A program made the position numbers and the translations under genes. Source: Paenibacillus xylanexedens (GTDB taxonomy: Bacteria > Bacillota > Bacilli > Paenibacillales > Paenibacillaceae). Taken from it: a DNA stretch of 64,000 nt. Positions 1 to 64,000 of this stretch are shown here, piece after piece. The stretch is taken from positions 6,262,001-6,326,000 of the forward strand of contig NZ_CP018620.1 of the NCBI RefSeq assembly GCF_001908275.1. The letters are read 5' to 3'. Position 1 is the first letter of the stretch, and each line of letters begins with the position of its first letter. The notes beneath the pieces are model-generated. The model did no database searches. It saw only the letters and a program-made list of their open reading frames with translations, and had not been told where the DNA came from.

Positions 1-1198
<1,198 letters not shown>

Positions 1199-1313
1199 TG
1201 TGGGTAAACTCCTTTATGTTTTAATAATCTGAAATGATGACCTGTTGAACCGGATATGATTAACTTGTACGTTATAACTGAAATAATTGAGATGCCGTAT
1301 GGGATAAGGACAA

Positions 1314-2600
1314 TTATCCTTCGACCCGGTAGACACTCTTAATGCGGCGAATGACGCTGAGTGATTCAAAATGTTTTAACACTTTATCCATGCTTGCCTT
1401 ACTTGCATTATGTGTAACGATAATGATCTCGGCATCCGGGTTGTGCTCATTCGGCTGTTGAACAACCGACGCCAGACTGACATCATATTCTGCGAAAATT
1501 TGTGTGATTTGTGCCAATACACCGGCTTTGTCGTCTACGTGTAGTAAAATAAAGTTTTTCGACACGATCTGCTCGTCGCTTTGTAGTCGCTTAATCTTAT
1601 AAGGCACAATGGCTTTGAGACCGTTCACGCCAAGTTTAAGGTTTTTGGTAACCGCCACAATGTCAGCTACAACCGAAGTTGCCGTTGGGAGTTCTCCCGC
1701 ACCAGCACCGTAGAACATCGTCTCCCCTACAGCTTCACCGTGTACATATACTGCGTTGAACACACCGTTGACTGAAGCAATCGGGTGATTCTGTCTAACC
1801 ATTGTCGGCTGAACGCTGATCGTGATCTCATCGCCAATACGGTCCGCAATACCAAGTAACTTCATCTCATAGCCCAGTCTTTTGGCATACATAATGTCTT
1901 CACGAGTTACGGAGGATATTCCTTTAACGGTTACATCCTTCAACTCCACATTGGTACGGAAACCGAGTGTACTCAAGATCGCCATTTTGCGAGCTGCGTC
2001 AAGTCCCTCCACATCGGAAGTTGGATCCGATTCGGCATATCCCAGAGCCTGTGCTTCAGCCAGTACTTCTTCATAGGATGCACCTTCCTGACTCATTTTG
2101 GTCAGAATAAAGTTCGTTGTTCCGTTCACAATCCCCATAATGCGGGTAATCCGATCAGAAGAGAAACCTTCAATCAGCGTACGAATGATCGGAATCCCTC
2201 CAGCAACACTCGCCTCATAGAACACGTCACATTGTTTTTCCTGTGCCTTCGCCAAAATCTCTGTACCATGCAGTGCCATGAGATCTTTGTTTGCAGTTAC
2301 GATATGTTTCCCACGTTCCAATGCTTCAAGAATATACTCCTTCGTCTGGTCAATGCCGCCCATGACTTCAACGATGACATCAATATCCGGATGACGAATG
2401 ACTTCCCAAGGATCTTCCGTAAGCTTGGCACGGTCTACAGCAATAACACGTTCTTTCTCTGTATTTTTCACTGCGATCTTCTCGATGACAATCGGCGATC
2501 CAACCTGACTGCTCAGATCCTCCTGATTCCCTTCCACAATGCGAACGACTCCCGTTCCGACAGTTCCCAGACCCAACAATCCGACTTTTACTGGTTTCAC
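1314..2600 (-). CDS. hom: homoserine dehydrogenase with C-terminal ACT domain
   Basis: Reduces aspartate semialdehyde to homoserine with NAD(P)H, the branch point to threonine and methionine. The 428-aa protein begins with a Rossmann fold (GLLGLGTVGTGVV, residues 8 to 20), continues with the catalytic region (TANKDLMA near 105, GGIPIIRTL near 135) and ends in an ACT domain (about 350 to 428), the usual site of threonine feedback. The start is GTG, preceded by AGGGGGT. It is the first enzyme gene of the threonine operon; pheB lies 58 bp upstream and may be co-transcribed. Confidence 0.97.
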   Translation of the reverse strand: MKPVKVGLLGLGTVGTGVVRIVEGNQEDLSSQVGSPIVIEKIAVKNTEKERVIAVDRAKLTEDPWEVIRHPDIDVIVEVMGGIDQTKEYILEALERGKHIVTANKDLMALHGTEILAKAQEKQCDVFYEASVAGGIPIIRTLIEGFSSDRITRIMGIVNGTTNFILTKMSQEGASYEEVLAEAQALGYAESDPTSDVEGLDAARKMAILSTLGFRTNVELKDVTVKGISSVTREDIMYAKRLGYEMKLLGIADRIGDEITISVQPTMVRQNHPIASVNGVFNAVYVHGEAVGETMFYGAGAGELPTATSVVADIVAVTKNLKLGVNGLKAIVPYKIKRLQSDEQIVSKNFILLHVDDKAGVLAQITQIFAEYDVSLASVVQQPNEHNPDAEIIIVTHNASKASMDKVLKHFESLSVIRRIKSVYRVEG

Positions 2601-2658
2601 TAACGATCTACCCCCTAATGTCTATTCTTGTCTGTCAGTCCTGTATGTTAAAGCCTAA

Positions 2659-3096
2659 TTACCCTTGGCCTACAATACGCGTGCGTCTTACTCCAGGCAT
2701 ATCTTGCATTCGATCCAGCATTTCACCGATTTCGCCATGAAGATGTGTTGTTTCCACCGAAATGACAACATTGGCTCTTCCCTGAAGCGGTATACTCTGA
2801 TTAATCGTGAGTACATTAGCTCCATAACCAGCTACATGTCCAAGCACACGAGACAAGATACCCGACTGATGCTCCAGATCAATGGAGATCGTTACAATTC
2901 TCTCGCGCTCAAGCTGGTTGATCAGATGAATTCCATCTTTGTACTTGTAAAAGGCACTCCGGCTTAATCCGACCTGTTCAACCGCCTCATGCACTGTTTT
3001 AACATCACCAGAAGCCAGTAGTTCTTTTACCTGCATGGTCTTCACCACTGCCTCTGGTAAAATATCTTCCCGTACTAAGTAATAGCGTTCGTTCAC
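2659..3096 (-). CDS. pheB: ACT domain protein PheB
   Basis: Small protein of the UPF0735/PheB family. The N-terminal half has a helix-turn-helix-like stretch (LSRSAFYKYKDGI), and the C-terminal 70 residues form an ACT ligand-binding domain (VTISIDLEHQSGILSRVL). The biochemical role is not established; a regulatory amino-acid sensor is plausible. I use the GTG at 3096 because AGGAGAGG lies 7 nt upstream; the in-frame TTG at 3114 would place the Shine-Dalgarno inside the gene. In B. subtilis pheB follows obg and precedes pheA; here hom follows instead. Confidence 0.9.
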   Translation of the reverse strand: MNERYYLVREDILPEAVVKTMQVKELLASGDVKTVHEAVEQVGLSRSAFYKYKDGIHLINQLERERIVTISIDLEHQSGILSRVLGHVAGYGANVLTINQSIPLQGRANVVISVETTHLHGEIGEMLDRMQDMPGVRRTRIVGQG

Positions 3097-3139
3097 AGAA
3101 CGTCCTCTCCTCAAAGACTCATGTATTCATATAGTGGAC

Positions 3140-3168
3140 ATTATATAGGATCTATGACAAAAGGGCAA
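3140..3168 (-). promoter_or_regulatory. sigma-A promoter upstream of pheB
   Basis: On the minus strand: -35 TTGCCC, a 17-nt spacer, and -10 TATAAT, about 44 nt upstream of the pheB GTG. It follows the obg terminator, so pheB, hom, thrC and thrB probably form one transcription unit. Confidence 0.7.
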
Positions 3169-3242
3169 TACATGACACGCCTATTTTTTGAAATACGTTC
3201 CTCACAGTATACAAGTTTATCCCTCTCCCATGTCAGGAAAAA

Positions 3243-3289
3243 ACAAAAAAAACGCAGAGTTGCGGGTCAACTTCCCACTTCTCTGCGTT
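3243..3289 (-). terminator. Rho-independent terminator after obg
   Basis: On the minus strand AACGCAGAG pairs with CTCTGCGTT across a 21-nt loop and is followed by eight T residues. It separates obg from pheB. Confidence 0.85.
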
Positions 3290-3325
3290 CCTATATCAAT
3301 CTGTCTCTCCACGGAAGACGGCTAC

Positions 3326-4636
3326 TTAGTAGTAACTGCTACCTTCCACGAATTCGAATTCAAAGTCTCCAATACGAACGATGGTGCCTTCTACAGCTCC
3401 GCGCTTACGCAACTCAGCATCCACACCCATATAACGCAGTGTACGTGCGAGTTTCAGTATAGCCTCGTGCGAGTTCAGTTGCATCCGTTTCATCATGCGG
3501 TCAATCTTGGCACTTTCGACAACGAACATTTCATTCTCACGCACAATTTTGAAACCATCGTCTTCTTTTTTGTCCAGACTATATACTTTACGTTCAGATA
3601 CATCTGCTACCTCTTCAACCACTCGCTCGTCTGGAGCCTGATCCAGCAGATCAGCTGCGCGATACAGAAGTTCTTGAATCCCTTTACGAGTCAAGGATGA
3701 AATTGGCATCACTTCAATATCAGGTTGCACTTCACGAACTTGCTGTAAAAATTGCTCCAGATTCGCTTCAGAGTCTGGCATATCCATCTTGTTAGCTGCT
3801 ACAACTTGCGTTCTCTCGGCGAGAAGCGGATTGTACAACTTCAATTCGTCATTGATTTTCTGCCAGTCTTCAAAAGGATCGCGTCCTTCCGAACCCGACA
3901 TATCTACGACATGAACAATAATACGAGTACGCTCGACATGACGCAGGAACTCATGTCCCAGTCCGACACCTTCATGCGCACCTTCAATCAGTCCAGGCAG
4001 ATCAGCCATGACAAAGCTTCGGCCTTCTCCTACACCGACTACACCCAGATTCGGTGTAATGGTTGTGAAATGGTATGCCCCGATCTTTGGCTTGGCTGAC
4101 GAAACGACAGAAAGCAATGTGGATTTCCCGACACTCGGGAAACCAACCAGACCAACATCTGCCATAACTTTCAGTTCGAGTACAATGTAACGCTCTTGTC
4201 CTTCTTCACCGTTCTCAGCAAGTTCAGGTGCAGGATTGTTCGGTGTAGCAAATCGGATGTTACCCCGTCCGCCCCGTCCACCACGTGCAATAACAACCTG
4301 TTGACCGTGACGTGTCATATCCGCCAGTACTTCTCCACTGTCTTCATCCAAGATGATAGTTCCTGGTGGAATGCGCACAATCATGTTCTCCGCGTTTGCA
4401 CCATGCTGACTTTTATTACGTCCCTTCTCACCACGTGGGGCCTTAAAGTGACGCTGGTAACGAAAATCCATCAACGTACGCAAACCTTCATCCACGCGGA
4501 AAATGATGTCAGCTCCTCTGCCTCCATCGCCCCCGGCAGGTCCGCCGTTTGGTACATACTTCTCACGACGGAACGAAATAATTCCGTCCCCTCCGTCTCC
4601 GGCTTTTACATAAATCTTCGCTTTATCTACAAACAT
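3326..4636 (-). CDS. obg: GTPase Obg
   Basis: Essential Obg/CgtA GTPase linked to 50S ribosome maturation and, in Bacillus, to sporulation and stress control. The 436 aa show three domains: the glycine-rich Obg fold (1 to 158, with GGDGGDG and GGRGGRGN), the G domain (about 160 to 330; P-loop GFPSVGKST, switch [14 protein letters not shown]), and the C-terminal OCT domain (about 355 to 430). The ATG follows AAGGGG. It lies 17 bp downstream of spo0B, the B. subtilis arrangement. Confidence 0.98.
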
Positions 4637-4653
4637 TGGTTAACCCCTTCTTC

Positions 4654-5391
4654 CTATATTCCACACGGCATTCTGAATTGTATAAACGTATCCTCAGACG
4701 GAAACTGCTCCGTTCTGACTTTTTTTCCTTTGAGTACGGCAGTAAGCTGCCGCAGTGTTTCCGGATCGGGTGTTTGATCCCCGTCCAGTCGGACAACCAC
4801 ATCTCCATGATCCTGTCCGAAGTTTAAGGTCAGTTTGCGAACCTCTCCCCAAGAAGACCGGCCGCCGCCATATTGATAGGCCCTGATTGCATCAGCAATC
4901 GCCCCGGTAAGTGACTCGCCATCCTCGGGAGAGACCAGAGCACTAAGCTGCAACTCATCTTCTATTTCCACATGCAAGTCCAGCGCAATTCCACTGGCGC
5001 GAAAAGACTGAAGATAAAATACGAGGGAAGGAATACCTAATCTGGAGATTCGGCTTTCTTCTGTAACCCGCTCTTTTATTCTTTCCACACATTGCAAGGA
5101 TTTATCAAGTTTGCCCAGCCGAAGATATCCATATAACACCTGAAGGTCGTTCATCCAGTCGTGTCGATGATGATTTAATGAAGCAATTGCTGTTTTTTCC
5201 ATGGATTGTATGATGGCTCTGCGTTCCGCCTCCGCCTGTTTCTTCATCGCATTCACAGAAATGAGCAATACTGCGACGGACCACAATGCGCACACGACGC
5301 TTGAGATCATCGCCGGATACAACATAACGAAAACCAAAGGAATCAGAAGTGAACATGCCGCAATCCACGGCACTCTTTTCCAAGATTTCAT
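4654..5391 (-). CDS. spo0B: Spo0B-like sporulation phosphotransferase with N-terminal membrane segments
   Basis: Predicted phosphorelay protein that moves phosphate from Spo0F to Spo0A at the onset of sporulation. The phospho-histidine helix reads NHHRHDWMNDLQ, with the likely acceptor at His77; it is followed by a degenerate kinase-like C-terminal domain. The start at 5391 is supported by GGGGAGAAG. The protein is about 245 aa, longer than B. subtilis Spo0B (192 aa), because residues 10 to 47 contain two hydrophobic stretches that look like transmembrane helices. Position between rpmA and obg matches B. subtilis spo0B. Confidence 0.87.
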   Translation of the reverse strand: MKSWKRVPWIAACSLLIPLVFVMLYPAMISSVVCALWSVAVLLISVNAMKKQAEAERRAIIQSMEKTAIASLNHHRHDWMNDLQVLYGYLRLGKLDKSLQCVERIKERVTEESRISRLGIPSLVFYLQSFRASGIALDLHVEIEDELQLSALVSPEDGESLTGAIADAIRAYQYGGGRSSWGEVRKLTLNFGQDHGDVVVRLDGDQTPDPETLRQLTAVLKGKKVRTEQFPSEDTFIQFRMPCGI

Positions 5392-5491
5392 GGCTTCTCC
5401 CCGTTCTACAAAACTCGGTTGGTCTACACCCACCGTAACCAAGTATAACATGTCTTTTCTGCCAGTTCATTATCGAATAACCGTTGAATAC

Positions 5492-5520
5492 AAAAAACCT
5501 TCGGCAAAAATGCCGAAGGC
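5492..5520 (-). terminator. Rho-independent terminator after rpmA
   Basis: CCTTCGGCA pairs with TGCCGAAGG across a 4-nt T loop and is followed by TTTTTT on the minus strand. It ends the rplU-prp-rpmA unit, so spo0B needs read-through or its own promoter. Confidence 0.9.
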
Positions 5521-5541
5521 TCCTTAGGCGGAATGCCGATA

Positions 5542-5853
5542 TTACGCTTCTACTGCAGCTGCTACAGGAGCAACATTAACAGGGTAGATGCTTACTTTTT
5601 TGCGATCGCGTCCCCAACGTTCGAATTTTACAACGCCGTCGATTTTCGCGAACAAAGTGTCATCTTTACCGATGCCAACGTTAGTTCCTGGGTGAATTTT
5701 CGTTCCGCGTTGGCGAACGAGAATACTACCACCAGTTACAGTTTGACCATCAGCACGTTTAACACCCAGACGTTGAGCATTACTGTCACGTCCGTTCTTC
5801 GTGGAACCTACACCTTTTTTCGATGCGAATAACTGAAGATTTAATTTCAACAT
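5542..5853 (-). CDS. rpmA: 50S ribosomal protein L27 with cleavable N-terminal extension
   Basis: L27 is a 50S subunit protein whose N-terminal tail reaches toward the peptidyl transferase centre. The 103-aa product begins [14 protein letters not shown]. The first nine residues match the Firmicute pre-sequence that is removed by the Prp protease, leaving SKKG at the mature N-terminus. The protease gene prp lies 23 bp upstream in the same transcript. Confidence 0.98.
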
Positions 5854-5876
5854 GATTGGTTGTCCTCCTTCTTTGC

Positions 5877-6206
5877 TTATTTGAATTGCTGTATTTTAAT
5901 ATACTTCCCGTATGACTCTGCAATATTAGAGAGCATAACCACCATGGATTCGAGTAACAATTGTACCTGGGACCAAGTTTCCCCTCTCTCTAACAAAGGT
6001 AAAGAACCACTTAAAAAGCCATTCTTCATCTTGGCATCCATTTCGACACCGGTCAATGTTTCAATCGAGTTCACCGTACCCACTGTAACAGCGGATACCC
6101 CGGCACATACGATGTCTTCTCCCCGCTTGGCAAAATTAGCATGCCCTTCAATGGAAAAACGTTCGATGTTCCCGTCCTCATCACGAAAGATTTGAACGAT
6201 AATCAC
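5877..6206 (-). CDS. prp: L27-processing cysteine protease Prp (YsxB family)
   Basis: Cysteine protease that removes the N-terminal extension of L27. The 109-aa protein carries the diagnostic [16 protein letters not shown] block, with catalytic His22 and Cys34 at the positions known for the family. It lies between rplU and rpmA, and its substrate is the next gene, so enzyme and substrate are made from one mRNA. Confidence 0.96.
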
Positions 6207-6220
6207 TTATCGCACCTTCT

Positions 6221-6532
6221 TTACGCTTTGATTGTTTCGATAGTTACTTTAGTGTACGGTTGACGGTGACCTTGCTTCACATGGTAGTTCTTTTTAGGTT
6301 TGTATTTGTATACGATAACCTTTTGTCCTTTGCCATGTTTCTCCACTTTAGCCGTTACAGTAGCTCCAGAAATCAATGGTGTACCTGCTGTCAAACCTTG
6401 ATCGTTAGATACAGCCAGGACACGGTCGAACGTTACGCTTTCGCCATCGTTCGCAGTCAATTTCTCGATGAACAGAACATCGCCCTCTTGGACTTTGTAC
6501 TGTTTGCCGCCTGTTTCAATAATTGCGTACAT
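6221..6532 (-). CDS. rplU: 50S ribosomal protein L21
   Basis: 23S rRNA-binding ribosomal protein, 103 aa, with the typical start [14 protein letters not shown] and the C-terminal [19 protein letters not shown] block. A strong AGGAGGTG lies 9 nt before the ATG. It is the first gene of rplU-prp-rpmA and is preceded by a leader with the features of the L21 autoregulatory RNA. Confidence 0.99.
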
Positions 6533-6544
6533 TTGCCTTGCACC

Positions 6545-6655
6545 TCCTCATGTCTCAGACTCGCCCGTTCTCAGGTGACAGTGTCCTTGCGGAACTGTTC
6601 TTATACCCGGCCAGTGCGGTTACAGCATGTGCAAGACCATTAGGCTAAACACATA
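6545..6655 (-). ncRNA. ribosomal protein L21 leader RNA
   Basis: About 110 nt between the rplU promoter and its ribosome binding site. On the minus strand it contains CCGCACTGGCCGGGTATAAG, then ACAGTTCCGCAAGGACACTG and GGCGAGTCTGAGAC, which fit the Firmicute L21 leader as I remember it. Such leaders are thought to bind L21 and control the operon by feedback. The assignment rests on remembered consensus and position, not on a covariance search. Confidence 0.7.
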
Positions 6656-6662
6656 CTTGAAG

Positions 6663-6691
6663 ATTATATCACGCAATATATCAAAAATCAA
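6663..6691 (-). promoter_or_regulatory. sigma-A promoter of rplU-prp-rpmA
   Basis: -35 TTGATT, 17-nt spacer, -10 TATAAT on the minus strand. The -35 lies within the last codons of the upstream RNase gene. The transcript would begin with the L21 leader. Confidence 0.8.
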
Positions 6692-7937
6692 TGCAAGGTG
6701 AAATATATCTTTTTCCCGTACCATGGCAGGAAGAACACGGCTCCACATAGGGTAACGTACTTTCTTCCCGCACTTTCTTACGGGTAAGTTCGAGCAAACC
6801 CAGCTTGGTCCACCCCATTACAAACGCTTTGGTCCGATCCTTCTTGAGCTCGCCCTCCAACGTTGCTGCGACGTCATGCCGATTCGAGGCTTCCTCCATA
6901 TCAATGAAGTCGACAATAATCATGCCACCGATATCTCGCAGGCGCATCAGACGGGCAATCTCCACTGCTGCCTGTATGTTGGTCTCTGTCACGGTCTCTT
7001 CCAGACTGTCACCGCCAGCTCCCGTATATTTGCCTGTGTTCACATCCACTACAGTCAGAGCTTCGGTATGATCAATGACAATGTATCCGCCTCCGGGCAA
7101 CCACACTTTCCGGGCAAAATCCTTATTCAACTGTTCCTGCACACCATAGGCAGCAAAGATGGATTCTGTTCCCCGGTACACCTGTACTTTGGGTTGATGA
7201 CCAGGACTAATTTCTTCGAGCAATGCTTTTACCTCACGGGCTTGTCCTTCACTATCAGTGATGACTTCGTCACTCCCTGGCGTATACACATCTCTGATGA
7301 TTCGCTGTACCATGCTATGATCCCGATGCAAGAGGCTTGGTGAAGGCAAACTGTCCGCTTTTTCACGAATCAGATACCACTGCGCACGTAATGTTTCCAA
7401 GTCCGACTTAATGGCTTCATGCTGCTCTTCTCCAGATACGGTTCGAATAATAAGTCCTTCTTCATCCCGCCTCAGTTGCTCCCCAAGTGCCTTAAGACGG
7501 GAACGATCCCCTTCACGGGCAATTTTCTTGGATACCGCTACATAGTCAGCAACAGGCATGTAGACAAGCCAACGGCCCGGGAGTGAATAATGAGTCGTCA
7601 CCCGGGCTCCCTTGCCTCCTACCGGTTCTTTCAGAACCTGAACAATGACTTCCTGACCCGGACGAAGCAACTCCGAGATGGAAGGCTTCACCTTGGGCTG
7701 CTTCTCCAGATGGGGATGCAACACATCGTCCACATAGAGGAACGCATTCTTTTTCTGACCAATATCCACAAAAGCAGCTTGCATACCTGGTAACACATTC
7801 ACGACCCGTCCCTTGAAAAAGGAACCCAGCAGTCCACGATCGCGTGTACGCTCTGCCGTAAATTCCACAGCTTTGCCTTCTTCCAGAAGCGCCATTTGCA
7901 TGAGGTTATGTTCATTATGTACTATCATTTGTTTCAT
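6681..7937 (-). CDS. rng: ribonuclease E/G family protein
   Basis: Predicted endoribonuclease of the RNase G/E catalytic family, acting in rRNA or mRNA processing. The 418 aa contain an S1-like RNA-binding domain (about 28 to 120), the catalytic core (EALTVVDVNTGK near 298, with the Mg-binding aspartate; DFIDME near 345) and a C-terminal zinc-link-like motif CSSCHGTGK. It lacks the scaffold tail of E. coli RNase E. The start at 7937 follows AGAGGTGA; the upstream TTG at 7958 has no ribosome binding site. B. subtilis has no gene of this family at this locus. Confidence 0.92.
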   Translation of the reverse strand: MKQMIVHNEHNLMQMALLEEGKAVEFTAERTRDRGLLGSFFKGRVVNVLPGMQAAFVDIGQKKNAFLYVDDVLHPHLEKQPKVKPSISELLRPGQEVIVQVLKEPVGGKGARVTTHYSLPGRWLVYMPVADYVAVSKKIAREGDRSRLKALGEQLRRDEEGLIIRTVSGEEQHEAIKSDLETLRAQWYLIREKADSLPSPSLLHRDHSMVQRIIRDVYTPGSDEVITDSEGQAREVKALLEEISPGHQPKVQVYRGTESIFAAYGVQEQLNKDFARKVWLPGGGYIVIDHTEALTVVDVNTGKYTGAGGDSLEETVTETNIQAAVEIARLMRLRDIGGMIIVDFIDMEEASNRHDVAATLEGELKKDRTKAFVMGWTKLGLLELTRKKVREESTLPYVEPCSSCHGTGKRYISPCIDF

Positions 7938-8043
7938 GGCTTCACCTCTAGAAGACAATTCAAATCATCCACATCCATTTCAGTATCTTTTCAATTCTCA
8001 TTGTACATATATTAACCCATTTCAGAACAGGTCCACCAGAACA

Positions 8044-8913
8044 CTACAATTGATCACCATTTTGTTGAAAATAGGAACCGATAATCCGTTGCTCAGGCAA
8101 GACGGCCATAATTCGACCCTGTCTGTTCATCACGTATACCATATGGTATCTTTCTCTCTTTAATAGACGCAAAATAGTGTCCAAAGGTTTCGCCGGAAAT
8201 GAGATTATTGGCTGCGCCAAACTGCCAGTAGCCGCGTGACGAGCGAACGCACCCTCTCGATTCATAAGAAAACGAATAAAGCGATAGGGTACATTTCGGT
8301 AATCCGTTACGTTGGAATAGAACAAAAAAAGGCCGATTAACAGAATGTTGAGCGGTAGGCCGTAGTCTCCAGTAAACCATCGGCTGATAGCATATAAAAT
8401 AACCCCTACGCTACACAGAATGCTAATTCTGTAAGTCCACATTAATGTTGTATAGTAGGGTGCCCACAGACTGACAAGTGCCTGAACAATTTTACCTCCG
8501 TCCAGAGGAAGTACAGGCAGCAGATTAAATAGGGCAATGAGCAGATTCCCCTGAATGATATAGTTGAGAAATACCGGATCGCCCAGATTGCCATACTGCA
8601 ACAGCATAACCACGCCAACCATCAGGATGTTTTGTAATGGACCAGCCAGAGCAATTATGATTTCCCGGTAGGCCGTGATCGTACCTCCATCTTCGATAAC
8701 CGCTACTCCTCCAAAAGGAAGCATCTGGATCGACAAGACACGATAGCCCAGAAGTGCCGCCGCCGCAGCATGTCCACATTCATGAATGAATACGATGGCA
8801 AACAACGTAATAAGTTCAATAAAATGTCCAGTCAGAAGGGAGGCCATCATAATAATTACAAAAAACGGATGAAACGTAATACGGACTCCCCACACCCTAA
8901 TCAAGGGCAACAA
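8044..8913 (-). CDS. spoIVFB: M50 site-2 metalloprotease SpoIVFB
   Basis: Intramembrane zinc protease that activates pro-sigma-K in the mother cell during sporulation. The HECGH zinc motif lies near residue 45 and the third ligand motif LPVLPLDGGK near 135; about five to six hydrophobic segments surround them. The last 70 residues resemble a CBS-type domain. The start is uncertain: I take the TTG at 8913, which overlaps the end of spoIVFA by 17 nt, but further TTG codons follow. The coding overlap suggests coupled translation with spoIVFA, its usual regulator. Confidence 0.92.
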   Translation of the reverse strand: MLPLIRVWGVRITFHPFFVIIMMASLLTGHFIELITLFAIVFIHECGHAAAAALLGYRVLSIQMLPFGGVAVIEDGGTITAYREIIIALAGPLQNILMVGVVMLLQYGNLGDPVFLNYIIQGNLLIALFNLLPVLPLDGGKIVQALVSLWAPYYTTLMWTYRISILCSVGVILYAISRWFTGDYGLPLNILLIGLFLFYSNVTDYRNVPYRFIRFLMNREGAFARHAATGSLAQPIISFPAKPLDTILRLLKRERYHMVYVMNRQGRIMAVLPEQRIIGSYFQQNGDQL

Positions 8914-9745
8914 CTTCCGCCGGGTCTACGTACTCCTCCCCCTCTTTGACTGCAAAATAGAGCGTGGCCGGTTGTTCACCACCCGTAGCCTTTAGACTCC
9001 CCACTGGATTCCCCGCCTCCACCCAATCATTCACGCTCACTTCACTTTCGTTCAGCCGACCATATATTGCCGTGACATTGCCTGTATGTTGGATGACAAC
9101 TGTGAATCCACTTGCTGCATCTCCGATAACCTCCATGACACGCCCAGCATCAGAACTTGCGACCTGTATAAGTTCTGCACCTGCGGCATCCGGAACGATC
9201 TCAATTCCCTTCATGCTCAGCGCGAATGGCTGAACCACTGTGCCTGAGATCGGTTTGCCCAGTAACTGCCTTACTTTCAATCCGTTCACGGCATCCGTCG
9301 TATGTCCGAGGACCGGAAGAAACGAAGGCGTTCCTCCAAAATGCCGTTCATACCAAGCCGCTGCTGAGGCAAAATCCATATCCCGATGGAGTGCATCCGC
9401 AATTACTGTTTTGGGTGATGTCGTCCACGATGTATCCAACTGAAATAGACCCCATACTCCGCCAAATATCAAAGCGCTAATAACCGTCCGTTTGAAAAGT
9501 GACTTGAACAGGTTAAATCTCGAATGCCCCCCTGGAACGAAATGACCATTCTCTTTTTTCCACAACCATTCCGGATCTCTTTCCTGTATCCCCTCACTAG
9601 GCGTAAATGGTTTTGGGTGTATGATCTCATTCTTGTCCAACAGTGAACCTAATTTCTGCTCCTGTAAGACCTCCACAGTGGCACCATCCATCAGTCGCCG
9701 AATGCGTTCTTCTCGTCTCTGCTTGATTCTGAGTTTCGTGTTCAT
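8897..9745 (-). CDS. spoIVFA: SpoIVFA-like protein with degenerate M23 domain
   Basis: Predicted membrane regulator that holds SpoIVFB inactive in the outer forespore membrane. The 282 aa have a basic cytoplasmic N-terminus (residues 1 to 20), one transmembrane segment (about 85 to 105, ISALIFGGVWGLFQL) and a C-terminal M23/LytM-like domain. The HxH zinc motif of active M23 enzymes is not apparent (YGRLNESE instead), so it probably binds rather than cuts. The ATG at 9745 is chosen for GGGAGGACA upstream; the longer frame to 9829 has no such site. Confidence 0.88.
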   Translation of the reverse strand: MNTKLRIKQRREERIRRLMDGATVEVLQEQKLGSLLDKNEIIHPKPFTPSEGIQERDPEWLWKKENGHFVPGGHSRFNLFKSLFKRTVISALIFGGVWGLFQLDTSWTTSPKTVIADALHRDMDFASAAAWYERHFGGTPSFLPVLGHTTDAVNGLKVRQLLGKPISGTVVQPFALSMKGIEIVPDAAGAELIQVASSDAGRVMEVIGDAASGFTVVIQHTGNVTAIYGRLNESEVSVNDWVEAGNPVGSLKATGGEQPATLYFAVKEGEEYVDPAEVVALD

Positions 9746-9827
9746 GGAATGTCCTCCCGCCGAGGCTTGTTTACTACATCCTATGAAGAGGTGGTTGATA
9801 ATATGAACAAGCCTGCCCGCAGGTAAC

Positions 9828-9855
9828 AAAAAAAGCCGGGCTATAAGCCACGGCT
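9828..9855 (-). terminator. Rho-independent terminator after minD
   Basis: AGCCG pairs with CGGCT, with an inner GGC/GCC helix, followed by seven T residues on the minus strand. It separates minCD from spoIVFAB. Confidence 0.8.
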
Positions 9856-9894
9856 GTCATGTAATCAGATAATGAATAAGTCCATTTAAATGAG

Positions 9895-10689
9895 TTAACC
9901 CATTCCCAAGAACTTTTTGAAACGAGTAAAAGCTCCCTTTTTCTGCTCCAGCTGCATCAATGGGACCGTATCTCCCAGAATGCGTCGTGCAATGTTGCGA
10001 TACGCAATTGCCGCAAGTGAATCCGGATTCATGACCGTAGGTTCTCCTGAATTGGCCGCTTTGATGACCAGTTCATCATCAGGCACGATGCCAATCAGGT
10101 CAATATTAAGTACTTGTAAAATACCATCGATATCTAACATGTCACCCGATTTAACCATATTATTGCGAATTCGATTCACCACCAGCTTTGGTGATTGAAT
10201 GTGCGAACTCTCCAGCAGGCCGATGACACGATCCGCATCACGTACTGCAGCATTTTCCGGTGTAGTGACTACGATGGCTTGGTCTGCTCCTGCTACCGCA
10301 TTTTTGAAACCCTGCTCTATACCGGCTGGGCAATCAATAATGACGTATTCAAAATCTTTTTTTAATTCAAGGATAATATCCTTGACCTGTTCTGGCGACA
10401 CTGAGTTTTTGTCTCTCGTCTGCGCCGCAGGCAACATATATAATTCTTCGAAACGCTTGTCTTTGACCAAAGCCTGATTCAGACGGCAGCGGCCGTCTGC
10501 AACGTCGCACAGATCGTAAATAATACGGTTTTCGAGTCCCATCACGACATCCAAATTACGAAGGCCGATATCGGTATCTACCAGACAAACCTTTTTGCCG
10601 AGCAGCGCCAGCGCTGTCCCGATGTTTGCCGAGGTGGTTGTTTTACCCACGCCGCCTTTACCCGAAGTGATCACGATCGCCTCTCCCAT
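9895..10689 (-). CDS. minD: septum site-determining ATPase MinD
   Basis: Membrane-associated ParA-type ATPase that recruits MinC to prevent polar division. The 264 aa start with the deviant Walker A SGKGGVGKTT (residues 9 to 18), then VDTDIGLRNLDVVMG and the Walker B region YVIIDCPAG (near 115). The C-terminus FTRFKKFLGMG is the amphipathic membrane-targeting helix. It begins 3 nt after minC. Confidence 0.98.
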   Translation of the reverse strand: MGEAIVITSGKGGVGKTTTSANIGTALALLGKKVCLVDTDIGLRNLDVVMGLENRIIYDLCDVADGRCRLNQALVKDKRFEELYMLPAAQTRDKNSVSPEQVKDIILELKKDFEYVIIDCPAGIEQGFKNAVAGADQAIVVTTPENAAVRDADRVIGLLESSHIQSPKLVVNRIRNNMVKSGDMLDIDGILQVLNIDLIGIVPDDELVIKAANSGEPTVMNPDSLAAIAYRNIARRILGDTVPLMQLEQKKGAFTRFKKFLGMG

Positions 10690-10692
10690 GAG

Positions 10693-11355
10693 CTACACTC
10701 CTTTAAACACATTAAAATCTCGGCGTAACCGAACGATATTGCTCATTTTGTCTATCTGCATCTGATTGTCCTGTAAGTAAGCAAATTCCATTCCGGTCTC
10801 TCGGCTCTCCCATTCATCGGGAGGACGACTGATGATATCCGCAATCCGTAGCTGCGTCGGTGCAAATACCGAAGCGGCAATAATCGCTTCCTCGTCCCCG
10901 CCAATTCCGGCATGAGCCATACCTCTGAGTGAACCCAACACATATATATCTCCGGTACACGTCACTGTGCCCCCCGGATTGATATCCCCAAGAAACAGGA
11001 GATTTCCTTCATGATGAAGCACCTGACCTGAACGCACCATACCACACATGGTTACAATCGGCGGTGGTCCTTTAACCTCCGGTTGGAGTGCAGGTGAGTC
11101 GATGGATCGAATAAGCAAATTCCCTTTTTGTTTCAATATATCGAGGATTGCTTCTTTCTGGTCCTCTGTCACTTCGCGGGCACCCAACTTGATATCCACA
11201 TGAACAATCGGTCCGGTCAAAATATTTTGATGGCTGTGTTCCAGCTTATAGCGGAGCTCATAGAGCAATTCCTCGAATTCACATTGATCGTCCAACAGGA
11301 AAACCAGGCCGTCTCGGATGCCTTTAATCGTTACGTGATTCGATTTTACCGTCAT
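10693..11355 (-). CDS. minC: septum site-determining protein MinC
   Basis: Inhibitor of FtsZ ring assembly that works with MinD. The 220 aa comprise an N-terminal FtsZ-inhibiting domain and a C-terminal beta-helix domain (about 105 to 205) with the conserved GMVRSGQ, GNLLFLGDINPGG and LGSLRGMAHAG turns. It lies directly before minD and after mreD, the order of the B. subtilis mreBCD-minCD operon. Confidence 0.96.
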   Translation of the reverse strand: MTVKSNHVTIKGIRDGLVFLLDDQCEFEELLYELRYKLEHSHQNILTGPIVHVDIKLGAREVTEDQKEAILDILKQKGNLLIRSIDSPALQPEVKGPPPIVTMCGMVRSGQVLHHEGNLLFLGDINPGGTVTCTGDIYVLGSLRGMAHAGIGGDEEAIIAASVFAPTQLRIADIISRPPDEWESRETGMEFAYLQDNQMQIDKMSNIVRLRRDFNVFKGV

Positions 11356-11429
11356 AAGCCTGTCCCTCCCATCTCATTACATTTCGTGCCCGGGGCCCCA
11401 AGTTCCTGCTTTGCGCTCCATAAATGTAT

Positions 11430-11963
11430 TTAGGAAGCTTCTTCTGTCTTGCTCCGTCTCTTGCCGATCCGCTCCAGTTGTTTCCGAAGCGGGACATAAA
11501 TGATCAAGGCAAACACAAAATGAATGAACAAATTAGGAATCATGTATTCAATCAACGCCCAGTCAAAGGTCACGTGGTTAAGTTGGAAGAGCTTGTACAG
11601 GAAAAATAGCATGGTGTCATTAAGCAGACTTCCCAAAATGACAACCGATACCATAACCGGCAGTGGTGCACGCGGTGCTTGAAAAATGAGTCCCATCATA
11701 TATGCCGATAATCCCATCGAGAATCCATAAGGTCCAATCATCTCGCCGTAGAATACAACGTCATGCAATAGTCCAAAAAATATACCGAGTACTAGTGCCG
11801 TGTGACGATGATGATATACAGCGATAAACAAAATTACGATATAGACCAGATTGGCAGAAATACGCATCTGCCAGCCAGAAGGGATGAGCAGTGGCAAAAT
11901 TGTGCCTTCCGCAATGAACAAAAGGAATAGTAACAGGAACAAAACTTGCTTACGTGTTACCAT
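11430..11963 (-). CDS. mreD: rod shape-determining protein MreD
   Basis: Integral membrane component of the elongasome. The 177 aa are hydrophobic with about five predicted transmembrane helices and a basic C-terminus. The function is assigned from hydrophobicity, length and position: the start overlaps the mreC stop at 11963, and minC follows. Confidence 0.92.
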   Translation of the reverse strand: MVTRKQVLFLLLFLLFIAEGTILPLLIPSGWQMRISANLVYIVILFIAVYHHRHTALVLGIFFGLLHDVVFYGEMIGPYGFSMGLSAYMMGLIFQAPRAPLPVMVSVVILGSLLNDTMLFFLYKLFQLNHVTFDWALIEYMIPNLFIHFVFALIIYVPLRKQLERIGKRRSKTEEAS

Positions 11964-12835
11964 TATTCTTTTACCTCAGGCGGGATAATGACAATCAGCT
12001 CTTTCCAATCAAGGAAGCTAGCATATGGATCAATTGTAGCTGTTTTTGTTAAACCATACTCACTTTTCTCGACACTCTTCACTTCACCAATCCGCATGTA
12101 TTTCGGAAAGTTATTGATGATTCCGGATGAGATGATTTCATCACCCTCTTGGATGTTTGAATCCTCTGAGATTTTGGTCATCTTGAGCATGCCCGTCTTC
12201 GGATCGTAGCTCTCAATCATACCAAACACTTTCTCTTTACCTACCGCCGTTGCTGCAATGGCATTGGATGTCGGATCATTGGCGTCCATGGACGTTAACA
12301 GATTAACCGTTGATGTATATGAGCTGACATGACTGATCACGCCGACCAGCCCTTCCTGGGAGGTAACGGCCATCCCCGGCTTGATTCCCGCATTTTCACC
12401 GATATCAATGTTAATGGTTCTGCTATTTGGATCCGAATTGGCACTGATAACCTGAGCAATTCGTGAACCGTAATTATAGCGATTCTTCTGTTCTTCTGTG
12501 AAATTGAGCGCTTTCTGAAGTTGCTCATTCACTTGCTCCATATCATTGTACTTCAGCCGATCCCGGGTATAGTGACCCATTGCGATGCGAAGCTCTTCAT
12601 TCTCATCATATACCGTACGCATGTTCGCTACATCTTTGAAAAAGCCCGCTACATAGGAAGCGGGCTTGTAAAATACGTATTGTACAAATCCAACTGAATC
12701 CTTCAGGAATTTCTCCGGCCAGGATAGAGTGGTTCGCGGACTGAGCGTAAAGCCCATTAACGCGATAAATGTAACAAGGCCCACCAGCAAAACAAAAAGT
12801 CTTTTGTTGCCTAGCAGTTTAAACAGTTCGAACAC
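11963..12835 (-). CDS. mreC: rod shape-determining protein MreC
   Basis: Single-pass membrane protein linking MreB to the periplasmic cell-wall synthases. The 290 aa have one N-terminal transmembrane segment (about 12 to 30), a coiled coil (about 70 to 110) and a beta-rich extracellular domain with IDIGENAGIKPGMAV and GLVGVIS. The start is unusual: the GTG at 12835 directly abuts the AGAGG, whereas an in-frame CTG at 12826 lies 6 nt after GAGGGTG. Either could be used. Confidence 0.94.
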   Translation of the reverse strand: MFELFKLLGNKRLFVLLVGLVTFIALMGFTLSPRTTLSWPEKFLKDSVGFVQYVFYKPASYVAGFFKDVANMRTVYDENEELRIAMGHYTRDRLKYNDMEQVNEQLQKALNFTEEQKNRYNYGSRIAQVISANSDPNSRTINIDIGENAGIKPGMAVTSQEGLVGVISHVSSYTSTVNLLTSMDANDPTSNAIAATAVGKEKVFGMIESYDPKTGMLKMTKISEDSNIQEGDEIISSGIINNFPKYMRIGEVKSVEKSEYGLTKTATIDPYASFLDWKELIVIIPPEVKE

Positions 12836-13020
12836 CCTCTAACATCCATATTCTCTTCCGAGCCATGCCCGGCGGGGAGACTGTCAGACCTGTAGTCCCT
12901 GCGAGAATATCAGCCGATCCTCCCCTGTTAAGCGGGTAATAGCTCATCCCCGGGGTTAACCGGGTCCTCTATAAAGATATCTTGCCACTTGGTCGCTATG
13001 CCAAGTTAGGCAAATACCAA

Positions 13021-14055
13021 TTAACGTTTGGAACGAACTGCCGAACTGCTTCTGCTTTTGAACAAATGAATATTCTCTAGCGCTTTACCTGTTCCGATTG
13101 CTACACAATCCAGCGGGTTCTCAGCCACAATGACAGGCATTCCTGTCTCACCAGCAAGAAGCTTGTCCAGGTTGCGAAGCAACGCCCCACCACCTGTAAG
13201 AACGATACCCCGATCCATGATATCGGCTGCAAGTTCAGGCGGGCATTTTTCCAGTGTTACTTTTACAGCTTCAACAATTGCATTCACGGTATCAGCCAGC
13301 GCTTCACTGATCTCGTCCGAAGTAATCGTAATTGTCTTCGGCAGACCTGTTACAAGGTCACGTCCACGAATTTCCATCGTTTCTACTTGTTCCAATGGCA
13401 TAGCTGATCCGATGTCCATCTTCAATTGCTCCGATGTACGCTCACCGATCATGAGATTGTATTGGCGCTTGATGTACTGGATAACGGATTCATCCATCTC
13501 GTCACCTGCTACACGAACCGAACGGCTCGTTACAATACCACCAAGAGAGATAACAGCCACTTCCGTTGTACCTCCACCAATATCGACAACCATACTACCC
13601 GTTGGTTCCCATACAGGCAGATCTGCACCGATTGCAGCAGCAAAAGGCTCTTCAATCGTATAGGCTTCACGTGCCCCAGCCTGTTTGGTTGCATCTTCAA
13701 CCGCACGTTGTTCTACTGCCGTGATCCCGGATGGTACACATACCATCACGTTTGGATGACGCTGGAACATAGAGCGTTGTTTTTGCGCCTCACGGATGAA
13801 ATATTTGATCATCGTTGCCGTTGTATCGAAATCGGCAATAACGCCATCTTTCATTGGACGAATGGCACGAATGTTACCTGGTGTACGTCCAATCATTTTT
13901 TTGGCGGCTTCACCTACTGCCTCGATGCTATTTGTATCTGTCCGTATAGCGACAACCGAAGGTTCTCGCACCACAATTCCTTTTCCTCGTACATAAACCA
14001 ACGTATTTGCTGTCCCCAAGTCAATACCCAAATCTTTCGTAAAACCACCAAACAT
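13021..14055 (-). CDS. mreB: rod shape-determining actin homologue MreB
   Basis: Bacterial actin that organises lateral cell-wall synthesis. The 344 aa show phosphate-1 [15 protein letters not shown], phosphate-2 [15 protein letters not shown] (near 160) and the adenosine motif [11 protein letters not shown] (near 290). AAAGGAG lies 8 nt before the ATG. It is separated from mreC by 185 bp. It is followed by mreC, mreD, minC and minD on the same strand. Confidence 0.98.
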
Positions 14056-14238
14056 AACATAATCTCCTTTTCTGCCTCATATAGCCGCCCCATTCTGATC
14101 CAGAGCGTAATAATTTTATTCCCACGCAATACGTGGAGCTAATATTCGCATTTGTTTTTTTGCATTTGTAAAGTGAACCTATCTTTTACGGACAACGCCG
14201 TTAACATTCATAGGAAAACATCAACGCCAACCATTATA

Positions 14239-14928
14239 TTATACTAAGCCCTTCTCCTTCAAACTTACGTACGTTCCATCTCCGATAATAATATGATCAA
14301 GCACGTCAATGCCAACAATAGCGCCTGCTTCAATCAGTCTCTTGGTTATTTGGATATCCTCCGGACTGGGCGTAGGATCACCACTCGGATGGTTGTGTGC
14401 GCACACAATCGATGCGCTGCTGCATTTGATGGCAGCCCGGAACACTTCACGTGGATGTACAATCGAAGCGTTAAGGCTGCCCATGGAGAGTGTTTCCTGG
14501 GCAATAATATGATTTTTGCTATTCAGAAAGAGACACACAAAATGTTCTTTTTGCAAGTAACGCAATTGTTCCATCAGGATATCAGCTGCATCACGCGGTG
14601 TACGAATTGAAGTCGACTGTGTGAGTCTGCTTTTGGCAATCCGATGACCCAGCTCAATGCCAGCTTTCAATTGCACAGCCTTGGCATTGCCGATCCCTTT
14701 CATCGTGGTCAATTCTTCCAGACTCAAATCCATCAACGAGCGAATGCCACCCGCTTCGGCCAGAATCCGTTGTGCCATATGCACCGCGGATTCCTGTCTT
14801 GTGCCTGTTCGAAGTAAAATTGCCAGCAATTCAGCATGGCTTAAGGCGCCCGCCCCGTATTCCATCATGCGTTCTCTCGGGCGTTCTTCCTGGGGGATGT
14901 CGCGCATCATGTATTGAGGCGACTCCAT
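14239..14928 (-). CDS. radC: RadC/JAMM-domain protein
   Basis: Member of the RadC (UPF0758) family; a DNA-repair role is historical and not proven. The 229 aa have a helix-hairpin-helix region (MKGIGNAKAVQLKAGIELG, near 75 to 93) and a C-terminal MPN+/JAMM domain whose metal motif reads HNHPSGDPTPSPED (near 178). The ATG follows AGAGGGAACAT. It lies between maf and mreB, as in Bacillus. Confidence 0.95.
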   Translation of the reverse strand: MESPQYMMRDIPQEERPRERMMEYGAGALSHAELLAILLRTGTRQESAVHMAQRILAEAGGIRSLMDLSLEELTTMKGIGNAKAVQLKAGIELGHRIAKSRLTQSTSIRTPRDAADILMEQLRYLQKEHFVCLFLNSKNHIIAQETLSMGSLNASIVHPREVFRAAIKCSSASIVCAHNHPSGDPTPSPEDIQITKRLIEAGAIVGIDVLDHIIIGDGTYVSLKEKGLV

Positions 14929-14965
14929 ATGTTCCCTCTTTTCATTTCACAACATTTGGCTTCAT

Positions 14966-15577
14966 TCATGTTCGTGGCAACACATGTACGCCGAACCCGT
15001 CCAACATATCACTTAACAAAGATAGCGGCAAGCCAACCACATTAAAATAACATCCTTCAATGCGGTCGATCAGTGAAGCACCAATGCCCTGAATGGCATA
15101 TGATCCTGCCTTATCTGAAGGCTCACCTGTCTGCACATAAGCACGGATGGTCGCATCCGACAGCTCTTTCATCGTTACATCGGTCTGGCGGTAATGAACT
15201 AACGACTGTCCATTGCCCGCATCAATACAAGCGACGCCCGTAAACACCCGATGTACGCGGCCCTGCAGCCGGGATAACATACGTTCAGCATCCGCCTCGT
15301 CTAAGGGTTTGCCTAGAATCTCACCATCCAGAACAACAACGGTGTCACTACCAACAATAATGGCTTCCTGCTCGCGGCCTTCAAGCCCGCGAAACACGGC
15401 AAGCGCCTTGCGCAAAGCAAGTTCCTGTACCGTCTGTTCAGGTGTCCACTCTGGTGGTGTATCTTCATTGGCATGACTTGGTATTACATCAAACGCTAGG
15501 TGGAGTGATGCGATCAGTTCTTTGCGCCGAGGCGATGTGGAGGCCAGAATAATAGGGCGCTGTTGTGTGTTATCCAA
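14966..15577 (-). CDS. maf: Maf nucleotide pyrophosphatase
   Basis: House-cleaning nucleoside triphosphate pyrophosphatase of the Maf/YhdE type, acting on non-canonical or dTTP/UTP substrates and linked to septum inhibition. The signature ILASTSPRRKELI is at the N-terminus, and VGSDTVVVLDGEILGKP gives the catalytic acidic patch (near 75). I choose the TTG at 15577 because AAGGAG lies 9 nt upstream; the ATG at 15607 has its only purine stretch touching the codon. Confidence 0.93.
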   Translation of the reverse strand: MDNTQQRPIILASTSPRRKELIASLHLAFDVIPSHANEDTPPEWTPEQTVQELALRKALAVFRGLEGREQEAIIVGSDTVVVLDGEILGKPLDEADAERMLSRLQGRVHRVFTGVACIDAGNGQSLVHYRQTDVTMKELSDATIRAYVQTGEPSDKAGSYAIQGIGASLIDRIEGCYFNVVGLPLSLLSDMLDGFGVHVLPRT

Positions 15578-15672
15578 AATGAACGGCTCCTTATGCCACG
15601 GCAACATCCTGTCCGGATCACGATAATAGATGTCACTGGTTTAATTTTTTTTCGTCATAACTCGTCATTCTC

Positions 15673-15915
15673 CTACAGTCTGCGATAAAGCCACACAGCG
15701 GCAATCATACCGATCAGACTCAGAAGGCTCATTTGAAATTGAAGTGAAATATCATAACTGATAATATCCAGATCAGCCTGTGGCGACCAACGTATGGTCG
15801 TGGCTTTCGTAAGAAAGGCTACTGCCTTTACAGGCTGCAGTGCCTTGGCGATCCACGCTCCGGCCATCCAGCCGAGCAGCAGAAACAGCAATAACATGCC
15901 GAAGTTTTTTTTCAT
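15673..15915 (-). CDS. DUF4321 small membrane protein
   Basis: An 80-aa protein with two hydrophobic helices at the ends (GMLLLFLLLGWMAGAWI and SLLSLIGMIAAVWLY) joined by a polar loop. It resembles the DUF4321 family commonly found near maf and radC in Paenibacillus and related bacteria; no function is known. The ATG at 15915 follows AGGGAAG. The longer frame to 15951 starts upstream of the ribosome binding site. Confidence 0.78.
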   Translation of the reverse strand: MKKNFGMLLLFLLLGWMAGAWIAKALQPVKAVAFLTKATTIRWSPQADLDIISYDISLQFQMSLLSLIGMIAAVWLYRRL

Positions 15916-16060
15916 CGGTAATCTTCCCTCGCCATTTTTTGACACCCACATTATTATACGGGGTTTTGTACGTCAATACAAACACAAATCCGGCAAGGGG
16001 AACTATTTCCAGTTCCTTGCCGGATGGGTATTTCCAAGCGTTGTTATGGGAAAGAGCATG

Positions 16061-17290
16061 TTATTGCTTTATCGCTTCAAGCCATTTTTTCTGCTGCAGT
16101 ACATAATCCATCAGATCGGACTGCACGGACCACATGTGTACATCATCCGGGTTTTTGTTGTACTCCGCGATAGCCGTAATTGCACTGTTCATTGATTTCT
16201 CCATTCCACCAATAATAGGTTGTACATCTGCGGTCAGGCCAGGTGTAAGACTATTCAATCCCGTCAGCCATGACTCGTGCTTATTTTGAATCGCCGTCAT
16301 CGTTTCTGAAGAGACTGCTGCCGGAGCAGACTGTCCCAGCTGCTGAATGGACAAGGTAGATAATTGTTCCACCAGCGCAGAACTGTTTGTGAAGAAAAGC
16401 TGCACATCCTCTTGTTTGCCACCGAATATAGCCGGATTGATCTCAGGGTTCACAATCTCCTTGACATACAGTTCAACTCCCTGGGCTTTTAGCCTAGAGC
16501 TAAGTAGCTTGGCCTCTTCACGATCAGCCGAAATGCCTGCATATACTCGATTGCCATCTTCAGGATCAGAACCTGCGGCTATACCTGCCTGAGCCAGTTC
16601 AAGCTTGGCCTGTTCAGCTCGTTCAGGAGAACTGAACACGCCGTATTGAAGTGCATAATACGTGCTGCCAGTCGTAACTGTCTGAAGTTGCTGTTCTGTA
16701 CCTGCAGTCCCCTCCTGACCCGTCACAGTAGAAACTGCCTGATTGACGGGCAGAAGATCGCCTGGCTTCGCGGCTCCTTCTTTATTAAAAAATGAAAGAA
16801 TAACCATACCAAAAAGTGCTCCGGTAACAAGTGCCCCAGTGACAGAACCAATCATTTTCCAGCCTCTTGGAGGGCGATTGCGTTTATAGGAATAGTTCTC
16901 CGAATCTGCAAGCCAGTCGTGGCCTTGATCATCATGGGTATTGGACAGATCACGACGCTCTTCCTCCGGATTATCGGTGTGATTAACATAACCGTAACCG
17001 GAACGGTTCCCAAAATAATGGGCCTCATCCAAGTTCAAGTTCGAATCATGAGTCACCCGCTCGTCAGGTTCAGGTACAGTAGAGCTTGTCAGCACCGTCT
17101 CTCCCCAGTCTCCGGGGATATCCTCAGGCGTCCATGATGGGGTTGTATCCATCTGCTTAGGCGTTAGCGGTTGATTATGCGGTAATTCTTCACTTAACGT
17201 CACCAATGGACTGGACGCGGATATCCTCTTGTTTTCAGGCTTGTCCGACTCATGATCCCCGAAGCGAAACGTCATTCTAGCATTGCTCAC
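16061..17290 (-). CDS. SPOR-domain membrane protein
   Basis: The 409-aa protein has an acidic cytoplasmic N-terminus (about 1 to 140), one transmembrane helix (about 150 to 172) and an extracellular SPOR domain (about 215 to 290: YYALQYGVFSSPERAEQA, VYAGISADREEAKLL). SPOR domains bind denuded glycan strands at division sites, so a septal role is plausible. The GTG at 17290 follows AAAGGAGAGG by 6 nt; the ATG 15 nt downstream is an alternative. It is separated from murC by a terminator. No named homologue is recognised. Confidence 0.85.
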   Translation of the reverse strand: MSNARMTFRFGDHESDKPENKRISASSPLVTLSEELPHNQPLTPKQMDTTPSWTPEDIPGDWGETVLTSSTVPEPDERVTHDSNLNLDEAHYFGNRSGYGYVNHTDNPEEERRDLSNTHDDQGHDWLADSENYSYKRNRPPRGWKMIGSVTGALVTGALFGMVILSFFNKEGAAKPGDLLPVNQAVSTVTGQEGTAGTEQQLQTVTTGSTYYALQYGVFSSPERAEQAKLELAQAGIAAGSDPEDGNRVYAGISADREEAKLLSSRLKAQGVELYVKEIVNPEINPAIFGGKQEDVQLFFTNSSALVEQLSTLSIQQLGQSAPAAVSSETMTAIQNKHESWLTGLNSLTPGLTADVQPIIGGMEKSMNSAITAIAEYNKNPDDVHMWSVQSDLMDYVLQQKKWLEAIKQ

Positions 17291-17360
17291 CCGTACCCTC
17301 TCCTTTGTCCCATTTATATAAGCTATATGCAGAGACTGGAGAATACATTCCATATAACGC

Positions 17361-17392
17361 AAAAAACGCCTGCTTCGTATCGGAGACAGGCG
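17361..17392 (-). terminator. Rho-independent terminator after murC
   Basis: CGCCTG pairs with CAGGCG across a 14-nt loop, followed by TTTTTTG on the minus strand, 15 nt after the murC stop. Confidence 0.8.
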
Positions 17393-17406
17393 ATTTCTCA
17401 ATAGAT

Positions 17407-18789
17407 CTATTTCAAACCTTTGGCAAGTGTATCGCCGACTTTCCAAATATCACCTGCGCCCATCGTAATCACAAGATCTCCTGGCTGCAGACGATGCTGC
17501 AGGTCAGCTACAACTTCTTCTTTTGTAGGAAGGTAACGTGCAGAAGCATTACTGTTTTGAACGATCAGTTCAACCAGTTTGGCTGAGGTTACCCCTTCGA
17601 TCTGTTTTTCGCCCGCAGGAGAATAGATATCCGTAATAAGTACCTCATCCGCTTCCGCAAAAGCACGACTGAACGCATCCAGCAGGAAGAACGTCCGCGT
17701 ATAACGCTGTGGCTGGAATACCGCAATAATACGTTTGCCTGTTGCTTTGGCGGCACTAATGGTAGCTTCAATCTCAGTCGGGTGATGAGCATAATCATCG
17801 ATGATCAGCATATCACGCGCCTCGCCCAATACCTGGAATCTGCGTTTGGCTCCATGGAACTGGATGATGGCTGCCACAATCTTCTCAAATGGAATCCCTG
17901 CTTCCAGACAGGTAATCACAGTAGCCATCGCATTATAAACGTTATGCTTACCCGGCACTGATAGTTCCACCGTGCCCATAGCAGCACCCTGATGATTCAT
18001 CGTAAAGGAGATACGGCGATCGCCCAGTACAATATCCGTTGCCGTATAATCTGCTGCACGATCAATACCATAGGTTGTAATCCGTGACTTGAGTTCTGGC
18101 AAAATCGCTTGAACATTCTCGTCGTCAGAACACACAATCGCTGTTCCTTCCGGACGAATCTGGCTCAGGAACTGCACATAAGCCCTTTTGAGCTCCTCAA
18201 AATCACTGTTGTAATTCTCCAAATGATCTGCCTCAATATTGGTTACAATACCGAGCCATGGATGGTACTGCAAAAACGAACCATCGCTCTCGTCCGCTTC
18301 AGCGACTACCCAGTCGCCTTGGCCTGCCTTGGCGTTGGTACCCACATTCATGATTTCTCCGCCAATAATGTATGTCGGATCTGTATCACATTTATCCATT
18401 ACAAGTGCAATCATGGATGAAGTGGTTGTTTTACCATGAGCCCCAGCTACAGCCACACCTTTACGTTCGTTCAACAAACGTGCAAGCATCTGGGAACGAT
18501 GCAGAATCGGAATGTTCAGCTCTGCAGCTGCTACCCGTTCCACATTATCAGCAGGCGCTGCCGTAGAGTAGACAACCAGGTCTGCTCCAGTGACGTGCTC
18601 TGCCGTATGTCCGATATATATTTTCGCTCCCTTGGCTGCCAACTTCTCGGTCAACTCCTGTGAAGCGACATCCGATCCGGTAACGGTGTATCCCATTTCC
18701 AACATAACTCTTGCGATGGCACTCATGCCATATCCGCCAATCCCTATAAAATGAACGTGTTCCGATGTATTTAACAAAACTTTCACCAA
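17407..18789 (-). CDS. murC: UDP-N-acetylmuramate-L-alanine ligase
   Basis: Cytoplasmic Mur ligase that adds the first amino acid to UDP-MurNAc. The 460 aa include the Rossmann start FIGIGGYGMSAIA, the ATP P-loop GAHGKTTTSSMIA (near 118) and the C-terminal DDYAHHPTEI (near 340) and ITDIYSPAGE blocks. The first codon is a TTG overlapping the folC stop by 7 nt; GTG and another TTG follow within five codons, so the exact start is open. Confidence 0.97.
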   Translation of the reverse strand: MVKVLLNTSEHVHFIGIGGYGMSAIARVMLEMGYTVTGSDVASQELTEKLAAKGAKIYIGHTAEHVTGADLVVYSTAAPADNVERVAAAELNIPILHRSQMLARLLNERKGVAVAGAHGKTTTSSMIALVMDKCDTDPTYIIGGEIMNVGTNAKAGQGDWVVAEADESDGSFLQYHPWLGIVTNIEADHLENYNSDFEELKRAYVQFLSQIRPEGTAIVCSDDENVQAILPELKSRITTYGIDRAADYTATDIVLGDRRISFTMNHQGAAMGTVELSVPGKHNVYNAMATVITCLEAGIPFEKIVAAIIQFHGAKRRFQVLGEARDMLIIDDYAHHPTEIEATISAAKATGKRIIAVFQPQRYTRTFFLLDAFSRAFAEADEVLITDIYSPAGEKQIEGVTSAKLVELIVQNSNASARYLPTKEEVVADLQHRLQPGDLVITMGAGDIWKVGDTLAKGLK

Positions 18790-20159
18790 CCTTTTTCAGA
18801 ATCGGTTTGATGCAAAAGGGCTGCCCGCACATCCGCAATCAGGTACAGTGTGCCGGAGACCACCCCCAGATCTTCCGCTTCCGTCCGTGACTTCAATAGA
18901 TCAAGTGCCTTTGCCCATTCGGGCTCGACGATGATTTCCAGTTCCTGCTTCGCAATGGCGGGACGTACCCGTTCGACAATCTGCAGCAATTCGGCTGCAT
19001 CCATTTTGCGTCGGAAATCTGGCTCGGTCAGGATCAGCGTATCCACTAGTGGCAGTATATGCTGCAAATACGCTTCGTGATGCTTATTTGCCAACATACC
19101 CATCATCAAAATTAACTTGTTGTGCGGATAGACATCCATAATGCTCTTGGCCAGTGACTCTGCCCCTTCCGGATTATGTGCTCCATCGAGCACAATTCGG
19201 GGTTCATCGACGACTTTTTCGAATCTTCCTGCCCAGAAAGCATTCTCCAGTCCAAGTGCAATATCGTTGTCATCCAGCATAAATGCCATGTATTGTCTAA
19301 GCAATTCAAGCACCATAAGTGCGGCCGCTGCATTGTCACATTGATGTGAGCCCTGCATGCGTATGCGAACGTCCAGATCACGGAACGGGCCTGTAAAATG
19401 AAAAGATTGTCCGTTCTCATTGCTGTCCAGTCTATGATAAGAGAATTGATCTCCAGCCAAATACACGCTTGATTGAAGCTGCTGTGCTTTCTCCTGAATC
19501 ACCTTCACAGCTTCGGGTTGAGTCGCGCAAGTCACAACGGGTACTCCCGGCTTGATAATACCTGCCTTTTCTCCAGCAATCTGCTCAATCGTATCTCCAA
19601 GCACATCCGTATGATCCATACCAATGTTGGTGATGACGGACACAACAGGTGCGACAATATTCGTTACGTCCATCCTTCCCCCTAGCCCCGTCTCCCATAC
19701 CACAACGTCAGGGTAACACTCCTCTGCATAGTACAGAAGCGCGAGAGCCGTGGACACCTCAAACATCGTGGGTGATCCAAGCGGAGTGGAGGCCATTTCC
19801 TTGACCAGTGGATGTAATCGGTTCGAGAGCTTAAGCAGGATTTCTTCCGGAATATCCTCACCATTGTATTGAAAACGGTTTGTAAACTTGGTGATATAAG
19901 GCGACGTAAAGGTACCCACATCATATCCAGCCTGAAGAAGCACTGACGTCAAAAAAGCGCAAGTCGAACCTTTGCCGTTCGTTCCCGCGACATGAATAAA
20001 TTTGAGACGTTGGTGTGGATTGCCTAACATGGACATCAGACTCTCGATTCGTTCCAATCCAGGTCGGATGCCAAAAGGAATAAGGCCATTGATCCAGTCC
20101 ACGGCCTCGTTGTACGTAAGTAAAGGAGCTGCTGCATCTGTCCCGTCTAATTCCGTCAT
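18783..20159 (-). CDS. folC: folylpolyglutamate synthase/dihydrofolate synthase
   Basis: Adds glutamate to folates and makes dihydrofolate from dihydropteroate. The 458 aa contain the P-loop GTNGKGSTCAFL (near 50), WETGLGGRMDVTN (near 155) and the C-terminal LDGAHNPEG (near 300). The ATG at 20159 is preceded by GAAGGTGA; the frame extends to 20210, but that part spans the valS terminator. It overlaps murC by 7 nt. valS-folC order is as in B. subtilis. Confidence 0.96.
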   Translation of the reverse strand: MTELDGTDAAAPLLTYNEAVDWINGLIPFGIRPGLERIESLMSMLGNPHQRLKFIHVAGTNGKGSTCAFLTSVLLQAGYDVGTFTSPYITKFTNRFQYNGEDIPEEILLKLSNRLHPLVKEMASTPLGSPTMFEVSTALALLYYAEECYPDVVVWETGLGGRMDVTNIVAPVVSVITNIGMDHTDVLGDTIEQIAGEKAGIIKPGVPVVTCATQPEAVKVIQEKAQQLQSSVYLAGDQFSYHRLDSNENGQSFHFTGPFRDLDVRIRMQGSHQCDNAAAALMVLELLRQYMAFMLDDNDIALGLENAFWAGRFEKVVDEPRIVLDGAHNPEGAESLAKSIMDVYPHNKLILMMGMLANKHHEAYLQHILPLVDTLILTEPDFRRKMDAAELLQIVERVRPAIAKQELEIIVEPEWAKALDLLKSRTEAEDLGVVSGTLYLIADVRAALLHQTDSEKGW

Positions 20160-20189
20160 CTGATTCACCTTCGGTCCCGAGTTTGAGTG

Positions 20190-20229
20190 AAAAAAGCGGC
20201 CGGATGGCATAATGGCTCTCCATCCGACC
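20190..20229 (-). terminator. Rho-independent terminator after valS
   Basis: A 10-bp stem (GGTCGGATGG with CCATCCGGCC, one G-U pair), 12-nt loop, then GC and TTTTTT on the minus strand. Confidence 0.88.
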
Positions 20230-20237
20230 CAAATATA

Positions 20238-22904
20238 TTAACCTTTAAGTTCCTTGATTCGTGCAATCACTTTATCCCGTTTATCGGAATAATCTGCTTG
20301 CTTGGCGCGCTCTTCCTCAATAACTTTGGCAGGAGCTTTGGCAACAAAGCCTTCGTTCGCCAGTTTTTTCTCTACACGGAGAACTTCGCCCTCAAGGTTC
20401 TCCAACTCTTTCTCCAAACGAGCCACTTCCTGCTCGATATCAATAAGACCTGCGAGCGGCAAGTATAGTTCTGCCCCCGTAATGATCGCAGTCATTGCCT
20501 TGTCCGGTGAGTTTAAATCCAGCCCACTATCGAACTCGGACGTATTACAGAAACGTTTGATGTAGTGACTGTTACGCTCAATGATGCTGGACGTCTCAGG
20601 ACTGTTTGCTTTGACCATCAACTCGATCTTTTTGCTCATCGGCACGTTCACTTCTGCACGAATGTTTCGAACTGCACGAATGGTATCCATCAGCAGGTTC
20701 ATCTCGGCAACAGCCTCTGGGTTCTCAAGAGCAGGATCATATTCCGGCCATGATGCCAGCGTAATGGTCTCACCTTCATGCGGCAGATGCTGCCAGATCT
20801 CTTCGGAGATGTATGGCATAAACGGATGAATCAGGCGCATGGTCTGATCCAGCACATAAGCAAGCACGGATTGTGTTTTCTTCTTGGCAACCGGATCTTC
20901 CCCATAGAAGGACAGCTTAGCAAACTCGATGTACCAGTCACACAGGTCATCCCAGATAAAGTTATACAACACACGACCTGTTTCCCCAAATTCATACGCT
21001 TCGATTAGACGCGTAATATCGCGGGAAGTTTCGTTCAGACGGTGCAAAATCCAATAATCCGCTGTACCAAGCTCTCCGCTGATGTCACGTTCCTCATAGG
21101 TGAATCCTTCCAGATTCATCAATGCAAAGCGCGAAGCATTCCAGATCTTGTTGGCAAAATTACGAGCCTGCTCCACCCGTTCCCAACGGAAACGGAGATC
21201 CTGACCTGGCGTGCTGCTGGTTGAGATCATGTAACGCATTGCATCTGCGCCGTATTTCTCAATCACATCCAGCGGATCTACACCGTTGCCCAGTGATTTG
21301 GACATTTTGCGTCCATCTGCATCACGAACAAGACCATGCATCAGCACATCCTTGAACGGAATCTCATCGGTGAATTCCAGTGCAGTGAAAATCATACGTG
21401 CAACCCAGAAATATATGATGTCATACCCTGTCACAAGTACACTTGTCGGATAATAACGTTTCAGGTCTTCCGTATCTTCCGGCCAGCCTAGTGTGGAGAA
21501 TGGCCATAAGCCGGAGCTAAACCAAGTATCGAGTACGTCTTCGTCCTGTCTGAGCTTGCGTCCAGCATACTCTGGCAGCGTTGTTGGATCTTCAGCAGAT
21601 ACGATGATTTCACCTGTTTCTTCATCATACCAAGCAGGTATACGATGCCCCCACCACAGTTGACGGGAAATACACCAGTCACGAACGTTCTCGATCCAGT
21701 TCAGATAGGTTTTCTCAAAACGATCTGGAACAAAATTAACCCCTTCGCCGCTCTGTTGTTTTTTAATCGCTCTCTCTGCAAGTGGCTTCATCTCAACGAA
21801 CCACTGTGTAGACAGATACGGCTCAACAACAGCTCCGGTACGTTCACTGTGTCCAACCTGATGCGTGTGATCCTCAATGTTGATCAATACGCCCTGCTCT
21901 TTCAAGTCAGCAACAATCTGCTTGCGGCAGTCACTGCGATCCAGTCCCTGATACTTGCCTGCCTCAGCATTCATTGTGCCGCTCTCATCCATTACCGTAA
22001 TCTGAGGCAGATCATGACGAAGACCTACTTCAAAGTCATTTGGATCATGCGCAGGCGTGATTTTAACAGCACCACTTCCAAACTCTTTATCCACATAATC
22101 ATCAGCGATAATTGGAATTTCGCGTCCAATGATAGGCAGTACAAGTACTTTACCAATCATATCTGCATAACGCTCATCCTTCGGATGAACAGCAACCGCT
22201 GTATCACCCAGCATCGTTTCAGGACGCGTTGTTGCCACTGTAACGTAGCCACTTCCGTCTTTGAGCGGGTAACGCAGATGGTACAAGTGACCCTGAACCT
22301 CTTTATATTCAACCTCAATGTCGGACAGAGCTGTCCGGTTCACCGGGTCCCAGTTAATGATGCGTTTGCCTCGGTAAATAAGGCCTTTTTCATACAGCTG
22401 AACAAATACTTTGCGAACCGCTTGGGACAGACCTTCATCCAGCGTAAAACGTTCACGTGAGTAATCAAGCGACAATCCCATTTTGCCCCATTGCTGACGG
22501 ATGGTAGTGGCATATTGATCTTTCCAGTCCCATACTTTCTCCAGAAATTTCTCACGTCCCAGATCATAACGAGTCAGACCTTCTTCACGCAGCTTCTGCT
22601 CCACTTTGGTTTGGGTAGCAATACCTGCATGGTCGGAACCCGGAAGCCACAGTGCGTCATAACCTTGCATCCGTTTGGTGCGGATCAGAATATCCTGCAG
22701 TGTAAAATCGAGCGCATGCCCAATGTGCAGCATCCCGGTCACATTTGGGGGTGGAATTACAATTGTATACGGCTCGGCATCTTTACGCTGACCGGCTTTG
22801 AAATATCCACGCTCCATCCAGGTGGAGTACCATTTATCCTCTGCCGCCTTAGGATCGTAAGTGGTCGGCATTTCTGTTGCAGCTGATTTTTTTTCCTCAG
22901 ACAT
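20238..22904 (-). CDS. valS: valyl-tRNA synthetase
   Basis: Class I aminoacyl-tRNA synthetase charging tRNA-Val, with an editing domain against threonine. The 888 aa include [10 protein letters not shown] (near 57 to 66), the editing insert (about 190 to 340), [10 protein letters not shown] (near 530) and a C-terminal coiled coil (about 815 to 885) typical of ValRS. It is controlled by the T-box leader immediately upstream and ends in a strong terminator. Confidence 0.99.
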
Positions 22905-22935
22905 GTGTCATTCCTCCGTTACTTCATCATCTTCG

Positions 22936-23258
22936 CCAAAAAAAACAAAAAAAACCTTTCATCCATCAAAGGACGAAAGGTTAGCTTTCGCGGTACCACC
23001 TTTGTTTCACGCCGACAGCAAGATAGACTTCACCCTCTGTACATGACGTGACACTTCAAGCATATAACGGCTGCTACCGGCCCATCCTACCTCAGAAATA
23101 AATGACGATAGATCTCATTCATCCCTTGTATTCAAACAGGCAACTCCCGGGCGACTTCGATCAGTTGGTTCCTGCGGAATCTCACAGCGTTGCAATTCCA
23201 CTCTCTGAAAGGTCATACTGTCTACTACTCCCGTTCCACGTTGTTCTTCAAAAAACCT
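22936..23258 (-). promoter_or_regulatory. T-box riboswitch for valS (tRNA-Val)
   Basis: The 315-nt leader upstream of valS ends with the T-box core AGGTGGTACCGCG (minus strand of about 22988 to 23000). This is followed by the antiterminator/terminator region, in which AACCTTTC pairs with GAAAGGTT, with an inner GTCC/GGAT helix, before TTTTTTTT. In the Stem I region the likely specifier codon is GUC at 23153 to 23155 (context GAAGUCGCC), matching valine. Uncharged tRNA-Val should stabilise the antiterminator and allow valS expression. Confidence 0.92.
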
Positions 23259-23264
23259 ACACAC

Positions 23265-23293
23265 ATCATACCTTGCTCGTGCGCGATAGTCAA
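23265..23293 (-). promoter_or_regulatory. sigma-A promoter of the valS T-box leader
   Basis: -35 TTGACT, 17-nt spacer, -10 TATGAT on the minus strand, about 7 nt before the start of the T-box leader and about 110 nt after the spoVID stop. Confidence 0.85.
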
Positions 23294-23402
23294 CCTGACA
23301 ACAGCGGATAAAGAGCGCTGGAATGCAGGTTTGGGACGAATCATGCAAAAACCCGCAATCCTCAAGGGGATCACGGGTCGTAACGAAGGCTTTAACTACG
23401 TA

Positions 23403-24986
23403 TTAAGGGATGTACAATATCTGACCTTCTTCCACAACCTGCTCAGATAATCGGTTATACAACTGAAGTTCCCTCGTGCTCAATTGATATCGATCTGCAA
23501 TGGCATCCAGTGTATCTTCTCGCTGAACGATGCACAGTTTCACCTTGCGGAATGGGGTCTGGTCCACGATCGTTCCCAGGAACAGGTTCTTCCATTCCAC
23601 ATCATCAGCTGGATACGTTTCTTCCTGTACCACACCCGCAGGAACCTCATCGCCTCGCTCCACTTCAGCATCGCGTGCCGCTCTACCGGAGGATAACAAG
23701 GAAGAGATACCTACGCCCTCTTCTTGCCGTGGTGCGGATTCTTTTTTGCTGCCAAAAGCAACCTTCAGCTCCGGCTTGTCTTCCGTCTCAGCCACAGGTT
23801 CAGGAACAAATGCTTCGTTCTGTACGAACTCGTCTACCCCAGTCGCTTCAAAAGACGGTCGGTCTTCCTCAGCGTTGCCTGGTTCAGACGAAGCAAATAC
23901 ACCTTGCCAGTTCTCCGCCTGTGATTCAACCGGGACATCGGCAACTGCCTGATTCTCCTGCTGAGGTACAGATCTCGCTGATTCGAAGTGCCATACCTCT
24001 GGTGCGTCCGGTACATCCGGTTCTGCCAACTCATTAGATGATTGAGCAGTAGGCTCTGAGACTGCTTGATCTGCACTTCTCGAGTTCGCAGGCAATGCAT
24101 CCACGGAAGGCTCGGACCAACCCGAAGACTCATCTTCCAGAGGCAACAATGGTTCCGACTCAGGGTAAGAAGCTAACCGATCAGCGGTCTCAGCCATAAA
24201 TGACGAGATCGGAGAAGGTTCGCTGTAGTGCTCATGAGATGCCAATTCATCTCCATTCGCTGTCAGAGATGCGGGATCTTCGTTTGCATCAGGTTGTCTG
24301 TTTTCGTTAACGTACTCCGCACTTTGCTCCTCAGATTGAATTGGCTCGGCCGATGACGCATTCGCATAATCCTGCTGCCATTCTTCGCTATTCCTTAATG
24401 TCTCTTCCCTTACGGACAGGTCAGCGAATTCCGGAGCACCGTATGCAAGTTCTGCTGCATTCGCAAGTCTCTCTTCCTCACTCCGCTGGAGCAGGTACTC
24501 TTGTGCAAATGTGTTGGGGTCGCTGCCTGTCTGTGCTGCTTCATCGGAACGGTTGGATTGCTGAGCATCAGGTGAATGAACAACTGTAAACTCATCTGCT
24601 GACCACACTTGTGGCTCTTCAACAGGAAAGCCCTCGATGCCTCGCAACGACAATACGCCTGTAATGTTCAGACTGCGATTGGATAACAGATCCACGTCAA
24701 AATTTTCGATCTCGATGGAAATATCCTCAATCGATCTGACCCGGTTCAGCGGCACTGTGATCTCCACGGGAATGAAATGTTTGAGCTCCTCTGAAGCCTC
24801 ATTTTCTCCTCTGTACGCACCTGTAAGTAAAAGATGCCCTCTTAACGTGGCATGATCATCCTGCCCTATGACTTGAATGCGCGGGTATAGTTCAATCTCC
24901 TCCAATTCCTCAATCGCAGGAACTCCCTCAGACAAATGAACGCGCTCATAAATATCGAACCGCAAACCATAAGGTTGATTCAACAA
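23403..24986 (-). CDS. spoVID: spore coat morphogenesis protein SpoVID-like
   Basis: Predicted spore-coat encasement protein. The 527 aa have a structured N-terminal domain (about 1 to 135, FDIYERVHLSEGVP at the start), a long acidic, Glu/Ser/Ala-rich disordered middle (about 140 to 470) and a C-terminal LysM domain (about 480 to 527: VQREDTLDAIADRYQLS). This layout and the hem-spoVID-valS position match SpoVID. The start is TTG, 9 nt after AAAGGAGG. The ysxE gene that follows spoVID in B. subtilis is absent. Confidence 0.87.
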   Translation of the reverse strand: MLNQPYGLRFDIYERVHLSEGVPAIEELEEIELYPRIQVIGQDDHATLRGHLLLTGAYRGENEASEELKHFIPVEITVPLNRVRSIEDISIEIENFDVDLLSNRSLNITGVLSLRGIEGFPVEEPQVWSADEFTVVHSPDAQQSNRSDEAAQTGSDPNTFAQEYLLQRSEEERLANAAELAYGAPEFADLSVREETLRNSEEWQQDYANASSAEPIQSEEQSAEYVNENRQPDANEDPASLTANGDELASHEHYSEPSPISSFMAETADRLASYPESEPLLPLEDESSGWSEPSVDALPANSRSADQAVSEPTAQSSNELAEPDVPDAPEVWHFESARSVPQQENQAVADVPVESQAENWQGVFASSEPGNAEEDRPSFEATGVDEFVQNEAFVPEPVAETEDKPELKVAFGSKKESAPRQEEGVGISSLLSSGRAARDAEVERGDEVPAGVVQEETYPADDVEWKNLFLGTIVDQTPFRKVKLCIVQREDTLDAIADRYQLSTRELQLYNRLSEQVVEEGQILYIP

Positions 24987-25084
24987 AGGTGGCGTCCTCC
25001 TTTCGGCATATGTTCACCATGATCCTTCTCATGGGACTGATCCATGGTCCAAATCCTTCGTTACCCCATCTATATGCCTTGAAT

Positions 25085-25350
25085 GAGGGGAGCATGCCAC
25101 CTTTTGAAAAACCTTGTTATATAAAGCGAAATAGAGAATGTTGCACCTAGCCACTTCGATGACAGAATAACCTTCCGATCACTGTTATCCCCAGATTTTT
25201 TTTGATTCCCTTCTTCAAAGGGAAAATCCGGGGATAGTTTATGCTTCCGAAGCAGCTTTCTTTCAGAAAGCTTTTAGGCGAACGCTCCGCTTCTTCACGT
25301 TATTTCTGTCCTCTCCGTTCTCGTGTAACTATTAAAGTTCGCTCTATATC
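25085..25350 (-). other. highly structured non-coding region
   Basis: The 367-bp gap between spoVID and the RluA-like gene has no convincing ORF. On the minus strand it holds several hairpins: AGCTTTC with an adjoining AGAAAGCT, a GAAGC/GCTTC pair, and a 14-bp outer stem (TATCCCCGGATTTT with AAAATCTGGGGATA, 25,187 to 25,238) enclosing CCCTT/AAGGG. It could be an RNA element or a dispersed chromosomal repeat. The terminator function for the upstream gene is not obvious, since the T-rich stretch lies inside the stem. Confidence 0.5.
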
Positions 25351-25352
25351 AT

Positions 25353-26261
25353 TTATGAATACATCTTTTCACGTTCTGCCAATTGTGTGAAATCGGACGG
25401 CCATGGGTCGTTCACTTCAATCATCGCTCCGGTTAAAGGATTACTAAACTTAAGCAACTCTCCATGAAGTGCTTGTCGCCCAATGGCATCCGCTCTACCA
25501 CCATACAACGCATCACCAATAAGCGGATGTCCCGCGTAACTCAGGTGTACACGAATTTGGTGTGTTCGTCCTGTATCCAGCTTTAATCGTACAAGGGTTG
25601 CTCGTTCCCACACTTCGACGATCTCCACATGAGTAACAGCTTCCTGTCCACCTTCCGAGACACGCCTGCGCTGTTTGTGATGTCTGTCCTTGCCAATGGG
25701 AGCATCAATTTTGTGGAGTTCAAGGGGGATTTGTCCACCTGCAATGGCTACATAATGGCGGCCAATCTCTTTGCGACGCATCGCTTCATCCAGTTTGGCG
25801 AGGGCAAAAGCATTTTTGGCATACAGGACAGGTCCGGTTGTATCCTCATCCAGTCGATGAACATGGCGAACGCTCGCCTGGATTCCGTTCATTTCGTAAT
25901 AAGAGGCAACCACATGATCCAGCGTGATGGCCTGATCGGTACGGCTTCCATCCGGATGCAGTTTCATGCCTGCCGGTTTGTGCATAACCAGACAGAAATC
26001 ATCCTCATACAATACACCCACATCAGCCCAGCGTGGCTCAACATCGATTGGCTGGGACGCAAAAAGGGCCAGCCGAAGCCGGTCCCCTGCAAGTTGTATT
26101 CCTCGGTTTGCTTTCAGCTGACGAAGCAGTTTCTCCGGAAACTGCAGCTCAGACAATAACCATTGCTCTGCGGCCATCGGTTTGTCCGAACTGCCTGTTA
26201 CGGCTTTCCCTGGCATCAGTTCAAGCCATTCCCCGCGGCGTTTCCAACTTTTGATGGTCAT
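25353..26261 (-). CDS. RluA-family RNA pseudouridine synthase
   Basis: Predicted to isomerise uridine to pseudouridine in rRNA or tRNA; the target base is unknown. The 302 aa include the catalytic block [15 protein letters not shown] (near 135), with the essential aspartate, and [23 protein letters not shown] (in two halves near 225 to 250). A short N-terminal S4-like segment (about 45 to 70) precedes it. The ATG overlaps the hemL stop by 4 nt, so it is probably expressed with the heme operon. Confidence 0.93.
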
Positions 26262-27562
26262 AGCGATTGAAGAGCTTTACGATTCGCCTCAATCGTATCG
26301 TCAATATCCTGCTCCGTGTGCACACCAGAGACAAACATGCCTTCGTATTGCGAAGGTGCAACACTCACACCTTGATCAATCATGGCCGCAAAATAACGAC
26401 GGAATTGATCCAGATTGCTTTCTTTGGCAATATCATAATTGGTTACTGGAACGGCACTGAAGAATGGACAAACCATGGAACCCACACGGTTAATGGTTAT
26501 CGCAACACCTGTCTCAGCTGCATTTTTCTCGAATCCGGCTTGCAGACGTGCAGACAATGTCTCCAGACGGTCATAGACCTCTGGTGTTAACAATTTGAGC
26601 GTGGTATATCCTGCTGCCATAGCCAGCGGGTTCCCACTAAGTGTACCTGCCTGATAGATCGGTCCTGTTGGAGCAATCTGTTCCATCAGATCGCGACGGC
26701 CACCATAAGCACCAACCGGGAGTCCGCCACCGATAACTTTACCCAGACAAGTCAGGTCAGGTGTAACCCCATACCGTCCCTGAGCACAGTTCAACCCTAC
26801 GCGGAAACCGGTCATGACTTCGTCAAAAATAAGCAGGCTGCCATATTGAGTCGTCAAACTGCGCAGGCCTTCAAGGAAACCGGAAGCCGGAGGAACAACC
26901 CCCATGTTACCTGCCACAGGTTCCACAATAACAGCGGCCAGTTCTTCACCATAACGTTCAAAAGCAAGCGTAACAGACTCCAGATCGTTATAAGGTACCG
27001 TAATTGTATTCACAGCTACACCTTCAGGAACACCTGGACTATCCGGTAGACCCAGTGTTGCAACACCTGAACCCGCCTTGATCAGCAAGCTGTCCGCATG
27101 TCCATGATATGATCCTTCAAACTTCAGAATTTTACTGCGTCCGGTTACCCCGCGTGCCAGTCGAATGGCACTCATCGTTGCTTCCGTACCGGAATTAACC
27201 ATCCGCACGATATCGATAGAAGGTACACGCTCACAGACCAGTTTTGCCATCTCGGTCTCCAGCAAGGTAGGCGCACCAAAGCTTGTTCCTTTGAGGGCTG
27301 TCTCACGCAAAGCTTCTACAACGTCAGGGTGTGCATGTCCCATAATGAGGGGGCCCCACGATCCTACATAGTCAATAAAAACATTGCCATCAATATCGTA
27401 GATTTTGGACCCTTCACCGCGTTCTGCATAGATCGGAGTAAGTCCCACCGATTTGAATGCGCGTACAGGGCTGTTCACACCCCCGGGTATGTACTGCTTA
27501 GCTTCCTCAAACGCGCTGCGTGAGCGCTCATCATTGCGACGATTACCTTGTTGTGCAGTCAT
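26258..27562 (-). CDS. hemL: glutamate-1-semialdehyde 2,1-aminomutase
   Basis: PLP enzyme that makes 5-aminolevulinate from glutamate-1-semialdehyde in the C5 heme pathway. The 434 aa have [11 protein letters not shown] at the N-terminus, [17 protein letters not shown] (near 118), the cofactor aspartate in FDEVMTGFR (near 245) and the PLP lysine in [15 protein letters not shown] (near 273). A clear AAGGAGG precedes the ATG. It is the last heme gene of the operon. Confidence 0.98.
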
Positions 27563-27588
27563 GAATGTCCTCCTTAATGTAATTTATT

Positions 27589-28590
27589 TTATTTCTCAGC
27601 CAACCAGCGTGAAGCGTCTTTTCCGTAGTAGGTAATGATCATATCTGCACCTGCGCGTTTCATGCTGAGCAGGATTTCCATGGCAACTTTTTTCTCATCG
27701 ATCCAGCCTTGAATCGCCGCCGCCTTCACCATGGCATACTCGCCACTTACATTATAGGCCACAAGCGGAAGATCAAATTGATCCTTGATGGTGCGCATAA
27801 CATCCAGATAGGAAAGGGATGGTTTTACCATCAACATGTCCGCTCCTTCGAGCACATCCGTCTCTGCTTCGCGCAAGGCTTCACGCGCGTTCGCCGGGTC
27901 CATCTGATACGACTTGCGGTCTCCGAATTGTGGTGTGGAATCCGCTGCTTCACGGAATGGGCCATAGAATGCAGATGCATATTTAACAGAGTAGGACATG
28001 ATCGGAATGTGACTGAATCCATTCTCATCCAGTCCCGCGCGGATCGCTTGTACAAATCCATCCATCATGTTGGATGGAGCAATAATGTCCGCTCCTGCTT
28101 TGGCTTGAGAAACTGCCGTTTGCACGAGCAGATCAAGTGATTCGTCATTTAACACATCTCCGCAGATGTGACCGTCAATCTCCACGGTGTGTACCATACC
28201 GCAGTGACCGTGATCCGTGAATTCACACAGACAAGTATCTGCAACAACCAGCAGTTCCGGGTACCAGGATTTGATTAATCTCGTCGCTTCCTGCACAATG
28301 CCATCTTCAGCGAAGCCAGATGAACCCACACTGTCCTTAGTCTCCGGAATACCGAACAATAACACGGCTGGAATTCCCAGCTCGGCAATTTCCGTTACTT
28401 CCTCCTGAAGACGATCCAGCGAGAAGCGGAATACGCCAGGCATGGATTTAATTTCAGATTTTACATTTTCTCCATACGTAACATAAATCGGTTGAATAAA
28501 ATCATCCACGGTTAGATGGGTCTCTCTGACCATATTGCGAATACCTGTGGATTGACGTAAACGGCGATGCCGTACAATTGGAAAACTCAT
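27589..28590 (-). CDS. hemB: porphobilinogen synthase (ALA dehydratase)
   Basis: Condenses two 5-aminolevulinates to porphobilinogen. The 333 aa show the zinc-site cysteines in [14 protein letters not shown] (near 122 to 135), the Schiff-base lysines in [14 protein letters not shown] (near 200) and [11 protein letters not shown] (near 255). It lies 26 bp before hemL and about 105 bp after the cobA/hemD fusion, with a hairpin in that gap. Confidence 0.98.
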
Positions 28591-28624
28591 ACGAGTAAAA
28601 CCTCCTTGAAAAAGTTAAATAGAG

Positions 28625-28668
28625 CAAAAAGGGAAGCGCGCTGGTATCCTATCGAATTCAGCACGCTT
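28625..28668 (-). terminator. hairpin between cobA/hemD and hemB
   Basis: A 10-bp stem (AAGCGTGCTG with CAGCGCGCTT, one G-U pair), a 15-nt loop, then CCCTTTTTG on the minus strand. It may be a partial terminator that lowers hemB-hemL relative to the upstream genes. Confidence 0.6.
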
Positions 28669-28694
28669 CATATGTTGACATGATTACATGTGTA

Positions 28695-30257
28695 TTAATT
28701 TCGAAGAGCGCCTTCTTTGGTGCCTGTCCGTTTCCAGTCGCATAGCACTGTGATCAAGCTATCCATCGTTGCTTCCTCTGCCATCAGTGTAACCTTCAGT
28801 CCAGCGGCTTCTGCCGTCTTCGCTGTAACAGGTCCGATACACGCAACCTCCACATCTTTTAATAAAGGCAGTGGATCTTGCAACCCCATACGTTTCAACA
28901 TACTCATGAAGTTGGTAACCGTCGATGAACTTGTAAAGGTCACCGCATGAATTCCACCTTCTTCAAGTAGCTTGAGTAGTTCGTCATCATCCTCACCAGC
29001 GAGGATCGTATCGTAGGTGATGGCTTCGGTGACCTGAAGTCCTCGTTCTCTCAACTGGTCACGTAACCATGTACGTGCGAGATCACCGTGCGGAAGCAAT
29101 ACTCTCTGACCTTCCTTCAGCTCACTTTCAAAAGCCTCAAGCATGCCTTCGGCCTGGAAAGGACCTTTGACAACCTCTGCAACGATGCCATGTTTGCGCA
29201 AAGCATCTGCTGTGGAAGGTCCTACGGCAGTAATTCTCGCTTGATGAATCGAGCGAATATCCTTGCCTTCCTGTTCCAGATGGCGGAAGAAAAACTCCAC
29301 GCCGTTCACACTTGTGAAAAACACCCAGTCATAGGTATTTAAAGCACTGAAGGCGTCTTTGACACTTTGCTTGGCAGATTCACTGGATGGCATGACCGTC
29401 TCAATAACCGGAAACTCATACGGTTCGCCGCCGAGTTCCTCAATGCGATTCACCAGTTCACTCGCCTGACTGCGAGCACGGGTTACCAGAATTCGTTTGC
29501 CAAACAGCGGCAGCGCTTCTGCCCATTTCAACTGTTCCCGCTGATTGACGACATCTCCCACCACAATAACAGCTGGTGGTTGGAAATTGGCTGCGATCAC
29601 TTTCGCTTCTATATCTTCAAGGGTACCTGTAAGGGTATCCTGTTCCGCTCGTGTTCCCCAACGAATCAGAGCTACCGGTGTTTGCGCTGGACGACCATGA
29701 CGAATCAGTTGTTCGCTGATATATCCAATTTTGGCAACCCCCATCATAAATACAAGTGTGCCCGTTGCATTCGTCACTTTATCCCAATGGATACTGCGAT
29801 CAAGCTTGTCCGGACTCTCGTGCCCCGTAATAATAGAGATGGAAGATGCATAGTCACGGTGAGTCACAGGAATTCCGGCATACGCAGGTACACTTATTGC
29901 AGCGGTAACCCCAGGTACAATCTCAAACGGAATTCCGTTTTTGTGCAGCAAACCCGCCTCTTCGCCCACACGTCCAAAGATCGTTGGATCGCCGCCCTTA
30001 AGCCGAACCACAACCTTGCCTTCAAGAGCCAGATCAACCAACAGTTGATTGATCTCTTCCTGCTTCATCGTATGCCGATCCGGGCGCTTGCCCACGTAAA
30101 TCTTGACTGCGCCGGGTTTCATTTGTTTCAACAATCTCGGACTTGCCAAACGATCATAGACTACAGCATCGGCTTTACCGATGGATTCCCACCCTTTTAC
30201 CGTAATCAGCTTTGCATCCCCAGGACCTGCCCCTACCAAAAAGACCTTTCCCACCAT
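28695..30257 (-). CDS. cobA/hemD: uroporphyrinogen-III C-methyltransferase/uroporphyrinogen-III synthase fusion
   Basis: Bifunctional enzyme. The N-terminal half (about 1 to 245) is SUMT/CobA, which methylates uroporphyrinogen III to precorrin-2: VFLVGAGPGDAKLITVKG, VRLKGGDPTIFGRVGEE and GIPVTHRD are its signatures. The C-terminal half (about 255 to 510) is HemD, which closes the tetrapyrrole ring, starting at GKRILVTRARSQA. The ATG at 30257 has AGGGGATGA upstream. The fusion links ring closure to the siroheme/B12 branch, and no separate hemD is present. It begins 4 nt after hemC. Confidence 0.95.
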   Translation of the reverse strand: MVGKVFLVGAGPGDAKLITVKGWESIGKADAVVYDRLASPRLLKQMKPGAVKIYVGKRPDRHTMKQEEINQLLVDLALEGKVVVRLKGGDPTIFGRVGEEAGLLHKNGIPFEIVPGVTAAISVPAYAGIPVTHRDYASSISIITGHESPDKLDRSIHWDKVTNATGTLVFMMGVAKIGYISEQLIRHGRPAQTPVALIRWGTRAEQDTLTGTLEDIEAKVIAANFQPPAVIVVGDVVNQREQLKWAEALPLFGKRILVTRARSQASELVNRIEELGGEPYEFPVIETVMPSSESAKQSVKDAFSALNTYDWVFFTSVNGVEFFFRHLEQEGKDIRSIHQARITAVGPSTADALRKHGIVAEVVKGPFQAEGMLEAFESELKEGQRVLLPHGDLARTWLRDQLRERGLQVTEAITYDTILAGEDDDELLKLLEEGGIHAVTFTSSSTVTNFMSMLKRMGLQDPLPLLKDVEVACIGPVTAKTAEAAGLKVTLMAEEATMDSLITVLCDWKRTGTKEGALRN

Positions 30258-30261
30258 GTCT

Positions 30262-31218
30262 TCATCCCCTAACTTCTGCCAGTATCTGCTCTGCTCCCCG
30301 TTCAATCAATCTCCACGCCACTTCTTCACCCAGACGAACCGGGTCCTTGCCGATCATAGCTTCCTTAAGAATCAGTCCACCATCCGGCGTGCCGACCATA
30401 CCTGTTAATTGTAACGTGTTTTCACCATTCAGGGAATCTGCATCTTGCTGAGGCACCCACACCGCATGAGCACCGATCGGAACCTGACAGCCCCCATTTA
30501 ATACACTGAGAAAACGGCGTTCCGCCTGTACAGGAAATGCTGTCTCGGGATCGTTATACAGCTGCAGTAAGCGCAACAGTTCCTCATCGTCTTCACGACA
30601 TTCGATACCAAGCGCGCCTTGACCCACTGCCGGAAGGCAAGCTGTTTCCGTCAGGTACTCTGTGATCCGGTCTTCCCAGCCCATACGGTACAATCCTGCA
30701 GCTGCCAGAATAATCGCATCGAATCCTTCAGTCTCCAGCTTCCGCAGACGGGAATCAATATTGCCGCGAATCGATTCCAATTGCAAATCTGGACGATAGG
30801 CCTTTAATTGACTCGACCGGCGCAGACTGCTTGTTCCGACTCTAGCTCCTTCTGGCAGTTGATCCAGAGTAAGTCCACCATTGGAGATCAGCGCATCCCG
30901 TGGATCTGCACGACGGGGAATAGCACCATTGATTAATCCTTCGGGTAACTCGGAAGGCATATCCTTCATGCTATGCACTGCCATATCAATCGTACGATCA
31001 AGCATCGCTTGTTCAATCTCTTTGACAAACAAACCTTTGCCTCCCACTTTTGACAACGTTACATCCAGAATGAGATCTCCCTTGGTAACAATCTTATGTA
31101 CTTCAAAGTCAAAAGCTAATCCTTCCCGCTCACAAATATCGCGTAAATCCTGAATGACATGGCCTGTCTGGGTTAGCGCAAGCGCGCTCTGTCTACTTCC
31201 AACTTTAATTGTACGCAT
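30262..31218 (-). CDS. hemC: hydroxymethylbilane synthase (porphobilinogen deaminase)
   Basis: Polymerises four porphobilinogens into hydroxymethylbilane. The 318 aa start with [14 protein letters not shown], contain [11 protein letters not shown] (near 81) and [11 protein letters not shown] (near 128), and carry the dipyrromethane-anchoring cysteine in [14 protein letters not shown] (near 240). It starts 2 nt after sirC. Confidence 0.98.
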
Positions 31219-31220
31219 AT

Positions 31221-31871
31221 CTACACTTCCTCCTGATTACGGGATATCCAGTCCCCGATTTCTTCTTCGGTCCACCACCGAAAATGGCCTGTACGAATAT
31301 CTTCTAATATGTGCATTTCAGTTAACTGCCGAAGCAACGTGCTTCTGAGACTTGAAGAAGATACGCGTGCCTTCACCTCGGTCCTCATCTGGTGCAAAAA
31401 CTCAAGGTACGTCTCATACTCATCACCGAACTGTCGTTCGAGTGTTGCACGTATCTCCGCAGCTGCTGCCGGTCCCGCTCCTGCTGTGGATATCGCTATG
31501 CTTAATCTCCCACGCCTTACCACGCTTGGCGTAATAAAGCTGCTGTGCTTCGAAGACATTGCGTCATTCACCAATATGCCCGCAGCCTCCGCATCCCGAA
31601 CCACAGTTGAATTGACCTCTGAATGGTCAGTCGCTGCATATACGAGAAAGGCCCCCCGCAAATCACCATTGCGGTAGGACCGGTCTATCCATTGAATTCG
31701 GGATTCATGATGCAGTTGTTTTAATACGGGAGTAAGCTCCGGACTAATGACCGTAATCTGTGCCTCAGCATGCAGTAATCCCTTAATTTTACGTTCGGCA
31801 ACACGTCCACCACCAACCACGCAGCACTTCTTGCCTGAAGTATTCACAAATATCGGCGTGTAACGGTCCAT
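31221..31871 (-). CDS. precorrin-2 dehydrogenase/sirohydrochlorin ferrochelatase family protein
   Basis: Predicted siroheme-pathway enzyme (SirC/MET8 type) oxidising precorrin-2 to sirohydrochlorin and perhaps inserting iron. The 216 aa have an NAD-binding start ([15 protein letters not shown]), ATDHSEVN (near 82), and [20 protein letters not shown] in the central part. The ATG at 31871 is preceded by GGGAGAGTGAAGG; the longer frame to 31961 lies inside hemX. Together with the CobA domain of the neighbouring fusion it gives a siroheme branch in the heme operon. Confidence 0.88.
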
Positions 31872-31876
31872 CCCCT

Positions 31877-32713
31877 TCACTCTCCCGTCCAACGATGAAA
31901 CGCTGAATACGCATTGGATAAAAAACTTATAATGACAAATCCGTACCCGATCAGTGTCCATCTTGCCATGATAATTGTAGAGAACTGTTTCCTTCTCTTG
32001 GATACGAAGTAACCCACATAGATGGCAATGGCAAGACCTGTCGCAATAACTTTGAGATCCAAGAGCAGGACCCAGCGTGTTTCCGCTACGATGGACAATA
32101 CCGCAAGCATCACAGAAACACCAAGGAGCGGTGTACCTATGAAATTAGCACCATCCATGTATTTGCCGATCACTTCCAGGCTTGGCATCCGTCGCATCGT
32201 ATCATTCCACTTTTTTTTCTTCAACTTACGGTGCAGGAACAGATATAACATGGCAAATACCGTAGCAACGGTTAACGCCGCAAAACCAAGATTCGCCAAG
32301 GTAATATGCATAATGAGTAATCCATGTACCGTTTGCCAGTTATGCAGTGATATCTCTCCGGCCGTAAACCACAGTCGGTTTAATACCGTAACGGAAAAAC
32401 CTACAACATTCAGCAACAAAATCACAAATTCGGAACGCTGGATGCGAGTCATGACGAGAGACATCAGCACAATACTGAATGAAAATATAAACAAAAAATC
32501 AAAGGTGGTATAGATAGGGAAATGGCCTTCAGTCCACATGCGCAATATGACATGCGTTACCTGCAATCCCCAAACAACGACAAGAAACCCTGTGCCTGTC
32601 CGCTTCGCCCCCGCATTGCGTCGAATGCAGTCCGAGAAATAGAACAGTAGGCTCAGGGCATACATATAGATTAGAGCTTCATAAACTTGTTCAGCAAGGG
32701 TCAAGCTGCCCAC
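31877..32713 (-). CDS. hemX: HemX/CcsA-type membrane protein
   Basis: Integral membrane protein with about eight predicted helices over 278 aa and a conserved histidine region (VHGLLIMHITLANLGF, near 130). B. subtilis HemX, between hemA and hemC, lowers HemA abundance; the protein also belongs to the CcsA/CcmC cytochrome c assembly superfamily. It lies 5 nt after hemA and 5 nt before sirC. Confidence 0.9.
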   Translation of the reverse strand: MGSLTLAEQVYEALIYMYALSLLFYFSDCIRRNAGAKRTGTGFLVVVWGLQVTHVILRMWTEGHFPIYTTFDFLFIFSFSIVLMSLVMTRIQRSEFVILLLNVVGFSVTVLNRLWFTAGEISLHNWQTVHGLLIMHITLANLGFAALTVATVFAMLYLFLHRKLKKKKWNDTMRRMPSLEVIGKYMDGANFIGTPLLGVSVMLAVLSIVAETRWVLLLDLKVIATGLAIAIYVGYFVSKRRKQFSTIIMARWTLIGYGFVIISFLSNAYSAFHRWTGE

Positions 32714-32718
32714 CCGCC

Positions 32719-34104
32719 TTATACGCCTGCCGGAGCATAAGCCGGCACGGGGTCTTGCCGGTTTTCGTTAAGGTGAGCGGCTGGTTTCGCCAGAGCTGTA
32801 GCATCACTCTGACTCACTTTTTCAGCGGCCATCTCTACTGCATCTTCCAGAGCGAAAATCTGAGTAAACATGCGCAGAGCTTCATCACCTTGCTTCGTGC
32901 CTGCCATTTCCTTAATCCGATTAATCGGATCTGTCGTCATTTGGTTCACAATACTCTTGGTCAAACGACGAATGACTTTACGTTGATGTTCATCGAGCTC
33001 AGGCAGTTTATTAAACAGGCTATCCATCGTTTCTTCATGAATGGAGACACCTTTTTCCTGCAAAGCGCGAATAACGGGACGAACACCCAATGTTTTGAGC
33101 CAATGGTAATAATCCTCCATCTCAAGCTCAATCATTCTCTCAATCTTGGCAGCTTCCACCTTACGCATCTCCAGGTTGCTCTCCACGATTCCTTCCAGAT
33201 CATCAATGTCATAGAGAAATACGTTGGATAATTCACCAATCGCCGGATCAATATCGCGTGGAACCGCAATATCAATCAGGAACAATGGACGAGATTGCCG
33301 ACGCTTCATGCTCTCCCGTACCACTGCTGCATCCATGACATAACGTTCAGCTCCAGTGGAACTAATCACAATATCAACTTCATTAAGTCGACCTAATGCC
33401 TGTTCCATGGTACAAGGTGTGCCCCGGAACTTGGCTGCCAATTCTTCAGCTCTTGCGAGCGTTCGATTCGCCACGATAACCTCGGATGCCCCGTTGGCGT
33501 AGAGATGTTTCACGGTAAGTTCACTCATCTTGCCGGCACCCAAAATGAGCACCTTCTTGTCTGTGAACATGCCAAAGATCCTCTTACCGAGTTCAACAGC
33601 AGCATAACTGACAGATACGGCGCTCTCCCCGATGGAAGTCTCCGAATGTGCCCGTTTGCCCAGCGTAACTGCCTGTTTGAACAGCATATTAAACCAGGTA
33701 CCTGTTGATTTCTCTTCCTGCGCTTTAAGAAAAGCCTGTTTCACCTGTCCAAGAATCTGAGTCTCACCGATGACCATAGAATCTAGTCCGCAGATGACGC
33801 GGAACAAATGGCGCATGGCTTGATCATCTTCATATATATATAAGTGTTGCGTAAATTCTTCCCGTGGTACGTTAAACCATTGTTCCATGAATGTTCGAAT
33901 AAAATAACCACACATGTGAAGACGGTCCACCACAACATACAACTCGGTACGGTTACATGTGGCTACGATTACACCTTCCAATACACTCTTGGTCAGCTTG
34001 AGCTGCTGCAGCGCTTCAGACAAATCCTTTTCTGCAAATGTGAATCGTTCCCTAACCTCTACAGGCGCCGTGCGATAATTCAAACCAACGACAACGATGT
34101 GCAT
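32719..34104 (-). CDS. hemA: glutamyl-tRNA reductase
   Basis: First committed enzyme of the C5 pathway, reducing Glu-tRNA to glutamate-1-semialdehyde with NADPH. The 461 aa start MHIVVVGLNYRTAPVEVRE, carry the catalytic cysteine in VATCNRTELYVVVD (near 50), the NADPH site LILGAGKMSELTVKHL (near 192) and a helical dimerisation domain (about 315 to 420). It is the promoter-proximal gene of hemA-X-sirC-C-D-B-L. Confidence 0.98.
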   Translation of the reverse strand: MHIVVVGLNYRTAPVEVRERFTFAEKDLSEALQQLKLTKSVLEGVIVATCNRTELYVVVDRLHMCGYFIRTFMEQWFNVPREEFTQHLYIYEDDQAMRHLFRVICGLDSMVIGETQILGQVKQAFLKAQEEKSTGTWFNMLFKQAVTLGKRAHSETSIGESAVSVSYAAVELGKRIFGMFTDKKVLILGAGKMSELTVKHLYANGASEVIVANRTLARAEELAAKFRGTPCTMEQALGRLNEVDIVISSTGAERYVMDAAVVRESMKRRQSRPLFLIDIAVPRDIDPAIGELSNVFLYDIDDLEGIVESNLEMRKVEAAKIERMIELEMEDYYHWLKTLGVRPVIRALQEKGVSIHEETMDSLFNKLPELDEHQRKVIRRLTKSIVNQMTTDPINRIKEMAGTKQGDEALRMFTQIFALEDAVEMAAEKVSQSDATALAKPAAHLNENRQDPVPAYAPAGV

Positions 34105-34182
34105 TGCAAGTTCACCTGCCTAATAAATTTCCAATCAAAGTGCTTACTGCATATGTCTATCCATTTATGATTGACAAGGTTA

Positions 34183-34191
34183 ATTATATCA
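34183..34191 (-). promoter_or_regulatory. probable extended -10 promoter of the hem operon
   Basis: The minus strand reads TGATATAAT, an extended -10 (TGN-TATAAT), about 80 nt before the hemA ATG. No good -35 lies 17 nt upstream. Confidence 0.5.
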
Positions 34192-34346
34192 CACATCATA
34201 GCCGTGACCGGGTCATTTTTATGAAATGTTTATGAAATCACCATGTTCATCATCATATGCACTGTCATTTATTGTAGTGTCTCACCAAAGTTCACCGTTA
34301 TGCGTTAAAAAGTGCCGATTATGAATATTCATAACGATACGCATAT

Positions 34347-34382
34347 TAAAACAAATAGCCATGGAATTATTCCATGACTATT
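34347..34382 (-). terminator. Rho-independent terminator after speD
   Basis: A 13-bp stem (AATAGTCATGGAA with TTCCATGGCTATT, one G-U pair), loop TAA, followed by TGTTTTAA on the minus strand. It lies in the 342-bp gap between speD and hemA; the rest of this gap is AT-rich with no ORF. Confidence 0.72.
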
Positions 34383-34446
34383 AGAGTTTGGGAGGTTATG
34401 TGTCCATCCCGATATGTGAACATTGTGTATGCAATATACTTTTTAT

Positions 34447-34848
34447 TTAAACCCGTTCAATCTGGTTGTTCATGTCTGGTGTTTCAACTTGCAATTCGCC
34501 CAAACCACGTACCAACTTCTTTGCATACGTTTTTTCAGGCTTTAATACGGATACCAGGTAGTCAATAGCAAGCTGTGGATCTACAGTCTCCCCACAAGTG
34601 TAACAATCAATCGCTGCAAAACCTCTCTCAGGATACGTATGAATGGAGAGATGGCTCTCAGACAATAGTACAAGTACGGTCGCTCCCTGTGGATCAAACT
34701 GCTTGGACTGTACGGACATCACTGTCGCGCCACATGCCTCCGCTGCTTCAACCATTTGGGCTTCCAGATACTCTGCATTGTTCAGTAGATTAAGGTCGAC
34801 ACCCCAAGTATCAACAGCAACGTGTCTTCCGAAAGTTGAATATTCCAT
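34447..34848 (-). CDS. speD: S-adenosylmethionine decarboxylase proenzyme
   Basis: Produces decarboxylated SAM, the aminopropyl donor for spermidine. The 133-aa bacterial-type proenzyme has LLSESHLSIHTYPE; self-cleavage before the serine of ESHLS (near residue 65) creates the pyruvoyl cofactor. The downstream CYTCG motif carries the catalytic cysteine. It follows GGAAGGGGG. No spermidine synthase gene is in the window. Confidence 0.96.
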   Translation of the reverse strand: MEYSTFGRHVAVDTWGVDLNLLNNAEYLEAQMVEAAEACGATVMSVQSKQFDPQGATVLVLLSESHLSIHTYPERGFAAIDCYTCGETVDPQLAIDYLVSVLKPEKTYAKKLVRGLGELQVETPDMNNQIERV

Positions 34849-35182
34849 CCTTCGGTTCCCCCTTCCTAGGAATAAAATGTTTGAAAAATTTCATCCGCTA
34901 GGACCTACGTCATTCACTTCCCGAGGGAAAAATCTCTCGCAACATATAATGTCCTGAGTGAATCCTGGTTCCTATATTGTTTTCAACGAGATTAAAAATA
35001 ACATTGAATCAGAGTGAAATCAACCCTTTTCCAGAAGATTGTAAAATAAATATTTCCAAATCGGAATATTCGATTTCACATCAAAAAATCCCCTGAAACC
35101 TCCACATTGGCGAGTGCCACTGCCCGGAAGATACAAGGGAATTCATTATATACATATACGTTTATAAACATACAATTTTAAG
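34849..35182 (-). other. intergenic region with possible speD promoter
   Basis: The 334-bp region has no credible ORF. On the minus strand a candidate promoter (TTGATT, 17 nt, TATTTT) lies near 35,000 to 35,030. A weak terminator for the upstream 195-aa gene lies at about 35,085 to 35,145 (TCCCTTG pairing with CAGGGGA, then TTTTTT). The long untranslated leader of about 150 nt before speD shows no recognised riboswitch. Confidence 0.4.
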
Positions 35183-35770
35183 TTAATAAGCTTCAAGCTC
35201 AAACAACCGTTTTTGATGACGAGCAAGGGTCTCATCAATCTGATGGAGCTGATCAGCAGTCGCATCTTTTCTAGTATCCAGCAGTGAATCAATCTCGGCA
35301 TACACACGGTTGATTTCGCGTTCTACAGCTCTGGCCTGGAACAGATGCTGCAATTCAAGCAACGTGTTTTTGTATTCATAGATCACTCGGGTGTTCTCCC
35401 CGGTCTTCTCCACAATTTTGCGGACAGTGCCTTGAGCATAAACATACGTCATGGTGAACCCTTTATAGATCCGATGAACGACCCCGTCACCCTTAAAAGT
35501 CACAAAGAGCTTCCGGACAACGTTGGTCAGATGCAGATTCACCAGGCGGCAAGATAACTCACAGATATAAAACCCTTCTATGCGGTCAAAAGGAAAATGC
35601 ACTTCTTCTCCACTTACATCCCCCAGCACAACCTCCTGACAACCATTGTCCAACACCTTAACCCGGTGATGAAGCCTGCCGTCTTCTGTCATGCGCAAAA
35701 ACTGATGCATCTGGGGTTCTGACAATTTCATAGTGGCCTTAACGTATTCTGTGGCTAACCGCTGAGCCAT
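35183..35770 (-). CDS. conserved-looking protein of unknown function, 195 aa
   Basis: I do not recognise this protein. The N-terminal part (about 1 to 130) is predicted beta-rich and soluble, with FPFDRIEGFYICELSCRL near its middle. The C-terminal 65 residues (about 130 to 195) are strongly helical and charged, and look like a coiled coil. It has no signal peptide, membrane segment or cysteine metal site. The ATG follows GAGGGATTTGT. It lies between engB and speD with gaps on both sides, so it is probably transcribed alone. Codon use resembles its neighbours. Confidence 0.75.
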   Translation of the reverse strand: MAQRLATEYVKATMKLSEPQMHQFLRMTEDGRLHHRVKVLDNGCQEVVLGDVSGEEVHFPFDRIEGFYICELSCRLVNLHLTNVVRKLFVTFKGDGVVHRIYKGFTMTYVYAQGTVRKIVEKTGENTRVIYEYKNTLLELQHLFQARAVEREINRVYAEIDSLLDTRKDATADQLHQIDETLARHQKRLFELEAY

Positions 35771-36037
35771 ACAAATCCCTCAATTCTTTCCCGATTGTTT
35801 TGTCTTCCTGCACATGTAGCAGTCATCTCAAAATTCTTCAGGCCGGCATGGCCGGTAATTTTGTTACTGTTGGCAATATGCACCTATGCTCATTATACAC
35901 TACCCTAACGTTATTTTTCTCCAGACCCAGATGATGAATTGTCACGAAATCCCTTAAAAAACCGGATTAATCTGGATCTCATTAAAGATTCATTTAGCAT
36001 GCTCACTTTCCTGCACTAAAACGGTATACTATCTCGG

Positions 36038-36694
36038 TTATCCGTTAATTCCGTTGGTTTCTTCCTCATCAGAAGCACCCTCTGCATCCAGCACTGGTGC
36101 ATACTTATCTATGCGGGCATGGCGGGTAATGATGTCCCATAACTCTTCTTTCCCCAATCCCTCTTCGGATGAAAACGGCACAAACAAATCTCCTGAACGA
36201 AGACCCAGTGATTCCTTAATGACTTTGATATATTTGGCTCTACGTGTTTTTGGAATCTTGTCCATCTTGGTTGCTACGACAACCAAAGGCAGTCCATTAT
36301 GACGAAGCCATTCGTTCATCATCTTGTCCTCTTTGGACGGTTCATGTCTCATATCCACCATCTGCATGACCAGTTTCAATTCCTCGCGTCCCAACAAGTA
36401 TTTCTCCATCATTTTACCCCAGGCAAAGCGTTGCTCTTTGGAAACTTTAGCGTAGCCATATCCCGGGAAATCGACGAAGTATAGATCCTGATTAATTTTA
36501 TAATAGTTGAGTTGCTGTGTCTTACCCGGTGTTGAGCTCGTCCGAGCTAAATTTTTACGATTGATCAAACGGTTGATCAGGGAAGATTTCCCCACATTGG
36601 AGCGTCCCGCCAAAGCAATCTCTGGCAGACCGTCCTCGGGGTATTGTTCAGGCCGAACGGCACTGATAATAAATTCAGATTGATTTACTTTCAT
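36038..36694 (-). CDS. engB: ribosome biogenesis GTPase EngB/YsxC
   Basis: Essential GTPase for 50S assembly. The 218 aa contain P-loop [14 protein letters not shown] (near 31), switch [16 protein letters not shown]3 [11 protein letters not shown] (near 75) and G4 ATKMDK (near 145). It lies directly downstream of lon, as ysxC follows lonA in B. subtilis. A terminator between lon and engB suggests an additional promoter or read-through. Confidence 0.98.
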
Positions 36695-36772
36695 ATTGTA
36701 TCTTTCCTCTCTTGAAAACCTGTGCTATGCATCACCTGTTGAAGGTATTATGCCATGGATTGTTCTATCATA

Positions 36773-36817
36773 CCAAAAAAACCGTTCCAGCGGACGCCGA
36801 AGCCTCCGCAGAACGGT
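36773..36817 (-). terminator. Rho-independent terminator after lon
   Basis: ACCGTTC pairs with GAACGGT, with an inner GCGGA/TCCGC helix, followed by TTTTTTT on the minus strand. Confidence 0.88.
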
Positions 36818-36850
36818 CTAATCTTCATACGAACCTTTCGGATACGTGGA

Positions 36851-39190
36851 TTACAGGTGAATTCCTGTCTGCTCAACAAGTGCATGCTGCAATACCTGAT
36901 CCATATGGGCTACAGGGACAAACTCCACATCTTCCTTGATGCTGTCTGGAATGTCACGCAGGTCCCGTTCGTTATCCTTAGGCAATAATATTTTTTTATA
37001 GCCGGCACGATGGGCCGCCAGTGATTTCTCTTTCAGGCCACCAATCGGCAGCACACGTCCACGCAGTGTTATTTCACCAGTCATCGCGATATCCTTGGAC
37101 ACATGTTTGTTCGTCAAGGCTGAGATTAACGCTGTTGCCATCGTAATCCCGGCAGATGGACCATCCTTCGGAATCGCTCCTTCCGGAACGTGGATATGAA
37201 TATCGTTCTTCTCATGGAAGTCAGGCGAAATTCCAAGCTGTGTAGCTTTGGAACGGGTGTAACTGAATGCGGCTTGTGCCGATTCCTTCATGACATCCCC
37301 CAGTTTACCTGTGAGAGTCAATTTACCTGTTCCAGGCACAACAGTCACTTCAATGATCAGGGTATCTCCACCCACTTCAGTCCACGCCAGACCCGTTACA
37401 GTACCAATCTGATCTTCCAGTTCGGCCATACCATAACGGAACTTGCCAGGTCCAAGGTAGTCTTTGATCTCATCGGATGAGATGTTAATCTGACCTTCCA
37501 CACCCGATACGATGTTCTTGGCAGCTTTCCGGCACAACGAAGCCATCTGCTGTTCCAGATTACGCACACCTGACTCCCGTGTATATTCACGAATTACACG
37601 CAACAACGCGTCATCCGGGATTTCCAATTGCTCTTCTTCCAAACCATGGTCCTGCTTCTGTTTGGGCAACAAATAGTTTTTCGCAATTTGTTGCTTCTCC
37701 AGCTCCGTATAACCAGGGATGTTGAGCATTTCCATCCGATCCAGCAATGGACGCGGAATATTGTGTACCGTGTTGGCAGTTGTTATAAACATAACGTTGG
37801 ATAAGTCAAACGGCAATTCTACAAAATGATCACTAAACGTATTATTTTGTTCCGGATCAAGTACCTCAAGTAACGCTGCGGAAGGATCTCCGCGGAAGTC
37901 TGAAGCCATCTTATCAATCTCGTCCAGCAGGAATACCGGATTAAGTGACCCTGCCGTTTTCATCCCCTGGATGATACGTCCAGGCATGGCGCCGACATAG
38001 GTACGTCGGTGACCACGAATCTCAGCTTCATCCCGCACGCCGCCAAGAGATATTCTTACAAACTCCCGACCTAGCGATCTCGCGATCGAACGAGCAAGTG
38101 ATGTTTTACCGACCCCTGGAGGTCCGACCAGACAGAGAATTGGTCCTTTGAGCTTCTTGACGAGCTTCTGGACAGCCAGATATTCCAGCACACGTTCTTT
38201 GGGCTTTTCCAGTCCGTAATGATCTGCATTGAGCACATCTTCGGCTTTTTGGATATCCAGATCATCCACTGTCATCTGACTCCAAGGAAGGCCAAGCAGC
38301 CAATCCACGTAGTTGCGAATGACTCCGCCCTCGGCTGAACTTGCAGGCATTTTCTCCAGTCGATCAATTTCTTTCTCGACCTTTTCTTTCACCTTGTCCG
38401 GCAAGCCGAGTTCTTCCATCTGAGTGCGAAGTTCCTCGACCTCACCCGCACGGCCTTCTTTTTCACCCAGTTCTTTCTGGATCGCTTTCATCTGCTCGCG
38501 CAAATAATATTCCTTCTGCGTTTTCTCCATCTGTTTCTTTACACGTTGGCTGATCTTGCGTTCAAGCTCCAGCACTTCGCGCTCATTGTTCAGGATATCC
38601 AGCAATTTCTCCAGACGTTCCCGAACGTCGATGGTCTCCAGAATTTCCTGTTTATCCTTGATCTTCAAGGACAGGTGACTCGTGATAACATCGGCCAGAC
38701 GCCCTGGTTCTTCGATGTCAGACACCGCTGCGAGTGTCTCTGGTGTCACTTTTTTGGACAGATTAATATAATTCTCGAACTGGTTCAGAACGGTACGCAT
38801 CAAGGCATCCGTCTCCGGATGGGTATTCTCCTCTTCAGGCAGCTCTTTAGCCAGTACTTCATAATATTCCTCATTGTCCGTATATTCAATAATTTCAGCC
38901 CGTTCCAAGCCTTCAACGAGTACACGAATCGTACCGTTCGGAAGCTTCAGCATCTGTCTGACCTTGGCCACGGTTCCGATTCTGAAAATGTCCTCTTGTG
39001 TTGGTTCTTCAATATTTACTTCGGCTTGGGAACATAGGAGAATCAGATGTTCTTCTACCATCGCTTTTTCTAAAGCCTTGACCGATTTCTCCCGGCCCAC
39101 ATCGAGATGCAGTACCATACTCGGGTAGACGAGAAGTCCTCTTAAAGGCAGTAAAGGAAAACGACGACCTTTCGCTTTGCTCGGTCCCAT
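36851..39190 (-). CDS. lon: ATP-dependent protease Lon (LonA)
   Basis: Cytoplasmic AAA+ serine protease degrading misfolded and regulatory proteins. The 779 aa have the N-terminal substrate domain ([15 protein letters not shown] at the start), a coiled-coil linker (about 190 to 290), the P-loop [13 protein letters not shown] (near 353) and the protease domain with the catalytic serine in KDGPSAG (near 680) and lysine in [10 protein letters not shown] (near 720). The ATG at 39190 follows GGAGGTGC; the longer frame to 39232 lies upstream of it. Confidence 0.98.
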
Positions 39191-39276
39191 CGCTTTCGCA
39201 CCTCCAATGGCTCTCAGGTTGTAGTCATTCATTATTCTATCAAATGTTCACATAAAAAACCAATGAAGGGAAGCGC

Positions 39277-41031
39277 TTAGCAGCTTCCCGAATCTGTAAC
39301 CTGTCCTGGACGAGGCACGTCCGCACGCAAATAGGAAGCGGATGCCGGTGGAAAAATCTCCGGTGCAGGTGCAACTGTCTCCTCTGCAAGCTTCGTTTGT
39401 TCCATCTGTTGTGATTCCGGAACCCAGGCGAACACTTCACGGAATACATCCTGCACCGTATCTACCGGGATAACGCGCAAGCCATCCAGATTCTCAAAAA
39501 TGGACTGCCAGTTCTCCGCAGGAATAATAACGGTCTTCGCTCCTGCCTGAAAGGCAGCCTCGACCTTGGCCAGCACGCCACCGATAGGCTTAACCCGACC
39601 ATGAATACTGATCTCGCCAGTCATCGCTGTCTCATGATCCACAGGACGCCTCTGAATGGCTGATGTAATGGCAGTCGCCATCGCAATCCCGGCGGATGGA
39701 CCATCAATAGGCGTCCCACCTGGGAAATTCACGTGTAAATCGTAATCATTCGGACGAATACCCATGGCTTTTAATACGGTTAACACATTTTCAACCGAGC
39801 CTTTGGCCATACTTTTTCGCCGGAGTGTACGCGAACCGCCTCCAATCTCTTCTTCATCCACAACGCCTGTAATGTTAATTCGGCCTTGATCTTTAAGAGC
39901 CGGAACAGCAGATACTTCGATCTCCAAAATGGTTCCCATATTCGGTCCGTATACCGCCAAGCCGTTAACAAAACCCACCTGCGGCTGTGTAGGGACCTTC
40001 CGATCAGGCCGTGGCTGAATCTGACTGCTACCCGCCACCCACTCCACATCAGACGCCTGAAGCGTCTCACGCTTCTCTGTCAGCGCAAGTCCAGCAGCCA
40101 GCTGGATGATATTGACCGCTTCACGTCCATTGGTTGCATATCGCTTGACCACATCAACGGCATCCGGACATGGACTGAACCCTATTTTCTGAACAGCATC
40201 CTCTGCAATTCGCCCAATCTCCTCAGGCAACAAAGGTCGGAAATAAACTTCCATGCAGCGGGAACGCAAAGCTGGTGGCAGTTCATGAGGCGAACGTGTC
40301 GTTGCTCCAACAAGGCGGAAATCGGCCGGCAGGCCATTTTGAAAAATATCGTGGATATAAGCAGGAGTATGCGTGTCTTCCGAGTTATAGTACGCACTCT
40401 CCAAAAACACCTTGCGATCCTCCAATACTTTCAACAGCTTATTCATCTGAATCGAATGTAATTCACCAATCTCATCAATAAAAAGCATTCCCCCATGCGC
40501 TTTCGTCACAGCGCCCGGTTTTGGTTGGGGAATACCAGCAACGCCCATAGCTCCTGCTCCCTGATATATCGGATCATGAACCGAACCAATTAAGGGGTCC
40601 GCAATACCACGTTCATCAAAACGAGCTGTTGTTGCATCCAACTCCGTGAATTTCGCGTCTGGCTTGAAAGGAGATGTTGGATTCTTCTTAGCCTCTTCCA
40701 AAACGACCCTTGCCGCAGCTGTCTTCCCGACTCCGGGAGGGCCATAAATGATAACATGTTGCGGATTAGCACTGCACAAAGCAGCTTTAAGGGCACGCAG
40801 CCCGTCTTTTTGCCCAACAATATCGTTAATGGTAGCTGGACGCGTCTTCTCCGACAACGGCTTGGTGAGTGAGATCGAACGCAGCTTGCGCAGCTTCTCC
40901 AGTTCCTTGCGAGATTCACGCTCAACGGCACTGCGGTTTGTTTTCTGACCACGCAGCAGGTTCCAGAAATACAAACCAATCACCACTCCAAAAAATAACT
41001 GAATCAACATGATGACCATACCAAATTCCAT
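39277..41031 (-). CDS. lonB: ATP-dependent protease LonB
   Basis: Membrane-anchored or forespore-type Lon protease. The 584 aa start with a hydrophobic segment (about 5 to 24), followed by an AAA+ domain (P-loop [13 protein letters not shown] near 96; FIDEIGELH near 185) and a C-terminal Lon protease domain (catalytic serine in IDGPSAGIAMATA near 480, lysine in GGVLAKVEAA near 520). AGGAGG precedes the ATG at 41031. Tandem lonB-lonA matches B. subtilis, where lonB is expressed in the forespore. Confidence 0.95.
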   Translation of the reverse strand: MEFGMVIMLIQLFFGVVIGLYFWNLLRGQKTNRSAVERESRKELEKLRKLRSISLTKPLSEKTRPATINDIVGQKDGLRALKAALCSANPQHVIIYGPPGVGKTAAARVVLEEAKKNPTSPFKPDAKFTELDATTARFDERGIADPLIGSVHDPIYQGAGAMGVAGIPQPKPGAVTKAHGGMLFIDEIGELHSIQMNKLLKVLEDRKVFLESAYYNSEDTHTPAYIHDIFQNGLPADFRLVGATTRSPHELPPALRSRCMEVYFRPLLPEEIGRIAEDAVQKIGFSPCPDAVDVVKRYATNGREAVNIIQLAAGLALTEKRETLQASDVEWVAGSSQIQPRPDRKVPTQPQVGFVNGLAVYGPNMGTILEIEVSAVPALKDQGRINITGVVDEEEIGGGSRTLRRKSMAKGSVENVLTVLKAMGIRPNDYDLHVNFPGGTPIDGPSAGIAMATAITSAIQRRPVDHETAMTGEISIHGRVKPIGGVLAKVEAAFQAGAKTVIIPAENWQSIFENLDGLRVIPVDTVQDVFREVFAWVPESQQMEQTKLAEETVAPAPEIFPPASASYLRADVPRPGQVTDSGSC

Positions 41032-41145
41032 GTCTTCACATCCTCCTATTTTGTCGCTATTCTCATATGAGATCATGCTAATACTTGGTAGTATAGCCTT
41101 TTCAACGCGACGTAAACGGGCGATGCGGAATTTGTATGCGAGAAA

Positions 41146-41173
41146 ATAAAAAGCCCGCCATCGCTGGCGAGCT
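41146..41173 (-). terminator. Rho-independent terminator after ispG
   Basis: AGCTCGCC pairs with GGCGGGCT (one G-U pair), loop AGCGAT, then TTTTTATTTT on the minus strand. Confidence 0.88.
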
Positions 41174-41198
41174 TTTGCTGTAACAAGATATGAATCAA

Positions 41199-42296
41199 TC
41201 AGTGCGAACGACCAGGAATAACACCTGTCTCTTCGTAGGCTTCGACGATTTTGTCGATCTCTTTTTTTAATTCCTCAACCATGATTTCTTCAGGCACTTT
41301 ACGGATCATCTTGCCGTGACGGAACAAAAGACCTTCTCCACGAGCACCGGCAATTCCGATATCCGCTTCTTTGGCCTCACCTGGACCATTAACCGCACAA
41401 CCCAACACCGATACTTTAATCGGCACCTTCAGTTTGGAGATATACTCTTCCACTTCGTTGGCAATGGAGAACAGGTCGATGTCCAAACGTCCACACGTTG
41501 GGCAGGAGATCAATGTGGCTGCATTTGTAATGAGTCCAAATGTTTTGAGCAGATCACGAGCAACCTTGATTTCTTCTACCGGGTCCGCACTCAGTGAGAT
41601 ACGCATCGTTGAACCAATACCCATGGACAATAGAGCTCCCATACCTGCGGAGCTTTTGATCGTACCAGAGAACAGTGTACCTGCTTCGGTAATCCCGAGA
41701 TGCAACGGATACGGAATGATTTGAGCTGCTTTGGTATACGCCTCAATCGCCATCGGCACATCCGAAGCTTTGAGAGACACGATGATATCATGGAAATCAA
41801 GCTCTTCCAAAATACCAATGTGATACAATGCACTTTCTACCATAGCATCTGCCGTAGGATACCCATACTTCTCAAGGAGATGGTTTTCCAAAGACCCCGC
41901 ATTTACTCCAATCCGAATCGGAATACCGCGGTCTTTACAAGCCTTAACCACTTCTTCCACTTTAGCACGTTTACCGATGTTACCTGGATTAATCCGAACT
42001 TTATCAATGCCGTTCTCAATCGCAAGTAAAGCCAGCTTATAGTTGAAATGAATGTCCGCTACGAGCGGTATATTAATGCGTTTTTTGATTTCCTTGATGG
42101 CTGCGGCAGCTTCCTCATTATTCACCGTTACCCGTACCACTTGACAACCCGCTTCTTCCAGTCGCAGAATCTCTGCAACCGTTGCTTCAACGTCTGCCGT
42201 TTTGGTTGTACACATACTTTGGATAATGACTTCGTTACTGCCACCGATCGTTACGTTTCCCACTTTCACGGGACGTGTATCCTGTCTTAAATACAT
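41199..42296 (-). CDS. ispG: 4-hydroxy-3-methylbut-2-en-1-yl diphosphate synthase
   Basis: [4Fe-4S] enzyme of the non-mevalonate isoprenoid pathway, converting MEcPP to HMBPP. The 365 aa begin [18 protein letters not shown], contain [11 protein letters not shown] and RINPGNIG, and carry the cluster cysteines in SCPTCGR (near 268) and [11 protein letters not shown] (near 302). The ATG at 42296 follows GGGGAGAG. It sits between clpX and lonB, where B. subtilis has no ispG. Confidence 0.97.
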
Positions 42297-42417
42297 GAGT
42301 GATTTCTCTCCCCACAACGTCAAAGCTCCACCCTGACAGAGACATGAATTCGCCTTCTGCCAAAGTGGAGAACTGACAAGTCTATATTTCAGAGTTCAAC
42401 GGGATTCAGGCCTTTTA

Positions 42418-43671
42418 TTAGGCGCTCTCTTCCTGCTTATCGTCCTTCGATTGGCTTAGTTCAGGCACGACTCTTTTCTCAACAACTTCTTCCGTGATGA
42501 CACAGTTCGTAACATCTTCACGTGAAGGCACTTCATACATGATTTCCAGCATGATACCTTCAATGATGGCACGTAATCCACGTGCACCTGTGTTACGTTT
42601 AATTGCTTCTTTTGCAATCGCGAGCAATGCAGCTGGTTCAAATACCAGATTCACATTGTCCAGCTCAAGCAGTTTTTGGTACTGTTTGGTAAGCGCGTTT
42701 TTTGGTTCGGAAAGAATCCGTACCAACGTATCTTCATCCAGCGGCTCCAAAGTGGAGATGACTGGCAGACGGCCTACAAACTCCGGAATCAGACCAAATT
42801 TCAGCAAATCTTCCGGCAATACCATACCCAGGTATTCACCTGGTTTCAGATCTTTTTGCTCAGAAACGGTATTAAAGCCAATGACTTTTTTACCGATCCG
42901 GCGTTTGATCATTTGCTCCAGACCATCAAAGGCACCGCCGCAAATGAACAGGATGTTCGTTGTATCGATCTGAATGAATTCTTGATGAGGGTGTTTACGA
43001 CCACCTTGTGGTGGTACAGAAGCCACAGTTCCTTCAAGAATTTTCAAGAGAGCCTGTTGCACACCTTCGCCCGATACATCACGAGTAATGGATGGGTTTT
43101 CGGATTTACGCGCTACTTTATCAATCTCATCGATATAAATAATGCCACGCTCTGCTTTTTCCACATCATAATCAGCAGCTTGAATCAGTTTGAGCAGGAT
43201 GTTCTCTACATCCTCACCCACATAACCCGCTTCTGTTAATGACGTAGCATCCGCAATAGCAAAAGGAACATTCAAAATTTTTGCCATCGTTTGCGCAAGC
43301 AACGTTTTACCAGAACCTGTTGGTCCTAACAGCAAAATGTTACTCTTTGACAATTCAACGTCTTCAATTTTGCTTTGTGTGTTGATCCGTTTGTAGTGAT
43401 TATACACCGCAACAGACAATGATTTTTTCGCTTGTTCCTGTCCAATAACATATTGATCCAGAATATTACGAATTTCTTTTGGTTTCGGAATATCTTTCAG
43501 GTCTACTTCTTCATCATGACCAAGTTCTTCCTCAACGATTTCGGTGCAAAGTTCGATACATTCATCACAGATGTACACGCCTGGTCCAGCGACCAACTTG
43601 CGTACCTGCTCCTGAGATTTACCGCAAAAAGAGCATTTCAATTGCCCTTTCTCATCGTTAAATTTAAACAT
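42418..43671 (-). CDS. clpX: ClpXP unfoldase subunit ClpX
   Basis: Hexameric AAA+ unfoldase that feeds ClpP. The 417 aa begin with a C4 zinc finger ([11 protein letters not shown], then CDECIELC), followed by the P-loop [13 protein letters not shown] (near 117), Walker [13 protein letters not shown] (near 180) and the IGF-type ClpP-docking loop ([10 protein letters not shown] near 265). It begins 12 nt after clpP, giving a clpP-clpX operon. Confidence 0.98.
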
Positions 43672-43683
43672 GAAACCACCCCT

Positions 43684-44274
43684 TTAGGAATTGATCGGTC
43701 TACTGAGCACCTGGTCAATAATGCCGTACGTCTTAGCTTCTTCAGCGCTCATGAAGAAGTCACGGTCGGTATCCCGCTCAATTTTCTCAAGAGGCTGACC
43801 CGTACGATCGACGTATATTTGATTCAGTTTCTGACGTGTTTTAATAATCCATTCTGCGTGTATCTTAATATCCGCAGCCTGTCCTTGAATGCCGCCAAGC
43901 GGCTGATGAATCATTACTTCGCTATTTGTCAGCGCATATCTCTTGCCAGGTGCACCGGCTGTCAGCAATAACGAGCCCATGCTTGCTGCCATCCCTACGC
44001 AAATGGTAGATACATCCGGCTTGATAAATTGCATCGTATCGTATATACCCATCCCTGCGGTGACAGAACCACCAGGTGAGTTAATGTACAAGCTGATATC
44101 CTTCTCAGGATCGTCGGCTGCCAAAAACAAAAGCTGTGCTATGACAAGATTGGCTACATCGTCATCAATCGCACTGGTTAGAAAGATAATGCGATCTTTC
44201 AGCAAACGTGAATATATATCGTAAGACCGCTCGCCTCGATTGGTTTGTTCTATAACCATTGGCACCAGACTCAT
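43684..44274 (-). CDS. clpP: ATP-dependent Clp protease proteolytic subunit ClpP
   Basis: Tetradecameric serine protease. The 196 aa contain the catalytic serine in [11 protein letters not shown] (near 97), histidine in MIHQPLGG (near 122) and aspartate in the [11 protein letters not shown] region. AAAGAGG precedes the ATG. In B. subtilis clpP is elsewhere; here it lies between tig and clpX, as in many other bacteria. Confidence 0.99.
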
Positions 44275-44336
44275 GAGACCAACCTCTTTTCTACATGTAA
44301 TTAGACATAGGCCACCTGTAAAGCAAACCCAAATTC

Positions 44337-44365
44337 ATTCTACCACTTTCCTGTGACAATGTCAT
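44337..44365 (-). promoter_or_regulatory. promoter of clpP-clpX
   Basis: -35 ATGACA, 17-nt spacer, -10 TAGAAT on the minus strand, about 65 nt before the clpP ATG. The -35 is part of the palindrome TGACATTGTCA, a possible operator. No clear CtsR heptad repeat was seen in the 380-bp clpP-tig gap, whose remainder is AT-rich and non-coding. Confidence 0.6.
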
Positions 44366-44583
44366 TTTTCACAAGAGGGGTCAGACATCAATTTGTTTAC
44401 TTTTTTAGCCTGATCATATTTAACCATGTTTTCTATGTATGTGCAAATTGAAGCCATCCTATGCCGTCTTGCCGTTTTTTATTTGCATGAAGTACATAGG
44501 TATGTATAAAGTGTACGCGGATCAATAAAATTAGTATCCATCCATATAATTACTTCATTTTCTATAAAATGGATGTCATAATT

Positions 44584-44618
44584 TAAAAATAAGGCACGCA
44601 ATAATTCACGTGCCTTAT
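44584..44618 (-). terminator. Rho-independent terminator after tig
   Basis: AAGGCACG pairs with CGTGCCTT, 10-nt loop, followed by ATTTTTAAA on the minus strand, 36 nt after the tig stop. Confidence 0.87.
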
Positions 44619-44653
44619 CGTTTATTCAACTGACAAGTTGATAACAGCTTGTC

Positions 44654-45994
44654 TTATTTTTCGTCAGCTTCTGCAACAACTTCTTCAGCTGGAGCTTCAA
44701 CTGGTTCAACAACTGTGCTGTTCTCAACAAGAACGTCAATCGTTTTACGCAGTTTAACTTCATCGCGAAGGCTGTCCAGGGAACCATTACCTTCGAGGAT
44801 GCCACGGATCTCATCAGCAGGACGCTTGTAAGATTCAGCCATTTTCTCGAGTTCTTGATTCACTTCTTCGTCAGATACTTCAATGTTTTCCGCTTTACCT
44901 ACAGCTTCAAGCACCAGGTTGTTGCGAACACGTTTGGAAGCATCTTCTTGCATTTGCCCTCTCAGGTCAGCTTGAGTCTGGCCAGAGAAGCTCAGGAACA
45001 TTTCAAGGTTCATACCTTGGTTGCGCAGACGGTTGTCGAAATCACGCATCATGTTTTGTACTTCGCTCTCAACCATTGCAGCAGGAATGTCCACTTCAGC
45101 GTTCTCAGCCACTTTTTCTACAACTGCATTTTCTTGTGCAGCTTTGGCTTCGTCAGCTTTACGGGATTCCAATTGTGTTTTCAGGTCAGCTTTGTACTCT
45201 TCAAGAGTGTCGAATTCGCTAACATCTTTAGCAAACTCATCATCCAATGCAGGAAGTTGTTTGCGTTTGATTTCGTGAATTTTCACTTTGAATACCGCTT
45301 GTTTGCCAGCAAGTTCTGCTGCATGGTAGCTCTCTGGGAAAGTCACTTCTACGTCTTTGAAGTCACCTGTGGACAGACCCACAACTTGTTCTTCAAATCC
45401 AGGAATGAATGTGTTGGAACCCAGTTCCAGGGAATAACGCTCAGCTTGTCCACCTTCGAAAGGTACACCATCAACGGAACCGTCGAAGTCGATTACTGCA
45501 ACGTCGCCATTAGCAGCGGAACCTTCGTCAATTACAACGAGTTCAGCGTGACGTTGTTGAAGACGCTCAAGTTCTTCAGCCACTTCTGCGTCAGTTACTT
45601 CACCTTTTGCTACAGCAACTTCGATTCCTTTGTAGTCACCCAGGGTAACTTCTGGTTTCACAGTTACTTTTGCTTTGAACTTGAATGTTTGTCCTTTAGC
45701 AAATTGTTCAACATCTACGTCAGGACGATCAACCGGGAAGATATCCGTTTGGTCGATTGCTTCTGTATAAGCTTCAGGAAGCAAAATGTCGATTGCTTCT
45801 TGATAAAGGCTCTCTACACCAAAACGTGCTTCGAAGATGGAACGTGGTACTTTACCTTTACGGAATCCAGGTACGTTTGCTTGTTTAACCACTTTATTAA
45901 AAGCTTTGTCCAGTGCTGCAGTTACACGATCTGCATCCACTTCAACCTCAAGAACCCCAAGGTTCTTCTCTATCTTTTCCCAAGTTGCTTTCAT
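44654..45994 (-). CDS. tig: trigger factor
   Basis: Ribosome-associated chaperone and peptidyl-prolyl isomerase. The 446 aa have the N-terminal ribosome-binding domain with the signature PGFRKGKVPR (near 43), an FKBP-type PPIase domain (about 155 to 240) and a long helical C-terminal chaperone domain ending in an acidic tail. GGAGGGG precedes the ATG. It carries its own promoter and terminator. Confidence 0.98.
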   Translation of the reverse strand: MKATWEKIEKNLGVLEVEVDADRVTAALDKAFNKVVKQANVPGFRKGKVPRSIFEARFGVESLYQEAIDILLPEAYTEAIDQTDIFPVDRPDVDVEQFAKGQTFKFKAKVTVKPEVTLGDYKGIEVAVAKGEVTDAEVAEELERLQQRHAELVVIDEGSAANGDVAVIDFDGSVDGVPFEGGQAERYSLELGSNTFIPGFEEQVVGLSTGDFKDVEVTFPESYHAAELAGKQAVFKVKIHEIKRKQLPALDDEFAKDVSEFDTLEEYKADLKTQLESRKADEAKAAQENAVVEKVAENAEVDIPAAMVESEVQNMMRDFDNRLRNQGMNLEMFLSFSGQTQADLRGQMQEDASKRVRNNLVLEAVGKAENIEVSDEEVNQELEKMAESYKRPADEIRGILEGNGSLDSLRDEVKLRKTIDVLVENSTVVEPVEAPAEEVVAEADEK

Positions 45995-46058
45995 TGTATA
46001 CTTTCCCCTCCAAAATTCACATGTTCACGTAGGCAATCACGTACAAAATAACCATTTT

Positions 46059-46087
46059 AGTATAAACAAGATTAGATTCTTTTTCAA
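46059..46087 (-). promoter_or_regulatory. sigma-A promoter of tig
   Basis: -35 TTGAAA, 17-nt spacer, -10 TATACT on the minus strand, about 65 nt upstream of the tig start. Confidence 0.78.
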
Positions 46088-46132
46088 GGGGAATCCCTTG
46101 ATACAGTTTAAGGAAAACGTTTCCGGCCTCGA

Positions 46133-47068
46133 TTAACCATCCAAACCGGCAGATACGAACTGTTTCATGGAACGATAAGCCTGCTCCAGTCGAAAGCGCA
46201 TCGCGCCTGTCACAGCATACATTGAGCGGGTATTCTCCTCATCATGCGAACCACCCAGACTGTCTGCAACGGTCATATGTAGAGCTGCTGCCCATATATC
46301 TGTCATGGAATCATTTTCTTCCAGCATCGATACATAATCACGGGTTCCATACACCGCCATGACATATTGTATCCACAGTTCCTGGGCAAAATAAAAGAGC
46401 GTAGGTTCATGAACCTCCGTCTGATCTGCCACTCGTTCCAGAATCTGAACGATTTGGAGCGGGAATTCCTCTGGTCTAAGAGGCACGGTGTCGATCTCGA
46501 CTTCAACCTGCTCTTCGCCTCTCGTAAACAGGATCATACCTTGAACACCTCGGCGACGCAAGGTTTGCAGCACCCGGAATTGAAGCAGAGGGTGAAGCGA
46601 CTTATCTTTTAACCAACTCGTAAGTGCCTCGTCAATCTTCGGTAGATCAAGATAGGCCAGCTGCTCCAAAGCCAGCATCGTCTGTTCAGACAGCGGCTCC
46701 TCCATTACTGTGCGAAGCATCTTATCTGCATAACCATCATCCTGTTCAAGCTTCATTCGGGCATGCTGCCGTGCCATGTCTTCCTCACAAATCTCTTCTT
46801 CCTCTTCTCGTTCTTCAAGAACGGTAGGCGAGGTTTCTTCATATTGAGGAAACGCAGCCTGAAGCCATTCGAGCAGAGCCCGCCATTCATCATAGTGGCG
46901 CTCTTCCTGTCCCTGACATTGCAGCAAAAAGTGAAGCAATTTCATCGCTTCACCATACCGTTCATTTTCAAGCATAACTGTCAATTGAATCTGGTAATAG
47001 TCCAGCGTCTTAGGAAACAGCACAATATTGTTGTTATGCTCGGTTTCCGGGGTCGTGGATTCCTTAAT
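46133..47068 (-). CDS. YsoA-like helical repeat protein with probable ATT start
   Basis: A soluble helical protein of about 311 aa containing TPR-like helix pairs (LDYYQIQLTVMLENERYGEA near 20 to 40) and a Glu-rich linker (about 75 to 95). Function is unknown. Its place directly upstream of tig matches the TPR protein YsoA of B. subtilis; this is a positional argument. No ATG, GTG or TTG lies at the right distance from the very strong AGGAGGTG, but an ATT does, 6 nt after it, at 47068. The in-frame ATG at 47113 has no ribosome binding site. Confidence 0.78.
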   Translation of the reverse strand: MKESTTPETEHNNNIVLFPKTLDYYQIQLTVMLENERYGEAMKLLHFLLQCQGQEERHYDEWRALLEWLQAAFPQYEETSPTVLEEREEEEEICEEDMARQHARMKLEQDDGYADKMLRTVMEEPLSEQTMLALEQLAYLDLPKIDEALTSWLKDKSLHPLLQFRVLQTLRRRGVQGMILFTRGEEQVEVEIDTVPLRPEEFPLQIVQILERVADQTEVHEPTLFYFAQELWIQYVMAVYGTRDYVSMLEENDSMTDIWAAALHMTVADSLGGSHDEENTRSMYAVTGAMRFRLEQAYRSMKQFVSAGLDG

Positions 47069-47250
47069 GGGAGCACCTCCTCTATATCCTGAATCTCCAG
47101 TCGGAATCAACATAAATAGATGTATATATTAAAACGATTGTCGATCTATTTTCTGAGTTCTCCTGATATTCTAACATAACCTTAAATATAATGAAAAAAA
47201 CGTTACTGCCGCCAAATATCATATACGAAAAATAGTTTAAAATAAAATGC

Positions 47251-47279
47251 TTGATATTCCTGTATGCATATGATAAAAT
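47251..47279 (+). promoter_or_regulatory. promoter of the first tRNA-Arg gene
   Basis: -35 TTGATA, 17-nt spacer, -10 TAAAAT, ending 23 nt before the mature tRNA 5' end. Confidence 0.75.
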
Positions 47280-47302
47280 CAATTTTGCTTGAAAAAATTC
47301 AT

Positions 47303-47362
<60 letters not shown>

Positions 47363-47376
<14 letters not shown>

Positions 47377-47493
47377 TATAAAAAGAAGCTTCCTTCGGGA
47401 AGCTTTTTTGCGTCTGGGGATGAAAACCCCAACAGTTCGTCGGAGCATTCGCTTCGTTAGCACCACTTCGCAGTCTCGACTGCAAGGAGAGTA
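47363..47493 (+). repeat. tRNA-tail repeat unit R1 (131 bp)
   Basis: The unit begins with the last 14 nt of the tRNA (TCCCTCCTGGGACG), followed by a terminator, a GGGG/CCCC hairpin near 47,416, a conserved GTTCGTCGGAGCATTCGCTT segment, a GCAGT/ACTGC hairpin at about 47,470 to 47,483, and GGAGAGTA. The next unit starts immediately at 47,494 with the same 14 nt. Related units occur on both sides of the island. Confidence 0.85.
47386..47409 (+). terminator. terminator of tRNA-Arg copy 1
   Basis: AAGCTTCC pairs with GGAAGCTT around a TTCG tetraloop, followed by a T run, 10 nt after the tRNA. It lies inside repeat R1. Confidence 0.92.
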
Positions 47494-47612
47494 TCCCTCC
47501 TGGGACGTATTAAAAGAAAACTTCCTTCTGGTATTATCCCCTTTAAGTAGACACTAAAAAAAAACTTCATGTTATCATGGAGGTTCAAGTGATACTTGGA
47601 GGGGATATTTTT

Positions 47613-47933
47613 ATGGCGAAAAAAGGGCAAACATTTCAGACATATACGGAAGAATTCAAATTGAATGCAGTTAGATCCTATGTCGAAGGTTCTTCAAGTT
47701 ACAAGGTGGTTGCTGAGCGCGAGGGGATTCGAAACTGTTCACAACTGAAGGTGTGGGTGAAAAAGTGGAAAAACGGGGAAGCGTTCGATGAGCGAAAAAA
47801 CAGTGTGCCCAATCCACTGAAGGGACGTCCCCGTAAAGCCTTTGGCAGCGTGGAGGAAGAACGAGACTATCTTCAAGCACAGGTGGATTATTTAAAAAAG
47901 CGGTATCCAAATCTAGTAAAGGAGAAGCGCTGA
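47613..47933 (+). CDS. IS3-family transposase OrfA
   Basis: The 106-aa helix-turn-helix protein binds the IS ends (YTEEFKLNAVRSYVEGSSSY, with KVVAEREG following) and has a leucine-zipper-like C-terminus. The ATG at 47613 follows GGAGGGG. Near its end the zero-frame codons TTA AAA AAG form the slippery heptamer A AAA AAG (47,894 to 47,900). Shifting -1 there enters the frame of OrfB, which is open through to its stop, giving an OrfAB fusion. Confidence 0.92.
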   Translation: MAKKGQTFQTYTEEFKLNAVRSYVEGSSSYKVVAEREGIRNCSQLKVWVKKWKNGEAFDERKNSVPNPLKGRPRKAFGSVEEERDYLQAQVDYLKKRYPNLVKEKR

Positions 47934-47965
47934 GCCAACGGGAGAACTACGATATCATAGATGAA

Positions 47966-48793
47966 TTGCGCTGCTCGCATGACATTACACGCCTATTATC
48001 GATTACAGGAATACCCCGTTCCAGTTACTACAAATGGCGAGCAACACAGCCGCAGCGAGATGCAAGACAAGACCGTGACCGTGAGATCAAAGAACACATG
48101 ATGGCTATTCATTTTGAAAACCGAGAGTTTGGTTATCCTCGTATGACAACGGCGCTCTGGGAGTCTGGCCTGAACGTGAATCACAAGAAAGTATATCGAA
48201 TCATGCGGGAACTATCGATCCAATCAGTGATTCGCAAGAAGCGGAAGAAGTCCAGCTATACGCCATCTGTGATCTATCCGAATCGCCTAAAGCGCCAATT
48301 TCATGCTACAGCACCCCAGCAAAAAATGGTGACGGATATTACCTATATTTCGGATGGGAATTCATTCGTTTACCTGTCCGTGATTCAAGACTTGTTCAAC
48401 AACGAGATTGTAGCTTGGCAGTTATCTAAACGGAACGATGTTCAGCTCGTATTGGATACGGTGGAACAATGGACACAAAAAAGAGACGTTTCAGAAGCCG
48501 TGCTCCATTCGGATCAGGGCTTCCAATATACGTCTCAGGCGTACAACACACGATTAGAAGCATTCGGCATTAAGGGCAGCCACTCTCGCAAAGCAACCTG
48601 CCTGGATAACGCATGCATCGAATCCTTCTTTTCGCATCTCAAGACAGAGAAGCTGTACCTTAATCAGTGTAATTCAGAAGTAGAGATTCGACAAGCCGTG
48701 GAAGATTATATGTACAATTACAATTACCGACGTTTTCAAGCCAAACTCAAACAGCGCGCACCGATTGAATATCGATGCGCGCTGGCAGCATAG
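47966..48793 (+). CDS. IS3-family transposase OrfB (DDE catalytic domain)
   Basis: Retroviral-integrase-type domain. The catalytic residues are visible as MVTDITY, VLHSDQGFQY and CLDNACIESFFSHLK. The frame opens well before 47,966 and is in -1 phase relative to OrfA, so it is probably made mainly as an OrfAB fusion; the TTG at 47,966 is only a nominal start. No stop or frameshift damages it. Confidence 0.92.
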   Translation: MRCSHDITRLLSITGIPRSSYYKWRATQPQRDARQDRDREIKEHMMAIHFENREFGYPRMTTALWESGLNVNHKKVYRIMRELSIQSVIRKKRKKSSYTPSVIYPNRLKRQFHATAPQQKMVTDITYISDGNSFVYLSVIQDLFNNEIVAWQLSKRNDVQLVLDTVEQWTQKRDVSEAVLHSDQGFQYTSQAYNTRLEAFGIKGSHSRKATCLDNACIESFFSHLKTEKLYLNQCNSEVEIRQAVEDYMYNYNYRRFQAKLKQRAPIEYRCALAA

Positions 48794-48932
48794 CTTTTTT
48801 CATCTGTCTACTTGACAGGGGTATGACCACTTCGGGAAGTTTTTTTTGCGTTCTGGGGATGAGAATCCCAACGGTTCGTCGGAGCGTTCGCTTCGTTAGC
48901 AACACTTCGCAGTCTCGACTGCAAGGAGAGTA

Positions 48933-49035
48933 TCCCTCCTGGGACGTATTAAAAGAAACTTCCTTCGGGAAGTTTTCTTGCGTTCAAGGGATGGGGCCCC
49001 AACAGTTTGTCGGAGCATTCACTTCGTTACATGCT
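48933..49035 (+). repeat. tRNA-tail repeat unit R3 (truncated)
   Basis: Third copy of the 14-nt tRNA end with its own TTCG hairpin terminator, GGGG/CCCC hairpin and GTCGGAGCATTCACTTCGTTA. Similarity to the other units ends near 49,035, before the GCAGT/ACTGC hairpin. Confidence 0.78.
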
Positions 49036-49102
49036 CTATGTCGCTGCATTGGAGCGTCCGCGTTTGCTCACTCTAATAAGCAACGCGTTGAAAGTACCGA
49101 CG

Positions 49103-49300
49103 TTCTAACGAACATAGGACACTTTATTTGCTGCAAATTCAGCATTGTGGAATTCTAACGAATCTTAGAGAGCTTATTTCACCATTCTGGGGTATTAACT
49201 CACTTATTCGCACTTCGTAGCCTGATTAACGTCGCTGAGGTTCGTTAGAATTTGAAAATTGCGATTTTACCCATTATAAGACCTCGTGGATTCGTTAGAG
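49103..49300. repeat. four 50-bp repeats in inverted pairs with core TTCTAACGAA
   Basis: TTCTAACGAA occurs at 49,103 and 49,153 on the plus strand. Its reverse complement occurs at 49,241 and, with one mismatch, at 49,291. Spacing is exactly 50 bp within each pair, and further similarity follows each core (a CTTAT-containing stretch 12 to 17 nt beyond). The region lies in the 615-bp gap between the IS and the exporter gene and has no gene. Confidence 0.72.
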
Positions 49301-49318
49301 TTCACAGGTTAGTCAAGG

Positions 49319-49344
49319 CACCCATTGTCGATTGGGTGTTTTTT
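49319..49344 (+). terminator. Rho-independent terminator upstream of the exporter
   Basis: CACCCA pairs with TGGGTG across an 8-nt loop, followed by TTTTTT. It would stop transcripts entering from the repeat/IS side. Confidence 0.72.
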
Positions 49345-49380
49345 CATTTCATTGCTCAATATTGACATAGAATGTTATGC

Positions 49381-49395
49381 TTACCCAGTGGGTAA
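49381..49395. promoter_or_regulatory. 15-bp palindromic operator candidate
   Basis: TTACCCAGTGGGTAA is a perfect 7+1+7 palindrome, 50 nt before the exporter ATG. It overlaps the end of a possible -10 (TATGCT at 49,376, with TTGCTC 18 nt upstream). The position fits a repressor site of a TetR- or MarR-type regulator, but no regulator gene is adjacent. Confidence 0.5.
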
Positions 49396-49444
49396 TGTAA
49401 CAATCCATACATATTAACTTCTTAGGAAACAGGAGATTTTATCA

Positions 49445-50674
49445 ATGTCATCTTCAATACAGCAACACTCATCTATCCATACCGAGGAAGAACATTCTTT
49501 GACATCCAAAAGATTCGGCCTGTTGTTAGCAGGCATTATCGTCATCGCCGCTACCATGAGATCACCGATTACAGCAACCGGACCTGTAGTGGAGATGATC
49601 CGCTCAGATACAGGTATCGGCCATACGATGGTCGGGCTTCTGACCTCACTTCCTTTGCTCGCCTTTGCAGCAGTCTCCCCCTTTGCACCACGTCTTGCCA
49701 AACGTTTAGGACTCGAATCTGCTCTGCTATTGGCTGTTATGATTGTAACCATTGGGGTGGCATTACGCTTGTTGCCTTCCGTTCTTTCCTTATATGCAGG
49801 AACCGCAATTTTGGGGTGCGGCATTGCATTAAGCAACGTGCTTTTGCCAAGTTTGATCAAACGTGATTTCCCATTGCGGGTAGGTATCGTCACCGGATTA
49901 TACTCTGTATCCATGAACATATTTGGCGCCATCGCCTCCGGTGTGAGTGTGCCAGTAGCAGGAGCTACATCTATGGGTTGGCGTGCTTCGTTAGGCATGT
50001 GGGCCTTATTGTCCATACTGGCACTTCTCTTGTGGCTCCCCCAGATCGCCGCAGGACGTCAGCGAATGTTATTCATAGCCACACAGAGTGAAGGGACGCC
50101 TGTACGTCTACGGACCTCTTCCTTGGCCTGGTTCATTACTTTATTTATGGGTCTTCAATCTCTAATATTCTATACAACGATTACCTGGCTTCCCGAGATT
50201 CTCGCTGAGCAAGGATTCAGCCCCACCTCAGCAGGGTGGATGCTCTCCCTGATGCAGATGGTTAGTGTACCAGCTACCTTTATCGTTCCAATCCTTGCCG
50301 GCCGAACGCGAGATCAGCGTGTTCTAACCGCGATAACGTGCTCTTCTTTAATTGTCGGGTATGCTTTATTGTTAAGTGGTATCGCTTCGCTCGTTACCAT
50401 TGGTGTCACGTTGGCAGGAATAGGCGCTGGAGCTTCATTTGGCATGGTAACGATGTTCTTTGTCCTTCGCACAAAAGATGCCAGACAAGCTGCCAGCCTG
50501 TCCGGTATGGCTCAGTCCTTCGGATATATGCTGGCCGCAGTAGGACCTCTACTATTCGGTATGCTTCATGACTGGACAAAAGGATGGACCCTTCCGTTGT
50601 TAATACAGGTCATTCTGGCCATCGCTTTGTTAATCGCAGGGATTCAGGCCAGCAAAAATAGAATGATCGGTTAG
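49445..50674 (+). CDS. CynX/NimT-family MFS transporter
   Basis: A 409-aa major-facilitator protein with about 12 hydrophobic helices. The first helix region carries AATMRSPITATGPVVEMI, typical of the cyanate transporter/NimT branch, and FAPRLAKRLG is the loop 2-3 motif. Family members export or import small anions or nitroimidazoles; the substrate here cannot be deduced. CAGGAGATT precedes the ATG. The gene is alone between the palindrome and a strong bidirectional terminator. Confidence 0.88.
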   Translation: MSSSIQQHSSIHTEEEHSLTSKRFGLLLAGIIVIAATMRSPITATGPVVEMIRSDTGIGHTMVGLLTSLPLLAFAAVSPFAPRLAKRLGLESALLLAVMIVTIGVALRLLPSVLSLYAGTAILGCGIALSNVLLPSLIKRDFPLRVGIVTGLYSVSMNIFGAIASGVSVPVAGATSMGWRASLGMWALLSILALLLWLPQIAAGRQRMLFIATQSEGTPVRLRTSSLAWFITLFMGLQSLIFYTTITWLPEILAEQGFSPTSAGWMLSLMQMVSVPATFIVPILAGRTRDQRVLTAITCSSLIVGYALLLSGIASLVTIGVTLAGIGAGASFGMVTMFFVLRTKDARQAASLSGMAQSFGYMLAAVGPLLFGMLHDWTKGWTLPLLIQVILAIALLIAGIQASKNRMIG

Positions 50675-50704
50675 TCATATAATTCATTTATAAAAAAAAC
50701 AAAA

Positions 50705-50737
50705 CGGCCTCCATCCTGCAAATCAGGATGGAGGCCG
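50705..50737. terminator. bidirectional terminator between exporter and protease genes
   Basis: A perfect 14-bp stem (CGGCCTCCATCCTG with its complement), loop CAAAT, with T-rich stretches on both sides. It serves the convergent exporter and protease genes. Confidence 0.93.
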
Positions 50738-50802
50738 TTTATTCATAGAACAATTCCTTCATTAATTTAATCCATTTTAATCAATTTCAATGAGAAATGA
50801 AC

Positions 50803-53800
50803 TTACTTCACTTTTACCTTAATTGTGTCTGTGCTGGTAACTCCGGCTGCGTTAATTAACTCTGCCCGATACGTATACGTGCCCGATGCTTTAGAGGACA
50901 GTGTAGTCACAGCACTTTGTGCATAAGGTGTAGCCGAACGGAGTTCTTGCGTATCGATCAACTTATCATTTTCATAGAGACGATACTCTGTAGCGTTGGT
51001 TCCCCACCACAGGTTCATAGACACCTTATAATGGCCATCGCCATCCCAGTTATCGTGAGAAAGAACCGCTTTGCCTGGCGTTGCGTTGGTAACCCGAACA
51101 GTCAACGTCTGACTACGCGTTGTTCCCTTGTCGTTGGTCAGCTCAGCCACGTACGTATACGTGCCATTGGCTTTGCCCGTGATCTTCGTCTGAGCAAACT
51201 GCGCCCAAGGCGCGTTGTAAGTCAACTTCTGCGTATCAACCAAAACCCCGTCCTCATATAACTTGTAGCTAGTTCCGTTCTCGCCCCACCACAGGTTCAT
51301 TGTAACGATATACGCGCCCTCTGGTAAGCCGTTGCCTACCCAGTTATTGTGAGACAATACAGGCGTACCTGGGGCCTTGGTTGCCGGAGTTTCAGGTTCG
51401 GTCTCCACCGCTTCCAATTTCAGTGCCGTATTGGCTGTACCCGAAAGCCCCTGTTGGTCTTTTACCGTAAGTTCAACAGCATACTCGCCTGCTCCAATTC
51501 CCTCCAAAGGAAGGCTGAAGGTACCATCAGGTTGTACTTCAAAGACTCCTTCTTTATAAACCGATCCATCCTCTTTTTTCACAACATACGTTGCTTCCAG
51601 GGAAGCTGCCGGATCAAACGTGATGTCCCATCCGCTGGCAAGCGCAGGAGCTACACGGAAGTACAAGTCTTCCACGCTACCATTAAGGACAGCAGACTCA
51701 TCCTCTTTGAACTTCAACGCTTCTGGTGCAGTTACAGCCGGAGCTGTCTTTTTCACCAAAAATGGCGAAGTGTCTTCCTTATAGGTTTTACCGTCCGTAC
51801 CAATGGTAGTGATGTCTACCGTATATAAACCATCCGGAATCTCAGTCACTTCATCGGTTGTGTAATCTGCATATGAGCCGTCCCAAGCAAGGTTGTATCT
51901 TGCATTGGCATTGAAGTTAAAATAGTTACCAAAGATGGAGCCAATATAACCATCTTGATAATATCCACCTTCCGGATTAAGACCATCATAGATTTCAATC
52001 AGGGCAAATGTCATCGGGTTATAAAATTCCATCGCTACATTAAGGGTATCCAACGTACCATCAGCCTTCAATGGATAGTGGAATGGATTTTTTTCAGTGC
52101 CTTTTACGGTTTCAATATATTTAACCCCACTCAACGTAACGTTGAAATGAGCAACATATGGCACCGTAAAGGTATTGGTTCCGTTCGACAACTCGATGTA
52201 TCCTTGTGCTTCTGTAACCGCAGTAACCCCTCGTGGAACGGTGATTGTCACTGCAAGTTCTTCCTCACCATTCAATGTAAAGGAATTCTTGTCTACGGCA
52301 ACGGATACACCAGCGACATTACGAGTTGGATTCACATTTACGGTGTAATCCCCGCCACTACCATTCAGCGCTTCAACTTTAATTGTTTTGGTAATCGTCT
52401 TTTCATCTGTGCTCAGGAAATTACCGTAGTTGATACTTCCGGTGATATTTTCCTTTTCAACAACAGAGCCACTTTCTGTGTATTGAGTTACATCAAGCAC
52501 TTTGACAAAAGCAGCAGGATCAATGGTATTTACAGCCTGAATACGGCCAGCACCTTGATCAAATACATCAAACTTGGTTGTATCCAGCACCTTACTATTG
52601 TTCATCAGTGCAACTTTGATATCAAATGGAGTCCATTCGGGATGCTTCTCGATCAGCAAAGCAATCAAACCTGCTACATGAGGTGTAGCCATACTTGTAC
52701 CTGATTTACGATCATAAGCTTGTGCGTAATCTGCGTCTGGCTCATCCTTGCCGTAGGCAGGAATCGTAGACAAAATGCTTGTACCGGGTGCAACAATATC
52801 CGGTTTGATGTCCAGTGTTACCTTTGCAGGTCCACGTGAACTGGATGAACTCATTTCATCGCCCGGAGTTTGGGAACGTTCAAAATCACTAAAGCTCACT
52901 TCAACGGCTTGGCCTGCGTCCAGCTCAGCCTTGATCACATCTCCATCTTCCTTGGACATGCTCAGTGTTGGAATGAGTTCAAAGTTATCGCCCAGACTTA
53001 CACCAATTGGGCCAGGAATGTTGTTATATACAATAACAGCCACGGCTCCGGCCGCTTTAGCATTGGCGATTTTCTCTACAAATGCGAGTTCACCACGCTG
53101 TATTAATGCCACTTTACCTGTAAAATCTCTACCTTCAAAATCAGTTGGCTTACCCAGTGCTGCAAATTCCAGCTCATATTTCCCTGTCAAAACAGTTTCA
53201 GGGTCTGCCGACAGGCTCCATCCCATCAGATCCAGACGGTAAACCGACTCTGTAATAGCCAGTGGAGCTTCAGTCGGAGCAATTACAGACTCTTCTTCCA
53301 CAGGAGCAGCTTCAGGAGCAGCTTCAACCGGTGCAGGAGGTGAAGCAGATGACGTATTTTCTTCAGTTGTAGTTTCTTCTACGTTCGGAATTCCAGCTTC
53401 GTCAGAAACTGCATCCTCTACTCCTGCTGCACTATCTTCAGTAGCAGTTGCAGGTACACCTTGCTCTGAATCTTCAGGCTCTTCTGTTCCAGGTGCCGTC
53501 CCCAGTTCAGGAGATGGTTCAACCTCTGGCACCGGTTGTTGTTCAGGTTGTGCCTCTTCGCCTTCCTCACCAATCCAGAAGTGAGTATCCGCTGTAATAA
53601 GCTGACTAGGGCCTGTGGAGTTACCTACAGTGATGGCCATTGCAGATGCCCCCGGAGAACCGAGTGTATACCGGTTGGGTCCGTCATTTCCACTGGCAAC
53701 TACTGCTGTCACACCAGACAACATCGCATTATTCAGGGCTACCGAGGTAATATAACTTGGATCGTTAGCGGCATTCCCCAAAGAGAGATTAATTATATCC

Positions 53801-54762
53801 ATGCCATCTTCAACGGAACGATCAATTCCTCCGAGCACCCATGAGGTTTGACCACTACCATACGGCCCAAGTACACGGTATGCATAGATATCTGCTTCAG
53901 GAGCAACGCCAACAATCCCGTAATCCCCTGCTTCACGAGCAGCAATGGTACCGGCTACGTGCGTACCGTGGGATGTGTAAAAGGCACTTCCCCTTTCGTT
54001 AAACTCAGGTTCCCCTGAACTTTTCCATTCTTGATATGTCGCTTCATACGGATCATTGTCGTTTCCAACAAAGTCCCAACCGCCTTTGTAAGCTTCCTGC
54101 AAATTAGGATGTTCATAGTCAATCCCTGTATCGATGACTCCCACTTTGATGCCATTTCCTTTGTAACCCAGATCCCATACTTCAGGTGCACCAATAAAAG
54201 GCGCTGTGTCTTTCATGTACGGGTTCACTTCATCTGTCTCGGGCGCTATTGTAACTTCAAGGTCAGGATATACGCTGACCACGCCAGGTATTTGAAGCAA
54301 TTGTCCCACCTGGTTTCCTTTAAGCTCAATCGCTACACCATTCAGGGCATATGCATATTCTTCCAATACTTCATGTTTGATTTTCTTCTGAGTGAGGCTA
54401 TGTACAAATGACTGTTGTTGTTGCTCAACTTGAGTCACAGCCTTTGTTTCCATAGAGGAGGTAAAAGATTTTCCGGAGAGGGTTGATTCACCTTGCGCTA
54501 CTGCAACAGGTTTATTGGAAAGCTCAACGATCACTCGGGTGTTCTCGCCACCCAGACCTTCCAAGCTTTTATCCAAAAATGGATCTGCCGCAAGTTTTGC
54601 TTCCCGTCCTGCAAGAATCTCTCTCCATTGTTTGGCTTCGGCTGTACTGGGTAAGTTGTCAAGCTGAATAACTGAATCTGCGGGAGCGGCTCCAGCCGCG
54701 GGGAGAATAATGGAAAAGACCATCAGAACACTTAATAACGTGGATATCAATCGTTTACTCAA
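50803..54762 (-). CDS. large secreted S8 (subtilisin-like) serine protease, C5a-peptidase/Vpr type
   Basis: A 1,319-aa exported protease. A signal peptide (about 1 to 24, LLSVLMVFSIILPAAGA) is followed by an I9-type propeptide (about 75 to 170). The catalytic triad is Asp in GVIDTGIDYEHP (about 211), His in SHGTHVAGT (about 265) and Ser in SGTSMATPH (about 690). A Glu/Pro/Ala-rich stretch (about 399 to 502) and a PA domain (about 535 to 625) lie between His and Ser. Fn3-like domains follow, then two related 90-residue C-terminal modules, each with MNLWWG. The start is TTG at 54762, after AAAGGAGGGG. Confidence 0.92.
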   Translation of the reverse strand: MSKRLISTLLSVLMVFSIILPAAGAAPADSVIQLDNLPSTAEAKQWREILAGREAKLAADPFLDKSLEGLGGENTRVIVELSNKPVAVAQGESTLSGKSFTSSMETKAVTQVEQQQQSFVHSLTQKKIKHEVLEEYAYALNGVAIELKGNQVGQLLQIPGVVSVYPDLEVTIAPETDEVNPYMKDTAPFIGAPEVWDLGYKGNGIKVGVIDTGIDYEHPNLQEAYKGGWDFVGNDNDPYEATYQEWKSSGEPEFNERGSAFYTSHGTHVAGTIAAREAGDYGIVGVAPEADIYAYRVLGPYGSGQTSWVLGGIDRSVEDGMDIINLSLGNAANDPSYITSVALNNAMLSGVTAVVASGNDGPNRYTLGSPGASAMAITVGNSTGPSQLITADTHFWIGEEGEEAQPEQQPVPEVEPSPELGTAPGTEEPEDSEQGVPATATEDSAAGVEDAVSDEAGIPNVEETTTEENTSSASPPAPVEAAPEAAPVEEESVIAPTEAPLAITESVYRLDLMGWSLSADPETVLTGKYELEFAALGKPTDFEGRDFTGKVALIQRGELAFVEKIANAKAAGAVAVIVYNNIPGPIGVSLGDNFELIPTLSMSKEDGDVIKAELDAGQAVEVSFSDFERSQTPGDEMSSSSSRGPAKVTLDIKPDIVAPGTSILSTIPAYGKDEPDADYAQAYDRKSGTSMATPHVAGLIALLIEKHPEWTPFDIKVALMNNSKVLDTTKFDVFDQGAGRIQAVNTIDPAAFVKVLDVTQYTESGSVVEKENITGSINYGNFLSTDEKTITKTIKVEALNGSGGDYTVNVNPTRNVAGVSVAVDKNSFTLNGEEELAVTITVPRGVTAVTEAQGYIELSNGTNTFTVPYVAHFNVTLSGVKYIETVKGTEKNPFHYPLKADGTLDTLNVAMEFYNPMTFALIEIYDGLNPEGGYYQDGYIGSIFGNYFNFNANARYNLAWDGSYADYTTDEVTEIPDGLYTVDITTIGTDGKTYKEDTSPFLVKKTAPAVTAPEALKFKEDESAVLNGSVEDLYFRVAPALASGWDITFDPAASLEATYVVKKEDGSVYKEGVFEVQPDGTFSLPLEGIGAGEYAVELTVKDQQGLSGTANTALKLEAVETEPETPATKAPGTPVLSHNNWVGNGLPEGAYIVTMNLWWGENGTSYKLYEDGVLVDTQKLTYNAPWAQFAQTKITGKANGTYTYVAELTNDKGTTRSQTLTVRVTNATPGKAVLSHDNWDGDGHYKVSMNLWWGTNATEYRLYENDKLIDTQELRSATPYAQSAVTTLSSKASGTYTYRAELINAAGVTSTDTIKVKVK

Positions 54763-55158
54763 GGCTTTGCCCCTCCTTTTAAATGTGAATACGTCACCAA
54801 ATGATGGGTTCCTGCTGTGTTTGTGCGTACTGCAATACACACTCCAATTTCACCGCCTATCTGCAAGAAGATTGACCCTTGGTAAATTATTCTATCAAAA
54901 TACCACATTCTCCTTCTAAATACTTACAAATATGATATAGAAATTACTTATATGGGTCTTGAGTATGATAAAAATATCCATTTGTAATTATTTGTCGTCT
55001 GAATATTTCATTTTTAAAATAATGCATCAAAAAAAGACCAAGAGCCTCTTTATCCGAAAGAGATTCCTGGTGTATAGGGGAAGCGTGGTTAGTATACAAA
55101 GAATCACGATAATTCGTTTAACATCGTTATAAATTGCTACAAATCACAAAATTCTACT
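54763..55158 (-). other. intergenic region upstream of the protease
   Basis: An AT-rich region of 396 bp without a credible ORF. It contains the terminator of the methyltransferase gene. No consensus promoter with good spacing was found for the protease. Confidence 0.4.
55029..55070 (-). terminator. Rho-independent terminator after the methyltransferase
   Basis: Two-part stem: CCAGGA/TCTTGG outside and CTCTTT/AAAGAG inside, loop CGGAT, followed by TCTTTTTTT on the minus strand. Confidence 0.78.
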
Positions 55159-55929
55159 TTATTCTGGCTTCACGGCTTCAATACGCAGGCGCTTGTAATC
55201 GGCATACATCGCATCATCTTTCCAAAGGTGAGACATCACGATTTGACTGGTTTCATGGCATATTTGTTGTATCTCTTCATGACTGAAACCCTCAAAATAG
55301 TCCCCTCCAAAATGAGTCAACCAGCCTACTATACCTTGCTCACCATCTTCCAATCTGGTAGGACGGTCATAGTGATAGGCATGACGCACCATAAATCCAC
55401 TTCGCTCTAAAATATGGCTATATTCTCCGATCGAAGGAAAATACCAAGGATTGCGTTCGGATGCACGAATACCCGTGTTTCGCTCCATAACCTGCTCTAA
55501 TGCATTCACAATGGTCTGCACGTTCCCTTTACCACCGAACTCTGCGACAAAACGCCCTCCGGGCTTCAAAGATTTCCATATACTATCCACCACTAATCGC
55601 GGGCTTCGCATCCAGTGCAGGGCTGCATTGGAGAAGACGGCATAATATAGTCTATTCGTCTCAAACTGATGACCGTCTCCTTCCACGAACTCAAGTTCAG
55701 GGAATTTCTCCCTCGCACGGCGAATCATGTCCGTCGATGCATCCATGCCAATAACTTCAGCTCCGGCCAGAGAAATTTCATGCGTCAAATCCCCCGTCCC
55801 GCAACCCAGATCAAGAATGTATTCCCCTTTTTGGGGTTGAAGCCAAGAGATCAGGTTTTTGCCGTATCCGGACACAAAAGCCAGTTTGTTGTCATACTCA
55901 TCTGCTTGCCATTGATTTAATGATTTCAT
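55159..55929 (-). CDS. class I SAM-dependent methyltransferase, trans-aconitate methyltransferase-like
   Basis: The 256-aa enzyme has the SAM-binding motif I LDLGCGTGDLTHEI (near 38), motif II VIGMDASTDMI (near 60) and the post-motif FSNAALHWM (near 100), a combination typical of Tam-like small-molecule methyltransferases. The substrate is unknown. The ATG at 55929 follows GGTGGT; the open frame continues upstream into the tRNA-tail repeats but without initiation signals. It lies inside the island next to the right-hand repeats. Confidence 0.87.
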   Translation of the reverse strand: MKSLNQWQADEYDNKLAFVSGYGKNLISWLQPQKGEYILDLGCGTGDLTHEISLAGAEVIGMDASTDMIRRAREKFPELEFVEGDGHQFETNRLYYAVFSNAALHWMRSPRLVVDSIWKSLKPGGRFVAEFGGKGNVQTIVNALEQVMERNTGIRASERNPWYFPSIGEYSHILERSGFMVRHAYHYDRPTRLEDGEQGIVGWLTHFGGDYFEGFSHEEIQQICHETSQIVMSHLWKDDAMYADYKRLRIEAVKPE

Positions 55930-56035
55930 GGATACCACCGTCGCTTTCGTTATTGATATCCTCATTGTGGCATAGAATTGTTTATTCTTTAAATATATAA
56001 ATTCTATATTGTTCATAGGTAAAACCAATAGAAGA

Positions 56036-56224
56036 CTTCCTCTGAACGCAAAAAAAACTTCCCGAAGGAAGTTTCTTTTTAATACGTCCCAGGAGGGATA
56101 CTCTCTTTCCAGTCGAGACTGCGATGTAGCGCTAACGAAGCGGATGCTTCGACGAACCATTGGGGGTTCTCTTCCCCTGAACGAAAAAGAAGAAGCTTCC
56201 CGAAGGAAGCTTCTTCTTTTTTTA

Positions 56225-56238
<14 letters not shown>
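56036..56238 (-). repeat. right-hand tRNA-tail repeats R1' (56,099-56,238) and R2' (56,036-56,098)
   Basis: On the minus strand the second tRNA-Arg is followed by a 140-bp unit built like R1: the 14-nt tRNA tail, a terminator, a GGGG/CCCC hairpin, GGTTCGTCGAAGCATCCGCT, CGCAGTCTCGACTGG and GAGAGTA. A second, truncated unit begins at 56,098 with the same 14-nt tail and another TTCG terminator. The arrangement mirrors the left end of the island. Confidence 0.85.
56184..56222 (-). terminator. terminator of tRNA-Arg copy 2
   Basis: A long stem of about 17 bp (GAAGAAGCTTCC with GGAAGCTTCTTC at its core) around a TTCG loop, followed by T residues on the minus strand. Confidence 0.9.
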
Positions 56239-56298
<60 letters not shown>

Positions 56299-56331
56299 AA
56301 ATATGTATAATAAATTTTCGGCGCGGTTCTT

Positions 56332-56359
56332 ATTATACTCTGATTTCTATATTTTTCAA
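56332..56359 (-). promoter_or_regulatory. promoter of the second tRNA-Arg gene
   Basis: -35 TTGAAA, 16-nt spacer, -10 TATAAT on the minus strand. It differs from the promoter of copy 1, so sequence identity between the two loci starts at the tRNA itself. Confidence 0.75.
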
Positions 56360-56394
56360 TAGTTTTATAAAAAAATTAATAATTATACTTAAAT

Positions 56395-56575
56395 GCGGGC
56401 TCAAAAAGTCCGGTTTTCAGTACCGAGAAGATGGAATGAAGCTAGAAATGGAGTAGCGAAGCGTAGGCAAACTACGTGAGCAACGGACATTTCGGCTGAA
56501 TTCCATATTCGATGTTGATGATGCCACTAGGCATCCTTCGTAATCAAAGGCGATAAATGTACTTTTCGGTGTTAT
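56395..56575. other. non-coding, hairpin-rich intergenic element
   Basis: About 180 bp with higher GC than its flanks and no ORF with a ribosome binding site. It contains a GTAG/CTAC hairpin (GTAGGCAAACTAC, about 56,461 to 56,473), and ATTCCAT near 56,500 complements ATGGAAT near 56,431. It looks like a discrete element set in AT-rich sequence, perhaps a dispersed repeat or an RNA. The rest of the 441-bp gap holds an inverted repeat GACATT-TTC-AATGTC at 56,663. Confidence 0.45.
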
Positions 56576-56739
56576 TCTCATACTTCAGCCCCTATGAGAA
56601 TATGATAGCTTGAACCAGGTTATATTGAGGAGATTGGGACATTTAGAGTAAGATTAACATCAGACATTTTCAATGTCAGAATTGCTGGGTAATCTTTTGC
56701 ATACATACATTCAATGTTCCATTGAAGGAGAGAATCGTC

Positions 56740-57033
56740 ATGAGACAACTTTTATCAGCCCTATCCTACTTTAGTATTTTCTTTGCCCCGTTCCTGTTTC
56801 CGATCATTATATGGATTGTTGCCAAGGATGATTACATTGAGGGACATGCAAAACGTGCCTTATTCTCACATGTATTCCCCTTTCTTGCTGCCATTCCGTT
56901 ATTTTATTTCTTCGTGACTGCGCATAGTCTGGGTTCCGCCGTCGGGTTTGTCATTCTATTCTTTGTGATTTACGGATTAAGCTTTGTGTACAACGTGGTC
57001 AAAGGGATTCAAGTGCTCCGCGAGTATGCTTGA
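56740..57033 (+). CDS. DUF4870-type small membrane protein
   Basis: A 97-aa protein with three hydrophobic helices and the conserved pattern SYFSIFFAPFLFPIIIW followed by GHAKRALFSH, as in the DUF4870/Tic20-like family. No function is known. GAAGGAGAG lies 7 nt before the ATG. It is followed by a terminator and appears monocistronic. Confidence 0.85.
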   Translation: MRQLLSALSYFSIFFAPFLFPIIIWIVAKDDYIEGHAKRALFSHVFPFLAAIPLFYFFVTAHSLGSAVGFVILFFVIYGLSFVYNVVKGIQVLREYA

Positions 57034-57067
57034 TCAACATCTCCACCTGATCTAACCATCGCATAAC

Positions 57068-57098
57068 AAAACCCGCCGTTCAACAACGGCGGGTTTTT
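57068..57098. terminator. bidirectional terminator after the DUF4870 gene
   Basis: CCCGCCGTT pairs with AACGGCGGG, loop CAAC, followed by TTTTT on the plus strand and TTTTG on the minus strand. It lies between convergent genes. Confidence 0.9.
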
Positions 57099-57208
57099 CC
57101 AGTTACAGATACAGTCAGAGCAGAGCAACAGCAACAGGCACATCTACATATAGCTCAACATCGAACTCTATCCCACTATCGCTACATGTGTTGCTGGAGC
57201 GTTGCCTG

Positions 57209-57565
57209 TTAAGCCTGCCCGATCAGATAACGCTGAAGTGTTGGACCAAGCAGACCAAAGGAAAACAACTCACTTTGAAACCGAGCTTTATCTTCTTCTA
57301 CTGTCATACCTTCGCTGTTCTCAAATGCGGTATCTGTCGCTTCTTCAAACGCAGTATGCATATTATTGTTATACCAGTCGATCGCCGAATCGGAGTGATT
57401 GCGTACAATCCGAACAACTTCCAGCGAATTTCCGGGCTGTGTTGAGGCCACGTATACAAGTAACGATGGATCTCCGGCATTTCCAGGTTGCACTTCAACC
57501 TCTGCACAAGACAATCCATCCACCTCGGTTAATCTGCGTATTTTGGCATCTTGAATGGCATACAT
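57209..57565 (-). CDS. small protein of unknown function, 118 aa
   Basis: Not recognised. A soluble, acidic protein; the N-terminal half looks like a beta-rich domain (VDGLSCAEVEVQPGN, LLVYVASTQPGNSLEV) and the C-terminal half is helical. AAGGAG lies 11 nt upstream of the ATG. It follows the 99-aa gene by 31 nt and probably forms a two-gene operon with it. Confidence 0.65.
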   Translation of the reverse strand: MYAIQDAKIRRLTEVDGLSCAEVEVQPGNAGDPSLLVYVASTQPGNSLEVVRIVRNHSDSAIDWYNNNMHTAFEEATDTAFENSEGMTVEEDKARFQSELFSFGLLGPTLQRYLIGQA

Positions 57566-57596
57566 TCGTCATCGCGCTCCTTTTCCTTTGTGCTTA

Positions 57597-57896
57597 TCAT
57601 GTACTTTGTTCAATCTGGTATCGTGTCTCTGGTGTGCCCAATCGGTAAATCTCTCGATACACCTGTTGTAATACCGTTTCATAAGCTCGGTTTACGGACT
57701 CCTCCGGTGTATCTGGCCATGGGAATACCATGCCAGGAAAGGCCTCTTCCTCCTTTTCCTGCATGAGGCTCAGCAGTCCCAGTAATTGCTCCGCTTCCTG
57801 CGGCGTTGCCTGAATGATCCATTCATATGATGTTACCGACGGATCCGGAATAACGGAGCGGCCCATGACAGACACATAATACTTCATACTGTCCAT
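57597..57896 (-). CDS. small protein of unknown function, 99 aa
   Basis: Not recognised. A soluble acidic protein with a beta-strand start (KYYVSVMGRSVIPDP) and two helices. GAAGGAGAG lies 8 nt before the ATG. It is the first gene of a likely two-gene operon and is divergent from asnO. Confidence 0.68.
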   Translation of the reverse strand: MDSMKYYVSVMGRSVIPDPSVTSYEWIIQATPQEAEQLLGLLSLMQEKEEEAFPGMVFPWPDTPEESVNRAYETVLQQVYREIYRLGTPETRYQIEQST

Positions 57897-58088
57897 TGCA
57901 TGTTCTCTCCTTCACAGGCATGTTGAGGCCGTTGTCCCTAGAACTAGTTTCCGAAGAGGACAGACATTTTATGCCTGCTTTCGGCATATATTTGTTACGA
58001 CCTCTGACGAAAAGACAACATTTGCTGGTTGCCAGTAACTAAGCAGCCATACGGATGAATGACTCGACCAAGAAAGGATGAACAAACC

Positions 58089-59933
58089 ATGTGCGGTATT
58101 ACCGGCTTCATACAGTGGAATCGGGATTTGACCCAGGAATCAGAGCTGCTGGTCCGTATGACGGATAGCTTGTCGAACCGGGGGCCCGACGCTTCAGGTA
58201 CATGGATCTCCAATCCTTGTGCCTTTGGACATCGGCGTCTTAGTGTAATGGACCCCGAGAACGGCGCACAACCCATGCATGCGTTACAGGGAGATACCTC
58301 CTATACCGTCGTGTATAACGGAGAACTATACAATGCACCCGAGTTGAAAAAGGAATTGCTCCAGCGGGGGCATCAGTTCCGCACGCAATGTGATACGGAA
58401 GTGTTGCTCGCCTCTTATATTGAGTGGGGACCGGCATGTGTTGACCGGTTTAACGGTATTTTTGCTTTTGCCATATGGGATGGGGGACGCGAACAGGTTT
58501 TTATCGCACGAGATCGCCTCGGCGTGAAACCTCTGTTCTACAGTAATAACAAAGACACTCTCGTATTTGGTTCAGAGCCCAAAGCTCTGCTTATTCACCC
58601 TGATGTGGAAGCCGCTGTTGGCCCGGAAGGATTGGCCGAAGTGTTTATCGTAGGGCCTGCACGGACACCAGGACACGGCGTATACTCTTCACTGAGCGAA
58701 CTCAAGCCTGCGCACGCGCTGATCTATAACCGAAACGGGATCCGAACCTATGCCTACTGGAAACTGGAAAGCCAGAATCACGAACATAACCTGGAAGAGA
58801 CGGCAGCCGAGGTACGATCTCTCTTGCAAGATACACTGGAGCGCCAGTTGGCTTCGGATGTTCCAGTATGCTCTCTTTTATCAGGAGGACTGGACTCCAG
58901 TGCCTTGTCTGCATTAGCCGTTGATTATTACAAGCGGACCGGGCAAGGCCAAGTCAGTACGTATTCTGTCGATTATGTGGATAACGCCAAGCATTTCCAG
59001 GCGCATTCCTTTCAGCCGGGTGCAGATGGACCCTGGATTAAGCGAATGGTGGATGAACTCAAGACCGACCATCACTGGATTGAGATTGAGAACGGAGAAC
59101 TGGTTCATGCACTGACACAGGCCATGTTAGTCAGGGATCTGCCAGGTATGGCAGATGTAGACTCCTCGCTCTATTTGTTCTGTAAAGAAATCAAAAAAGG
59201 GGCGACCGTTGCCATTTCAGGCGAAGCAGCGGATGAAGTGTTTGGCGGTTACCCCTGGTTCCATCGCGAAGATATGCTGAACTCCGGTACGTTTCCGTGG
59301 TCTGTAGCGCCTGATATGCGAGCAGCGTTGTTATCCCCGGATATTCGGGAATGGATTCGGCCACTCGATTATTTGGCAGACCGCTATTCGGATGCAGTGG
59401 CTGAAGTGCCTCTGTTGGATGGGGAAACAGGTAAAGCTGCACAAATGCGGGTGATGTCCTACCTGAACATTACACGTTTCATGCCTACACTTCTGGATCG
59501 CAAAGACCGGATGAGCATGGGGGCAGGACTGGAAGTGCGGGTACCTTACTGTGACCATCGTCTGATCCAGTATGTGTTTAACATCCCTTGGGAAATGAAA
59601 ATAACGGGTGGTCGGGAAAAAGGTATTCTGCGTAAAGCACTCGAAGGTGTCCTGCCTGACGATGTGTTATATCGTAAAAAGAGTCCATACCCGAAAACAC
59701 ATAATCCGCAATATCTGGCCGCGGTCAAACAACAGGTACTTGATATCCTGGATGATCCCACTTCGCCGATTTTGCCTTTGATCGACAAAACTCAGATCCG
59801 CAATCTCGCGTCTTCACCAGATGCAGCTTCCAATCTTCCCTGGTTCGGGCAGTTAATGTCCGGTCCCCAGCTATTTGCTTATCTGACTCAGATCAATACC
59901 TGGTTGCGAACATATAAAGTCGCTATTCGTTAG
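58089..59933 (+). CDS. asnO: asparagine synthetase (glutamine-hydrolysing), AsnO-like
   Basis: Converts aspartate, glutamine and ATP to asparagine. The 614-aa length equals that of B. subtilis AsnO, the sporulation-linked paralogue. After removal of Met1, Cys2 (MCGITGF) is the glutaminase nucleophile; NRGPDASG and the YNGELYN loop belong to the same domain (1 to about 200). The synthetase domain has the PP-loop LLSGGLDSSAL (near 260) and SGEAADEVFGGY (near 378). The ATG at 58089 follows AAAGGATG. Confidence 0.94.
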   Translation: MCGITGFIQWNRDLTQESELLVRMTDSLSNRGPDASGTWISNPCAFGHRRLSVMDPENGAQPMHALQGDTSYTVVYNGELYNAPELKKELLQRGHQFRTQCDTEVLLASYIEWGPACVDRFNGIFAFAIWDGGREQVFIARDRLGVKPLFYSNNKDTLVFGSEPKALLIHPDVEAAVGPEGLAEVFIVGPARTPGHGVYSSLSELKPAHALIYNRNGIRTYAYWKLESQNHEHNLEETAAEVRSLLQDTLERQLASDVPVCSLLSGGLDSSALSALAVDYYKRTGQGQVSTYSVDYVDNAKHFQAHSFQPGADGPWIKRMVDELKTDHHWIEIENGELVHALTQAMLVRDLPGMADVDSSLYLFCKEIKKGATVAISGEAADEVFGGYPWFHREDMLNSGTFPWSVAPDMRAALLSPDIREWIRPLDYLADRYSDAVAEVPLLDGETGKAAQMRVMSYLNITRFMPTLLDRKDRMSMGAGLEVRVPYCDHRLIQYVFNIPWEMKITGGREKGILRKALEGVLPDDVLYRKKSPYPKTHNPQYLAAVKQQVLDILDDPTSPILPLIDKTQIRNLASSPDAASNLPWFGQLMSGPQLFAYLTQINTWLRTYKVAIR

Positions 59934-59957
59934 AATGACCCACTGATCGCTACTTCA

Positions 59958-60008
59958 TCAAAAAAGGGTGCCAGAAGAACAGCATAACTGTTGTTCTCCT
60001 TGGCACCC
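59958..60008 (-). terminator. terminator after the chemotaxis receptor gene
   Basis: GGGTGCCA pairs with TGGCACCC, with an inner GAACA/TGTTC helix; the minus strand continues with TTTTTT. It also lies behind asnO on the plus strand but with a weaker T run there. Confidence 0.8.
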
Positions 60009-60074
60009 ACTTGTTTTACATACACGATATGATCATTCATAAATATTGAACTTCACCCAGAAGTATATCCATGA

Positions 60075-61769
60075 TTACACTTTGAATCGACTGACTGACT
60101 CCTGTAACTCTTCCGCCATAGAGGAAAGGTCATTAGCCGCCGAAGCGATTTCCTGCATGGCAGACAGTTGTTCCTCGGACGTTGCACTAACTTCCTCTGT
60201 TCCGGCAGCCGCATTCTCTGTTACTTCCATGATGGTTTTCATCGACACATTGATCTGTTCGACACCCGCCGCCATTTGTTCAATGGATGCAGATACCTCC
60301 TGAGTCTGACCTGCGACATTGCTAACAGCTTCACGAATCTCCTCAAAAGTACCTCCTGCTTTACGGACAAGTTCTATGCCTTCCTGAACCTCAGCGTTTA
60401 CTTCTCCCATGGATTGTGATGCATTATTCATGCCATTGCGTATGGCAGCTACAAGTACACTGATCTGTTCCGCTGATTTCGCAGATTGATCAGACAGCTT
60501 GCGCACCTCGGTTGCTACCACTTCGAATCCACGACCATGCTCACCTGCTCTTGCAGCTTCAATAGCCGCATTAAGAGACAACAGATTTGTTTGTGCCGAT
60601 ATTTCGGAGATACTTTCAACCATAGATCCAATCTCATCTGAATGATTGCCCAGTTCTTCAATAACCTTAGCGAGTACACGTACAGTCTGATGAATCGAGT
60701 TCATTTGCCCAACAGCCGATTGAACCGCATCATTACCAGATATGGTTTTCGCTGACGCATTGGTTGCTTCATCCGACATATTTTGTGTATTCACTGTCAT
60801 CTGCTGAAAGCCTGTGGACAATTCATTAATCGTATGAAACCCGTCTCCAACCATACTCACCTGCGTATCCATACCCGTAGCAATCTCTTCCATCGTTGTA
60901 GCTACCTGTTCGGTCGCTGTCGCCGTCTGCTCTGTACTTGCCGTTAACTCCTCAGAAGAAGCAGCTACCCGATCTGCATTATGACCCACCTGATGGATTA
61001 AATGGCGCAAGTTCTCCATCATCTTGTTGAAGGATTCCGCCAGTTCTCCGATCTCATCCCGATTACGAACAACAATCGCCTCACCCGTCAGGTCTCCATC
61101 AGCAATTCGGCTTGCAGCCCTTGCCACATGTGCAACTGGTTTGGATATGATTCTCCCCATGATCAATGCAATTACCATGCCTAAAACGATCGAGATGATA
61201 CCAATGATCATGATTAAACGAAGTACTTTTTGAATGAGTTGATTGGCATTTACAATGCCAGTGTTCAATGTATTTTGCTGATGTTGTTCCATGGCAGTTA
61301 CCGTTTCTTCAAATCCGGATATGATCGTTGGACCTGTATCTAACAGCATTCTTGTGATCTCGCTAGTTCTGCCTTGTTTTTTCAATTCAATGACACTCTG
61401 TCCAAAAGCATAATATTCCTCCGCACTGCGGTCTGAACGATCCAGAAAATCAATCATCGTTGGGGTTTGAATGCCTGATCTTAATTCTTCGCTGGTTTTA
61501 CGGTAATCTTCATAAAAAGACTTGAATTGTTGCTCGCTTTGATCATTCTCTTCCGTCACAAAATTCCGTAAAGCAACCTGCTGTGATTTCACATCGATGA
61601 TCATGTTTTTGATCGTGAGCAGTTTCGCGGTACGCTCCCGGATTAAATCCGTAAACGTTTTCTCAACCGAGATAAACTGAGTATATGAGATGACTACAAC
61701 GGCTACCAATAAAAGAAGTACAGAACCAAAACCTAAAAGCAATTTCCTACTAATGGATACTCTTTTCAT
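60075..61769 (-). CDS. methyl-accepting chemotaxis protein
   Basis: Transmembrane chemoreceptor of 564 aa. Helix TM1 (about 9 to 30), an extracellular four-helix-bundle sensor (about 31 to 185), TM2 (about 187 to 210), a HAMP domain (about 210 to 265) and a cytoplasmic signalling domain with the hairpin tip [20 protein letters not shown] follow in order. The ligand is unknown. GGGGGAAATGAA precedes the ATG. No other chemotaxis gene is nearby. Confidence 0.96.
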
Positions 61770-62102
61770 TTCATTTCCCCCATACGTTTCAATATATTTT
61801 AATCATGAATTATGTAGTCAGTCTGAATGCTAAAATCTCCCCTCCTTTTACTTCAATAAAATGGATAAATATGAGACTACTTAAATTAGGTTAGCATACT
61901 TGCGCATTCAAATATAGGTCTATAGTATCTACCCATATTATAATTTAGGTTTTTATTCATACCTAACCGACAATATACTACATCTCTTTTATCCTAAATT
62001 ACACATTTTGAATCGTTAGATCAAAATAAAAAAAAAAGACTTTACCCAGCAGTATTTACTGGTGTAAAATCTTTATCAATTTCAGCGCATTTCAATTCAA
62101 AG
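61770..62102 (-). other. intergenic region with an unused Shine-Dalgarno-like element
   Basis: A 333-bp AT-rich gap between the chemoreceptor and the radical-SAM gene. On the minus strand a very strong AAAGGAGGGGAG (61,838 to 61,849) lies about 70 nt before the receptor start with no ATG, GTG or TTG behind it; only an ATT-initiated 8-codon frame could use it. No sigma-D promoter consensus was found. Confidence 0.4.
62027..62071 (-). terminator. terminator after the STM4011-like gene
   Basis: A hairpin pairing GATTTTACACCAGT with ACTGCTGGGTAAAGTC (some G-U and bulged positions) is followed by ten T residues on the minus strand. It ends the radical-SAM operon. Confidence 0.8.
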
Positions 62103-62966
62103 TTAACGATTGATCAATTCCGGATTTCGTTCAAGCAGCCCGCTGCCAAACGTTTCCCTGAACGGGGAATCCTCCATATGGATATAACCGATATAACAGC
62201 CACATTTTTTCATGCGACAAGGCCGATCCGCAGACAAAGCCTGCAAACCATCGCGATACAGATGTCCAATGATCCGGCGATCCTTGTAACAACGCTTCAC
62301 ATGCCCTGACCCTTGTACATAAAATACTTCGGAACCGGCAGCACATCGTTTGCCCAAGCTCTCATAATCCTGCAGATTACCTTCAAAAAGCGGATCAAGC
62401 CCACATAAAAACTGAATCTCTTCCGGTGTGTAATACTTGGGCCGATCTTTGAAGGCATTAACCCACATATACACATCATCCGGCAAAGCCTGTCTCATGG
62501 ACTCAATTGCGGGGAAAGCACTACGGAGTCCGACAGTACCGACACTAAAAGCAAGTCCCATCTGACGCAAGGTCAGACATTGTTTAACAAAAGAAGCCTC
62601 TTTTGTCTCACGAGGATGATACGTCGCCCAAAAGGCCGCTTTATTCGCATCCAACTCCCTCGCCCAATCCAGTTTGACGGACAGGTTGGTTTGAATTGCA
62701 ACCTTATCCACATGTGGCATATGTGACAGCTCAACCATCGCTTCCCGGTACCACCGACGCACCAAAGCTTCACCATAGGGATTGAAGAAAATCGAAAATT
62801 GATGCCCAGCACTCTCTTGCTCCCTGACCCAATTCACAAATTGACGCAATTGTTGTTCATCCACTTCCAACGTCTCTTTGGAATCCACGGTTTTGCTAAA
62901 AGGGCAGTATGGACAGTCGTAATTACAGGAAGACAACTTCCCCCGATAATACAAAGTCGCTCTCAT
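62103..62966 (-). CDS. STM4011-family radical SAM protein
   Basis: A 287-aa radical-SAM protein. The cluster motif CNYDCPYC (CX3CX2C, near residue 14) is at the N-terminus. The C-terminal third has further cysteines (CAAGSEV near 208, VKRCYKD near 226, and PCRMKKCGCY near 255), as expected for auxiliary iron-sulfur or SPASM-like sites. The assignment to the STM4011 family rests on length, motif layout and the adjacent STM4012-like gene. The ATG overlaps the upstream stop by 4 nt. Substrate unknown. Confidence 0.8.
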   Translation of the reverse strand: MRATLYYRGKLSSCNYDCPYCPFSKTVDSKETLEVDEQQLRQFVNWVREQESAGHQFSIFFNPYGEALVRRWYREAMVELSHMPHVDKVAIQTNLSVKLDWARELDANKAAFWATYHPRETKEASFVKQCLTLRQMGLAFSVGTVGLRSAFPAIESMRQALPDDVYMWVNAFKDRPKYYTPEEIQFLCGLDPLFEGNLQDYESLGKRCAAGSEVFYVQGSGHVKRCYKDRRIIGHLYRDGLQALSADRPCRMKKCGCYIGYIHMEDSPFRETFGSGLLERNPELINR

Positions 62967-64000
62967 GAGTAAACAAACCCTTCCATCTGTTCACGAATTT
63001 CGGCAGATATAAGCCAATCTCCAATCGCATCGGAGTAACCTAGTCCTTCTTCTGTCAGACGCAGCACCTGCTTGTCCTCATCACTCTCCAACTCCGCCAT
63101 GCCCTCTGTCAACAGTTCAGCCAACCAGATATAGTCGGACATCACATCGGTACCAAAGCGCTGTTGGTAGTCAGACAGTGTCAATCCCTCGCGATGCAGC
63201 AAGGCTTTCAGAATAAAGCGCCGTCTCTGTTCCTCACGGCTTAACACGATGCCATAATCCGCCACATCGTAGCGCTCAGTTGCCACATAATCGGCAATGA
63301 TGCTCTGTGTGGCCTTGTAACTCACGCCATACTTCGAAGCATAATGTACTTCACTCGTATAAGAGCGTGCGCCACACCCCAGACCAACCATGCCCTCCTC
63401 CTGACAGCTATAAGGCAGAAGCACTTTGGAGGACGACTGTTCTTTGGCAAATCTGCGCATCGAATATTGAACATAACCTTTACTTTTTAAAGTCTCACGT
63501 GCAGCTTTATACAGTTCCATCCGCATGTCCGGTCCCTGACGGCGAATATCATCAGGCTTCACGATTGTATTTTCCCGTGTATACAAGGGATAGATAAAGA
63601 TTTCGCCCGGTTCGTAGGCCAGAACTCTTTCCAATGAATAGATCCACGATTCCACCGTTTGACCCGGCAAACCATAGATCAGATCCAGATTCAACAATGG
63701 GAAATCATACCGAGTAAGCTTCTCAAGCGCTCGTTCAACTTCCTGCGGTTTTTGTGGACGATAGATGGCAGATGCTTCAGCTTCAATAAAACTCTGGATG
63801 CCCATACTGACACGATCCACACTTCGTTCCTTCATGATGGCCAGCTTGGCTTCCGTAACGGTATCCGGCGACGTTTCCACCGAAATCGATGCTTGCGCAG
63901 GGTCCAGCCCCATCACATGTTCAGCAATATCAAACAGACGATTCAACTGAACCTCATTTAATAATGTAGGCGTTCCCCCACCAATCGCGAACCGCGAATA
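62963..64000 (-). CDS. STM4012-family radical SAM protein (HemN-like), N-terminus beyond window
   Basis: The last 345 codons of a HemN/coproporphyrinogen-oxidase-like radical-SAM protein. The glycine-rich SAM-binding motif AIGGGTPTLL is present near the window edge; the CX3CX2C motif must lie just outside. SVETSPD, VDRVSMGIQSF and LDLIYGLPGQT are the usual HemN-like core motifs, followed by a C-terminal winged-helix part (HREGLTLSDYQQRF). The 4-nt overlap with the STM4011-like gene suggests the pair, and probably more genes to the right, form one operon. True heme synthesis is unlikely given that partner. Confidence 0.82.
   Translation of the reverse strand, partial: YSRFAIGGGTPTLLNEVQLNRLFDIAEHVMGLDPAQASISVETSPDTVTEAKLAIMKERSVDRVSMGIQSFIEAEASAIYRPQKPQEVERALEKLTRYDFPLLNLDLIYGLPGQTVESWIYSLERVLAYEPGEIFIYPLYTRENTIVKPDDIRRQGPDMRMELYKAARETLKSKGYVQYSMRRFAKEQSSSKVLLPYSCQEEGMVGLGCGARSYTSEVHYASKYGVSYKATQSIIADYVATERYDVADYGIVLSREEQRRRFILKALLHREGLTLSDYQQRFGTDVMSDYIWLAELLTEGMAELESDEDKQVLRLTEEGLGYSDAIGDWLISAEIREQMEGFVYS

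What the first reader, a model, noticed from the sequence alone, without database searches (positions are those of the whole stretch)
62103..64000. Edge of a possible STM4011/STM4012 radical-SAM system
Two radical-SAM genes overlap by ATGA and end in a strong terminator, so they are the distal end of an operon that begins outside the window. One is HemN-like, the other has an N-terminal CX3CX2C and a cysteine-rich C-terminus. As I recall the families, STM4011 and STM4012 occur together with a hydrolase (STM4013) and other unknown proteins, and no product or substrate is established. This makes it the best candidate for an undescribed modification or natural-product pathway here.
Basis: partly seen in the sequence, partly recalled or inferred. 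Interest (0 to 1): 0.75.

Follow-up and report, generated by a model that had tools for sequence, protein, structure and literature searches.

The report
Five-gene operon with conserved protein tail
The two radical enzymes at the window's edge belong to a complete five-gene operon of unknown function, and one of its proteins ends in a strikingly conserved tail that may be the place where the other enzymes attach and build something.

Summary
The pair at 62103-64000 scores far above the NCBIfam cut-offs for STM4011 and STM4012, overlaps by ATGA and is followed by a strong hairpin with a T-run. Beyond the window the operon is complete: STM4015-STM4014-STM4013-STM4012-STM4011, minus strand.

New here: STM4015, a leucine-rich-repeat protein, ends in an acidic variable linker plus a short motif closed by a C-terminal glutamate: 176 of 178 listed homologues (the two others are truncated), 79 of 79 intact genes in 80 loci found through STM4011, 28 of 28 clusters at 60% identity. 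The other four proteins have ragged ends. The STM4014 model's eight best VIA matches are RimK and LysX/ArgX, ligases known to act on a protein's C-terminal Glu, but PurK and glutathione synthetase lie only 0.6-1.7 Z lower.

Best reading: STM4015 is the substrate or carrier. STM4014 joins an amine to its terminal Glu, the radical-SAM enzymes rework the attached group, and STM4013 acts on a phosphate. All of this chemistry is inferred. Name searches found no paper that describes the system.

The parts
62026..62085 (-). intrinsic-terminator-like hairpin after STM4011
   Evidence: RNA fold -19.6 kcal/mol, z -6.45 against 200 shuffles, T-run after the stem
62103..62966 (-). STM4011-family radical-SAM enzyme, 287 aa: CX3CX2C plus a twitch/SPASM-like C-terminal cysteine set
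62963..64000 (-). STM4012-family HemN-like radical-SAM protein; runs past the window end, probable start at G000:C1:6326351 (351 bases beyond the window). The rest of the operon lies outside the window, same strand: STM4013 G000:C1:6326399-6327184; STM4014 6327177-6328442; STM4015 6328446-6329288, whose last ten codons and stop (6328446-6328478) encode the tail DDWRYPSLTE, proposed to be modified at the terminal Glu
   Evidence: STM4012: NF006067 596 bits for the full frame, cut-off 380; start chosen by me from the ribosome-binding-site-like AGGAGG. STM4013: NF038075 400 bits, cut-off 250; STM4014: NF038074 416, cut-off 175; STM4015: NF038076 357, cut-off 275. Tail: terminal Glu 79 of 79, 28 of 28 clusters at 60%, 30 of 30 representative tails

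Best explanation
The operon is a protein-borne modification or biosynthesis system. STM4015 is the substrate: its leucine-rich-repeat body presents an acidic linker and a C-terminal motif ending in Glu. STM4014 (ATP-grasp) uses ATP to join an amine-bearing building block to that terminal Glu, as LysX/ArgX do on LysW and RimK does on protein S6. STM4012 (HemN-like) and STM4011 (twitch/SPASM-like) then carry out radical chemistry on the attached group or the tail, and STM4013 hydrolyses or transfers a phosphate. The product is either released or kept as a permanent modification. Shown: five conserved genes, family identities, the conserved free C-terminus, fold matches. Inferred: every chemical step, the building block and the fate of the product.
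Confidence: 0.58

Rival explanations
1. The tail itself is the product: STM4014 makes an intramolecular ester or amide in the tail (graspetide-like) and the radical-SAM enzymes modify the conserved Arg-Tyr, so STM4015 is a large precursor protein with a RiPP-like C-terminal core.
For: Foldseek's first hit for STM4014 is PsnB, a graspetide ligase; Tyr at -6 in 26 of 30 and Arg at -7 in 24 of 30 tails; the RiPP maturase SkfB is STM4011's second VIA row and its best profile hit in PDB, E 0.0016.
Against: Position -6 is Ser, Asn or Gly in four of 30 tails and Phe in many close relatives, while only the Glu never changes; no position of the last seven is always Ser, Thr or Lys; the five-gene operon holds no protease or exporter.
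Confidence: 0.17
2. The tail is only a docking signal: the C-terminal Glu motif holds STM4015 on a partner enzyme, and the real substrate is a small metabolite or RNA.
For: Invariant C-terminal motifs can be binding motifs (general knowledge); STM4011's top VIA row is BlsE, which acts on a sugar nucleoside (substrate recalled); the NPP-like STM4013, a Cof-type HAD in some lineages and an adenylyl-sulfate-kinase-family gene in others point to a phosphorylated or nucleotide-like small molecule.
Against: It does not explain why the ATP-grasp partner resembles ligases for a protein's C-terminal Glu. A phosphorylated group could equally be built on the tail.
Confidence: 0.15
3. RimK-like polyglutamylation: STM4014 just adds Glu residues to STM4015, and the other genes act on something else.
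For: RimK rows head the VIA list, tied with LysX/ArgX.
Against: The five genes stay together (76 of 80 loci) and STM4014 is fused to STM4013 in two proteins, so a split of functions is unlikely.
Confidence: 0.06
4. Ordinary heme genes: STM4012 is HemW or HemN and the neighbour is unrelated.
For: STM4012 is a clear HemN-fold homologue (PDB 1olt E 7e-55).
Against: Below HemW and HemN cut-offs; HemW motif HNxxYW in 0 of 97 and the fourth HemN cysteine in 0 of 97 STM4012; the next genes upstream are STM4013-4015, rdgB and RNase PH.
Confidence: 0.02

Closest known systems
STM4011-STM4015 families (NCBIfam NF038073, NF006067, NF038075, NF038074, NF038076)
   Same: All five proteins score above cut-off and lie in the same gene order as in Salmonella, Deinococcus, Methylobacterium and Streptomyces records.
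   Different: Nothing in membership; the family names give no function beyond 'radical SAM' and 'hydrolase'. The C-terminal Glu reading is added here.
Amino-group carrier protein systems: LysW/ArgW with LysX/ArgX (lysine, arginine, vazabitide)
   Same: Carrier with a globular body and a C-terminal extension that ends in Glu, recognised partly through negative charges; RimK-fold ATP-grasp ligase (passages of PMC10433800 and PMC9303977).
   Different: STM4015 is a 280-aa LRR protein, not a small zinc-binding protein ending at Glu54; no EDWGE, no GSWGR in STM4014; two radical-SAM enzymes in place of the kinase, reductase, aminotransferase and hydrolase.
RimK and ribosomal protein S6
   Same: ATP-grasp fold of an enzyme that acts on a protein's C-terminal Glu (activity recalled).
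   Different: Different substrate protein and a five-gene pathway.
Pearlins (PEARL scaffold peptides) and graspetides (PsnB)
   Same: A gene-encoded scaffold on which chemistry is done, at its C-terminus or by an ATP-grasp enzyme.
   Different: No peptide-aminoacyl-tRNA ligase among the five genes, no small precursor gene seen beside the operon; the scaffold is a folded repeat protein.
HemN/HemW/NocN radical-SAM family
   Same: STM4012 aligns with HemN 1olt and the methyltransferase NocN.
   Different: No HNxxYW, no fourth cysteine; its own N-terminal YPxKTAYR in 81 of 97.
Nucleotide pyrophosphatase/phosphodiesterase (NPP) and sulfatase superfamily
   Same: STM4013 aligns its invariant Thr52 with a Thr of the NPP motif (that this Thr is the NPP nucleophile is recalled) and keeps DHG.
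   Different: Only weak similarity (best E 2e-7), no sulfatase C/S-x-P-x-R in 90 of 91.

Membership tests
STM4011 family | NF038073 at or above 200 bits | tested here: met
   401 bits
STM4012 family | NF006067 at or above 380 bits | tested here: met
   596 bits for the full frame
STM4013, STM4014 and STM4015 families | NF038075, NF038074, NF038076 above 250, 175, 275 bits | tested here: met
   400, 416, 357 bits
HemW heme chaperone | TIGR00539 cut-off and HNxxYW heme motif (motif recalled) | tested here: not met
   161 of 205 bits; motif in 0 of 97 STM4012
HemN coproporphyrinogen oxidase | TIGR00538 cut-off and CxxxCxxCxC (motif recalled, seen in 1olt) | tested here: not met
   147 of 325 bits; 0 of 97 with the fourth Cys
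SPASM-domain radical-SAM enzymes | SPASM Pfam domain over cut-off | tested here: not met
   no Pfam SPASM hit in the window's STM4011; the Bacteroides relative scores 18.3 of 21.5 bits; a shorter five-Cys pattern is present in 97 of 98
Amino-group carrier system (LysW-LysX) | carrier with C-terminal Glu | tested here: met
Amino-group carrier system (LysW-LysX) | EDWGE end on a small zinc-binding protein (Glu54 last) | tested here: not met
   tail DDWRYPSLTE on a 280-aa LRR protein
Amino-group carrier system (LysW-LysX) | GSWGR motif in the ligase | tested here: not met
   0 of 89 STM4014
Amino-group carrier system (LysW-LysX) | isopeptide bond on the terminal Glu | not testable with these tools
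   needs mass spectrometry
RimK/LysX-type ATP-grasp | closest fold among solved ATP-grasp ligases | tested here: inconclusive
   top eight VIA rows, but PurK and glutathione synthetase only 0.6-1.7 Z lower
Sulfatase | C/S-x-P-x-R formylglycine motif (recalled) | tested here: not met
   pattern in 1 of 91 STM4013 anywhere; FT motif in 91 of 91
RiPP pathway | dedicated small precursor gene | tested here: inconclusive
   no short ORF (20-90 aa) within 600 nt shared by more than 25 of 76 loci, those 25 the closest relatives; a distant precursor gene is not excluded

The most novel reading that the evidence does not exclude
A new kind of protein-borne radical chemistry: a leucine-rich-repeat protein is charged at its C-terminal glutamate by a RimK/LysX-fold ligase, and two radical-SAM enzymes then build a cofactor, warhead or natural product on it. 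Where a genome holds several STM4015 copies with diverged bodies and nearly the same tail, each would carry the same added group to a different target.
Probability: 0.4. Interest if true: 0.88.

Novelty: new variant of a known kind. Interest (0 to 1): 0.7.

Why it matters
The five genes occur together in at least four phyla (Bacillota, Pseudomonadota, Actinomycetota, Deinococcota), and the papers searched give them no function. Pointing to one residue, the terminal Glu of STM4015, as the likely site of action turns an orphan pathway with two radical-SAM enzymes into one mass-spectrometry experiment. If right, it extends carrier-protein biosynthesis from small LysW-like proteins to a repeat-protein carrier with radical chemistry.

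Tried and rejected
Small precursor peptide: short ORFs 20-90 aa within 600 nt of 76 complete operons; the widest family is in 25 of 76, all among the closest relatives L003-L028; similar families appear there on both strands and in several frames, so it looks like plain DNA similarity. Flanking genes of 53 loci: the widest family (21 of 53) matches ABC oligopeptide-transporter ATPases and lies at varying places, so I read it as a mix of unrelated copies. My first reading, that no sixth gene recurs, was wrong: the adenylyl-sulfate-kinase family does. Phage-borne system: the phage collection gave two short unannotated entries, one 44.9-kb phage held twice with a partial match at its end, and a Salmonella contig for STM4015, and one short entry and the same contig for STM4011; I take these for host DNA, not followed up. 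E. coli: no match in the collection of 5,426 genomes at megablast sensitivity. Another protein with the same tail in the own genome: pattern R[YF]PxxTE-stop found once, in STM4015; the backward control also once. A shared upstream element: 12 upstream stretches compared only by eye, none seen outside the closest clade. Concerted evolution of tails within a genome: nine pairs share 3-6 of the last 6 residues at 46-76% body identity, but only one has body identity under 50%, so the comparison with 146 cross-genome pairs (mean 2.7 of 6) is not matched and is only suggestive. The promoter scan was no better than shuffles, 9 against 8.6. STM4011's fold: Foldseek puts MoaA, anSME and viperin-like enzymes first, VIA-align BlsE and SkfB, so its substrate class stays open. 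Literature: searches by name and by concept gave no paper on the system as far as titles and abstract starts show; two were for LysW, 98 for DUF6745 (none), 101 for 2RA8 (none). Two papers hold an STM4013 or STM4015 locus tag in a table (passages seen).

Full report
What was found. The two minus-strand genes at the window's right edge are STM4011 (62103-62966) and STM4012 (62963 to 351 bases beyond the window), overlapping by ATGA, both above NCBIfam cut-offs. The window is G000:C1:6262001-6326000. I took the next 13 kb. Reading back from the edge come STM4013 (G000:C1:6326399-6327184), STM4014 (6327177-6328442) and STM4015 (6328446-6329288), each above cut-off, then a gap and the housekeeping genes rdgB and RNase PH. 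The operon is transcribed STM4015 to STM4011, and a strong hairpin with a T-run follows STM4011.

Conservation of the set. A scan of genome contigs with STM4011 gave 80 loci (the best 80 of 211), 76 of them with Paenibacillus in the record title. In 76 of 80 my ORF caller found the five genes complete and in order; the four exceptions are a locus with frameshift-like breaks, one cut by the contig end and two with STM4012 missed or split. The same order is annotated in Salmonella, Deinococcus, Methylobacterium and Streptomyces records, and tblastn finds it in Nonomuraea and Embleya. A Bacteroides plasmid has only a fragment of STM4013 and no STM4012 hit. Among 299 Bacillota genomes STM4011 and STM4015 are each over cut-off in the same six; 26 of 299 ring for STM4011 at E 0.001, 20 of them below the cut-off. 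Among 197 genomes of the family they match in 74 and 75 at E <= 1e-40. The extra genome, G392, holds an STM4015 whose frame runs into a remnant of STM4014; G424, counted in both, holds only remnants of four of the genes. In this sample the set is gained and lost as a unit.

The tail. Aligning nine STM4015 proteins from diverse records showed an invariant last residue, Glu. Of 178 homologues listed by two searches, 176 end in Glu; the other two are 227 and 237 aa long and stop inside the repeat domain. Clustering 279 sequences gives 28 groups at 60% identity and 12 at 50%; every representative ends in Glu, with Gly, Ser, Thr or Ala before it. In the same loci the ends of STM4014, STM4013, STM4012 and STM4011 vary. 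The count least biased by choice comes from the 80 loci found through STM4011: 79 intact STM4015 genes, 79 ending Thr-Glu, though all from one family of bacteria. Two more distant Bacillota copies (G151, G232) also end in Glu, as do 20 of 20 STM4015 ORFs at the plasmid loci, including copies with no operon beside them in Calothrix, Embleya and Streptomyces cadmiisoli. Over 30 representative tails the last seven positions have entropies of 0 to 1.8 bits and the preceding eighteen 2.1 to 3.4; residues -9 to -20 carry a mean net charge of -4.6, range -7 to +2. N-termini differ (a WGR domain in Bacteroides; about 140 extra residues in Calothrix), but none of the 176 goes on past the Glu.

A sixth gene in part of the family. 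While checking this report I found that a gene of the adenylyl-sulfate-kinase family follows STM4011 directly, on the same strand, in 24 of 79 Paenibacillus-type loci (gap -13 to +305 nt), with three more 533-1224 nt away and a piece in the decayed G424 locus; four of four scanned are above the TIGR00455 cut-off. It is not beside the operon in the window's own clade; the window's genome has one relative, 45% identical, far away at G000:C1:2944186. With STM4013 and the HAD it points to phosphate or nucleotide chemistry.

How it may work. LysX joins the amino group of aminoadipate to the side-chain carboxyl of the C-terminal Glu of LysW, and changing that Glu in the haloarchaeal ArgW gave an arginine auxotroph (PMC10433800, passages read). 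Carrier proteins of this kind are recognised through their globular domain and C-terminal extension, with negative charges on the carrier playing a part (PMC9303977, passages read). STM4015 has the same plan: body, acidic linker, terminal Glu, and a RimK/LysX-like partner. I therefore propose that STM4014 loads the terminal Glu and that the two radical-SAM enzymes and the phosphate-handling enzymes complete the group. That STM4014 acts on the Glu is inferred; the building block is unknown; no releasing amidase is in the operon, so the group may be permanent. The differences from LysW systems (no EDWGE, no GSWGR, a 280-aa repeat protein, two radical-SAM enzymes) keep it from being filed as a member.

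Novelty. The families are known by name. Searches by name and by concept found no description of the system; most subscription papers are not in that library, so this is not proof of absence. PDB 2ra8 is a relative of STM4015, labelled uncharacterized; no held paper names it.

Noticed in passing
24 loci among L041-L082, directly after STM4011 (exact list): A gene of the adenylyl-sulfate-kinase family follows STM4011 on the same strand in 24 of 79 Paenibacillus-type loci, a likely sixth component there; not next to the operon in the window's own clade.
   Followed up: partly
L084:14872-16181, L085:7530-8855, L087:7216-8680, L090:13938-15259, L120:2424-4046, L122:14855-16152, L091:14896-16325: A DUF6745 protein (with LRR-like repeats in Deinococcus and Methylobacterium) and a ~100-aa protein with conserved GE[LV]TGH[SA]H and QREY motifs sit as a pair beside the operon in 7 loci of Deinococcus, Methylobacterium, Streptomyces and Nonomuraea; function unknown, not found by tblastn in the Paenibacillus or Salmonella loci.
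   Followed up: partly
L084, L087, L089, L091, L120-L124: Several genomes hold two or more STM4015 copies, some far from the operon; body identity 46-76% within a genome, 3-6 of the last 6 residues shared.
   Followed up: partly
L088:11210-12775 and L083:13837-14571: Bacteroides STM4011 is fused to a Cof-type HAD phosphatase, and Salmonella has a Cof-type HAD gene directly after STM4011: a likely further component in some lineages.
   Followed up: partly
L132, L133: Two genomes of the family (G392, G424) hold only decayed remnants of the operon.
   Followed up: yes
L083: In a Salmonella Infantis plasmid record the operon lies between ompL (after sulfoquinovose genes) and a HAD gene, typA and glnA, a region that looks chromosomal.
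   Followed up: no
window 60075-61769 and 58059-59933: Left of the operon are an ORF that reads like a methyl-accepting chemotaxis protein and one that reads like a glutamine-dependent asparagine synthase (from the translations only); no sign of a link to the operon.
   Followed up: no
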